From Chiua virens (taxonomy: Eukaryota; Basidiomycota; Agaricomycetes; Boletales; Boletaceae): a stretch of 64,000 bases of DNA. Under the pieces are notes generated by a model that worked only from the letters and a program-made list of their open reading frames with translations, was not told the origin of the DNA and did not search any database. The position numbers were made by a program, and so were the translations under genes. Positions 1-64,000 of this stretch are shown one piece after another (within the stretch, counting starts at the first letter, position 1; every line of letters begins with the position of its first letter). The DNA lies in contig JAHNUO010000011.1 of assembly GCA_019787685.1 (NCBI GenBank), positions 1,798,001 to 1,862,000 on the forward strand, in the 5' to 3' direction.

Positions 1-790
1 CGTATGATCTGCGCATAGCAGATTTGGTATTATTCGTGCTCGGGTCCAAAAGAGGTATCAATATATATATCGATCACTGACGGCGGCGGCGTTGGACGAT
101 GTTGATTCCACTCACCACTAAGCCATAGATGAGTTTGTCGCATTGAACCGGCCGGGCCTTAAGTATGTTCAATGTTCCATCCCAGAGTTAAAAAATAATT
201 GTAGAGCAGACTCACCACTCTCACCGGCCCTCCAATCCACAGCGTGGGCAAAAACCCAGATGAAGATGAAACACGGGAGACCTTCAAGTCCCAAGCTTGT
301 AGAGTCACCAGACCTACTAGTAAAACAGTGGAAAACTGAGCGCAGAACGCAAGTGCAACATGGACCACTCACGCTTCAGAACCTCAGAGCCGTGCAGCTT
401 GAAGCACGGCGATTACATAGTAGGTTCTTCACGGAGCCGATTCACCGGCGGAGGTTGATCCGGATCGGATAAAGTCGGGTCGATGAACCCGACGACTACT
501 TCCTACACCACCTTCGTATGATCTATACATCCTCAGATAGACCCACGACGACAACGTATCACTGCGGAACACTTCCGGGTTGAGCGAAGGCGAGAAGTAC
601 GGACAGAGAAGAAGCTGCACGAGCGCACTGTTCGGGACCGGAGAACGACTTGCACCGACTCGGATCACTGCAACACGTTGTACTTGTCCGTTAGGACTCG
701 GAATAAGGTCGTGTGGTGAACTACACCCGCGGAGGCGTTTGGGCTATGCAAAATGTGAAACCAGCCTCCGAGTCGGATCAACAAAAGGTA
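1..790 (+). repeat. diverged direct repeat, copy 1 (unclassified)
   Basis: This stretch aligns by eye, in the same orientation, with about 5105-5260 joined to 11583-12130 (the second copy, split by the LINE). Matching landmarks in order: AGATTTGGTATTA near 19, CCACTAAGCCA near 114, CTTAAG..TTCAATGTTCCAT near 160-183, the segment around CCTCCAATCC..CGTGGGCAAAA near 230-252, and GGCTATGCAAAATGTGAAACC near 740. Similarity is patchy, so the copies are old. No long open frame, terminal inverted repeat or tRNA-like sequence was seen. It may be a non-autonomous transposon, an LTR remnant or a segmental duplication. Confidence 0.6.
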
Positions 791-2134
791 GTAAAATAGA
801 TGCGTCCATTTGTTCATTTTTGTGGCTATGCATCCATTCAAGTCAACGAACGTTGAAACGTTGACGATGACTGCAATATTCTTTTGCGTTGTTTTTCGGG
901 CCAAGAGATTGCATAATAATTCCCTGGACCAGGCTGCTGCGTAATGTACATAGCAGTAGCGTCGCCCCACGCGGACGAGTCAACCTCTCTCCAACCATGG
1001 TCTGCATGAAAACCGGGGAAACAGCAAGTCAGGAAGAAGTTTGAGTTCGTTCCCATGAGCTATTGACATGCATCTTGGCAAACGTTGATACACTTCATGA
1101 TTAAGCTCAGTGATCTCAGTGGCGACTCGGTCACTCGGTGTCACTCAGTGTCAAATACATACCCGTGATGACTATGTAGTAAGTTGGCAACGTAGAGTTT
1201 GGCCTCAACGAGGTTTGGGTTCAGATAGAAGTATTGTGCATTTCAGACGCGCCTTAGTACTAGTATAAATGCAATCTCTCCCACGTCACGCAGCCTACAC
1301 CTCAAGCCATGATGTTACAGTCATAATTCCAGGCTACAGCGGATGAAGTTGAAGGCGCTCCGCAATGATTACACCAACAGGTATGCCATAGTACGCATGC
1401 CAAAAATGTATGTATCCATGGTTATGCACTACGCCGATCTACAAATGTTCCCGGTGCCTGAATTTGTCAATGCCGTCACAGAGGGAATCTCCCTTTTCAA
1501 ACGCCGTGTTTCAACTTGAAGTCGTTCTTCGTCCGTCTGCGTCTTAATTAACGTTTAGTATACACCGAATGGCGGACCATACCTCGAAAATCCACCCACG
1601 CCATCCACGGCGCATGCCTATATGTAGAGCCAGCGATCAAGTCGGACTCTGCGAATAAGCTGTTTCAAGACGGAGACCAAATCGTATATGCGCTTTGTTA
1701 CTTGGGGTGAACCATGAACCAACCCTATCGAGGAGGATGAACATCGTCCACGTGAAGCCGGATGAAATCCAAAGTTACATGTGGCCACTCACACGTATGT
1801 TTTAGACCGATCATGCCGACTCGGACACTGTTGAATCACTCACGTTTAGCAGCGGGTGCGCCATGAACCGGAAAATTGAATAGCTTGGACTTTGCAAGCA
1901 GTTTAAGGAACCACGTGCGTGACATATCAAAGCCACTAACTATGCTCACATCATAGAACAGACAATCATCGAGCCACTCTGAATGTTGAGTCAGGAGAAG
2001 CAAGAGCTACTGCGGTTCACGGAATGCAATTATATCTTCATCACCATTGGCATAGTAATATCAGTTCATCAATACATCCGAGTCACTGCCAGTGGCCGCG
2101 CCTCGTCATTTACGTGTAACCACCTTTCAAGCCA
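791..2134. other. intergenic, no gene recognised
   Basis: No open frame with recognisable protein features was found on either strand. Only short, composition-typical frames are present. Confidence 0.5.
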
Positions 2135-2375
2135 CTAACTTCTCTTTCCTACTAACCATTCATCCCGTTGTTCTAATCGTCCCTGGCTGCTTCTCTAACC
2201 TGGGCATCTGTTCAGCCGTTTAGATATCAATGTGCACAAGCCACGAAAACAATCACCCAGGGTCATCACTGATCAGAACGCTAGTTCGGCTAAAACTTCC
2301 GGCGGGGACAAAGGGGTCGGTAGGAGCTTTACGCCCCGCTCTCTGGGGCATTCGAACGGCACCACTCGGACACAT
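2135..2375 (+). mobile_element. decayed LINE 3'-UTR fragment
   Basis: The sequence aligns with the 3' untranslated region of the full-length LINE (about 11205-11450). Shared blocks are CCACTAACT, CCTGG..GCTTC, GCATCTGTT, G(T/C)GCACAA(G/A)CC(A/G)CGAAA, CTAAAAC(T/C)TCCGG(C/A)GGGA and GGGGCATTCGA. Differences are mostly transitions. No poly-A tail or target-site duplication could be recognised. It is most simply a 5'-truncated, dead copy of a relative of that LINE. Confidence 0.65.
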
Positions 2376-2629
2376 TTGTGTGTAAATACGGTCTCTCCAT
2401 GCCAAAGACATTCGATAAGCGACATAGGCTCCGTTCTTCCGGACACACGCGTTCTGCTTGGTTGGTCATGCCAACCATTTGGCGTGTTTCATGTTGCATA
2501 TTTCATCGACTGACATGTCCGAGTGTTTGCCTGTCTCCTGTCTCCTCAGCACTCCCGTAGCATTTACTCTCCGGGTTTGTGGCTCCCCGTTCAACCACTG
2601 CTAAGAATCTTTCGCCAAATCAAATCCAA

Positions 2630-4756
2630 ATGCCAGGCCCCGTAAACAAGTCAGACCACGCAAAACCCAAGGACGATGTCAGAGAAGGTGTTCTGCCTCT
2701 CTTTCAAACACATTTCGCGTCCGATCAATCTCTGCGGACTCTTTACAAAGAGGATGCCTCTGATAACCAGGACTTAGCAGAGGTAGTAGAGAAACATGCC
2801 AAGGACGCTGGTGACCCGCCAGATGGGGGTCTCAAGGCCTGGAGCGTCATCCTCGGGTATGTAGTTTGCTACGTCTGTACCACGTGCATGATGTTGACAG
2901 AAATGATCGTGTGTCGCACGTTTAGGACCTGCTTGGCAACTGGTGCAGCGTCAGTAACATTCAGTTTGGCATCGTTCTGTACATGTGGGCTAATTATTTG
3001 CTTTTCGAATAGGCTTGGGTACGTCACTGCATGGGGGGTTAGTTATCGACACATTCTGCAGTCAATATGTGGGTTTACCCGTGGATAGATCTTTCAGAAA
3101 TATTATGAGGAGGTTCTACTTCCCAACGAGAGTCCGTCAGATATGTAAGGCATTTTCGGCCGTCGTCGATTCAGTGTTATTGATATCGCCCACAGTGCGT
3201 GGATCGGTTCCGTACAAGTAAGTCTTGTCAACGTGAGAAGATAAAAGTAACTCACAATCGAACGCAAACCATTATGTTCCTCTTATGTATGTGGCACTGA
3301 TATCACAAGACGGCCCTCTGCTTTTTGCCCGGGCTCATTGCCGGTCGATTATTTGATCTCGGATATTTCAAAATACCATTCTTCCTCGCCAGTTGTTTTT
3401 TGATATTGTGCACTTTCCTCGTCGCAGAGTGCACTGAATGGTGGCAACTGTTCTTGTTGCAGGGTCTGGGAACTGGTGTGAGTGTTCCTCATAATCTATT
3501 TGCAATCGTCGAATCGCAAACGGTGCTGGATAGTTGGCATGTGGCATGGTGTTTGGGTTGACGATGGGGGTTGTACCACACTGGTTTTCAAAACGCAGGG
3601 GCCTAGCACTGGGTATCTCCTCAATTGGGTCGTCAGTGGGAGGGACGATATTTCCTATTGCAGCACAAAACTTGATCGCTGAAATTGGGTATACCTATTT
3701 CTTTCTTTCCCCTTGATATGACCTTTATTGACTGATTTCAGATTCAAGTGGACAATCCGGACCTTTGGATTCATCGTGATGTTCATGCTTGGCATAGCCA
3801 TCCTGGTGACTCTTGTTACTCTTCCACTTCTTCGTAACAAGTGTTAATGTCATGCCGTATGACAGACAATAGATAGACGTCTTCCGCCTGTGAACGTGAA
3901 GGGTGGCCTGTTCAATTGGGCGGCACTTAAGAATCCGGCATACGGTTTTTACTGCATTTCGGGTGTGGTTACATTTCTTGGGTTGTATACCGGTGAGTGT
4001 GACGTCCTTCTGCGCAACTTGTTTTTAAGGCAACTGCTTGTGCGAGTTGCGTGACTAACCTGACGTTGCATAGTGTTGACCTATATCCCGCTCAGCGCCG
4101 TTCAAGCTGGCGTTTCAAATGACTTTGCACTCTATCTCACCGCTTTCGCCAACGCCGCTTCTGCTGTTGGACGGATTTCATGCGGATATCTCGCAGATCG
4201 AGTCGGTGAGTGTTTTCTTAGGAGCATATATTCTCTCCTTGCCCCCAATGCTGACATGCAAATAGGTGCAATGAACGTCATGATTCCGTTTACCATTCTG
4301 GTGGCCGTCATGACGTTCGTGTGGCCGTTCGTGACCAGCCAGGGCGGGCTCATTGCGGTCGCTCTGATATATGGGTATGTCGAATATTAGGATTTGAACA
4401 TGAATCGTTGTCGTAATCTCATTCCGTCTTCCCGACAGTTTTGCATATGGAACCTATATTTCTCTTTGCCCCGTGCCTGTCATGGCGATGGGGCCCACCG
4501 GCGACGTCGGGAGGCGCATAGGATTGTTCTTGAGCTTCATTGCCTTTGGTGCGCTTGCTGGGACACCACTCTCTGGGGCCATCAATTCAGCAACGGGCGG
4601 TTTTGAGGACGTGGGATGGTATGCTGGTGAGTTCCGATCCACTTTGACGTAGACGCGTATACTTAAGGCACCTCAGGCGGGGCCGTGATGGTTTCGGTGT
4701 GCTTGCTATTATTGGCGCGTTATCTTCATCTCGGCAAGTGGAGTGGCAAGTTTTGA
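2630..4756 (+). CDS. MFS permease, monocarboxylate-transporter type (MFS-1)
   Basis: This is a multi-pass plasma-membrane transporter of the fungal MCT/MCH-like major facilitator group; its substrate cannot be told. The ATG at 2630 opens a hydrophilic N-terminus that runs into PPDGGLKAW, the conserved entry to TM1 in this group. Further exons carry IFQKYYEEVLLPNESPSDI, AWIGSVQ, PGLIAGRLFDLGYFK, MGVVPHWFSKRRGLALG, NWAALKNPAYGFYC, FALYLTAFANAASAVGR..GYLADRVG and the C-terminal SGKF stop. All introns are short GT-AG except near TM1 (3000-3030), where 26 nt ending in AATAG interrupt the usual sequence without a proper donor. They may be a shrunken intron or an in-frame insertion. A truncated paralogue with the same intron positions lies at 57518-59206. 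The gene lies between the two repeat copies. Confidence is high for the family and moderate for function. Confidence 0.85.
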
Positions 4757-5104
4757 AAGACGTTGACATGTGGTGTAAACCTAGATGTGTAATTATGTCG
4801 GGACCGCGACCCCTTGTAGCATCGAAGTCGGATACTTTCTATGCTTTCTATATGGTCTTGGACGCTTGGTAATTGTGTATTGATAGAGTGAATTAACCAT
4901 GTAAATAGGGAGCAACAAACACGATGCGTTGTGTGAGGAGAGTCGATGATTACTCAGACTTGAGGTAGATAAGGAATGCAGAGCATCTGTAAGATACTTT
5001 GATCGAGGAACATATCACGCGCACTTACCGTCTCGGTTTTCAAACTTTTTCACTTGACAAACGGGAGCACTCGCGAACGAAAACGTGTTGTGACTTATCT
5101 GAGA

Positions 5105-5260
5105 GATTCGAGAAGTAGATTTGGCATTAATTCTGATGGGCTGTGACGGCGCTGTCAGACAGTACTAGTGTCGCTACCAGTAGTACCAGTTTTATTCGCC
5201 ACTAAGCCACCATGGTTGCGTTCGCCTGCTTGGATACCTTAAGTTCAATGTCCCATTTCA
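5105..5260 (+). repeat. direct repeat copy 2, left half
   Basis: Homologous to about 15-185 of copy 1, with shared AGATTTGGCATTA, CCACTAAGCCA and CCTTAAG..TTCAATG. It is cut at 5260, where the LINE begins, and resumes at 11583. Confidence 0.6.
5247..5260 (+). repeat. target-site duplication, left
   Basis: AATGTCCCATTTCA here recurs at 11569-11582 immediately after the poly-A tail. The leading AA of the right copy could belong to the tail, so the unambiguous duplication is 12 bp. The two copies are identical. Confidence 0.85.
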
Positions 5261-5423
5261 ACGCTTCTTGTCCTTGTACCACGTGGCACCCCCACTGGGA
5301 CCCCGAACAAAAATCTTCGGTCGACGTAGAAGCCATAGCAGCAAACCCCCAGACATCACACAACAATCCATACCTTCCAAAACAGGCCAACAAGCCTCGC
5401 TATCGCCACCCCCGAGCCCACAA

Positions 5424-7136
5424 ATGGCCATAGGCAGTGGGAAACCATCAACGGGGATCGGACCCAGCGAATCATCCTCGCGCGCGCCGACCCCAACACA
5501 ACATTCAGTCAACACTAGAAACACTAGAAGTGCCACCCTAGGCACCAAAACCATTGTAGAGGAGATAAAGAACCAGAACCTCACGGTCAAAGACGTGAAA
5601 GGTGGTGGAGCATACCTAGAGAAAGCACTCCTCTGCGTGGTGGGCGAATCCTTCACCATAGAGCACCTGGCACACACACTCTTTCATATCACACAGCTAG
5701 ATAAAGTCCCCAAACCAGCCAAAGAAGCAATCCGAGCCGTCGCATTCCTACTGGAAAGAGAAGCCACACTTCGCTTCCAATCCCAGCTCACTTCCCACGT
5801 TACTGAAACAGTCGCAGACGAAGTAGCCAACCGAGTTATCATTGCACTATCATCCCACGTCGCAAACCTCTCCCAAACCACAGATGAACTCAGCGACCAC
5901 GTAAAAACCATCCAAACAGCAGTCTCCAACCCTCCCAACCCCCTCAGCCAAACGAAATCCTACAGCGACGCGCTAAAGGGCCACACAGCCACACAAGCCT
6001 CCCAGCCAGCAAATACGGCAATTGCCCGCGCGGCAACCAAGGAACGACAGGTCCTCCTAGACCCCCAGGAAGGACACTCCCTCCACAAAGATGCCACAGA
6101 CTCCTCTGACCTCGCAGATAAACTCACCCTGGCAATCGATGACCTACGCACCGAGAGCTCCCCACCGGCCACCATCAAAGCTATCAGCAAACTTCGTAAC
6201 GGTGGCCTAATACTCGAATTCGACAGCGCCAAATCAGCCAAATGGATACAATCGGAGGAGATCAAGGAACGGTTCCTTACCTCACTCGACGTCCCCTCCG
6301 AAATCAAACAACGTACCTACCAAATCCTAGTCCCATTCCTACCAGTATCGACGATCTTAGACGACCCAAACTGGCTACGAGGAGTAGAAATGGAGAACAA
6401 CATAGAGGACAAGACGATTACCAATGCTAGATGGGTCAAACAGATAGAGAAGAGAGCGGATAACCAACGAGTAGCCCACGCCATCATCACGCTATCCTGT
6501 GCCGATGCCGCCAACATCCTAATACGCGATGGACTATACGTCAGAAAAGACAAACTCCACCCCAAAAAAGAGAAACGCAACCCTATCCGATGCGTCAAAT
6601 GCCAAGGCTGGGGACATATGGCCAAAAACTGTAACGCAAAGGACGACACTTGCGCCAAATGCGCTGGCCACCATCGTACTAGCTCCTGCCAGGAACAAAC
6701 ACACTATTGCATCAACTGCGACACCAAAGGCCACTCTAGCGACGAATCTCGATGCCCCACCTACGCCAACAAATGCGCGGAATTCGACGCTAAGTACCCT
6801 GAAAACGTCATGCCCTACTACCCAACATCCGAGCCCTGGACGCACGTCATGCTACCCCCTAAACCAGCCCCAAACCAGGCTCCTCGTACCCGCAACAAAC
6901 GAACAACACACCCACCCCAAACTACGACTATGCGCCAAACGACCATCGACTCCATACCCCAACGAGGGACGACATCAAACCCGCCGCCGCCTACCACCTT
7001 CCCCAACAACATATCTCCCCCCCCCCTCCTCTCTCAACCCCGACGCCCACCACCCTCCCAACCTCCCCCGCGCCACCAAACCCGCCAAAACCCACGCCCA
7101 GACAACAGACCTGACCCCCCCACCCCCTCCCAATGA
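5424..7136 (+). CDS. LINE ORF1, gag-like RNA-binding protein
   Basis: A 570-residue basic protein expected to bind the element's RNA and form the ribonucleoprotein for retrotransposition. The first in-frame ATG is at 5424; the frame is open from 5268 without a start codon. Three zinc knuckles lie at about residues 388-450: a classical CX2CX4HX4C (CVKCQGWGHMAKNC), a shorter CAKC..H..C unit, and CINCDTKGHSSDESRC. A central helical region precedes them, and the C-terminus is rich in Pro, Thr and Arg. Codon use is strongly C/A-ending (ACC, CCC, ACA), unlike the host genes around it. The stop overlaps the ORF2 start by four bases. Confidence 0.88.
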   Translation: MAIGSGKPSTGIGPSESSSRAPTPTQHSVNTRNTRSATLGTKTIVEEIKNQNLTVKDVKGGGAYLEKALLCVVGESFTIEHLAHTLFHITQLDKVPKPAKEAIRAVAFLLEREATLRFQSQLTSHVTETVADEVANRVIIALSSHVANLSQTTDELSDHVKTIQTAVSNPPNPLSQTKSYSDALKGHTATQASQPANTAIARAATKERQVLLDPQEGHSLHKDATDSSDLADKLTLAIDDLRTESSPPATIKAISKLRNGGLILEFDSAKSAKWIQSEEIKERFLTSLDVPSEIKQRTYQILVPFLPVSTILDDPNWLRGVEMENNIEDKTITNARWVKQIEKRADNQRVAHAIITLSCADAANILIRDGLYVRKDKLHPKKEKRNPIRCVKCQGWGHMAKNCNAKDDTCAKCAGHHRTSSCQEQTHYCINCDTKGHSSDESRCPTYANKCAEFDAKYPENVMPYYPTSEPWTHVMLPPKPAPNQAPRTRNKRTTHPPQTTTMRQTTIDSIPQRGTTSNPPPPTTFPNNISPPPLLSQPRRPPPSQPPPRHQTRQNPRPDNRPDPPTPSQ

Positions 7137-10100
7137 ATGACGCCCAAACGGAACCCACACGACTGAGGATATGGCAACAAAACCTTAACAAATCATTCAC
7201 GGCCCAGCACTCACTACTGAACAACACCACCAACGAGGAATGGGACATAGTAGCTATACAAGAACCTTTCTTTAACACTTATGGAAACACACCCTCTAAC
7301 CCACTTTTTCATGTAGTCTACCCAACCACCTGCTACACCTCCGAAAAAAGATATCGCGCAGTCACTCTTATCTCCAAGAAAATGAGCACAAACGCCTGGA
7401 TACAAATCCCCTTCCCATCCTCTGACGTAGTAGTCATACAACTCACCGGATCCTTTGGAACCTGCACCATCTTCAACATCTACAACGACTGCAAAAACAA
7501 CGACACCATTGAAGCAATTGAAACATTCCTGGAAAATAATATCAGGCGAGTCCGTCCAAACGATGAAAGTCATATGATCTGGCTCGGCGACTTCAACAGA
7601 CACCACCCACTATGGGAAGACGAGCAAAACCCCCACCTAATGACACAAACCTACCTCAACGCGGCTGAACCCCTCATCAAACTCATAGTCGAATATGGCA
7701 TGATTGTCGCTCTACCCAAAGGAATGCCCACCCTACAGGCCCTAGCTACGAAAAACTGGACACGCCCGGACAATGTATTCTGCACAGACAATACAGCTGA
7801 GTCTATATTACATTGTTACACGGATCCATCGTCACGAGGACCACGCACAGACCACATACCAATTCTCACAATCCTTGACTTCAACGTCTCCCACGCCACA
7901 CGAACACCCACCCGCAACTATAAAGATGTCGAATGGAAGGAATTCAACAAGACACTCCAGGCGCATCTGAGCAATATCCCAACTGACGTACCAATCATCT
8001 CTGAAGCTGACTTCCAACGCACAGCACAGCTAATCACCACCGCCATCACTCTCACCATTGAAAACCACGTACCACACACGAACCCCTGCCCGCACTCCAA
8101 AAGATGGTGGACACGAGAACTACGCGACATGAGACGGGAAGTCAAGAAAATGGCAAAACGTTCGTACGAAATGAGGGAATACCCAGACCACCCCTCCCAC
8201 GAAGAACATCGCCTACACCGCAACCGATATACCGAAGCCCTAAAAAGAACGAAAAAGGAACACTGGGAAAACTGGCTAGAAGAGCTCCAGGGAGAAGAAA
8301 TTTGGATCGCTAACAAATATATCACCGCTGAGCCCTCCCAAATCAAAGCCTCACGTATACCCACACTAACTGTCAAGTGCCCAGACGGTACCACCACATC
8401 AGCGGAGACCAACGAACAAAAAAGCGAAGCACTAGCCTCCAGCTTCTTCCCGCCCCGCCCGACTACCTCCTCCGTACCACCAGACCCTATCTACCCAGAT
8501 CCAGTTCCTAGCCTGGAACCGATAACCGAAGATCAGCTAACCCGAGCGATCAAGAAGCTGAGCCCGCTAAAGGCACCAGGACCCGATGGCATAAGAAACA
8601 TCGTATTCAAGAAATGTCAAAAGACCCTAGTCCCCCACCTGCTACGTCTCTTTCACGCCGTATTCCTCCTCAACACTTACTTTAGTCCCTGGAGGGACTT
8701 CACCACCGTCGTACTCCGAAAGCCAGGAAAACCAGACTACACAGTCACGAAGGCATACCGTCCTATAGCCCTCCTAAACACCACCGGAAAACTCCTTACA
8801 TCCATAGTGGCTGACCAACTCTCCTTCCTACTCGAATCACACCACCTCCTCCCCCCTACTCATTTTGGCGGACGACCAGGCCAATCCACAACCGACTCCC
8901 TCCACCTACTAGAAGCGACCATAAAGGACGCGTGGCGCACCAAGAAAGTGGTATCCGTTCTCTTCCTAGACATCGAAGGAGCGTTCCCAAACGCGGTGAC
9001 CGACATGCTACTACATAACATGCGCTCCCGGAAAATCCCAGAAGAACTGATACTATTCACACAACGTGTACTCACTGGTCGGCGCACCAGACTCTCGTTT
9101 GACGGTTTTACCTCTGATTGGATATCGATCACTAACGGAATTGGCCAGGGAGACCCACTATCGATGGTAATCTACATCATATATAACTCAGACCTCATCG
9201 ACGTCGCGAAAGGAAACAAGGAGCTTGCCCTAGCCTTCGTGGATGACACAGCATTCATAGCAATAGGAGCCAACTTCACGGAAACCCACGCCATACTCAA
9301 AGAAATGCTTGAACGCCAAAAAGGAGGCTATGCTTGGTCGTCTGCCCACAACTCCAAATTCGAAACATCTAAATTCGCACTAATAGACTGCTCTAGGAAC
9401 CGAAGCAAGGAACATCCTCCCCTCAAAACACGCAACACAACCATCCACCCAGTCAAATCCCACAAATTCCTCGGAGTCATAGTTGACAACGAACTTAGAT
9501 GGAACGACCATGCCAACTACGCAATCGGAAAAGGGGTGGCATATGTTGCTCAGCTACGTAGACTCTCCAGAACGACCAAGGGTCTCCCACTGACACTCAT
9601 GCGTAAACTATACGTCTCAGTGGCTCTGCCTAAGATGCTATACGCAGTCGACGTGTGGTGCACCCCCCCATATCAAGGAAGCGCCGACGACACACCCCAA
9701 AACGGCTCGCTGCAGATTACGAAGAAACTCAACATGGTCCAGCACACGGCCCTACTGGGAATCACGGGAGCTCTACGATCAACAGCAACAGACACACTAG
9801 AAGCCCATGCAAAACTTATGCCAATCCCCCAACGTATACACAACCTATGCCACCACGCTCTCTTACGCCTAGCAGCCACGCCACCCACCCATCCCATTCA
9901 TAACAAACTAAAACGCGCCTCCAAAAGATTTGTCAGCCGACACCGCTCGTCCCTCCATTACCTCACCCAAACATTCAAACTATCCCTGGAAAATATAGAA
10001 ACCATCCATCCTGCCCGGCGACCACCAGACGAATCCCACCCCGCAAACATCCACATCGCCCCATCTAAGGACGAATCGATAGCTGAACATGACCGGATCA

Positions 10101-11068
10101 ACACCGGCACCCGAATCTACACAGATGGCTCAGGAGTCGATGGAATGATAGGAGCGGCAGCAGTCATGTTCACAAGCGACCAAAACCCCAAAACCCTACG
10201 CTACCACCTAGGGACTGAGGACGAACACACCGTATATGAGGCGGAAGCAGTCGGGTTGACACTGGCGGCCCACATGCTAACCACGGAACGAGACATAACC
10301 ACTCCTGTACACATCTTCGTGGACAACCAAGCCGCAATTAAATCCGGTGACGTCTTCACCACTAAACCGGGCCACTACCTGATAGACCGATTCCTCAACA
10401 GTCTCCGCACCGCAATCAGGAAACACAACCTATGCAAAGAAGATACTCACGTACACTGGCTGGCAGGACACCAAGGTATAATGGGAAATGAACGAGCTGA
10501 CAAGGAAGCGAAAGCAGTGGCCAGAGACCCGACGAAAAACACCCCCAGACGCAAACTACCCAAATATCTGAGAAACGACCCACTCCCGCTCAGCGTATCG
10601 GCACTCAAACAAGCACAGCGAAAGCAGGAAACGTTGCGATGGAAGCGCACCTGGACCAAATCCCCACGATACACTCGCATCTCGCGAATAGACGCTAAGC
10701 TGTTATCTGGTTCGTTCGTAGACCTCTCGCTGACCATCACGAGGAAACAAACAGCATGGCTAATATGGCTACGCACGGGCCACTGCCCTCTCAACACGTA
10801 TCTGTACTGTATCAGACAATCTGACACCCCCAACTGCCAACACTGCGGCAACCTGCCGGAAACCCCAAGACACCTCATCCTTGAGTGTCCTAGATATGCC
10901 CGCGAAAGACAAAGACTAACAAACGCACTACGCAGAAAAGCCCTCGTCCTGCCATACTTACTAGGGGACTCAAAGGCGATACCCCACCTCTTGAAGTTCA
11001 TCGAAACCACCAAACGCTTCAAAATATGCTCACACCACGGAAGGGACACGGTCAACGGACCGCTCTAA
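7133..11068 (+). CDS. LINE ORF2: endonuclease, reverse transcriptase, RNase H
   Basis: A 1311-residue polyprotein that nicks the target DNA and copies the element's RNA in place. The N-terminal exonuclease-endonuclease-phosphatase domain (about residues 10-240) has the IQEP, GDFNRHHPLW and RTDHIPI motifs. The reverse transcriptase (about 440-760) shows AYRPIALL, GGRPGQST, LFLDIEGAFPNA, GIGQGDPLS and the catalytic FVDD near residue 701. RNase H (about 990-1125) has YTDGSG, YEAEAVGL, FVDNQAA and HWLAGHQGIMGNERADKEA, supplying the D-E-D-H/D residues. A C-terminal cysteine/histidine cluster (about 1218-1255, CQHCGN..HLILEC) is typical of RNase H-bearing LINEs. The start ATG at 7133 lies within ATGA, overlapping the ORF1 stop, so translation is probably coupled by reinitiation. 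No internal stop or frameshift was seen. Confidence 0.93.
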   Translation: MNDAQTEPTRLRIWQQNLNKSFTAQHSLLNNTTNEEWDIVAIQEPFFNTYGNTPSNPLFHVVYPTTCYTSEKRYRAVTLISKKMSTNAWIQIPFPSSDVVVIQLTGSFGTCTIFNIYNDCKNNDTIEAIETFLENNIRRVRPNDESHMIWLGDFNRHHPLWEDEQNPHLMTQTYLNAAEPLIKLIVEYGMIVALPKGMPTLQALATKNWTRPDNVFCTDNTAESILHCYTDPSSRGPRTDHIPILTILDFNVSHATRTPTRNYKDVEWKEFNKTLQAHLSNIPTDVPIISEADFQRTAQLITTAITLTIENHVPHTNPCPHSKRWWTRELRDMRREVKKMAKRSYEMREYPDHPSHEEHRLHRNRYTEALKRTKKEHWENWLEELQGEEIWIANKYITAEPSQIKASRIPTLTVKCPDGTTTSAETNEQKSEALASSFFPPRPTTSSVPPDPIYPDPVPSLEPITEDQLTRAIKKLSPLKAPGPDGIRNIVFKKCQKTLVPHLLRLFHAVFLLNTYFSPWRDFTTVVLRKPGKPDYTVTKAYRPIALLNTTGKLLTSIVADQLSFLLESHHLLPPTHFGGRPGQSTTDSLHLLEATIKDAWRTKKVVSVLFLDIEGAFPNAVTDMLLHNMRSRKIPEELILFTQRVLTGRRTRLSFDGFTSDWISITNGIGQGDPLSMVIYIIYNSDLIDVAKGNKELALAFVDDTAFIAIGANFTETHAILKEMLERQKGGYAWSSAHNSKFETSKFALIDCSRNRSKEHPPLKTRNTTIHPVKSHKFLGVIVDNELRWNDHANYAIGKGVAYVAQLRRLSRTTKGLPLTLMRKLYVSVALPKMLYAVDVWCTPPYQGSADDTPQNGSLQITKKLNMVQHTALLGITGALRSTATDTLEAHAKLMPIPQRIHNLCHHALLRLAATPPTHPIHNKLKRASKRFVSRHRSSLHYLTQTFKLSLENIETIHPARRPPDESHPANIHIAPSKDESIAEHDRINTGTRIYTDGSGVDGMIGAAAVMFTSDQNPKTLRYHLGTEDEHTVYEAEAVGLTLAAHMLTTERDITTPVHIFVDNQAAIKSGDVFTTKPGHYLIDRFLNSLRTAIRKHNLCKEDTHVHWLAGHQGIMGNERADKEAKAVARDPTKNTPRRKLPKYLRNDPLPLSVSALKQAQRKQETLRWKRTWTKSPRYTRISRIDAKLLSGSFVDLSLTITRKQTAWLIWLRTGHCPLNTYLYCIRQSDTPNCQHCGNLPETPRHLILECPRYARERQRLTNALRRKALVLPYLLGDSKAIPHLLKFIETTKRFKICSHHGRDTVNGPL

Positions 11069-11547
11069 GGGTCACATCAGAAGAAGAAGGAGAGAAAGGC
11101 ACGACTACAGAGGACATCAATTATATCACCCTGAACCAGACGAACTCATGACGACGACCAAGCGACGCCACCCTTGCCTCACCACACACCTACAACCCCT
11201 GCTACTTAACGCCACTAACTCTTCTTCACTAAGACATCTTCTATACGATCCCTCACTCCCAACTATGCCTGGTCGCTTCGGCGCCGAGCATCTGTTTCAC
11301 CACATAATAAGTCAGCGCGCACAAACCGCGAAAGTAACCACCGAAGGTTACCGCTGATTCGAAGTCTGGCTCGTCTAAAACCTCCGGAGGGAACGGAAGG
11401 GACCGGTGGGGGCCTTACGCTGGCTCACCGGGGCATTCGAGCAGTCAAGGGACGCGGACGGGGGCACAGATGCCCCCAATTACTACCTAGACTATTGTAC
11501 TGTCCTACATAGGGTACTATACACCCCAACGGGACAAAAATGGAGTC

Positions 11548-11570
11548 AAAAAAAAAAAAAAAAAAAAAAA
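11548..11570 (+). other. LINE poly-A tail
   Basis: An uninterrupted run of 23 A residues at the 3' end of the element, directly followed by the right target-site duplication. Confidence 0.9.
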
Positions 11571-11582
11571 TGTCCCATTTCA
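11569..11582 (+). repeat. target-site duplication, right
   Basis: Identical to 5247-5260. The unambiguous part is 11571-11582. Confidence 0.85.
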
Positions 11583-12130
11583 CAGAGTTATGTTAGAAGC
11601 GTGGCAGAGCCGACCCACCATTCTCAGTGCTCACCAGTTCGCCTTCCAATCCGAAACGTGGGCAAAATCCGATCATGAAACGCGGAAACTGTCAAATCTC
11701 GAGTTTGTACTGTCAGAATAAGTACCGTCATTAATGCGATATCTAAAGTAGTGTTAGTGGCGAACTGAGCGCCGAGCAGCGTTCACGTAAGTGTAGCATC
11801 GAGTGAATTCTGAGGACCGCCAATAGTACACAAGCATGATCATGATCTCACCCAGCACATCCTATAAGACCCACGATAGTAACGTGTCGTTGCGGAACTC
11901 TTCCCCAGTACGGTTGAGCCCACGCGTCGGAGTGCCAATGAGTGTATTGTTTGGAGCCGGACGACGACTTGTAACAACATCAATCACCGTATTTGTCGGA
12001 CGAGGAATACTTAAGGGTGTGGTGAACCTGGAGGTCCCGGCTGCCGGACCGGAATAAGCTGCGTGTCAGGCGGAGAAAGCGCCTAGGCTATACAAAATGT
12101 GAAACCAAACTCGGATCAACAAAACTTAAG
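11583..12130 (+). repeat. direct repeat copy 2, right half
   Basis: Continues the alignment with copy 1 (about 185-790) after the LINE. Shared blocks include CTTCCAATCCGAAACGTGGGCAAA, the stretch around CGTTGCGGAACTCTTCC, and GGCTATACAAAATGTGAAACC..CTCGGATCAACAAAA at its end. Confidence 0.6.
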
Positions 12131-13126
12131 AAATCAATCCAGATCGGCGTTCAACGTTCGTGTACGGATACATACGAGTTCGTCGGACATGCCAAAGAAC
12201 TCTGTTGTTTTTATGTAAGCCAAGGTGCGGAGTGGGCTTCAAGTATCACCCGTGCTATGTTGTAACCTGTAGTTTCCAATAGGTTGAAATTCAGGCCGGC
12301 CAGGGGAAGTGTGCAGCGAGATGCAACAAGCCTGTAGTACATGGGTTGTTTGTGTTGAGTTTGGCCCGAGTTGGCGATCGGAGCTTTGAACCAAGAGACC
12401 GTCTCAGAAGTAGTTGCCACGGTGACTCTGGCATGTGTTGTAGCCAGAGATGGAGAGAAACGGCTACGCGCTGGGTTGACTCAGGTAATACTGTGGGTCT
12501 TAATCTGCCAAACGCCATTGACAATCAACTAGTAAGAGTTTGACTCAAAGATCTAGAGAGCGTGAGACACTGCACTGGCACGGCTTCGAACTTACTTGTG
12601 TGTGCTCATTGTAATATCGACGTTTTCGAGGACGGTAAGACGTGAAGAGTGGCCAGGATGTCACGGTTCAAGCATCAAGGTTTGTTCAAGGAGTGGAGCT
12701 CGCTGGGCAGATCGGAGTCTGCGTGTCACACCGCGATGTCGGTGCGCGGAGTTCAAGTTGCATTCCATCTGGAGACAACGTTCATCTTGGTGGCTCTCCT
12801 TTCATGGGACTTGCAGTCTTTCCAGACGCTCCGTTGACGGTTGCAGTGAATCAGCTGCTGAAGAGATCGCTTCTTCCAAGCCCGCGCCCATGACTGAGAA
12901 AACAGTCCTTCTACTACATAGAAGAACTCGTAACATTCAAGTGTGTGGGACTAATACTTAGTCCCAGGACTGCTCATCTTCTGGCAGAGTTGGTTTACCT
13001 CAGGATTTGCTAAAGTCGGCGCTAGGGTGTTTCCTTATAGGTTGCTGCCATGCGGCGTCGCCGTTTAAACGTGCCATTACACAGTGTATCATCTTCCCGT
13101 GCTATCCCACCTTACACGCACGCCAC
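12131..13126. other. intergenic, no gene recognised
   Basis: Several frames of 60-120 codons exist at about 12346-12961, but none shows a domain, a plausible splice pattern or protein-like composition. The 3' part must hold the promoter of the zf-C3Hc3H gene. Confidence 0.45.
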
Positions 13127-15536
13127 ATGCCCCGAAAGAATAAACGCAAAGACAAGGTCGGTACAAATGCACAAGCAGGACGAAGCATAGACAATCTTGC
13201 AGATGCTAGCCCGCATCGGTGTCTCACCCTCGAGGAAGACGAGATGACTCGATGTGATCAGCTGGCGACCGAGGCCTATCCTGATCCGAACCGTTGCAAA
13301 GTGCATCACGGACAATACCACATTCTATACAAGAAATACAAGGATGCTCAGCAAGTCGTTGATGACCTTCAACGAGAAGTAGACCTGTTCGCGAAGGTGC
13401 AGATCGGTTGCTACACAGACTGGCATTCAGCGTTTGAGAAAGCGCAGTGGGTACGCATGTATCTGGATGCGGTTCGCGTAGAGCAGAGGGGGCGAGAGAT
13501 CCATGAAAAGCGATTTTTCCTAAAAGGCAAGTGTAGATGATTTAAGAGGGTAGAATTGTGTTGATAAGTGTCATATTGCACGCTCACAGTGGACGATCGT
13601 CACAGGGACCGCCTCAAGCTACTTGAGGGAGAGATGATAAGAGCGATTGATACGTTCGATGCACTTCAAAAACGAGCCTGCGAACTATACAAGGGCGCTC
13701 TACCTGTTATGAAGGATCTAGCGCTGTCAAAGGTCGAGGAAGAGTGGGAAAAGGAATCTCGTCGGTCCACTAAGGAGTTAGTAGAATTTGCCCGCAACCC
13801 AGATGTTTTCATCCAGGGGTCTCTCATGATACCGCCTCTCATAATGCTGACGGAGGAGGGAGATGAAGATTTGATTGATATATCGTTCCGAGAGTGAGCT
13901 TTACATTATTAATGTCATGTAAGGTGATTTGATGCGATTATTTGTACAGGCAAAAGGAACAGATGATTAGCATCTTGAGATCGCTGAATAGCATTGATTC
14001 GTACATCGAGGTTGCCGCAGAGAAAGGAAGTCTTGAGCCGCAAAAGACGGAGTCTATGAAGGCTTTACTTGAGAAGGAATTCTTCACCCATCAACAGTTT
14101 GCTCGACGGATCATTTTCTATGAACCGTCTCTCTTTGTGGAGTCGCTGGAAAAGACTTCTCTCGAGGATTTTTTCCTTAGCGACGACCTTTCTATAGAAA
14201 ATCTCGCCAGGTTCCTTGATATGTTCTTGCAGCCTATGGGTTTTCCTTTAAAGTGGTTCAAAGATGCGGTCTTGGATGCACTCGCTATGTCCCATCATGG
14301 TACGGTTGCAAACGCCGGCGGTGTAGGTGAGCGATAATTATCATTTCTATTAAAGCAAAAGAAGACTAATCCCTACAGATGGCCAAATTCCATTACTTGG
14401 AGGCTGCATTTTTAATCACGCCAACACGACTACTATTCCCAATGAAGTTTGGGGGGTACGTGCTAATGTCTAACTTGAATCCTTGTTCATTTTTTGATGA
14501 CTAAATTTCTCTCGACGAATAGTTTCTCCTCAAGATACTTCGACCATCGGCTGATATGGAGAGTCGCTTCGTTTGTTTGTGCAACAACTTTGAGGATCTT
14601 GTCGGATTCCTTTCTTTCGCAGCCCTTGGCTTGGTGCCAAGTCCGAGTTTCTGTCAAAGCCGGCCTCAATTTGACCCCAATGATCCTGCGCTGTCGCGCA
14701 ACCACCTTTCCCTTTCTGGAATTATTGTCGCAGATATAGTGTCTCACGTCCCACATCCACAGTTGCGTGGGCCTTTTCCAACCACCTTGAGCCCAACACG
14801 ACGTGGTTCCGCCGTCTGGGCCGAGGTTCAGATACGGTCGTACATGTTCGGTGCGATGCGGAATGAGCGAGACGGGTTTCTGGAGGCATTTATACGTGAA
14901 CTTCGCGCGCGGCCAGATCTTTTTCAGGTCGTCCTTCGCTCTGACACGGCCCCCGGTCGCCAAGTCGAGATGTTCGGATCGGGTGCATCGAATAACGAGG
15001 CACTGCCTGCGATACGTGGACATCAATTCGAGGCTCCACCATGGTCAGCGGGATCTATACCGTCTGTGCCACCATCATTGAAAGACAAGTGGGACGTGAA
15101 GTGGTCTGCGCTGGATGTGCTGTATGGATCGAGGGACCCGGGTAACTCGGGACTCAAGTCTGGCTATCTCAGCGACACGGCGCAGACAGATGAAGGGCGA
15201 TTTTTCCGTTTCAAGACGTTTCCTGTCACATACTTTGTCATCTTGGATACTGTCCCACACCGGGATCGATCGGTGTTGGCGAAGAACGTCGCATGGGCTG
15301 CACTGCGCGCGGGTGGATATGCTGAGGGCGAGTATACGGTTCGCAAGTATGCGATAGCGGCGGACAAATTGGTCGAGAAATGCATCAAGGAACGATTAGA
15401 GTGGGTGCCAGAGGAGATGAAGTGGAAAATACCGAGGATGCAGGATCAAATGACTACCACCGCCTATCAGCAAACCACTTTGTTTCTGGGAGGCTTCTGG
15501 GGGCTTCTGTGGCTTCTGTGGCTTCTGTGGATATAA
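13127..15536 (+). CDS. zf-C3Hc3H domain protein, 723 aa
   Basis: A basidiomycete protein with an N-terminal zf-C3Hc3H zinc-binding domain (about residues 26-70: RCL..RCDQLATEAYPDPNRCKVHHGQY), the module found in INO80/NSL-complex subunits and in an expanded family of agaricomycete proteins of unknown function. Exons are 13127-13526, 13590-13893, 13950-14326, 14379-14455 and 14523-15536; their sum divides by three. The first intron starts with GC (AAAG|GCAAGT), which is needed to keep the frame. The middle is helical and charged. A conserved-looking segment, DGQIPLLGGCIFNHANTT, crosses the third splice junction. The protein ends in a short hydrophobic tail produced by a 9-bp repeat (TGGCTTCTG, three copies near 15505-15533). 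Role: possibly chromatin or DNA binding, inferred only from the zinc domain. Confidence 0.8.
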
Positions 15537-16865
15537 GGACCAGTCTGGGGAAGTGGCCAAGTGATTTGCTGATCTCAGAGTTGGTGCAACATCATGTGAA
15601 GACGATTCACAGGCACTTATGAATAGTAGACTGCTTATGCATTTACTCGAAGCTTTGTCCTTTGTAGCAAAAGTCATGTTAATCGATGGGTGACGGTGCC
15701 CCCATTCGACATTGAACAAGAATGGTTTGTTGCAGATTCGATAGTCAGAAAATGGACATGCAATTCAATACCGCCGTGGATCGAACTTCAACATTGAACG
15801 GACAACCCCAGTCGGTCAGCGGCCCTGCATCAACGAGATTTACCCGACAATCGTTCATTAAAGAACCTTTGCCTTTACCTCGGGTGTGATGCAGAGTCAT
15901 TCTTGTCTGATTCTTGCATCTTGTGAGTGTCATCCTTTTGATTGCTTTATCCACGTACTCACTTGGCTTTGACCTGCGAGTCAGTAATCTGGCAAACATC
16001 TTCAGCAGGTGGCAGCACGGCGACAACCGGAGGCGCGTATAATCTTACACGTGTACCCTCGTGACCTCGGCGCTTGTTCTCAACTTACTGCGATGCTCTA
16101 TCCATGGTGGGTCACCGTTGCTGGAGCTTTCCTCAAAACCGCTCGGAACATAGTACAAGAGCTTCTAACCAGACATAGAACTTTTATACCATCGTTGACA
16201 CGACTGTTCTGATCGGTATCATAGGTAACTGAAAATGCCTTTGTGATCCTTGAAATGTGCGATCGACGTCGAGGACGTGATTATCCACTCACGTGACCTT
16301 ACCTGGCGCTTCCGAGTCACTACTACATGTTCATTTACTTCAATGGTCGAACCTGAGACGGAGAATTATGACTCGTCTCACAACAGTACCGGGCCTTTTG
16401 AAATCCGACCATGCCGTCTGGGTAAAGAGGCTTACGGCGAAGTCCCTGTGAGTCCACAGAAATACCACTTGAATCTCCAGCCCAATGGCCTGTACTTCCA
16501 TGAAATTTTGAGCGTTGATCCGCCATGTACAGTACCCATGCGGTACAGCACAGGCTTGGATGCCGTCCCTCGTCACACCTACATAAGCATCTAATGAGCG
16601 ACAGACTGATGAATCCTGCTGGTGTATATCGTTTTCTACCACAGCCTACGTCTTAGCATATCAAAAGTGGGGTCAGAGCAGGTTTACACGACCCACTAGA
16701 TACTCGGGAAACGACTGACATCATAAGCTGCGATGCGTCTATCTAATCTAAAACATGCACCTGGGTTCTAGGTCATTGCGAATGGTGGTGTCCACCTTGT
16801 CCGTTGAAGTTACAATAAAGACACGATTATCGGCAGTTGATGCCGTGTATTCTGTAGTGAGATTC
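15537..16865. other. intergenic, no gene recognised
   Basis: About 1.3 kb between convergent genes. A 114-codon plus-strand frame (16250-16594) has no recognisable features and an equally long antisense frame, so I do not call it. Confidence 0.45.
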
Positions 16866-17610
16866 TCATTCGTGCGTGTGGTCTTTGAGATACGCCTCTA
16901 GCGTAAGGAGCTCGTGAATCTTCACGGGTATTATCAGCAGCAAGTTGTCGCTAAAACATTCTAAGTCATACCTCCATTGGTTCAGATAGTTTAATTTTGC
17001 AAAGCCAGCCTGATTTCGTAGTTAGCACGTACGCTCTCCCTGACATGAGTAGCTCACCTTTATCTTCCGGAGAACGGTTGATAAGACCAGGTTCACCATT
17101 GAGGCCTTCGTTTATCTCCACAATCTCACCCGAAACGGGAGCATACTATATGCGCAGCCTTCAGCACAGTGAGTGACTCTGCACGAAAGAAATGCACTCA
17201 AACGATGTCTGAAGCAGCCTTGACGCTCTCCACGGCACCGATCGGGTCTGTAAACGACAAAGATTGATTCAGCCGCTTTAACTCCATATAACCATGAGCG
17301 TGCCTCACCTCCTTTGGCGAAATTTGACCCGACTTTTGGGAGGTCGACGAAAACGACGTCTCCGAGACTCTCTTGGGCATGTTTTGTGATACCGATGATA
17401 CCCACGCCCGTAGCATCATCAAAAGCGACAGACTCGTGTTCTTTGGTGTACTTTTTTGCTGATCAATAGAAAGGACGTGTCACTGGAGAGCAGGCGGTAT
17501 GTGTCTGGATGGGACGCACTGACAAGAGTCCGAAAAGCGGGAAGACGGGAAGCAGACGCGGCTCGCAGGGGAAGTGTAGCACGAGAGACTTGGCAAGCGA
17601 CTGAAAACAT
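16866..17610 (-). CDS. GCV3: glycine cleavage system H protein, mitochondrial (154 aa)
   Basis: The lipoyl carrier of the glycine decarboxylase complex, which shuttles the aminomethyl group between P, T and L proteins in mitochondria. Exons on the minus strand are 17520-17610, 17309-17458, 17204-17247, 17145-17058, 17009-16972 and 16919-16866 (465 nt). The Arg/Ala/Ser-rich first exon is a good mitochondrial presequence. Then come KKYTKEHESVAFDDATG, GIIGITKHAQESLGDVVFVDLPKVG, and GAVESVKAASDI, whose lysine (K90) is the expected lipoylation site. YAPVSGEIVEINEGLNGEPGL and a C-terminal ELLTLEAYLK follow. Length and order match the family. The ORFs are split by five small introns. The last intron ends in GAAG, slightly off consensus. 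The gene is head-to-head with the ATG18-like gene across 331 bp. Confidence 0.93.
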
Positions 17611-17941
17611 GATAAAGAGGTTGACGGGAAGAAAAGGAAAGAGTGAAATTGCACGCGACGGTGGGATTCACCGTATTTGTCAACTCGCATAGTACTCAAC
17701 CGAATTCGACCGATGCAGCAACTGAGCACGACAATATTTCAGTGCTACATATAGTATTGACTGTCAACCGTCCCGAATTTGCACGGTCAACAGTGATGAA
17801 CGAGATTATCTGAAAGGTACGCGTTCCGGTTCACGTGGAGTGTACAGAAAAACGAAGATCACGTGTTTGTCTGTGTTTGCCGTCTTCCAAAGGAGGGATT
17901 ACGCTCACTTCAAGCTTGACACATAACCGACAACCACAACC
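17611..17941. promoter_or_regulatory. shared intergenic promoter, GCV3 / ATG18-like
   Basis: 331 bp separate two divergent start codons, so both promoters must lie here. No clear TATA box was seen near either start. Confidence 0.5.
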
Positions 17942-19505
17942 ATGACTGAGAAGACGAATCCGAACATGCTTTTTGCAAACTTCAACCAGGATTACTCGTG
18001 CGCTTCAATTCTTGTTCGCCGGATTTGCTTACTTACTCGTCCTCATAGATGTATATCAGTCGGAACTCGCAAAGGTTACAGCATCACCAACTGTGATCCT
18101 TTCGGAAGAGTCTATACCATGAGTGCGTCCGCAGCACTTTGACATATAACGCCCTTTCACGAAGATGGCTTGCGTACAGACGATGGCGCACGTGGGATCG
18201 TCGAGATGCTCTTCTGCACGTCACTCATCGCTCTCGTCGGCGCTGCAGATCAGCCTCAATCTAGTCCACGGAAATTGCAGATAGTCAATACAAAGGTTTG
18301 CTCACACCATTGACCCAAATTACTCTTACTCATCCTCGCGGTGTAGCGTCAGTCAATGATTTGCGAGCTTCTCTTTCCTTCCTCCATTCTTGCTGTCAAG
18401 CTGAATCGCAAAACGCTTGTCATCATTCTCGAGACCGAAATCTACACTTACGATATATCCAACATGCGTCTTCTACACGTTATTGAAACGGCGCCAAACC
18501 CAGACGGTAATCATCTATTATGTATGTGTCTGTTACATTCCTCACCATTTTGGACAGCAATATGCGCCCTCTCCCCAAATGCCGAGAACTCGTACCTAGC
18601 ATACCCTTCGCTTATTCCATCACCCTCGACCTCGGTCCCCGCGCCCACCTCTCAGCCTAGTGCACCTCCACAACCAGCCGCGGGCGATGTCCTCTTGTTT
18701 TCAACGACAACCCTGACGGTCACCAATATTATCCGCGCTCACAAATCACCACTCTCTGCTCTGGCCATCTCTCCATCTGGCACTCTATTGGCAACAGCAT
18801 CCGACAAGGGTACCGTCATCCGCGTATGGAGTATCCCTAGCGCGGAACGGCTGTGGCAGTTCCGAAGAGGCACGCGAGAGGCCAGGATCTACAGCATGTC
18901 GTTTAATGCCGTGGGCAGTTTACTCGCCGTAAGCTCTGCCCACGATACTGTCCACATATTCAAACTCGGTCCTCGGCAAGTATCAGGCAGCAGTAAAAAA
19001 GACCGTCCCTCGAGTCCGATGGAGTCCGTGGATAGCAGAGACCCCGAAGATGGACGGACCGGCGACTACGATTCGTTCGTGGACGAACGAAAGAAGAGCA
19101 ACACCGTGTCTTCGGTGATTCGCAGGCGGTCGTTGCATCTATCAAAGTCCATTTCGTCCTCTGTCGGAGGGTATCTTCCGAACACACTCACGGAAATTTG
19201 GGAACCGGCGCGTGATTTTGCATTTCTAAGGTTGCCGACAAGTGGGGCGCGGTGCGTGGTTGGCTTGAGCGGGTAAGTGTGTTCCTGCGCCTCGTCTGGG
19301 TCGATGATGACTCACTAACGAGTTGATTTCGGTGTGTCGTTCGTTTGGGCTCCTTTTTTCCACATCCAGTACGCTCCCGCAAGTTATGGTGATTTCCTCC
19401 GAGGGCTATTTCTACGCCTACAACATCGACTTAGAGAACGGCGGGGAATGCACTTTGATGAGGCAGTACAGTCTTGTCGACTCAGATTCCAATGGAACCG
19501 ACTGA
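17942..19505 (+). CDS. ATG18: ATG18-family PROPPIN (WIPI), 423 aa
   Basis: A seven-bladed WD40 beta-propeller that binds PI3P/PI(3,5)P2 and acts in autophagosome formation and vacuole membrane dynamics. Exons: 17942-17997, 18049-18122, 18165-18295, 18347-18506, 18558-19272 and 19370-19505 (1272 nt). Diagnostic segments in order are [96 protein letters not shown], the lipid-binding FRRGT near residue 241, and [25 protein letters not shown] long Ser/Pro-rich insert lies before the FRRG blade, and a charged loop (about 270-330) follows it. A piece of the last exon is duplicated at about 22936-23040. The family is certain. Assignment to ATG18 rather than a sister PROPPIN (HSV2/ATG21) is likely from length but not proven. 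Confidence 0.9.
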
Positions 19506-20265
19506 GGCTGGCAAGGTTGTATGGATTGTGGATCCGGTGTGCTTGCATGAGTGTTCTTGGTTGCGAGTATCTTTCTTTTCTTTCTTGGATATTCTCCATC
19601 TTTGGTTTGGTTCTTACATATACACATTATTAGTAACTGGCACACGGAACGAATCAATGATCAATGTAGTGCAAGCGACCACCGACCACCTTCTCATTTA
19701 TATCTGTTTCTTGTGGTCTTAGCTTCTGAGCTCAAGACGATTCTCAGATGTGGGATACATATACTTCAGGTGATTATTCAGATCTTCCTTTGATAAATTC
19801 ATATCGTCCGGGCCGAGATGATCAGCAGAGGTCTAACCCCCTATGTACTAATTTCGGTGGCCTTAATTTATAGCGATTGGGGAATCATGGAAGATTCTCT
19901 CAACTTTACTGTCACTCGTGACGTCGAGACGTACGTACAATCGCCCGCCCGCCTCCAGGGACTGGGAAAATGACATTGATCATTGGTCGAGCACAGGGCT
20001 CATGTATGTTCAAATAGCTTTGATGAGCCCCCGCCAAGGTCATCGATAGCAAGATCAGGTCTCCGTTGCACCTACAAAATGACATTCATGACTCCAGACG
20101 GACCGGCAAACCAGCGATATGAACGGTCTTTCATTCATTACTAGAATCGCAGCCTCCGACTCATTCTCAACATGGACCACGCCATACACCTATCGTCAGC
20201 TTACTTACTGACGTACTGGACGTTTTCAATTTAACTCGACGAAGCCGAAACGTGCTGCCCTCAGA

Positions 20266-20273
20266 TATTTATA
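20266..20273 (+). promoter_or_regulatory. TATA box of MFS-A
   Basis: TATTTATA about 55 bp upstream of the MFS-A start. The equivalent position in the duplicated gene has TATATATTA (23757-23765), also about 50 bp upstream, followed by the shared AGAGGG. Confidence 0.55.
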
Positions 20274-20327
20274 GTAGAGGGCCGCCAGTATCGTTGGTCT
20301 GTCTCTTCCAGTTTGATCTCTGATAAG

Positions 20328-22521
20328 ATGCTCAACCTGTTCCAAGCTCGATCCTCGTCACATGCTCCCCCGAGCCCCAGCATTCCGAGTGATACCGACG
20401 AGATTCCACCATCGTCTGCTCGTACCAAAGCGGAAAACGAGTTTTCCGAGGGGGGAGTAGCGGCGTGGTGTACCGTGATCTCAGGGTAAGATCACCACTC
20501 ACTCAAAGTGAGCGGCCCAATTGAAGATTCGCCTTACAGATTTCTCGTCCAATTCTGTGGCTTTGGGTATGTGCAGTGCAGTGGGTCGAAGATATTCTTG
20601 TTTCATTCTTTTGCGCAGGTACTTGAACTCTTTCGGCGTGTATCAAGGTAGGGTTTTTCTTTGGGACGGTGTCACCATCCTAAATAGATCGTTGATGGAT
20701 GATCCGATCAGCTTTCTACGCTCAACAGTACCTCGAAAATGAGAGCTCGTCGGCCGTCTCGTACGATATTCGACCTTGGGATGTCGCTCACTCCTGACCG
20801 CTTAATCTAGATGGATCGGGAGTTTGGGTACGCTCCTCATCACAGGGATGGGTCCCGTGTGTGGCCTGCTGTTTGACAAGGGGTATTTGTAAGGCCAGCC
20901 ATACGTTCGGTTTGGCACCAAAATTCTTACAGATAATTGGCAGCTACCATGTATTTATTGGCGGTGCGGTGCTGCAGTCTCTCTCCCTCTTCATGTTGTC
21001 CCTAGTTCAACCGGGACAATACTATCAGGTTTGATCTCCGTCATAAAACAACGTCCATCCACGAACTGAAACGCTTATCAGGTCTTCCTCGCTCAAGGTC
21101 TCATGTCAGGCATCGGACAGGGGCTAATGTATGTTCCTTGCCTTGCAATCCTCTCCCACCATTTCAAGCGTCAGAGCACGGCCATGATGGCTATTGTCGC
21201 CTCTGGCGCATCGCTTGGTGGTATCGTACATCCCATCATGCTGAACAACCTGTTGAATGGTCCTCTGGGGTTCCGCACGGGCGTGCGCATCAGCGCTGCA
21301 CTTGTCACCGTATTGTTGTCCCTAGCGTGCATCCTGGCACGTCCTCGGTATAGCGCGATGCGTCACCAGACGACGGAAATCAGCTTTTGGAAGGCGACGA
21401 AAAAGTGCTTCACGGAGGTACCGTCATTGTTGACGATACTTGGGTATGCTTCGACCGTCGTTTCTCGAGTTGGTTGATGCCAACACACCGATTCCGGTGT
21501 TTACAGGTTCACCCTCTTTCAGATCCCATTTTTTTATCCCTCTTTTTATTTCCAGGTCGATTCCCTTCAACATGGGCTCAGTACCACCTTTTCGTTCTAC
21601 TCCGTGAGTCGATCTGCACTCGTGCGCAAGAGCCACTGAATGGATCCGGGATTCCATAGCTGGTCATTATCAATGCAGGGAGCTTTGTCGGTCGATTCTT
21701 GACTGGCCCCATGCTCCGATTTATTGGCATAGTGGAGCTGACCATCCTCAGCACCGTCGTGTGCGCCGTACTGATCATTGGTATGATCTGGCTCAAGACT
21801 GTTGCGAGTGTGGTTGTCCTCGGGTCATTATACGGCCTGTTCTCCGGGATCAGTGGGTGGTTTTGTGATGCATCTCATGATCGACAGGAACTGACGTTCT
21901 TGCCTGTAGATATCGCAGTCATGGCGCCCATGCTAGGGTTGACATCCGATCCTGCTGAGCTCGGGTCCGTTCTGCACACTTGTCGTCTTCTGTCGCCTCG
22001 ACTAAGCTCTTTGATTCTGTCTGGCAGGGCAAGAATGGGGGTCGGTTTTGCAATAACAGGTGCGTTCGTCTGTTCTCTTCTTTGGAACGACCTGTTCGAT
22101 CAAAATACTGATATCTCACGCCCCGCACCCAGGTATCGGCAGCTTAGTGGGTAAGTCTCCGCTAGGACATTGTTGAAGACATCGCGCTTGAACGACGATG
22201 TGACATGTCGTAGGTTCCCCGATCTGTGGCGCACTGTTGACGGGCCGTTACATTTGGTGGGCGCCGGCTGTTTTTTGTGGCGTATGTCAGATTGTTTTCC
22301 TGCGAGCTGACCCATGGCGGCTAACCTTCCCGTTATGACAGGCGGTCGCGTTGGCGGCCAGTGCGTTGTTCGTCGGCGTGCGCTCCTCGTTAGTTTGCTT
22401 TGGTTCGACACGAGAGTGTCGCGATGATCAACATGTCAAACTTGTGAATGGGGTGGGCAAGGAGATCGGTGTGTATGTTGTGGGGAGCGACAGAGAAGGT
22501 AATTTGGTCTGCCAGCGTTAG
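20328..22521 (+). CDS. MFS permease, MCT-like (MFS-A)
   Basis: A predicted 12-TM plasma-membrane transporter of the fungal monocarboxylate-permease-like group; substrate unknown. ATG at 20328, 50-55 residues of Ser/Pro-rich cytosolic N-terminus, then GGVAAWCTVISG at TM1. About a dozen short introns split the gene. Exon products include FLVQFCGFG, YLNSFGVYQ, AFYAQQYLENESSSAVSWI, GMGPVCGLLFDKGYL, FLAQGLMSGIGQGLMYVPC, LSHHFKRQSTAMMAIVASGA, SLQHGLSTTFSFYS, LVIINAGSFVGRFLTGP, VAVMAPMLGLTSDPAELG and GALLTGRYIWW. All donors are GT. The frame closes at TAG 22519. The neighbouring MFS-B is its tandem copy with identical intron positions. Confidence 0.85.
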
Positions 22522-22935
22522 ACAAAGACTTGACCCTTGGGGGGGAAATATATTCAATGTTTCTGGCCTGTAGGTAAAGACGCAAAGAGTCACTGTAACG
22601 CAGATGGGAACGAGCTTTGGGCTCGTGTCGACCGAATGAGCACACCGAACACGATAAGTTCGTTGGATCCATCTTCAAAGCTTCATTCCTGACTGGTTTT
22701 TGAATTCCCGTCTGGGCCAAGTTGTCTCTGTCGCGGACTGAAGAAAGCTGTGCTGTTGCATGCCGCGTTGCATAACGAATGGATGGATAGGGGAAGCGGC
22801 GAGGATGGTAATATGTGGCTGTGCTCGGAGTTGCTCATTCCGAAAGTTCAACGCTATAAGCTTCCACTCCAACATCACTCAGGCTGCCATCCTCTCTGCC
22901 TTGCTAGGCTTGAGACATATCCACTGGCAAACATT
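22522..22935. other. intergenic
   Basis: Sequence between the MFS-A stop and the ATG18-tail remnant. No gene was recognised. Confidence 0.45.
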
Positions 22936-23040
22936 TCCAATTTATGGAAATTGCATCTTGATGAGGCAACACAGTTTCGTCGACCGGATTTGAATCATGA
23001 CAGACCCAGAACCGCTGAAGCTCGCAAAGCTTTGGTTTTG
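22936..23040 (+). pseudogene. duplicated 3' tail of the ATG18-like gene
   Basis: This piece resembles ATG18 exon 6 (about 19430-19530). Shared blocks are TGCA(C/T)(T/C)TTGATGAGGCA, ACAG followed by TCGTCGAC, and GATT..AAT..GAC. It has no upstream exons or start, so it cannot encode a PROPPIN. It marks the left border of the second duplication unit. Confidence 0.6.
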
Positions 23041-23756
23041 TCCTAAATCTGCTTGACTTGTATGGGCGTTCTCAGTTTCTGATCCATCCATTTCTATCTA
23101 TCTCATGTGTACCCTTTAGCTTGCTGCACACGAACACGAATCGGTGATAATACAAGATTGGATGTGTTTCACTTTTCAGGGTGAGTGATCACTCACAATG
23201 GCCTATCCTGGCGGTTTGATTCTGCATTTACCCACGGGTGGCTTGCAGGGACACGTTCTAATGTCGGAGATTCTTCAGATCTTCCTCTGAGAAGGATATA
23301 TCTGAATCACCCGGGCCGAGAGGCCGTCAAGTCGCGACTGGCTCCGGACCCTCAGCGCATTGCTGGAAACCGAGTGAACTCATTCCGATTTGGATTAATT
23401 GAACAGATAAGATCGGAACGTGTGGCCAACGACTCTGACAAGTACCCTCGTGACGTCTGTATGACTTCTTCTGATCTCGAAGTTGTCGTTTGGTTTAGGG
23501 GCATTTTCACTTCACTCTAGAGAGATGATATCACCCGTGGGTTACATTCGCCCACGTATGTTCCAATAGGCCGTCCGAGTGTCAGCTGATCTTGCGGAAT
23601 GACGTTCATGACTTGCATGCCGACGATATGAACCGTTATCGATTCATTTGCGAGATCATGGTACCTCATTTGCGATCCATCGAATCCCTCAATTATTCCG
23701 CGTACTAAATTGAACGCTTCCAGGCTTCTGCAAGCAGACATGTCCTACGCCTGGGT

Positions 23757-23765
23757 TATATATTA
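23757..23765 (+). promoter_or_regulatory. TATA box of MFS-B
   Basis: TATATATTA about 50 bp upstream of the ATG at 23813, in the same relative position as the TATA box of MFS-A. Confidence 0.5.
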
Positions 23766-23812
23766 GAGGGTTACCAGACTTTGATCTACCTCTTCTAATT
23801 TTCTCTGCTGAG

Positions 23813-25981
23813 ATGCGCCGTTTGTTCAAAGTTTCTCAATCATCCTCCAACGTTCCTCCGAGTCCGAACGATTCCCGGGCCAATGCCATCGAGAAGTCTC
23901 CACCATGGTCTAGTATTCCCACTGAAGCGGACGAAGAGCTTTCCAACGATGGGGGAACAGCAGCATGGTGCACCGTATTTGCAGGGTAAGATCATCAGTC
24001 GCTCGAGGCAAGTTATCCATAGAGAACACCCCACAGTTTCCTCGTCCAATTCTGTGGCTTTGGGTACGTGCAGCTTCATCGGCCGAAGTTATTTTTAATT
24101 CGTTCTTTGCATAGGTACTTGAACTCTTTCGGCGTGTATCAATGTAAGGTTATTTCCCCCGGACGATGTCATCATCCAATATTAATTATTGATGTGTGAT
24201 CCGATCAGCTTTCTACGCTCAGCAGTACCTTGAAAATGAGAGCTCGTCTGCCATCTCGTGGGGAATTTGGCATTACTACGTCGCTTACTTCTGACCACTA
24301 CGTTTTCCAGATGGATCGGGAGTTTTGGTGCATTCCTCATCGCAGGGATGGGTCCCATGTGTGGTACTTTGTTCGACAAAGGATACTTGTGAGACTAGCG
24401 CTACATTTCATTCCGTGTCGATGTTCTGACCAACATTTTGATAGTTACCATGTATTTATTAGCGGTGCGGTGTTACAATCTCTTGCCCTGTTCATGTTAT
24501 CCTTGGTTCAACCGGGACAATACTATCAGGTTTGATCTCCGTCATAAAACAATGTCCATCCACGAATTGAAACGCTCATCAGGTCTTCCTCGCTCAAGGT
24601 CTCATGTCAGGCATCGGACAGGGGCTAATGTATGTTCCTTGCCTTGCAATCCTCTCCCACCATTTCAAGCGTCAGAGCACGGCCATGATGGCTATCGTCG
24701 CCTCTGGCGCATCGCTTGGTGGTACCGTACATCCCATCATGCTGAACAACCTGTTGAATGGTCCCCTGGGGTTCCGTACGGGCGTGCGCATCAGCGCTGC
24801 ATTTCTCACCACATTGTTGTTCCTTTCCTGCATCCTTGCACGTCCTCGGTATAATGCTATACGTCATGAAACGAGGCACATTAGCTTTTGGAAGGTGACG
24901 AAAAAATGTTTCACAGAGGTGCCGTCGTTGTTGGCGATACTTGGGTATGACTTTTGGTCTCTTTCTTCTCGAACTTGCTAGTGACGACGCGCCCCGAGGT
25001 TTACAGATATACCCTCTCTCAGATGACAAACATGTATCCCTATTTTTATATACAGGTAGACTCCCTTCAACATGGGCTCAGTCCCAACTTTTCATTCTAC
25101 TCTGTAAGTCAATGTACAGTCGCGCGCTCGAGCCACTGAATGATCGGGTCTATAGCTAGTCATCGTCAACGCAGGGAGCTTTGTCGGTCGATTCTTGACT
25201 GGTCCCATCCTCCGATTCATCGGTATCGTGGAGCTGGCCATCCTCAGCACCGCCGTATGCGCCATATTAATTATCGGTACGATTTGGCTCAAAAGCATTG
25301 CGAGCGTGGTCGTCCTCGGGGTATTATATGGTCTATTCTCAGGAATCAGTGTGTCCGTTTTTGCATTGATTGTCGACACGTGCTCACGACCTGGCCTGTA
25401 GATGTCGCGCTCATGGCTCCCATGTTGGGGTTGACGTCCGACCCTGCCGAGGTCGGGTGTGTACTAGATCTGCTTGCCTTTCAGTAGCATCGATTTATCG
25501 TTTGTCAACAGTGCAAGACTCGGGGTCGGCTTTGCGATCACAGGTGTGTCGAATTTGGTCTATCCTGTCTTGTGAATTGACGTCGTTTTCCTTGCTCGCG
25601 TCCATCGCCAAGCTATCGGCAGCTTAGTAGGTGAGTGGCTCGGCCCAGAGACATTGTGTCAAACATCCCGCTTGAACGTTGAACAACGGTGTCTGTCATT
25701 GTCCAGGGCCCCCGATCAGTGGTGCACTACTGACGTCTCGTTATATCTGGTGGGCGTCAGCCACTTTTTGTGCAGTATGTCTTGCGTCCCTGTCAGAACT
25801 ATTTCGTGGGAGTCGTTGGGTTAACCCTTGCGTGCTATCACAGGTGATCACGTTGGCGGCTAGTGCGTTGTTTGTCGGCGTACGCTTCTCGTTGGTCCGT
25901 TTTACTTCGATACGAGGACGTCACGGTGTCCAATGTGTAGTAGGGCCTGTGGATGGGGAAAGAAAAGAAGTCGGCGCGTAG
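23813..25981 (+). CDS. MFS permease, MCT-like (MFS-B), tandem paralogue
   Basis: Tandem copy of MFS-A with the same exon order and intron positions. ATG at 23813; N-terminus divergent in sequence but again Ser/Pro-rich and followed by GGTAAWCTVFAG. Recognisable exons: FLVQFCGFG, YLNSFGVYQ, ENESSSAISWIGSFGAFLIAG, GMGPMCGTLFDKGY, FLAQGLMSGIGQGLMY, FKRQSTAMMAIVASGASLGG, QVDSLQHGLSPNFSFYS, IVNAGSFVGRFLTGPILRF, ALMAPMLGLTSDPAEVG and VITLAASALFVGVRF. The stop is the TAG at 25979. No frame-breaking change was found, so both copies look functional. They differ most at the N-terminus and in the central loop before TM7, where substrate or regulation differences would be expected. Confidence 0.85.
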
Positions 25982-26105
25982 GTTATGAGGTGTGACGGCC
26001 AGAACGTTCGTACAATGATGGTCATCGATCTCGTCTTAGATATACTTGTACAAGTATTACAAGATTGCGGATATGTAGGTGCTACAAGGATTGAGCCGTG
26101 TCAAT

Positions 26106-26534
26106 TTATCTTGGGAGTGTGGATTCTAGAACCACCTTTGCCTTGACAATCGTCGTTACTGTCAACTTATTCTTCTGCCCTGGAACTGGCGATTGTGTAA
26201 TGATGTCTTTTCCCAACCCCAAATGAGTCGTGCACAAAACTTTCCGACCCCTTGCCCATCCACCTGGCGGCGCCCGGGCCCGACCTTGACGGTAACCTAC
26301 CCTATCTACTTCCATCGTAGTCTCCTCGAATGACTGGTTGGGAGGAGCAACGACGACCTTGAAATCCTCTTGAGCATACCCAATTGATTCACGAAGATTC
26401 TCAGCTATCGAGATGATGGAAAATATTTTTCCATAGAACATCGACTTGATCATCGACACTGCTTCAGAGGCAGAGGTGGTGCAACCAGCGGCGAAAATGA
26501 CATCGGCAAGCCCTCGTAGGATAGCTAACATCAA
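26106..26534 (-). other. open frame, possible 3' exon of the WD40 gene
   Basis: A minus-strand frame without a convincing start (contains MIKSMFYGKIFSIISIAENL and a Gly/Arg-rich stretch). A splice from the WD40 gene upstream (donor GTATCA near 26650, acceptor TTAG near 26528) would be in phase, but that gene already has a clean stop at 26599. Family not recognised. Confidence 0.3.
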
Positions 26535-26598
26535 GATGTCATGATTATGACTGCTGGTGTGAGTGGAGATACAGGTGCGAGTAAGGGATCGCCAATGC

Positions 26599-28495
26599 TT
26601 AAGAAAGCTTCGGGAACCTGTTGGCTACCATCAGTAAAATGATACTTGGGTAGCGCTGGAAATGAGGCCTGCCTGATTCCTGCAGTTGGCTATAAATTTT
26701 GCTTGTGAGCTCGTTATCCGCTTTCTCCGCTGTCCACGATGAAATGAGGTAGCATAAGTGGTAGGCAAAGCATGTCCGCAAGGCGATTGGGAGGTACGGT
26801 GCCACGGCGTCGCGTGAGTCCCTGCTCAAGCGATCCATCAAGAGTGTACCAATAGAGCCCGAGACTTGTGCTTCTGATGACTGTTTCTCAGGCTCGGAAG
26901 AGTGGAGCTTGTTGACGATATGCCGGGCCACAAGCACCGATGTCAGGTGAATAGCTGCATTGAGCCTTTGGAGGGTCAAGATGATTGCGTCCTGTGCGTC
27001 CGCACTGGTATCCGAATTGGTGATGAGTTCGTCAGGTGAAGGTTCACTGTCCGCGATGGTAACCCCGAGATCCCCAAGCTGGTCGATGTACCATTGCTGG
27101 ATATCGAAAGTGTAGCATTGGGAGAATTTGAGATTGTCCCGGACGGATATAAGCTCGGCTGATACATGACGAAGCGGCTCGATCTCCTTCTGCACGGCAG
27201 CAAGTTCATCCATTTTAGTAGAGACTGAACCTTTCCAACGGTCCAACTCAGCAGTGAGCTTCAATCTTTGGAGGTGGTCGCGGACAGAAACGAGCTCTCG
27301 CGACTCCGATTCGTAGCGATCCCGGAGGGTGGCAAGTTCTTTTTGAAGGTATTGAGCTGTCTTCAAGTCCTGTGTTCATGATAAGGATACCACGTCACCT
27401 ATTTGGAGCAGATGCACTTGCACTAGCAAAGTAATGAGAGGGAAGAATATCATGGAGATTCCACAGCATGATCGACTTGATCGCACTCGCCAAAACGTTG
27501 TGGTTTGTCGAGATGGAAATCGACCTGACCGAACCCGTATTATGCTTGATGGGAGCAACAATTTGCTTGTGCGTTGCAGTGTCCCAAAATGATGTGGACG
27601 AACTACTGGAAGCTACGATGTATGCATCGTTGCTTGCCAAGGCAATGCACTGGGAGTAATTGTGAATATGCCATGCCGAGAGCATAGCACCAGTATCTGC
27701 GTCGAGATGGTGAATGCGACCATCTTCAGATAGAACAAAAAGATGATTGTTGTTGTGACCCCATGCGACGGACTGATTGTAAAATGACTCGACTTGGATC
27801 TTGAAATTGACTATAAGGCGGCCGTCGCGAGCATCATAGATCCGGAGTGTGTCATTCCGCCTCGGAGCCGTTGCGATATACTGTCCATCGCGCGAAAATT
27901 TCGCCACGCAGACCGAGGAATCGTGGTTGAGAGTGTACAGTTCCTCGCCAGCGGGCAGCGACCAGAGACGGGCAGTGCGATCACTCGACCCGGTCACGAT
28001 TTTTGTCCCATCTGGCGAGACGTCCACTGCATACACAGCAAAGCCCGTGAAAAATGAAACTGGCAGGCAGACCACCAGTTTTTGGCTCCGTGCATTGCAC
28101 ACCTGCACATAGCCATCTTCCCCCCCACCCACAATCCATCTGTCATCTCGCGATACCGCAACATTGTTGACCCATGAGGACGGCCTCCGGGGTTGAATCA
28201 TCTCCACCTCATCGATACAGTTAAGGTCGTCACGTATATGCCAGCATCGAACCCTTCCTGTGTCGTCACCACTCACGAAGTATGTTGCATCAGAAAGGAA
28301 CGCGACTGAGCTTATGATATATCGGCCTCCGGTCTCGAACACTTTTCCTTCAAGTTGGCTCTCGGACGTGCCTTCTGGGTGGGTCCTAGCCGGCATCGCC
28401 TCTTGGCTCGACTTTTGCTTTGCGATGCTGGGATTATTCTGAATCTCTTTCGATTCTTGCATCTGCCAGTCAATATCCCGCGACGATTGATCCAT
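26599..28495 (-). CDS. WD40-repeat protein with C-terminal coiled coil, 614 aa
   Basis: A predicted cytosolic scaffold. The first exon (28495-27422) encodes seven or so WD40 repeats (for example YVSGDDTGRVRCWHI-like, VDVSPDGTKIVTGSSDRTARLW, FSRDGQYIATAPRRNDTLRIYD, ISTNHNVLASAIKSIMLWNL). The second (27369-26599) encodes a heptad-rich coiled coil (LQKELATLRDRYESESREL...) and a helical tail. The two frames join only if the 52-nt intron is read as GC-AG (AGT|GCAAGT...ACAG). The GTGACG nearby would give a 28-nt intron in the wrong phase. The exon sum divides by three. The start at 28495 is the first in-frame ATG. A tempting upstream MFSRFRRLRRW peptide (near 28555) could not be spliced in frame. 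Specific function not recognised. Confidence 0.75.
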
Positions 28496-28935
28496 TCACT
28501 GACTTACGTTTTGCGAACCATCGGCGAAGTCTGCGAAACCTGGAAAACATCTTGAGTAGACACAAGAAAGAAGTGGGAAAGGTACGCTCGCAGGAACTGC
28601 CTCTCACTCTCAGAGTGCCTCCTCGCGGGCCGACACACGGAATGTTCTCTCACGCTACAATCGCATTTTTTGACTCTGAACTTGAGACATGTCATCTTTC
28701 TCACTCCTGCCCATTGTCATACAACTGCGATGTTGCTAGAAGGACCGATGATGATATCTTGAATTGCAGCTGGCCAGTGTAGTCGTGGAAGTGGTATGGG
28801 TGATGATTTTCATATGCCAGCGGTGTCAATGCCCTGAATCCTCGAATCCAAACGTAATTGTAGACTGATCTTTGCAGACTTTGGAGTTCCTCCGTTTCAT
28901 CGTTGAGATAGTTGTCCATTCATGTTCCATGATCC
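28496..28935. other. intergenic
   Basis: Between the WD40 gene start and the halogenase-like stop. A 72-codon minus-strand frame (28701-28919) lacks features and is probably 3' flank. Confidence 0.4.
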
Positions 28936-31177
<2,242 letters not shown>

Positions 31178-31598
31178 CGTATTGCACAGCTCTGATTTGG
31201 AGTCGACTGTCGATGTATGTGTTCAAGCTTCAATTTCAACTTGAACGTGTGTGTACATTTGTATACGACTTGAATACCCCGTCTCCGTTGACGTCGGTGC
31301 TCTGCGGATCCTGCTGAGAAGTGTTGACGCAAACTAGTAACTAGTAGTAGATTTGCAAACCCTATAGTTAGATTCTTGGGTGACACGAATCAGAATTTTA
31401 CCTCAAGCTTTGATACGTCGGACGCACGCTTGGCAGTTTATGTAGTGCAAACTTGACTCGGTTTCACCGGAGTAAGTACTGCGAATACGAACAACTTTGA
31501 TTGAAGGTCTCATTATGCAAGTAAATTTCAATATTCTACAACGTCAACAACACTGAACAAACCAACGTCGTCCGGGCGGGGTACCGAGATGCATATCC
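31178..31598. other. intergenic between halogenase-like start and ISWI stop
   Basis: About 420 bp on the 5' side of the halogenase-like gene and the 3' side of ISWI. No gene or obvious TATA box was recognised. Confidence 0.4.
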
Positions 31599-35984
<4,386 letters not shown>

Positions 35985-36351
35985 GTCGTGGTCAAAGAGC
36001 AAGTCGAGGTGTGTGACAAGGTGTCACGCTCTCTCAGTCATGATCATTTCTCTTGCTTAGTTGCTACACTAACTTCAGCAGGACTCTCACTCGCAAACCA
36101 TCTGCACGTTCACACCACACGTCGATATATTCGACCACTCGAGTTCAAAGGTGCGCACCTATCTGCTTGAAATCGTGACACAAACTCGTCTGACTCCAAA
36201 ACGCAGCCATTTTTTGGCGTGTATGTGTGGAGCTCGCTATCGCAACCAACGACTGAATAAAGTTGGAAGGATCTCTATCTGTCGTAACTTATCGCATATT
36301 AATTCAAAACATCTACAAATTCCAAGATTTCGATGTGGTAGTCCGAGAATG
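35985..36351. other. intergenic, ISWI 5' flank
   Basis: Contains the ISWI promoter region. No TATA-like element stood out and no gene was recognised. Confidence 0.4.
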
Positions 36352-37515
36352 AACTATGCGGGTCTCGGCACTAATGAACGCTCCGATCGTGACGCGGACA
36401 AATGCCTGAACGATCTGCTCCTAGATACCGTGTTCGTCATTGTGGAGATGCTCAAACTCGCAGTGAACTTCGACTACGCGGACGGGATCGGTTGGCGCAA
36501 AATGTTTCAGCTTGTGCGAGACATGATTGGCCAAAAGAACCTACCTGAAGGGTTGGTCTCACGTTGCCTGGACGTGTCAAGGGTGTTGTCGTCGAAGTCG
36601 TACACGAACTGAGAGATGAGGAGGATGGAGAGAAAGACGATGCTGAGGACGAAGGAGATGGGGATAGCGGAGAAGACGGCAACGAAGACGATGCAGCCCA
36701 AGTACCGGTACCGTCATGGCACGCCCTGAAGAACAGGCACGAGCAGACGCACTTGATGTTCGGTGTTTGTCTCTTTGCATCGGGATGTTGGAACGCGTGA
36801 ATGGCGTAAGTCAATTTCGCCGCTTCAAGGGGGTACTCGTAGACGACGTTTTCATTTTGAAGAGAATTCGACATCGGAAGGGATCTTGGGTGAACCGATC
36901 ATTTCAGCCGTCAAGCGCAAGGAGCTCGCACTCCGTGAAAAAGGCCTCGTGTGCTTTGGGTTGTGTTGTCTCATCGCATGCGTACAATTACACTTACACT
37001 TATCGAACGCCGTTGATGTGCACATTGCTAGCGAATGGTCTTTACCTCCTTCCAGCTCTTCGTCACACAAGTCCAATCTTCCCCCGAAGTACTCAAGACA
37101 CGTGTGCTTCAAGTCATTATATCTTGATGGCGCACGAAGTTCCTTACGTTCTGTTTGATGCGTTTTACCCATGTCGTCAGCGTACAGACACCTTTGTTGA
37201 TGACTAGGGCGAACGGGCCATCGAATTCTTGCTACACATACTCAACGGGGAAGAATCTGAGAAGGTTCAAGCCTTGTTGTGCATCGGGCCCTCCAACCTC
37301 GTCTTGGCGGGCATGGTTTCTGACGACCGGGTACGAGTCACCGTTTGTTCTGGGATGTCTAGAACCCTGACGGTAACATGTGTATGACTGGTGTTGAAGA
37401 GTCTGGTCGTGGCTTATCTCGCCTGATACCGCCGAAAATCAGGAGTTGAGTAGTGTCTGGGATACTTCTTCCCTATGTATTCTTATTTGTCGAGCGCCAC
37501 CAGCTGCGGAAGAGG
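36352..37515 (+). pseudogene. fragment of condensin subunit 3 (CAP-G/YCG1)
   Basis: Pieces of the Cnd3/CAP-G C-terminal HEAT region occur in the right order but in different frames. They are LGTNERSDRDADKC..DTVFVIVEMLKLAVN; FQLVRDMIGQKNLPEGLVSRCLDV; VVVEVVHELRDEEDGEKDDAEDE; EQARADALDVRCLSLCIGMLERVNG; FEENSTSEGILGEPIISAVKRKEL; FTSFQLFVTQVQSSPEVLK; then ERAIEFLLHILNGEESEKVQ and SYLSSAT-like sequence near 37490. Between pieces there are missing residues (after CLDV the family's LRELSxxERDLI is lost) and shifts, for example near 37120. There is no N-terminal half. The similarity stops at about 37515, where base composition changes sharply. It is a dead, partial copy; the functional gene must lie elsewhere. 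Confidence 0.82.
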
Positions 37516-37871
37516 AGTGTCTTTAATTGCTGATTGTTGGACACTGATACTTCTGATTTCTGGTTCCATGACTGTGGTCCTTCTATATAGATTGTGGTCA
37601 TGATTTTCCAACAACTTGTAGCAGTAATGCATGAATTAGATGATGATATTGTATCACCTGCACAGATCTGCAAAAAGTACTGAGAGTTCTTGTTTCCTGT
37701 GTTCTGCAGAGGATAGTTTGAATGGACAACTGTAGCAAGGACCTTACCTGGTTGGGCCATTAATGATGGGTCTATCTTGATTTCACAGAGGATATTCTCA
37801 GGGCACTGTTCATGTAAAGTTTGGTGATAACCATCTGTATTGAGTGAACAAGGTACAAGGTTAAAATGCAT
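37473..37871 (-). other. open frame in AT-rich DNA, unknown
   Basis: A 132-codon minus-strand frame that overlaps the end of the condensin fragment. It contains SLMAQPGKVLATVVHSNYPLQ and reads like protein in places, but no family was recognised. Confidence 0.25.
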
Positions 37872-38647
37872 TCAAGGGTCACTGATTGCAGCCCTTGCTA
37901 CTTATCTACTGTTTAAATCATGTTTCACACATGATTATGGCAGTAGAATGAAATGTAGTAAGAAAAATGGGAATAAATATAAACAGGCATTAGGCCCCTA
38001 ACACCCTCCCCTTGCAGATCCACTATATGGCTTGAAACAAGAGTGAGTGAAGAAGATTCCTATATATACAACACATTCCTGAAGAGGATGAGGATGAGGA
38101 CAAAGTGACATGTGTGCTGGAACGGTGGGATGCATGTGCATGGTACATCTCTCCATTCATTCAACACCTTTTCAATTGTTCCAATACTTGGGATGAATGA
38201 TCAGGGCCCCTGAGCTAGGCCCATTGTCATCAGGGGCAAGCACAATGTTTGATTTGATCACAGAGGAAGAAGAGGTGGTAGTGGTGCTGTTGCTTGTGGT
38301 TTAAGGAAGGGAAGCAGTGAATATAAGAACCATGGTTTTTTATTGTATATCTTGCTTTCATTTAGGTTGCTCCATCACACTGGTGTTGTGTAGGAGTACT
38401 GAAGGACATTTTATCATCAAACAACTGTGTACTTCCAGGAAATAGAAATTGACAGAAACAGAGACAGAATATGTAAGATATAAGCCCATGGAATACAATG
38501 GGATTAGGTGAGTCAACAGGGATTGTGTAAGGCTTCAGCAAACTCAAATAAGCAGAACAGGTTGTTTAAAGGAAGAATTTATGGCAAAAGAAAGAAATCC
38601 TAACACAAACACATCCTGGACCTTGTACCATTATGAAAGGTGGTTCA
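37872..38647. other. AT-rich intergenic region
   Basis: AT-rich flank downstream of the GTPase gene. A 43-codon plus-strand frame (38069-38200: acidic run, then CVLERWDACAWYISPF) looks protein-like but has no context. A C/T-rich segment near 38000-38015 is the only local contrast. No gene is called. Confidence 0.35.
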
Positions 38648-41600
38648 TTATCTGATGTTGTTTGCTATAAATTTTCGAAAATGTGTTTAGAATGATGATC
38701 AAGAAGACTGATAACTTACAGATCAGATTCTGAGATATGACATGCATGATAAGCTGCTTCATTCCCTTGTGATTATTAAAGTCATATTCAGGAATGAGCT
38801 CAGAGATTGCTTTCTTGACAGCATTGATTGTGCCAGATGATTTGTAAAGTTTGTCAGCCACTTTGGTTGGATCCTGAACACCTTGTTGGTGTAGAAAGAA
38901 GGAATGTTCTAGAACAATAGCATAACCTACAGATACCAATGAGTGTAATCACTAAATGGTATCAAAAGCTAACCAATGGCAGAATGAAGTGCTTTGCTCC
39001 ACAGAGTGCCTTGCATTGGAAGCTGAAGTATATCATAAAATGTGAAGTAAAAATAATGATGCAATCAATGTACTTACAATAGATGAGAAGGATATTGAGT
39101 GTGGTACTGCAGCTGAGGAAGCTACAAGCTGATTCTAATGTGAATTAAGCAAAATGACAGGACAATAAAAAGAATAAATCCACATACTCTTGAAGATACT
39201 AATATCTACAAATTGGACATGATTGTTTGTATGGTGAAATATAGAAATATCACAAACCTCCTATGAAAGAAAAAGTGACAATGAGGTAAAAATAAAAAAT
39301 TGACTCATACCTGCTAAGTAAAATGGATAGAAAAGAAAATGTTAAAAAATTCAGGTTCTCAAGGATGAACATAAAGGCTCACATCCTAAGAGTGCATAAA
39401 TATTAGTATCCCTAGGAATTAAAGTCAATGAAAGATCACTTACAAACTATAAGTATGAGAACAAGAATAAGATAGATATGGATCAGCGTTCTTTTTCACA
39501 CTTGAGGTACTAGTACTTACTTGCTATGAATAAATGAACAAGGGCAACACAGAGAGGTATGGATCAGAACCATTCTGGAAGACCCTTCACAATCAGAGCA
39601 CTTACTTCCTTTGAATAAGAGAACAAGGGCAACACAGAGGAGCATGGATCAGCATCCTTCTGAAAGTCCCTTCAAATCAGAGCACTTACTTCCTATAAAT
39701 GTGAGGACAATAGAAGGGGCATACATAAATCAGCATCCTTCTGAAAGCACCATCATAATCAGAGCACTTACAAACTATAAATGAAAGAGACAGAGGGGCA
39801 TGGATTAGCATCCTTTTGAAAGCCCATTCAGAATCAGAGCACTTACTCGCTATAAATGAGAGGACAAGGGCAAGACAGAGGAGCATGGATTAGCATCCTT
39901 CTGAAAGCCCCTTCACAATCAGGGCACTTACTTCCTATGAACAAGAGGACAAGGGCAAGACAAGGGGGCATGTATCAGCACCCACCTAAAAGCCCCTTCA
40001 TAATCAGAGAGCACTTACAAACTATCAATGAGAGGACAAGGGGAACAGAGGGGAACATAGATCAGCATCCACTTAAAAGTCCCTTCAAATTCAGAGCACT
40101 TACTTCCTATGAATGAGAGAACAAGGGCAACACAAAGGGGCATGGATCAGCATCCACCTGAAAGCCCCTTTACAATCAGAGCACTCACTTCCTATAAATG
40201 AGAGGACAAGGGCAAGAGAGAGGAGCATGGATCAGTATCTGTCTGAAAGCCCCCTTACAATCAGAGCACTTACAAACTATGAATGAGAGGACAAGAGCAA
40301 GACAGAGGGGCATGTATCAACATCCTTCTGAATGCCTCTTCACAATTAGAGCACTTACAAACTATAAATGAGGGGACAAGGGGAAGGGCATGAATCAGCA
40401 TCCTTCTGATAGCCCCTTTACAATCAGAGCACTTACAAACTACAAATGAGTGGACAAGGGCAAGACAGAGGTGGATAAACATCCTTCTGAAAGCCCATTC
40501 AGAATCAGAGCACTTACTCCCTATGAATAAAAGGACAAGGGCAAGACAGGGGGGCATGGATCAGCATCCTTCTGGAAGTCCCTTCACAATCAAAGCACTT
40601 ACTTCCTATAAATGAGAGGACAAGGAAAGGGGCATGAATCAGCATCCTTCTGAAAGCCTGTTCACAATAAGAGCACTTACAAACTATGAATGAAGGGACA
40701 AGGGCAAGACAGAGGAGCATGGATTAGCATCCTTCTGAAAGCCCCTTTACAATCAGAGCACTTACAAACTATGAATGAGGACAAGGGAAAGACAAAGGGG
40801 CATGGATCAGTATCCTTTCAAGAACCCCATTGCAATCAGAGCACTTACTTCCTATGCATGAGAGGACAAGGGCAACACAAAGGGTCATGGATCAGCATCC
40901 TTCTGAAAGTCTCTTCACAATCAGAGCACTTACAAACTATAGATAAGAGAACAAGGACAAGACAGAGGGGCATGGATCAGCATCTGTCTGAAAGTTCCTT
41001 CACAATCAAAGCACTTACTCCCTATGAATGAAAGGACAAGGGCAACACAGGGGGGCATGGATCGGCATCCTTTTGAAAGCCCATTCAGAATCAGAGCACT
41101 TACTCGCTATAAATGAGAGGACAAGGGCAACACAGAGGGGCATAGATCAGCATCCTTCTGAAAGCCCCTTCACAATTAGAGCACTTACAAACTATGAATG
41201 AGAGAACAAGGGCAAGACAGACAGGCATGGATCAGCACCCTTTTAAAAGCCCCTTCACAATCAGGGCACTTACTTGCTATAAATGAGAGGGCAAGGGAAA
41301 CACAGAGGGGCATGAATCAGCATCCTTTTGAAAGCCCTTTCACAATCAGAGCACTTACTTGCTATAAATGAGAGGGCAAGGGCAACATAGAGGAGCATGT
41401 ATCAGCATCCACCTAAAAGTCCCTTCACAATCAGAGCACTTACAAACTATAAATGAGAGAACAAGGGCAAGACCAAAGGGCATGGATCAGGATCTTTCTG
41501 GAAGCCTATTTATAATCAAAGTCCTTACACTCTATAAATCAGAAGACATAGATTAGATTTTATGAACATGACTATTGATTTGTACTATATGTTACAAGCT

Positions 41601-42925
41601 TGCTTACCTCAATATGTGGAAACCATGATGCAATTGCCTCCCTCATCGACTGCTGTTCAGCACTAGTGAGTGACTCATTTACCCTGTGTTTGTGGTCTAT
41701 GAAAGGTATCAGAATCCTATAAGATATTTAACAGGTATACTCAATGATGGACACTTTATCTAATTACCTTTCCATGGCAAACTCAATGCAGAGCATGATG
41801 TTTTTGTGTTGTGTAGTCACAAGTAGCATTTGCAGGGTTTCTTCATCTAAGGCCCTCACAGTCATTTCAATGAGAAGTTTACACCCCTCATTAGACTTGT
41901 TCAAGTCTTTATGCATGACATCAGTTTGCATGTCCTGTAAAAATAAAATACATACCCCTTAATTCCACATACAATTTTGGTGGATACCTCATACTCTGCA
42001 TCCTCCACCATACAGGATTACACTTTAACATCCTCTCAGCATTTTCCTGTCCCCTCACAAGTCTTTCCTCTTGGGGTAGCTTTTTCTCCTCATGTGTTAA
42101 GGCTGCAAGGCCTTGCAGCAGAAGTGCATCACATTTTGTGAGCACAAGTATGACAGGCACTGCAAACAAACATGAAAAATGAACAAGTGGTCATTATAGT
42201 TGAGGAATGTTTACCATTTCCAGTATCACACTCATCAAAAAACTTTTCCTCGGCAGCCAAGACTGCCCGGTGGTATTGATCCATAGGAATACAGTACCTA
42301 TTCGATAACATGTCATTGTTGGTACATACATGCTGCTGTCCCTGGTTACCATATGGCATGGATACGGTTCTTCAAAAATGTTGTATTTGCACGGTCTGAA
42401 ACAAAGTCCTTCATCTTCTCGAATTCTTCTATACTTCCAGCTTCGAAGCCCTGTGAGTCGTGAAAAATGAAATTCGGGTTGCTTCGAAAGACCAATTCAT
42501 TCTCGATATCATGAATTCCGAGCTGGAGATGTGTTAGTCGAATGATGCTGATAACGAGCTCACAGTCACGGAATTGTGACTGTGGAATTCACATCCGTGG
42601 TTCCCTCGATCTCTGCTGGATCGACCTGATCCCAGACCATCAGCGCCCCGCGTCGACGTCTCGTGAGGAATTAGAATACCTTCTTCCCACTTCCATCGTA
42701 GACCTCTGGGTCTTCTGTAGAGTTACAGATCTGCTTGAGTATCGTAGTTTTCCCAGCATTAGCACGGCCAATGATAAGGATTCTGAAACGTCCGAATTTC
42801 TCTCTGATGTTGTCGATCTGTATTGTAGTGGATTCTGCGGGAACGTCACCGGGGGGTTCTCCGAGCACTTCTCCAGGGCCGTCCACGGGAGCTTTGGAGC
42901 GAAGGAATGGGAAGCGAGTGAACAT
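38648..42925 (-). CDS. G-domain GTPase (MMR_HSR1/septin-like), intron-array gene, 470 aa
   Basis: A member of the large agaricomycete family of G-domain proteins of unknown role. Seven 5' exons (42925-42680, 42625-42593, 42522-42350, 42297-42215, 42159-41956, 41906-41768, 41716-41608) encode the P-loop GRANAGKT (residues 53-60), IFHDSQGFEAGS (switch/G3), VLTKCDAL (G4), YPPKLYVELRDLNK and LDEETLQMLLVTTQHKNIMLCIEFAMER. Five 3' exons (39205-39188, 39128-39078, 39022-38974, 38926-38720, 38664-38648) encode the hydrophobic C-terminal region ending near MHVISQNLISNNIR. Between them lie 28 candidate one-codon exons (see the array entry). The 5' exons end on a codon boundary, every triplet is in phase, and the total of 1413 nt divides by three. 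Exons before about 42340 have ordinary GC content. Later exons and introns are AT-rich with A/T-ending codons. Whether the triplets are included in mRNA is unknown. Confidence 0.78.
39444..41531 (-). repeat. tandem array of ~84 bp intron-like units with single-codon spacers
   Basis: Twenty-six copies in about 2.1 kb (mean period about 83.4 bp). On the transcribed minus strand each unit starts GTAAGTGCTCTGA (one GTGAGT, one GTAAGG), carries GCTGATCC in the middle, and ends T(C/T)ATAG or a close variant. Exactly three bases (forward AAA, TTC, TTG, TCC, TCG, ACT; that is TTT, GAA, CAA, GGA, CGA, AGT) then precede the next GTAAGT. Two further GT-AG introns with triplet spacers follow (CAG at 39311-39313, GAG at 39258-39260). 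None of the 28 triplets is a stop. Units differ by a few substitutions and small indels. The array lies wholly between the coding halves of the GTPase gene. It is not a CRISPR array: the repeats are the long part and the spacers are three bases. Confidence 0.9.
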
Positions 42926-43258
42926 TTTCGTCGTTGCTCGTTCGGTGTCGACTGCCAGTAATGCTATGAGTTAAGGAGCCGGTGTCAACAACCCACAACA
43001 GGTTGAACAACGCTGATAATAATTCTTTAGGTTACAGCAAGCTACTGCTACAGAAAAACATCACTGAAATTAAGGATACATGACTTCAGGGCGAAACTTG
43101 AATTCGAATGTAGCGGTCGGCCAGACACCCCAATTCGAGACCTGACTATGGTATAAAAACCAGACCTGAACGAGTGATGGGCCTAAAGGCCATAGTGCTG
43201 AGTAGTTACTACTCAGGGTACAAACCGACTTACACCATATTCGTGAATAGCAGTCAGC
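42926..43258. promoter_or_regulatory. divergent intergenic region with TATA box at 43152-43159
   Basis: TATAAAAA at 43152-43159 lies on the plus strand about 100 bp upstream of the short ORF at 43259. The GTPase promoter (minus) must also be here. Confidence 0.4.
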
Positions 43259-43438
43259 ATGAGCATCATGTCATCAAGGTCTCCATCGTTCTCCAAATCT
43301 CTCCGGAAGGTGAACAGATCGGTCCAGGCGCTACAAGAGTTGCACTACCAAGCCACCGGTGAACTCGTGAAAGAGAGCGATGAGCCAGCCAGTCCGGACC
43401 TAACGCGCAGACAGCACTTCGACAGAAGATCGTGTTGA
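43259..43438 (+). CDS. small hypothetical protein, 59 aa
   Basis: ATG at 43259, stop at 43436. The product is basic and serine-rich (MSIMSSRSPSFSKSLRKVNR at its start), followed by an acidic stretch. It has no signal peptide or known domain. Support comes only from its position behind a good TATA box. It could be the first exon of a longer or decayed gene. Confidence 0.35.
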   Translation: MSIMSSRSPSFSKSLRKVNRSVQALQELHYQATGELVKESDEPASPDLTRRQHFDRRSC

Positions 43439-44205
43439 TGCACAATCGCCAACAGCCAAAGTGGATGCTTAGTCCTGCTCGTGTTCGAGAGGGTCAACAT
43501 TGATCTCGTCAATGGCCATGGCTTCGATATCTGATAGTCGAGATCACTGGCAGAGGCTGAAGACCTGAGATACCCCAAGCCTTCGAGCGGGTGATTTCAT
43601 CGATTCTTCAAGTTCGAGTTGGCATTCGCGTCTCCGGCGAAGGATAAACCTGCAATGTAGTTAGCGCTTCCGCACGAAGACTGGATTCACTGGCAGCATG
43701 CCGTCCCAGATTAGAAAGGAATAATGGTTGCGTTGAGGTGAACAGAAGGACAGATGAATTTACTGTAAGCGGCGTAAATTGTTGCTGCAATTACAAGTCC
43801 GCACTCTGTGGTATGCAATCAGCGCAACTTTCCCACCCACCGGGACCTCCCACCTTCAGCATCGTTCCTCTTTTCACTCCGTCTTGACTCTTTGCGGTAG
43901 TGGCATCGCTATGTCTTCATGTTTCTTGCGCAGCTAGCGCCCTTCGCCGACATTGAAAGCAACACTGCCCCCATGTTCCCAGGCACACCTACACTATGTC
44001 TATCTAAGTGTTTCACTCCCACGACTAGAATACTACTGCCGTCATTGGCAATCCACACGACAATTCTAGCTCTCTTTCGAATTCGCGTCCCCTTGTGCAC
44101 TTACAACGTTCCAGTGCGATGGTTCTGTAATAGTGAATGACGACCTATGGAACCCCGGTGATGGCTATTGTGAACGAAAAGAGCGTCCTGGGACGCTCCG
44201 CTCCA
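43439..44205. other. intergenic, no gene recognised
   Basis: Short frames on both strands (for example 43909-44100 minus) have no recognisable features. Confidence 0.4.
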
Positions 44206-47134
44206 TCAACGACGATTCCGACTCTGCCCGGTACCTACGCCACCATCTCTCGCAGCCTGCACCTTCATCTCGTCCTCGTCCAACCCAGCCTCTGCCAAGA
44301 TCTTTTCCACTTCTTCCAAGATTGGTTTATATTCCACTATCATCTCGGATTGAGCACGAGACAACCAGGATCCTGGCGTGATCGATTCACCATATCGTGC
44401 TTCAGCAAGTCCAAATCCATCCCGCCGTAATTGCTTACCCCGACTATCGCTGGCGTGTTCCTGATGGGCTTTCTGTGCCCAGTACTCGCCTATGGCCAGA
44501 GTCAATGAAGAGCATGAATCACATGGAAAACGCGTACGGGAACGCGCATAGAACGTGGCTAACGTCTCCCCCGGCGCTGGCGTACTGATCACGTCTTCTG
44601 CAGAGCGCGTCATGTCCCTTTCAGCGACCCCCATGAACGCTGTCGCTCGGGCCCGTAGGTCGTCCTAGTATAGCACGGATGGTATCAACTGACAGTATAC
44701 ATGTGTTTATGCAACATACCTTGTCGACAGGCGTTTCAGCCTCCAATGCTTCACTTGGCGCTCCCGGTTTTGCATCGGTTTTAATGACCCGTTCTGGCTC
44801 TTCTCCGCTGTCCTCTACCTCTCTTCTCCTTCCTTTTTTCTCCTTGCCTTTCGTCTTCCTTCTCCTTCGCCTTTCATCCTCCGAGTCTGACACTCCTTCG
44901 CTGTCTTCATCTTCACCTTCGTCCTCGTCACTTCCTTCACCTTCCTCTTCATCGTCACTGCTCTCCTCTGCCTCGGTTGGGATAACGATCCCACTAGACT
45001 TGAGACACACGAACCGGTCCAATTTGTCCAACTGCAATGTATAAAAATCGTCCAGCGTATACTCGCGCGTGCCCAACTCAAAGATGCCCCCATAGCTGTA
45101 TAACAACAAAGCGTGAGGTTGTATATGAGTCGCGTGGTGAGGATCGACGGATATGTACAGCGTATTCCGGAGCACTGCGAGCATGGCGTTATAGCGCGGC
45201 ATCGGTCTCGTCAAGTTTGGGTCGTCGGGATCAGCATCGTCATTATGTTCAAGTTCCGGATTGGGTTGTGTCGCCAGCGTAGAAGTAACCTAAAAAGCAG
45301 GCTGAATGCACGTTCTGAATGCAAGTGTGATATCGGACTTGCCTGTGCTTCATCATCATCTTCCAATTCCTCATCATGGTCAAGCGTCGACTGCATCGCT
45401 CTCCCACGCTTGGCCTGTTTCTTTTTACCCCCACCTTTCTTTTTCGATCTTTTGAGATGCAATGGAATCCATCGACCGTTACCTCCCAACTGGTATCCAT
45501 ACCTTTCATTCGAAAAAATACACACCGATCGTCATCGTCTCTGTCACCAATCAAATCGCAAACTCACAAATCGTTCCAAAACACGCTCTCTAACCCTTCC
45601 TCCCCCCGCTCCTCGTCCGTCACCCCTCCAAACATGACCCCGGTGCTCTTCGCCAACCAGAGTGCCATCGTACACCCCGCACGCGCAGTCGGGGTATGCG
45701 TCGACGACACTGTCTTGCGTCTTTCCCATTTCAGCGTGAGTGGGGTTGGAAGGGCATGATCGAGGGTCATTCTGTACGTCATCAGCACACGTGCGTACAG
45801 GACGGAAAGTGAATCCATCGTACTTGAGGAGCCAGGTGTCATCAAGAATGACACCAACGGGTCGTTTTCCTTTGGTATATTCCTTGCAATACCCGCCTGA
45901 AGATAGAATGTGAATCGTTTCAATTACGCCCACTTTCCAGAGGATGTCACGACGGACCGTAGAGGACGATGCCGTCCGGCGTCGGAAGAAAAGAGAAGCC
46001 GCTGCGAGGACTGTTGGTACCACTTTCAGCGACAACAAGCCCAGATTTGCGGAGAAACATACGACGGTTTTCGTTCGGGCTCTTTGAACTCGATTTGACG
46101 CCATTTGTACTCTTGCGTATCGAATATCCATGTATCGTTGAGGTACTGGGCTAGGTGTACTGACTGAGCTCAAACAGTTTGTGGAATAGCATATACTCAC
46201 TTCGGTGTCCAGGATCATAGAACCCGCCAAACAAGACAATGAAATGTTTCCACATCGCCATTCTGTATGCATGGAAAGAAGTCACTGAGCCAATAGAGCA
46301 CAGTGTATACAAACCCGACCGTACCGATGACCTGAACGTGCGCTCGGTCGCACTTTGGTCTCAATTCTTTCCCAACTGTGCGTTGGGATGTCAAAAATCC
46401 AAAAGTCGCGGTAGTGATGGAAGCTGTTTTGATGCAAGGAAGAAAACTCGCCACCTAAAGCGTTCGAGCAAAAGCGTTTGCTTCAAAACCGTAAGAATCG
46501 TACCAAAGAGATAGAGCTTTCCACCACCTGCAGGGGAAGCTACAACGCTGTGTGCAGAGCGGGGACCCGGGCATGTTGGGGAAACAAATTTCCGCCATTC
46601 ATCCTGCAAGAACAAGAATATTGTCGCCATGAAACTTAAGTCGATGGAGTTCATTCTGAAGCATACTTTATCAGGAGAGTAGCGAAACACGTCATTGTAA
46701 AAATACTATGCGGTAAAACGTCAGTTAGAATCAAAAGAGGCATGTGCGGAACAGACTGCTTTCCCATCATCGCTGAAGTATTCGCCTCCAATGCACCAGA
46801 GGTGATTTCCGTTTGGACATGCCGTCAGAGTGGCATTTGCGCGTCTACTTGGGGGTCCTTCCACAAGTTCTTCTGTAACGGCGTGTGCTGCCTCCCATTC
46901 CTGTCTCATCTACTGGAAAAAATAGCATGAGCGTTGGTCAACATGGTCCGGATGAGAATATACCTTCTCGAGGATACCTTCAAGATCGTCATCGTCATCG
47001 TCATCTTTGTCCCGTTGTGATTTTGAGGCTTTCTTCTTTTCTTTGCGTGCGGTCTTCTGAACAGCCTTGGCTTTCTTCTGCGCTTTCGCGGCCGCTTTTT
47101 TGTTTGATACCGCGACAGATTTATCTTTCGGCAT
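44206..47134 (-). CDS. Kelch-repeat protein with DUF4110 (KLHDC4/Kel3-like)
   Basis: An orthologue-type match to KLHDC4 and yeast Kel3, a conserved six-kelch beta-propeller of poorly known function. From ATG 47134: Lys/Ala-rich basic N-terminus, then an aspartate run (DKDDDDDDDLEGILEK). Kelch segments follow across many short introns: NATLTACPNGNHLWCIGGEYF, YFYNDVFRYSPDK, DEWRKFVSPTCPGPRSAHSVV, FSSLHQNSFHHYRDFW, ERIETKVRPSARSGHRM and FIVLFGGFYDPG. A Lys/Glu-rich acidic linker (about 44800-45000) precedes the C-terminal DUF4110: PAPGETLATFYARS, REYWAQKAHQ, GKQLRRDGFGLAEARY and VEYKPILEEVEKILAEAGLDEDEM. The last two introns were checked and are in phase. The domain order and start and stop match the family. 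Confidence 0.88.
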
Positions 47135-48334
47135 GAATCAAAAGTAGTCCGCGACGATGGTAAACTGGCAAGCTGGTCGTTCCAACAGCAAGACCACTTT
47201 TTGGACTTGCGCCAATCCAGATGTGCCGTATGAGCTCAATCTCCTAAATGTACCGTAAATAGAGATAAACACCTCATCAACAATTTCCACTGCACAGTGC
47301 ACGATCCATGCACGTACGTTGTTTTTCTCTGTCCGGGAACCAACGCTAAATGTTTTCCGCTGAACCTGTAAAGTTGAGTGCGACAGGTCTGGAAGAAGTG
47401 GTTAATTTCAGGGTTTCGAATGCTAGGCCTCCAGCAGAAATGCAATGATGCTTCAACTGGGTGTTCGACCAGTGGCCGCAAAGCTCCTTGGAGGAAACAA
47501 GTGAATGAGTTGTATCGAAGATCTTGTGCTGGTTCAGGGCACGGTATCGTCGTTGGGCCACGAATCCAACGATTCAACTCTACGGCTTCATGTGCCCAAG
47601 AACCGGTCGGCTGACCTGTTTGTCGCAGAGTAAGTTTCCGATTGTTGAATTTCGGCCCCTGAGGACGTATATACTTACTCCTAGAATAGTCCAGGTGCAT
47701 CTCGTCAAGGGGATCTCTACCCCTGGAATTGCTGTACATCGCTTATCAACTTGCGCAGCCAGGACTGCCCCATGATGCATGACGTCACACCCTTGTTTGT
47801 CTTAGAATAACTACACGCCTATTAACCTCCATCTGGAGGGTCACCAGCATATTTGGCATATCTACTGGCAACTACCGAGATTGGTCAACGCCGGTGAGAC
47901 CCGAACGTTGAACGTTAGCAAGAGCATGCACAACGGCGGCAACGGCACCACCTTGCGCTCGGACAGTAATCATGGAATGTTGCGAAACGAGATTGACCCT
48001 AATATATTGGAGGGTACGTCTCGTTCCGAGTCAGCGGGTGTACCCCACATACTGAAACTTTACATACACAGGATGAGTCAGGTTTATTGATGACGCGTAC
48101 CGCGGCATACAACCGTTTACCGTTTTAGTGCATTGAGAATGATCGATCGAGTCACGCCGTCTCAGAGTATACGTAGTGGCAAGTGAGCCCGGCCAGCCCT
48201 TCGCACGATTATTAAAGTGTCTAGAATATATATAAAGGCCAAGTATTTGCGCACTGCCGAATCACCCATAAGTTGTTCAAGTTGACCATCTCGACTAGCA
48301 AGAGTCCGAGTAATTCTTTCAGATCTCAAAAAAC
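47135..48334. other. intergenic; contains TATA box of GST-A
   Basis: A 167-codon minus-strand frame (47236-47739) lacks any domain and is mirrored by plus-strand frames, so it is not called. TATATATAAAGG near 48227-48238, about 100 bp upstream of the GST-A start, is a good TATA element. Confidence 0.45.
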
Positions 48335-49311
48335 ATGCCAGAGCAAATCACTTACTATCACGATACGGGAAAGGTACAGTGACTATAAATTTCTGAGGTC
48401 GGGAGCGATGATGAATGCCGCACAAGTTGTCGTCTTTCTGCTACAGGGTATATTGGTTTGTATTCTGTGCTGAGCAACCTACTGATCATGTCAAACGCAT
48501 GTCTCCATGCAGGTCGAAATTGCATTGCTCGAAGCCGGAGCGACCTACACATCGCATGGCTTGGATATTTACAACAAACCGGAATGGTTCGCGCGAGTCA
48601 ATCCACTTACTGGAAAGGCGAGTGAAGACATCCTTTCATACCACGGACACGTCACTGACTTGGAGATGTCACCCGGGTAGATTCCTGTGTTGACCTACGG
48701 GGGACCCACCGTGCATCCCGAAGAACCTTCCCCACTTTCTGCCAGGATCACAGAGTCTTACGTGATCCTCGAGTTCCTCGCAGATCTCTTCCCGAATTCT
48801 GCCCTTCTTCCACCCGCGTCCAACCCAACTGCACGCGCCCGTGTGCGGTTCTTCATGGACGCCACTACTCGCTATTTCGAGACTCCCTTCCTCGAGGCTG
48901 GCCGTAAGGTCCCAGGGGCTTTCGATAAGCTACTCCAAGGGCTCGAGATGATCCAGGCGTTGCTTCCTGATCCAGATGCCGCTGATGGGGGAGAGTATGC
49001 TATCGGGAATGAGTTTACGAACGCCGACTGTGCGATTGCGCCCTTGCTGGCGTGGATACAAGTCGCCACCAAGGCGGGTCCAGAAATGTTCGACTCTGAG
49101 GATGGGAAGATATTCGCGGAGACGGTGACAGGGCCCAAGTTTGAGCGGTTGAAAAGGTACACAAAAGTGTTGTTGGAGCGGGAGAGCGTCAAGAAAGTGA
49201 TTAATTTGGTAACAGTATCTCGACTCGACTCGTTTGGATGCTACTAATGTTTTTCTTGGTATTCAGGAGGGTATGGAAGCTAGGTGGAAGGTTAGGCAAG
49301 CTAGGGGTTGA
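48335..49311 (+). CDS. glutathione S-transferase (GST-A), 245 aa
   Basis: A cytosolic GST with a thioredoxin-like N-terminal and helical C-terminal domain, expected to conjugate glutathione to electrophiles. Exons: 48335-48373, 48427-48447, 48513-48617, 48681-49208 and 49267-49311 (738 nt). Exon 2 is only 21 nt (LSSFCYR) and supplies the family's SPFxxRV segment. Then come VEIALLEAGATYT, IPVLTYGGP (cis-proline region), EEPSPLSARITESYVILEFLADLFP, ARARVRFFMDA, and FTNADCAIAPLLAW in the C-terminal domain. Intron 3 has a GC donor (GGAAAG|GCGAGT). The paralogue GST-B at 55447-56395 has the same 21-nt exon and GC donor. The exact substrate class is undetermined. Confidence 0.88.
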
Positions 49312-49975
49312 ATCGAACTTCATGAACTGGAATATCGACGTTAACGCTGTCTGTGGTTGGTTGACATTGTAAATTATAAAGCGAAGATGACCGACTAAGC
49401 ATGTTCAATTGAAATGCCAAACCCAATGGGTAAGTAAAGTATATTCCGGGGGATGGAATAATCGTGGACTCTGATGATGTTGGTACGGGGCCAAGGGGGG
49501 CACTCAGTAATGTCATCGAGAGTCTGAAACTTTGGCTTGTTGACACTCGGAAATCCCTTGCAAACGATTGCGTTTCGTCGGGGTGAAGGATCTATAGTAA
49601 TAAATAGTCCAGTCGATGACTCGAATGGTCTTCCAGATCAATATGTATAGAGGAACATACGGAAGAACATATAGAGTCACGACAACAGTACAAGATATCA
49701 AATTGTTGCATAGAACCTACAGGGATAGGTCAACTCAAAATTGCGAGCAATACCACAAAAACAGCTACAGGCAAAGGGTATTGTTTTGAGCGGTTCCAGT
49801 ACGATCTTAACTACACTCAGGAAGGCCAGACAAGACGGATGAAACCTATTCTATCACGTCCGAGAGACTGACATCGTAACTGTGAGTTTCAACTTCTGTG
49901 TGTTCGTGTAATGCGACATGGTGCAGTTCTGTAATTTGTACTCGCACCCACCTCGCAACCAACGCATATCTGGAC
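49312..49975. other. intergenic between convergent GST-type genes
   Basis: No gene was recognised. The sequence is somewhat AT-rich. Confidence 0.4.
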
Positions 49976-51437
49976 CTACAACGGCTCGATATCGGGAATG
50001 GGCCCCGCAGGGATGATGCACATCGGGTTGGCCTGCACAACATGACAGGATAAGTTGCCGTTCATCATGCGTCGAGAACAGGAAGGCGAACCTTGGTCTG
50101 GGAATAATAAAGGGCTTTGATGTGTTGGAAGTTCGTTGTCGACTTGAACGCGTCGTTGTTCCAGTATAGTTTTCGTAACCATCTACGAACATCCCAAACG
50201 ATCGATCGTTCAGTGACGATGTCATGATTGAGAAAATGGTATCTCACGTGTGTATGGCAGGATAGCCGTTTCGGATCGTCCGCAGGTTGCACTTGAAATT
50301 TCCGACGTACACTGGATCGAACCGAATCTGTCATGTGCCATGGGTACCAGATGAGGACCACACAAGAGACAATGTAAGAATGGGTCACCAGAGTGACAAA
50401 GAGCCTGACATCTGCCTCCGTCAGCGCATCGCCGACGAGGTAGTCCTTGCCTGTCAACATCTTTTCGAGCCGATCGAGACTCTCAAAGAGCGAATACACC
50501 GCCTTTTCGTAAGCCTCTTGTGATCCGGCAAGCCCAGCCTTGTACACGCCCTCTAGAAGTACATACATGAATTGCGATCAGAATCAATATCAAGGCCCGA
50601 AATCGACAAGGAAAAAAAAAAAGTGCGCACTGTTCACGGCATCGTCCACCCACTCGTTGACCTCGTCAATCTCCTTGTGGTGCTCCTTGGGGTAAATATT
50701 AACTGCCACTTTCTCAAGGGGAAACAGATGGTCGAAGGCGGTGTTGAACATGCGGATTATCTCTGAGCTTTCATTGTTGACGATCGTGTGTTTTTTCTTG
50801 TCCCAAAGAACTGGGACGGAGTACCTGCACTAGAAATTAGAACACAGGAAAACTCGCTGATGGTCAGACAGGGGATGATCGATGACCGTCGACGTTGGAC
50901 TGGCGAATGGGCGTACCTGCCGCCATAGTTTGGATCTGCTTTGAGGTAGAGATCCTTGAGATATCGCGCGTCATAGAGTGGGTCGCGTTCTGCTCCGGGG
51001 AACGGGTCGACGTTGGCAAATGGCCATCCTGACTCGCCCAAGTGGGGAGATACAACGGTGAATGCTGAAAACGATGACGCAAGGAAAATGAAATCGATAA
51101 TATCACTGGGATGGGACGCACAAATGATGTCTTCAAGGCCCTTCAATTTCCACATGATCAGTGTGCGGGTGGCCCATGCTGTATTGGAATGCGAGAGGAA
51201 CGTAAGGAGAGAGGCACGTTGCGGAGACAACATCGGAGCGGCGTACGGCAACCATACGAAACATAGAGGTGATATCTATCTGACTCGGAGGGATTGCCAG
51301 TGCAATCATTGAATTCGAGTTACACAGGGGACCACTGAAAACAAACCTCTTTCAGCAGCGAATTCGCCACCCCTTTGGATCCAATTCCTAAATGGAGCGA
51401 CTGTGTCTTTGGACAAACCATCAGCATCAGGCTTCAT
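49976..51437 (-). CDS. omega-class GST / glutathionyl-hydroquinone reductase (ECM4-like), 304 aa
   Basis: Predicted to remove glutathione from S-glutathionyl-hydroquinones or to act as a thiol transferase. Nine exons (51437-51347, 51279-51247, 51178-51122, 51064-50917, 50824-50631, 50552-50389, 50327-50248, 50182-50092, 50032-49976) total 915 nt. Family motifs: NWIQRGGEFAAERD at the start, RYHLYVSYGCPWATRTLI with the catalytic cysteine of CPWA, VVSPHLGESGWPF, YLKADPNYGGRYSVPVLWDK, NNESSEIIRMFN, GKDYLVGDALTEADVRLFVTL, IRFDPVYVGNFKCNL and the C-terminal HIKALYY. The start at 51437 (MKPDADGLSK) fits the family. An in-frame extension to 51500 exists but crosses a good acceptor site. Yeast relatives are ECM4/GTO1-3. 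Confidence 0.9.
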
Positions 51438-51868
51438 CTTGTAAATATCTACTTGGATGATGGTGCAGACTGAGGTTAGCTGCGGCCGTGGGATTCGCAC
51501 GATTCAAAGACAGGGGGTGGCGGTGCGCCCTCCCGTACACGATGAGTCAGACTACACGGTGAAGATTTCCTGTCATCACCCTACTGCGGTGCCTAGTGCT
51601 GCGTCCGATCTCAAAGACCGATCTAGCTCCAGTGAGTTACAATTCTCAAAAGTCACCAGATGCTGTGGTTCTAGATTCGAAACCCACTCGAGTCCGTTAT
51701 TATGGGATTCCTGTGGTCATTCCCGCATTGATCCTATCGCTTCAACCAATTGGTTCACTGGCAGATGCATGAGGCGATTGTATAAGCAAGTGGCGATCGG
51801 GTCGCCCCCCCATGGAACTTGGAGACCACGTTCCTCCCATCCCCCCCTCTCTTACACGCATCCACCGC
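51438..51868. promoter_or_regulatory. divergent promoter region, GTO-like / RBR gene
   Basis: About 430 bp between divergent start codons. No TATA box close to either start was recognised. Confidence 0.35.
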
Positions 51869-54800
51869 ATGAATCCTTCGACTGAGTCCTCGCCGTCCGA
51901 CAGTAATCGCAGACCCGCTACATGCCGACTATATGCTCAAGGGCGTTGTCGCTTTGGAGACAAGTGCTGGTTCAGTCATGCCACGGATGTGCAGGTAGGT
52001 CCTTCTTGAGTCGTTGGTAGGTTTCAAACATTGAGCTTGTCGCCACAACTCCCAGCCTACACTTCTCGAACCCACCTCCGCAAACACACCTTCTAGTCCA
52101 ACTTCTCGCCAGTCCTCTGATGCTCGCCCCAGACCCAAGCGTGGGGAGATTCCTTGCCGTGCTTGGAAAGCTGGGACTTGTACCAAAGGGTCCAAGTGTT
52201 GGTTTGGTCACGATATCGAATCTGTACGTGTCCCGTTTGTACATATACAGAATGTTGCATCTCATGCCGTCATACACAGAAACCAGCACCCGATTCCGTT
52301 AAGCCGTACAAGCAGAACACCTCTACCACAGCACGTGCACTTCCCGTGGAGGAAGGTCACTCTACCTCGGATCTACGGCATGCTGAGCGGCGCGCTCAAC
52401 TAGAAGCCGAACGTGCTCGGGCGCGGGGGGCCGACGTCGCCGCAGCCCGTGAGCGTGCGAACGCCGTTACTAGAGAGGAAGCTGCTAAAACGATCACTCA
52501 AGTCGTCTTTGGTTCTATCGTTACGTTCAGCGCTGGACTCGACGTTCGAAACTTGGTAACGGGTTTCGAGACATGCACACTGCGTGTTGGACCCCTTCCT
52601 CTCGATGTAAAGGAGGATGACATCCACGCTTTGATTCTCGGATTCCAAGACTCAGGGGCCACAGACCATTTCCACTTCGTCATCAAGAGAAGGCCAGATC
52701 GCAGGCTTGAGGCACACATCGTCACAGGTGTGGCTACAGGGCGGGCACTCGCCCTGGAATTGGATGGTGTCGAATTTCGAGAGGAGACTCTAGGGGTGGA
52801 GACGTCCGCTACCAACTCCCTCGAGGGTATGAACGCTGAAAACGTTCAAAGTTCCGAGATTCTTACCATATCCTGGCGTGCTCCTTCCGTGCGTTATGTC
52901 GCGGAGTATGTCGATATTGCTGTAGCCAATGACAAGGTCAAAGAACTCGATCGCGTTATCTACGGTGGTCGTCGCGTCAAGGTAGAGATGAACGCTCAGC
53001 CCCGTGGTCGCTACGTGCGCAACCTGTCGCTCAACGCGATAAAAATCAATAATCTGCCTCCCTCCGTTACCGATGAGGATGTCAAGAACTTTGCAAATTC
53101 GACATCCGTCAAACGCCTACCCATTGGTGGCGTTTCATACACTGTCGGGGAAATTGCTAGGCTGGTTCGGGAGGATATCGAGCGGGCTGTTCCAGGAGGA
53201 CTCAAAAAATTCGACGACCCTCCTGGCACCTGTACCATGGAGGGTGTCGTTGCTGCGCGCGCTCATTTTTCCTCGTGGGATGAGGCCCACACGACCCACA
53301 CGCACCTCTCAGATAAGCGGTATGGCAATCAACCAGTTTGGCTCCGGCTTCCCGATCCGATGCACTTCACGCTTGTAATCCCAGTGGAGCAATACAAGGC
53401 CCAAAAAGAACAGTGGGATTCCCTTTTGGACTCGATCAAGGATAGGAAAGCCTGTACGCTTCATATACGTGACTCCGGGAACATTATGCGCATTCGACTT
53501 TCGGGATCGGTCAAGGAAGCGACAGGTGCTTTGAAGGTGAGGGTCGAGAATCTCGCTAGGGGGGACAAAGTGGAGGGTTGGCATCGGTCCTTCGGTTTTC
53601 CCGGCAATCCGTTCGTTTCCCATATCCATTCGGCGACTGGCGCGTACCTGCGTGCCGATTCAAAACGACAGTCCCTCAATGTTTACGGGGCACCGAGAGC
53701 AGTGGATCGCGCTCGCGAAATGGTAAAGAGCGAACTTGAAAGGCTCGCATCTTTGGATTACACCGTTACTCTCGCACGGAACTCCGTGGGATTCTTCGTC
53801 AGAGAAGGGATCCAACAGTTGAAAGAAATTATTGGAGAGAACAACGTCAAGTTTACCATGTCCTCCCGAAAGATAACGGTTTCAGGCGGGGAAGAAGCAC
53901 GGCATGCGCTAGATCGTCTTATCACGCTCTCACATAAAGGCAACCAGGGCGTTGGTAGCGCAGCGCAAGGTAGCGAAACCTGCCCCATCTGTTATGACAC
54001 AGTCTCTTCTGCACATCAACTGGGCTGCGGTCACACGTACTGTGTCGCCTGCCTCCGCCATTTCATTTCCTCGGCGCTCGAATCGGACCAGTTACCTCTG
54101 ACTTGCCTCGGAGATGAAACTCAGTGTCGTGTTCCCATTCCAATTCCAACGATACAGCAATTTCTTCCTCCGGCAACCTTCAATCGGCTTCTAGAAGCAG
54201 CCTTTGACACGTACATTGCAAAACACCCTGAGGAGTACAAGCATTGCAAAACGCCGGACTGCACACAAATCTATCGTTCGGTCGTAGTTGGCAGAGTGCC
54301 TCAAACGCGCCATTGTCCGTCCTGTTTCTCTGCCGTGTGCAACGGGTGTCACGAAGAGGCACACGATGGTCTTTCTTGCGCGGAGGGCAAGGCACGACGG
54401 GATCCTGAGGAACAAGAGCGTTTGAACGACGCCTGGATCGCGTCACAAGGTGGACGCGTGAAGAAATGTCCTCAGTGCCACGTGCCGATTGAGAAACTGG
54501 AAGGGTGTAATCACATCTCATGCCGGTGCGCACCATGCCCGTTCTCATTCTCACCCGCTGAACGATAGACAGGTGCGGTGCACACATCTGTTGGCGCTGT
54601 ATGGGCATCTTCACTCAAGAGACGATTTACCCCCACATGCACCGCGCGCATCAGACAATCCACGATGATGCGCTGGCTGCTCAGGAACGACCAGGTGATA
54701 TCGGTATTCCGGTGGATATTGAGGAGCAGCTGGAGCTCTTTCGACAGGTGGGAGAGCGTCGTATCGCTGGGCTCCAACGTGCCAACGGTGCACGTCCTGT

Positions 54801-55002
54801 AAGATGGCAGCCTGAGGACGCACATGACGGGTTGGGCTTCAATATGGTCCACGAGATTAGGGAGCTCGACCGCGAGAGGTTCCGGCGCATCGAGGAGCAA
54901 AACAGGATGATCAGGGAGCAGCGCCTGCGCCGAGAAGCGGAGGAAGAGCGCAGGGAAGCGCAAGCACGGCAAAATGCCGGTTGGGGTTGTGCAATTATGT
55001 AG
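51869..55002 (+). CDS. CCCH zinc-finger RBR E3 ubiquitin ligase with CaaX terminus, 989 aa
   Basis: A predicted RING-between-RING ligase that accepts ubiquitin on a RING2 cysteine. Exons: 51869-51994, 52056-52223, 52280-54525 and 54573-55002 (2970 nt). Two RNA-binding-type CCCH fingers lie at 19-37 (CX7CX5CX3H) and 76-94 (same spacing). A coiled stretch follows (about 120-165). A long middle with RRM/KH-like alternating segments precedes the RBR module: RING1 CPICYDTVSSAHQLGCGHTYC near 665, the IBR with CKTPDCTQIY and CNGCHEEAH, and RING2 CPQCHVPIEKLEGCNHISCRC. The catalytic cysteine is that of GCNH, by analogy with parkin/HHARI. The last exon is an Arg/Glu-rich helix ending in GCAIM, a CaaX box that would be farnesylated. 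The layout resembles the non-helicase part of plant DEAH-RBR proteins. Confidence 0.9.
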
Positions 55003-55446
55003 CGCGTCTTGACTGTTGAATGACCTGGATGGATCATGGTTTCTGTTCTTGAACACGCAGTGTCCTGATTGTTCGTATATTGCCACTCAAGCGTGGTTGT
55101 AATCATAGATAGTGTCATAACCTGTGTAACTATGACGTTTAACATGACAACAGGTATCATTATCCATTAACGGTCGATCGAGTCCATTGGCCGTTTACCA
55201 GGTATTGATGTCCTCGAGCAGATACCTTCATGCATCTGATCAGGTTTACTGGAGTTTCAGTGACTTACATGCTAACATTATCAGAACTCCGCGAGGGGCC
55301 ATCCTCTGGACAGACCTCGTTTTACCTGCAAGTGAGCATACTTGGTTGACCATAGAACATTGTTTTACAATTTGCAAGTTCAATCAGCATATACCGTGGC
55401 AGCGGTATACATAACTTGAACGTCAATATTCCAGTCTCATCAAGTT
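55003..55446. other. intergenic between convergent RBR and GST-B genes
   Basis: No gene was recognised. Confidence 0.4.
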
Positions 55447-56395
55447 TCATGCACTAGTCTCAGCTTGCCTAGCTTTCCATCTAGCTTCCATGCCCTCCTT
55501 GGGTTCCAGGCAAGGTCAGTAGCATCCAAACGAGCCAAAAAAAAGATACGCTTACCACCTGAACCACCTTCTTTACGCTCTCCCGCTGCATCAACGCATT
55601 CATATACCTCTTCATCCGCTCAAACTTGGGCCCTGTCACTGTCTCCGCAAATTGTTTCCCATCCTCAGAGTCGAATGTGTTGGCAGCGACTTGTACCCAT
55701 GCCAGCAGGGGCGCGATCGCACAGTCGGCGTTCGTGAACGACCTTCCAATCGCATACTCTCCCCCATCGGCAGCCTCTGGATCAGGAAGCAACGCCTGGA
55801 TCTTCTCGAGTCCTGCGAGCACCGTATCAAAAGCCCCTTGGGTCTTCCGGCTGGCTCCGAGCAACGGTGTCTCCAAATTGCGAATTGCGGCATCCATGAA
55901 AAACCGCACGCGGGCACGCGCCGTTGGGTCGGATGCGGGCGGAAGGAGGGTCGAGTCCGGGAAGATATCGGCGAGGAACTCGAGGATCACGTAGGACTCT
56001 GTGATCTTGAACGACAGCGGGGAAGGTTCCTCGGGATGTACAATGGGTCCCCCATATGTCAACACAGGAATCTATCCGGTAACACCTCAGTAACGTGGTG
56101 TCCGAAAAGACATCGTCACTCGCCTTCCCGGTAAGCGGATTGAGTCGTGCGAACCAATCCGGTTTGTTGTAGATGTCAAAACCGTGTGCTGTGTAGGTCG
56201 CTCCGGTTTCGAGCAACGCGATTTCAACCTTGAAGGTGTGATCAGTGAGTTGCTCGGCACGGGATATGAGCCAATCATATACCCTGTAGCAGAAAGGCGA
56301 CAACTTGTGTCGCATCCATCATTGCTAGTGACCCCAGAGACGTTACAGCCCCGTACCTTTCGCGCATCGTGATAGAAAGTGATTTGCTCGGGCAT
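55447..56395 (-). CDS. glutathione S-transferase (GST-B), 243 aa
   Basis: Paralogue of GST-A, in opposite orientation 7 kb away. Exons: 56395-56357, 56303-56283, 56228-56124, 56071-55556 and 55497-55447 (732 nt). It has the same five-exon plan, with a 21-nt second exon (LSPFCYR) and a GC-donor third intron (GGGAAG|GCGAGT). Motifs: VEIALLETGATYT, IPVLTYGGP, EEPSPLSFKITESYVILEFLADIFP, ARARVRFFMDA and FTNADCAIAPLLAW. It lacks the KAGPEM segment of GST-A. Large identical stretches between the two genes indicate a fairly recent duplication. Both look intact. Confidence 0.88.
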
Positions 56396-57517
56396 GTTGC
56401 AGTAATTGAGATCCGACTCAATAAACGCTCGCACTATTGCTAAAGTCGAGATGGTCGACTTGAAGAACGCGTCCCGCCGAGGTTACGGTCAAGTTTTACG
56501 CGCCGCTGAAATTCTCGCCGTCTGTCTCGACATAAATTTCGAGCGTTGCCGCAAGTTGCTTGCCCATCTAACGATAATCACAAAGATACAAAACATGGCA
56601 GTCACGGTAAGTGACTCGCAAATCTGATGAGATGAAAGATGTTTGTGTTTGTATTACGGACATGGAGTGTCGAAGGTATATATATCATCGATATCATCCA
56701 CCATTGGCATGCACAATCGACAGTCCGAGAGAACCATGTGGTATACCTACACGATCTCGACCTTGGCAACCCAATAGTCATCGATCGTACTGCAGAACTC
56801 GACGAGATGTTGCGTGATCTGCAGGACCAGTGAATCCCATCTGGCATTACGCCCTTGATGAAGGGCAAGGTTGAAGAAACCGACTTCGCTTGGTAACAGA
56901 CACTTTGACTCCACCTTCTAGAAATTTCACGGGATACGATGGACGTGGAAAGCCGGAGACTTGGTTGGGCATGACATACCGCGAAGAATAGACCATACAC
57001 CTTTGTGATCAGTCATCCGAGGCGAAATCGTGACAGTGGCGCCCCGTTGATGTCCCCGGCGTCATCTCATGATGTTCAGCCGGATACCATGGCCACTGCA
57101 GAGACATATGGGTGAGCCACGATCGATGCTGACTTATCTGCATCTCACTCACAGCAACAACGAACTTTAGAGTTTTTTTGCCACTGGTTCATCGAGTCAA
57201 TCGTCCGCTCCCCCATTGGATTCGGATTCTCTGTAATAACGTCCCAAACAGAAACCCCTATTCCAGGAGGTCGTTAATCGCGGTTGCATCTTGGACGCAC
57301 TTAGGGAAGGACCACTCTTACCTCGATTTCTGAACGACAACTGTCTTCATCGAAGGGTGCAAAATATACATATAAATAAATAGTAAAGAGCGACAAATAA
57401 ATATAACTTGAATTTTAAATGGTACCGGCTAATCGTAGAATAAGTTCGGCAATTGTTGTTGGCCAAAATCAAAACCCTATATTCTAACCAATCTCACACA
57501 ACGTACAGGCTCTCTGT
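56396..57517. other. intergenic; one acidic 64-codon frame
   Basis: A plus-strand frame at 56639-56833 (ends TAELDEMLRDLQDQ) reads like protein but has no recognised family. The rest, including an AT-rich stretch at 57360-57440, shows nothing. Confidence 0.4.
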
Positions 57518-59206
57518 TGAACTGGGGGGTTAGTTCTGGACTCATTTTGCGTCAAGAGACGCACTAACCTATGAATAGATCTTTCAGAAGTATTATGAGG
57601 AGGTTCTACTGCCAAATGAGAGTCCATCATATATATGAGTCCCTTCCTCCTCCGTCGCTCATATAGCATCATTGATATCGATCACAGTGCGTGGATCGGC
57701 TCCGTACAGGTAGGCTGGCGTATTTGTCCTGGTGAGAAGTCGACTGTTACTTATACCGCGGGATTCGTTCCCTAGCTTGCCCTTATCTTTGGGCCGTCGC
57801 TGGTCGCCGGTCGATTATTCGATCTCGGATATTTCAAGATACCATTCCTCTTCGCCAGCTGTTTCCAGATTTTATGCACTTTTCTCGTTGCAGAGTGCAC
57901 TCGATGGTGGCAATTGTTCTTGGTGCAGGGTCTGGGAATTGGGGTGAGTTTTTCTCCTATATTCTATTTGCACTAGCACCGAATGCTACGGTGAAATAGC
58001 TTGCGAGTGGTATGGTATTCGGATTGACACTGGGGATTGTGCCACATTGGTTTTCGAAACGAAGAGGCCTAGCCATGGGTATCGTCACAATTGGGTCCTC
58101 AGTGGGAGGGACGTTATTCCCCATTGTAGCACAAAATCTGATACCTAAGATTGGGTATATCCAACATTTTTTCCTCTTAGCATGACCTTGATTGACCGAT
58201 TGCAGATTTAGGTGGACGGTCAGGAGTTTCGGATTTATTGTGATGTTCATGCTTGGGGTAGCCATCCTTGTGAGCTCTTGCTACTTGTTCTTCGGCCTCT
58301 TTGAATAGAAAAATGAATCTTGTGCCGCATGACAGACGATAGACAGACGCCTTCCGCCTGTGAACGTGAAGGGCGGCTTGCTCAATTGGACGGCACTCAA
58401 GAATCCAGCATACGCTATTTACTGTACATCGGGTGTAACTACATTTCTTGGGTTGTATACTGGCGAGTTCTTTTCCACGCGACTCCTGTTTCCAGGCAAA
58501 CGGCTCGCACTGACATGTCGTATAGTGTTGACTTACGTATCCCTTAGCGCTGTTCAATCTGGCATTTCAAACGATTTCGCCCTCTATCTCACCGCCATTG
58601 CAAATGCCGCTTCTGCTGTTGGGCGGATTCCATCTGGATATCTCGCGGACCGAGTCGGTGAGTGTTCAACAGATACTTCTACATTGATTGTGATGTTGAT
58701 ACGCGTATAGGTGCACTTAATGTCATGATTCCGTTTATCACCGTGGTGGCTGCCATGACATTCGTGTGGCCATTTGCCACGAGCAAAGGTGGGCTCATCG
58801 CGATCGCCCTGACATACGGGTGCGTGGAACATATCAATACTAGTGCCGTTCTTTGTCGTAACAGGCCATTGTCTCTTTCCAACAGTTTTGCGAATGGGAC
58901 CTATATCTCTCTGTTCCATGTGCCCGTGATGGCGATGGGTTCCACTGACGATGTCGGTAGGCGCATTGGCTTGTTCATGAGCTGTGCCGCCTTTGGTGCA
59001 CTTGCTGGGACACCGATCTCTGGGGCCATCATTTCTGCGACGGGTGGTTTCAAGGACGTGGGATGGTATGCTGGTGAGTATTCCAATTCACTGTTATCGT
59101 CGTCATGCGTACTGAGCTCAAGCCAGGGGGTGTTCTGATAGTCTCAGCGTGCCTGATGTTGTTGACGCGTTATCTTCATCTTTGCAACTGGGCGGGCAAG
59201 TTTTGA
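57518..59206 (+). pseudogene. 5'-truncated paralogue of MFS-1 (MFS-2)
   Basis: Sequence matches MFS-1 from the intron before IFQKYYEEVLLPNESP (here at about 57573) to the terminal AGKF stop at 59204, with the same intron positions. Exons include LALIFGPSLVAGRLFDLGYFKIPF, PHWFSKRRGLAMGIVTIGSSVGGT, NWTALKNPAYAIYCTSGVTTFLGLYT, LTYVSLSAVQSGISNDFALYLTAIANAASAVGR, ADRVG, MIPFITVVAAMTFVWPFATS and GDVGRRIG-like sequence. No internal stop was found in the retained exons, but exon 1 with the start codon and TM1 is absent. About 57518 is the break. One donor that is GT in MFS-1 is GC here (ACTG|GCGAGT, near 58465). A start supplied by an unrecognised upstream exon cannot be excluded. Confidence 0.75.
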
Positions 59207-59551
59207 AAGACTTTGATATGCGGCGTGGAAGAAGCAAGAGCAACTTCCCTTGGACGTACGATGTGCGTGAGGCATCCAACCGACAAAGTCGTGCAAGATG
59301 TAGCCTTGGGCATAGCTTCGCAAGCATTGTTATTTACAATTACATGACTAAATCATGTAAACGGTGTCAAGACAGTATTTATGTAGTAAATATTGGACGA
59401 AGGGTCAATATTACCAAATTTGGTGATTTTACGCCGGTTGGCTGAATGTGATATTTCCTAGTGAAAACTGACGCGCACTGACATCGATATGATTCCGACT
59501 TGATCAGTTCCGCGATTTCTTCGGCGCACATGCTCTATCACTGCGATCGCG
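59207..59551. other. intergenic, TRL1 5' flank
   Basis: Contains the TRL1 promoter region. No TATA box stood out. Confidence 0.4.
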
Positions 59552-62261
59552 ATGTTCCCATTCATCTTGTTTGACGCGCTTCGTTCTTACCTTGCCTATT
59601 CTCCAGCAATGACCGAATCACGTTTCAACCCCCGAGACTCCCAACTGATCGCTGATCTGCATCGTGTCTCACAAAAGTCCCCTAGGCTCATTCGGTCGAC
59701 CGTATATTCTGCACCATCAAACCCCTCGGTCAAGGTCCGAAGCTGGAAGATGAACGAGTTCAAATATTATGACGTTCCATCACCATTCCCAACGCTCGCA
59801 CGAGGTCTGTTTACCAGGCAGCTGAATGAGGAGGGAGGTAGTGACGAACCTCGGTATCAGATCGTCGCACGTGGATATGACAAGTTCTTCAACATTGGGG
59901 AAGTACCTTGGACAGACGTACGTTCAACGTTCTTTTTTAGGTCGCAAGTGACAATGTTAATTGTATGTTGTCCGTTGTGGTTCGTTCGGCATGACAGTGG
60001 TCGTCCTTGGAGGCGCATACTGGACCGGAGTATACGTTGTCGATGAAGTCGAATGGCTGCATCATTTTTATTGCTGCTATCTCCCCCTCCAAGTTGATTG
60101 TCACTTCCAAACACGCACTGGGAGGAATGGAAGGCGTCTCGGAAACACATTCACAAGCTGGCCACAGATGGCTTAAAACAAATTTGGCATCAAAAAGGAA
60201 AACAGAAGAGCAACTTGCAGCCGCTCTGTGGGAGAAGAATTGGACTGCAGTAGCAGAAGTAAGTTCCTGCTCGTTGACGGGTTCAATCGACCATATTGAC
60301 GATAATTGTTTTGCGCAAGCTGTGTGACGACGAGTTTGAGGAACATGTCTTGCCCTATCCCCCGGAGAAATCTGGCCTCTATCTCCATGGCATCAACGTG
60401 AATCACGAAGAATTCCATACACTTCCTACACGCGTCGTCGACGCGTTCGCCGAAGATTGGGGTTTCTTGATAACTGCGACAGTCGTATGCAAGACACTTG
60501 GGGAAGTGAAAAAGTTCACCGAAGAGATCGCAGAGACGGGAAAATGGAAAGGAGAACCAGTGGAAGGATTCGTCGTCCGCACCAGCATCGTCGATCGAAA
60601 ACCTCATGCAACATCTTGTGACAGACGACCACCGTACCCGACCGGATCTTCGTTTTTCTTCAAGGTAAAATTCGACGAACCATACTTGATGTATCGCGAC
60701 TGGCGGGAAATAACCAAATCCCTCTTGTCCACCGATGGCTCGCTCAATGATGCGAAAATTGCCAAGTCCAAGTTGAAGCGCAAGGAGACGCAGGCTTACT
60801 TTAGTTGGGTCAAGCATGAGATCCAGACGAATCGGGACGCCTTTCAGGGGTATGCGCGAGGAAAAGGAATTATAGCTACTAGGGAGCGGTTCTTGAAGTG
60901 GTTGGACTCTGAACAAGGGAAGACAGATTTGTCTGCACTCAAGGAACCGGACCAAGATACCAGGGAATTTGGTAAGACTCTCATCGTTCCCGTGGCTATT
61001 CCAGGGTGTGGTGAGTCCCTAGGTGCTCTTTCAGTCATCGTATAGTTGATACCGCTGAAATCAAGGCAAGACATCGGTCTCTGTTGCACTCGCCAACCTC
61101 TTTACATTCGGACATACCCAAAGTGATGACGTGCAAGCTAAGAAACATGGGCCAACCTTCATCAAAAACGTTGTTAATCTCTTCGAAAAACATGACGTTG
61201 TTATCGCCGACAGGTGCGTTCGCGCGTTCGTCTCATAATGTCATCTTTTTTTACGTTGTTTGTGCAGGAACAACCACTTACAGCGACACCGAGAGGCACT
61301 CCGTGATGCTGTTGCCAAAATACAACCACCCGTTCGCCTTCTCGCACTCAATTGGGCCATGGACCAGCCTCCAGCAACCATCCTGCGAGTGTGTGGTGAT
61401 CATATCTTTAATCGTGGTGATAAACACCAGACGCTACCCGCCGACGAGGGAAAGACGCATGAAAAAATAATCCTGCGGTTCATTCACGAGACCGAAGAGC
61501 TTGCTGCCTCGGAGGTAGACGCCAGGATCGAGATGGACCTTCGCGAGCCGCTCAAGGCGGCGGTAACGCGTGCGGTCGATGGATGCGTCGCTATCCTTGG
61601 TTTTGAGCGACCAAGCCAGGCGCGCATTGACGAGGCGGTCGCAGTCGCCAAAGGCTACGCGCCAGCGATGACAAAGGGCGCAGGCAAGAGAGAGAAAAAG
61701 GCCAAAACACCCGCACAACCGCGGTACTTTGGGATATTGGCCGAGCTCGACATCGAGGCGCTCATTGCGCCCCTGATAGAGCAGGAAGACGACGTGCCCT
61801 ACAACGGTAAGACGTTCTGGCGCAAATTGGTCAGCGACAAACGGATCAGTCATCGACCGCATATCACGATCGTGCACAAGGCGGGGCTACCCGAGGCAGC
61901 TGACCTTTGGGAACGGTGCAGTGTGCTCGATGGACTGCGAGCGCCGCCGCTCTTCTCGTTCACGCTCGGATACCTTGTTTGGAACGAGAGGGTCATGGCC
62001 ATGACGGTGGAGGATGTTGAACTTGCCAGCGTGGGTGATGAGGAGGATGCGGGGCAAGAAAACCATGTGTTCGTATCGCAGTTACCTGCCGAGGTCCGAG
62101 ACTGCCTTCATATCACCGTGGGCACAGTCAGCGCAGATGTTCTCCCGTACGAAGCAAAGTGTCTTGTGGAAGCGTGGCAACATGGGGAGCGGACCGGGAT
62201 TGGTTCTTTAGAGCTGGGAGGGTTGACAGGAAAGGGCAGGATCAGAGGATTGATGTCATGA
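59552..62261 (+). CDS. TRL1: fungal tRNA ligase Trl1, 819 aa
   Basis: The trifunctional enzyme that heals and seals tRNA exons after intron removal and joins HAC1-type mRNA in the unfolded-protein response. Exons: 59552-59917, 59998-60258, 60320-61010, 61066-61213 and 61268-62261 (2460 nt). The N-terminal ligase domain carries the nucleotidyl-acceptor lysine in MKSNGCIIF (Lys139), KRKETQAYFSWVKHEI and related motifs. The central polynucleotide kinase has its P-loop PVAIPGCGKTS split by an intron near residue 440. The C-terminal cyclic phosphodiesterase has two HxT motifs (RPHITIVH near 685 and CLHITVGT near 768). A start at 59609 (MTESRFNPRD) is equally possible and would give 800 residues. 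It is typical full length for fungal Trl1. Confidence 0.93.
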
Positions 62262-64000
62262 TACTATCAAGTATTTTATTATTGGAAGTCCACAGTAGGA
62301 CGCACTCGCAACCATTCCAAATTCCTCGCCTAGTCTGAGGCAAATCATTTTTCTACTCAATGGATCGCCTTCGTAATTTGGACTCTTACGATCAACCTAA
62401 AGAGTGATAGTGATGATTTAGAAGAATCCCATGCAACCTTGGAGTGTGTCGACTTGTCAGGACGCTTGCACACGCCAATAGCGCAAGCCTCGGTGTGGCC
62501 GACTTGTTTCAGGTTTTCATCTCGCTTCACAACGGTCGGAGTGAGCGCAACATAGTCAATCGAGGTGATGCTGCTATGATAATCAATGACATGGACTGGG
62601 AAGACCACAAGGCAGTAATGGTTTCGCCTCGGAAATTAGTTCTCCTTTAGAAGATGGCTCCTGGGTGACCGCGGATATCACCGTGACGAGGCCACGGTAA
62701 TACGAGCATAAAATTTTGGGAAAAATGGATTTCCCTTCATCGAAGGCGAGTTTGAACTGTGTGGGATGGAGACGACGAACGGTGAAGGGACGGTAAGCAG
62801 AATGATCTGATCGATGGTTACATCCGGTGCTTCCGGAAAGGAGCGTGTGCTCTTGCATGGAACAAAAGCAGGTCTTGTTACGGCTGACAGCGAGTGAAAC
62901 GGGGGAACAGCTGTGGATTGAAGCTTCTCAGCCTGTACAATGCGGTAGTTTGGTTCATCCGTGCGTGTGCGCTCTCCTGAAAAAACTTCCGAGAACGGTC
63001 TTTCCCGTGGTAAGTCATACATAGTTTGCGTATATGCAGCCTCACGTTCAAGTATGAGATCTTGAGGCGCCACCACTCCCAAGCAAATATGTGGGTGACA
63101 TTCCTCCGTCCTTTGCGCGCGTTAACAGCACACGCAAGGTTTCCCATGAACTTCTAGAAAAAGTTGAAAATATCGTGATCGCCTGAGATAGGCTATGAAA
63201 TGTGTGCCTGGTCGACTATCGTCGATGAAAGCTTGTCAGAATTCACGTAAGGCGTTTGGTTATGTTGAAATATTTTGCAAGCTGTGAACGATCTCATTGA
63301 TATCCGCTGGCATTGTGAGAAATAACGCGTGCGGCTGTAGTGACGTTGGTACGTACTAGTGCCAGCCTCGCTACCGGCAGGTTTGGATCATGTATACGCG
63401 ACGATAAATGCGCCACGCGCCTTATCCTGGCGTGCGGTAATATGAAGCCTTGGGTTCGGTTTGCGAACCCGAGGTTTCTTTTCCCCGGTCGAGCTTATCC
63501 TGCTCAGCACCCTGGGCCTGAAACCGCCGATCGGCAATTGTGTTGATGCTACTAGCAGGGCAACAGAGAATCGGCCGAGAATCCAAGCAAACGGGCATGA
63601 CAATTCTCGTGTCGTTCCCGCCGCTCGTGGGATATACGTTACTTGGTAGGTGAGAACGCCGGGGGTGTCATCCTTGCAACAATCCTAATCCAGTACCGTA
63701 TCTGCACACACTCGCACAACACCGCTTTCGAGACAAGGTCAACGGCCTCGCTAAGTCTGCGAATTTTTGAAACACGGAGTAATGATCGTTGCAGCGACGG
63801 AAATAGACCGTATTTACCTTTGCTTACTAAGGGTTCGTGTCACAGAGGATACTGAGCGCAGAAGGAGCCCCTGATTTGACCATAGGGTAGTGTTTCCGTA
63901 GTGTGGTGGTAGCCTCGGCCACTCGGCGGCGGCGATACGATCGCGGTGAAAACGGTGCAAATACGGGGTGAGTCAGGGATGGACCTTGAACAAACCCGAT
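62262..64000. other. no convincing gene
   Basis: Frames of 60-134 codons exist on both strands (longest 62678-63082 minus, with LQSTAVPPFHSLSAVTRP). None shows a known domain, and none could be joined to others by convincing splicing. The window may end inside the flank of a further gene. Confidence 0.4.

What the first reader, a model, noticed from the sequence alone, without database searches (positions are those of the whole stretch)
39258..41607. Tandem array of complete intron-like units, each separated by exactly one in-frame codon
Seen directly: about 26 copies of an ~84 bp unit. On the coding strand each reads GTAAGT...ATAG plus three bases, repeated head to tail, followed by two more GT-AG introns also separated by triplets. 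All 28 triplets are sense codons (about 11 Phe, 8 Glu, 4 Gln, 2 Arg, 2 Gly, 1 Ser). The preceding real exon ends on a codon boundary (PHIE|GTAAGC) and the following exon (ILVSSR) reads in the same phase. Fungi recognise introns by intron definition, and ~80 nt is a normal intron size here, so each unit could be spliced alone, giving a 40-exon gene with 28 one-codon exons. The alternative is one ~2.4 kb intron holding a minisatellite with redundant splice sites. Either way, it could make an encoded linker grow or shrink by one residue per unit. I know of no described system of this form.
Basis: partly seen in the sequence, partly recalled or inferred. Interest (0 to 1): 0.92.

Follow-up and report, generated by a model that had tools for sequence, protein, structure and literature searches.

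The report
Hypervariable one-codon exon arrays
A bolete mushroom carries a large family of GTPase genes in which a stretch of roughly 14 to at least 57 amino acids is written as one codon per exon between nearly identical introns, so the codons vary wildly while the introns stay the same; it looks like a frame-proof way to shuffle a protein one residue at a time.

Summary
The window is a contig of the bolete Chiua virens. The array sits in a P-loop GTPase gene with about 68 copies in the genome. I read 27 arrays (window plus 26 loci, 25 of these chosen by array matches, one by the gene): all lie in this family, in the same stretch of the gene wherever the flanks were held. Units are mostly 82-86-nt GT-AG introns separated by exactly three bases. 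Of 795 triplets, 792 are sense codons; stops are 3 of 759 where about 80 were expected. In old arrays splice sites are kept while other intron positions differ by 8%. One-codon exons with a constant GAT follow the array in 24 of 24 copies examined. Bolete-type proteins on 1.1-1.9 kb JGI contigs (apparently spliced transcripts) carry a continuous variable peptide here. Strikingly, introns in an array can be 99.7% identical while codons between them are saturated in diversity, mostly in random order and unlinked to intron variants. Paralogues with 97-99.6% identical flanks can have unrelated codon strings. I conclude units are spliced singly; the introns probably serve as recombination homology that shuffles codons in frame, under selection. 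Splicing: strong indirect evidence. Shuffling: inference. I found no described system like it.

The parts
38724..42925 (-). GTPase gene (N-terminal exons, array, C-terminal exons); joined exon query gives Pfam MMR_HSR1
   Evidence: exons located by tblastn; Pfam PF01926 E 3.3e-06, above its cut-off; inner exon borders approximate
41608..41715 (-). exon before the array, ..ASWFPHIE, ends in phase 0
   Evidence: the matching exon ends at the same codon, GAG/AAG/ATG|GT, in 24 of 24 sequences scanned
39206..41607 (-). array region: 30 GT-AG introns separated by 29 one-codon exons
41529..41531 (-). first one-codon exon AGT (Ser)
39444..41446 (-). 25 one-codon exons of the repeat proper: F Q Q F R G F E F F E G F F F E E F E R F E E Q F
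39383..39385 (-). conserved one-codon exon GAT (Asp) between introns unlike the repeat
   Evidence: GAT in 16 of 16 aligned copies and, read by eye, in 7 of 7 of the other subfamily and in L046
39311..39313 (-). one-codon exon CAG (Gln); CAG, CAT, GAG, AAG or ATG in paralogues
39258..39260 (-). one-codon exon GAG (Glu); CAG in L036 and L037
   Evidence: GAG in 16 of 16 aligned copies
39188..39205 (-). six-codon exon ILVSSR
38724..38921 (-). C-terminal exon AIVLEHSFF..VISQNL; 70 matches in the genome (about 68 genes)

Best explanation
Each ~85-bp unit is a complete spliceosomal intron followed by a one-codon exon. Splicing the units one after another yields a run of roughly 14 to at least 57 residues between the GTPase domain and a C-terminal helical part. 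The near-identical introns are the homologous DNA on which unequal and ectopic recombination act. An exchange inside an intron adds, removes or swaps whole codons and does not break the reading frame, because introns are removed and every exon is exactly three bases. Recombination keeps introns homogeneous; selection on the protein keeps codons sense and diverse. Arrays that stop recombining freeze: their introns then drift independently while splice sites and codons stay constrained. SHOWN: anatomy, family, triplet statistics, splice-site constraint, hypervariability and decoupling. STRONGLY INFERRED: splicing into a continuous peptide (about 0.93). INFERRED: recombination plus selection as the diversifier (about 0.5), and a recognition role for the peptide (weak).
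For: Arrays lie between upstream exons and the C-terminal exon in 23 of 26 fetched loci (upstream side taken from exon 7 in L044); in L042, L043 and L045 the fetched piece ends before the C-terminal exon. Exactly 3 nt between AG and GT in 713 of 716 candidate sites. 3 stops in 759 triplets against 81 +/- 5.8. Codon-like base use: GC 69%, 37% and 2% at positions 1, 2, 3 in 696 non-redundant triplets. In eight old arrays AG changed in 0 and GT in 1 of 302 sites, against 8.3% at other intron positions; 46 of 201 introns changed length by a number not divisible by three. One-codon tail exons in 16 of 16 aligned copies, 7 of 7 more and L046. JGI short-contig proteins carry a continuous peptide here: P0006 WFPH-SQERFEVFREFVFEFANLDRA-VIPSSQ, P0121 WFPH-TKEKELLWLLGGLEEELLLERKRDRERNQLMNNLDET. 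P0006's best match among L021-L046 is L021, the window gene's near-twin (window not in that comparison). Codon p-distance 0.51-0.67 in each of 24 arrays while intron p-distance runs from 0.003 to 0.21. Codon order random in most arrays; intron variants unlinked to codons on average in 12 arrays. Unrelated codon strings beside 97-99.6% identical flanks in 3 paralogue pairs, alignable strings in 3 others. L036 has pristine introns in its 5' part and older ones 3'.
Against: No RNA from this locus or species was available; the JGI records are unnamed species and their library type is not shown. Plain recombination would homogenise codons as fast as introns, so strong selection for diversity (not demonstrated) is needed. 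Recombination must act on a scale under ~80 bp to decouple codons from introns. Block duplications should leave repeated codon words; only L022, L043 and weakly L038 and L021 show any, of 25 arrays. Codon words are not shared between 23 arrays beyond chance. L024 has one intron variant associated with its neighbouring codons. L036/L037 strings score above all 100 shuffles, though the score is only 6. Three arrays hold one stop triplet each, and one more TGA appears in a pattern listing (C2:2553691). Third-base A/T use is stronger than mutation bias explains.
Confidence: 0.6

Rival explanations
1. One long ~2.4 kb intron holds a minisatellite with redundant splice-like sites; no codon is retained.
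For: TRF sees an ordinary tandem array; public Chiua gene models P0001-P0003 simply stop before it.
Against: Sense-only triplets, splice-site constraint, exact 3-nt spacing while introns carry out-of-frame indels, conserved one-codon tail exons, peptides at this point in transcript-like proteins.
Confidence: 0.05
2. Introns are homogenised separately from exons, for instance by excised intron RNA or its cDNA serving as repair template; codons are old and untouched.
For: Codon third positions are A/T in 748 of 759 although introns beside many of them are pristine and keep their C and G, as if codons were older than the introns. Array consensus introns on different contigs are the same or within 3 bases of one of two masters. 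No linkage between codon and intron variants on average even within 15 bp.
Against: Unrelated codon strings beside near-identical flanks then need separate conversion of both flanks. No such pathway is known to me for spliceosomal introns. Third-position A/T exceeds the mutational equilibrium I estimate (about 20% GC), so a splice-context constraint may explain it instead of age.
Confidence: 0.15
3. Introner-like mobile introns inserted at every codon boundary of a once continuous coding stretch.
For: Star-like divergence from a shared master intron; near-identical copies at many loci.
Against: Units appear confined to one gene family: 97 of the first 100 listed places, the other 3 isolated 11-mers (contigs C1-C3); introner-like elements lie in unrelated genes (PMC4457414, passages). 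Insertion every 3 bp in one phase has no mechanism known to me. Adjacent identical codons, expected from a 3-bp target duplication, are 153 against 138 +/- 9.8.
Confidence: 0.07
4. A targeted hypermutation acts on the three bases between AG and GT.
For: Triplet p-distance up to 230 times that of the intron.
Against: Each array uses few codons (7.65 types on average against 11.4 if drawn from the pool, 23 arrays), few synonymous variants (GGA 146, other glycine codons 1), and multi-base differences between neighbours.
Confidence: 0.08

Closest known systems
Podospora anserina HNWD/NWD (het-d, het-e, het-r) WD-repeat genes
   Same: Fungal NTPase gene family with tandem repeats up to 100% identical within and between genes, a few hypervariable codons per repeat, repeat loss/gain and unequal exchange (PMC1805685 and PMC2873952, passages read).
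   Different: There the whole repeat is coding. Here the homogenised part is an intron, the exon is one codon, and the protein is not a NACHT-WD receptor.
Cryptococcus CNN00420 intron gain by repeat expansion
   Same: Basidiomycete gene with identical tandem introns created by duplication of a ~107-nt repeat that includes a full intron, EST-supported, copy number polymorphic (PMC2395259, passages and section 10 read).
   Different: A few introns in a single-copy gene; repeats carry exon ends; no hypervariable codons and no one-codon arrays described in what I read.
Schistosome micro-exon genes (MEGs)
   Same: Most of the coding region is in very small symmetrical exons, allowing proteins that differ by a few residues (PMC4350168, passages).
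   Different: Variation proposed by alternative splicing; exons larger than one codon (recalled); a homogenised intron array is not mentioned in what I read.
Aphid bicycle genes
   Same: Rapidly evolving putative effector family (PMC9168663, listing and start of abstract); many micro-exons (recalled).
   Different: Not one-codon exons and not tandem identical introns (recalled).
Introner-like elements
   Same: Near-identical spliceosomal introns multiplying in a fungal genome (PMC4457414, passages).
   Different: Dispersed in unrelated genes, not arrays one codon apart in one family.
Isolated 1-3 nt exons (Arabidopsis single-nucleotide exon, Drosophila hth 3-bp exon, Fusarium CYP621A)
   Same: Reports that exons of 1-3 nt are included (PMC4674806, PMC7392893, PMC12940212; listing and start of abstracts).
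   Different: Single exons, not arrays of dozens.

Membership tests
P-loop GTPase (MMR_HSR1-like, Boletales expansion) | G-domain above Pfam cut-off | tested here: met
   PF01926 27.6 bits against cut-off 21.9; the named hits among the 120 listed are Boletales fungi (order placement recalled)
Spliceosomal intron | GT/GC-AG ends under constraint | tested here: met
   AG 0 of 302, GT 1 of 302 changed in eight old arrays; 710 GT and 3 GC among 713 sites
Spliceosomal intron | removed from RNA of this gene | not testable with these tools
   no Chiua RNA; indirect support from JGI proteins
Introner-like elements | near-identical introns in unrelated genes | tested here: not met
   97 of first 100 listed places in GTPase arrays, 3 isolated; reversed-motif control 29 genome-wide (list covers contigs C1-C3 only, so copies elsewhere are not excluded)
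Micro-exon genes | coding region made largely of tiny symmetrical exons | tested here: inconclusive
   true of the array segment only; GTPase and C-terminal exons are of ordinary size
Micro-exon genes | isoforms by alternative inclusion | not testable with these tools
   no RNA data
HNWD-type hypervariable repeat genes | homogenised repeats within and between loci with a few hypervariable codons | tested here: met
HNWD-type hypervariable repeat genes | NACHT-WD protein with coding repeats | tested here: not met
   of the Pfam families listed only MMR_HSR1 passes its cut-off, and no NACHT or WD repeat is listed; the repeat body is intronic
Plain intronic minisatellite | triplets free to include stops and change length | tested here: not met

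The most novel reading that the evidence does not exclude
A dedicated system writes and rewrites a protein segment one codon at a time: introns are kept at a master sequence by an exon-sparing process (or arrays are rebuilt with fresh introns), giving a genome-wide repertoire of random, frame-proof peptides on a GTPase scaffold, possibly for non-self recognition between hyphae.
Probability: 0.3. Interest if true: 0.98.

Novelty: categorically new. Interest (0 to 1): 0.94.

Why it matters
It is exon shuffling at its limit, one codon per exon, repeated across a gene family. If the units are spliced as inferred, the spliceosome must join dozens of consecutive 3-nt exons, which makes intron definition and sequential splicing directly testable. 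It would also show introns with a use at the DNA level: homology that lets a peptide be rearranged without frame errors. The genes are poorly seen by annotation: three public Chiua models stop before the array, and a search with the C-terminal part of the window protein found no protein at E <= 0.01.

Tried and rejected
Single long intron with a minisatellite: rejected on triplet, splice-site and tail-exon evidence. Recent tandem amplification of units: rejected for most young arrays because identical introns carry different codons with no repeated codon words. Dispersed introners: the listed places fall in one gene family. 3-bp target duplications: no significant excess of adjacent identical codons (69 of 1000 shuffles reach it). 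Exchange of codon blocks between arrays: no shared words beyond chance in 23 arrays. Third-base A/T bias: only partly explained by AT-biased mutation. Rates are C>T 0.100, G>A 0.096, T>C 0.018, A>G 0.030, from which I estimate about 20% GC at equilibrium, against 1.6% seen; a splice-context constraint is likely too. Conservation of the CTGAT branch-like motif as a block was not significant (p = 0.1).

Led nowhere: Rfam scan, 0 matches; unit motif in viral contigs, 0; C-terminal protein searches gave only P0006 itself and P0121 or nothing; PDB fold search gave generic G-domain and dynamin-like matches; literature searches found no such array.

Limits: 21 loci were chosen because they matched the unit, four more from a unit-pattern list, and only L046 by the gene, so 'all have arrays' is not a family-wide rate; I read 27 of about 68 gene copies. 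The unit scan requires likeness to GTAAGTGCTCTGATT, so the 5' splice-site figure is somewhat favoured by selection. The 759 triplets and the introns were taken only where AG stands three bases upstream; that filter dropped 3 of 716. L044 and L045 were read with an exact GTAAGT scan, L046 with GTA[AG]GT, so these three do not test the spacing. L042, L043 and L045 were fetched in part, and L042's array probably runs on beyond the piece (a unit hit lies further on). Near-twin loci L021, L028, L030 were kept in the 759 count and dropped in the 696 count. The tail regex fixes GAT and GAG and matched 16 of 24 sequences; the other 8 belong to the 83-nt-intron subfamily, six of which (with L044) I then read. 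In that subfamily the 163-179 nt between the preceding exon and the first scanned unit were not resolved.
Full report
What is there. The window lies at C11:1798001-1862000 of a 48.3 Mb genome in 136 contigs. Public proteins on contigs of 1989098, 276507, 2635601 and 1618345 bases belong to Chiua virens, the same lengths as contigs C8, C34, C4 and C13 here, so the organism is that bolete. The array lies on the minus strand inside a P-loop GTPase gene (Pfam MMR_HSR1). In the window there are 29 one-codon exons between 41607 and 39206: one AGT, 25 of the repeat proper, then GAT, CAG and GAG between introns unlike the repeat.

A gene family, not a single curiosity. A three-unit DNA query found 492 matches in the genome. 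I fetched 21 further array loci, then four more array loci and one paralogue chosen by its gene (L046), giving 27 arrays with the window. The 21 all match the window gene's exons on both sides. In 23 of the 26 loci the array lies between upstream exons and the C-terminal exon; in the other three (L042, L043, L045) the fetched piece ends before the C-terminal exon. Protein searches with an N-terminal and a C-terminal piece gave 133 and 70 matches, the latter about 68 genes after removing two split matches. The distant subfamily L046 has the same architecture with a different 85-nt intron: 36 triplets, all sense, 26 of 35 introns identical.

Evidence that each unit is an intron plus one codon. 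A fuzzy scan of 24 sequences found 716 candidate 5' splice sites; 713 have AG exactly three bases upstream, and the other three are explained. Of 759 triplets in 26 arrays, 3 are stops (1 TAA, 2 TGA), against 81 +/- 5.8 when each codon position is shuffled within arrays. GC content at the three positions is 69%, 37% and 2%. In eight old arrays (151 units of 82 nt) the AG is unchanged in all 302 sites and the GT in 301 of 302, while the positions outside the 5' site, 3' site and CTGAT differ from the array consensus by 8.3%. There, 46 of 201 introns differ from 82 nt by a number not divisible by three. If retained, 651 of 681 introns (24 sequences) would bring an in-frame stop. Downstream, [TTT/CTT]-GAT-[CAG/CAT/GAG]-GAG plus a six-codon exon are intact in all 16 copies of the 82-nt subfamily, although their introns differ by substitutions and indels. 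Read by eye, GAT and a following pair of one-codon exons are also present in 7 of 7 copies of the other subfamily and in L046, with more varied neighbours.

Evidence from related proteins. Public Chiua models P0001, P0002 and P0003 end before the array. Several JGI proteins on short contigs run straight through. P0006 (438 aa, 1529-nt contig) reads WFPH-SQERFEVFREFVFEFANLDRA-VIPSSQ and P0121 (298 aa, 1094-nt contig) reads WFPH-TKEKELLWLLGGLEEELLLERKRDRERNQLMNNLDET-TMVSQM. P0021, P0027, P0078, P0091 and P0111 have other variable peptides at this point. Contigs this short with uninterrupted reading frames, in a family whose Chiua members are split by many introns, are most simply spliced transcripts; the records do not state their library type. 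P0006 and P0121 can be aligned by eye with the one-codon tail exons as L-D-x-x before a six-residue segment in the place of ILVSSR. Among loci L021-L046 (window not included), P0006 matches L021 best, the window gene's near-twin; P0121 matches L037 best. These are other species, so this is support by homology, not proof for this locus. A model of P0006 (mean pLDDT 71.9, pTM 0.64) has pLDDT below 50 at residues 310-342, which include the end of the peptide, between the G domain and C-terminal helices.

Invariant introns, hypervariable codons. In each of 24 arrays the mean pairwise distance between codons is 0.51-0.67 whatever the state of the introns, whose distance runs from 0.003 to 0.21 (L035 with only three comparable units). 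In L023, 17 identical introns carry six different codons. Codon order shows no excess of repeated words in most of 25 arrays of 15 or more units; exceptions are L022 (k=4, p=0.016), L043 (k=4, p=0.004), L038 (k=3, p=0.04) and L021 (k=2, p=0.023), uncorrected. In 12 arrays with informative sites, intron variants are not associated with neighbouring codons on average at any distance, and barely clustered along arrays; L024, with one informative site, is an exception. Each array uses a narrow set of codons, 7.65 types against 11.4 for random allotment (23 arrays).

History of arrays. The consensus introns of 23 arrays lie within 3 bases of one of two master sequences of 82 and 83 nt, across many contigs. 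Units diverge from the consensus in a star-like way (ratio 0.71-1.00 of pairwise to twice the distance to consensus). Array ages differ: distance to consensus is 0.001 in L023 and 0.108 in L042. Three paralogue pairs with 97-99.6% identical flanks have unrelated codon strings (L036/L037, L038/L039, L023/L024), whereas W/L021, L026/L028 and L027/L030 have alignable ones. Alignment scores against 100 shuffles mostly agree (22 pairs): p 0.01 for the latter three; 0.18 and 0.06 for L038/L039 and L023/L024; L036/L037 also has p 0.01, but with a score of only 6 against 30-39 for the alignable pairs. L036 has near-pristine introns in its first ten units and mostly older ones after.

Mechanism. I think the introns supply ~83 bp of homology at which unequal and ectopic exchange adds, removes and swaps codons without touching frame. 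Arrays that exchange stay homogeneous, and arrays that stop exchanging freeze and drift. This resembles the HNWD repeats of Podospora, where repeats up to 100% identical exchange within and between loci and four codons per repeat are under diversifying selection (PMC1805685, PMC2873952; passages). It differs in that the homogenised part is non-coding and the exon is one codon. The weak point is that exchange alone would homogenise codons too, so selection for codon diversity or an exon-sparing process must be added. Third codon positions are A/T in 748 of 759, also beside pristine introns; this could mean that codons are older than their introns, or that the base before GT is constrained by splicing, since AT-biased mutation alone would leave about 20% GC by my estimate.

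Novelty. Exons of 1-3 nt are known singly (listing). Tandem identical introns by repeat expansion are known in Cryptococcus (PMC2395259, section 10). Micro-exon families are known in schistosomes (PMC4350168, passages). In the searches, covering an open-licence library only, I found no account of arrays of one-codon exons or of hypervariable codons between homogenised introns.

Noticed in passing
window 5184-11068 +: A LINE-like retroelement with two long overlapping reading frames; the second has endonuclease, reverse transcriptase and RNase H Pfam domains, the first no Pfam match at E 1e-4.
   Followed up: partly
window 21006-22154 and 24200-25487 +: Two similar neighbouring stretches that look like broken or intron-split copies of one gene (similarity seen by eye); a piece of the second matches MFS_1 just below its cut-off.
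   Followed up: partly
window 48681-49247 + and 55481-56071 -: Two similar glutathione-S-transferase-like frames in opposite orientation (seen by eye; Pfam hit for the second just below cut-off).
   Followed up: partly
L046 780-3900: A distant GTPase subfamily has the same one-codon architecture with a different 85-nt intron and its own codon choice (CCT for Pro, TCT for Ser).
   Followed up: yes
G000 C2:2553161-2555501 and C2:2569668-2571763: Arrays that also use TGG and TTG codons, and one TGA triplet, seen only in pattern listings.
   Followed up: no
L022 5099, L034 4467, L042 5765 (positions on the array strand): Three units have GC instead of GT at the 5' splice site, the known minor GC-AG form (the known form is recalled).
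   Followed up: partly
L036-L043, just before the first unit: In the 83-nt-intron subfamily 163-179 nt separate the preceding exon from the first scanned unit, with a different GTGTGTG start; whether a further small exon lies there is unresolved.
   Followed up: no
P0056 (JGI protein): It departs from its relatives after the GTPase part and has a long G/S/R/K/E/V/F-rich run, perhaps a frameshifted or partly spliced transcript.
   Followed up: no
L026, L029, L031: Each holds one stop triplet; in L028, the near-twin of L026, the matching unit encodes Arg.
   Followed up: partly
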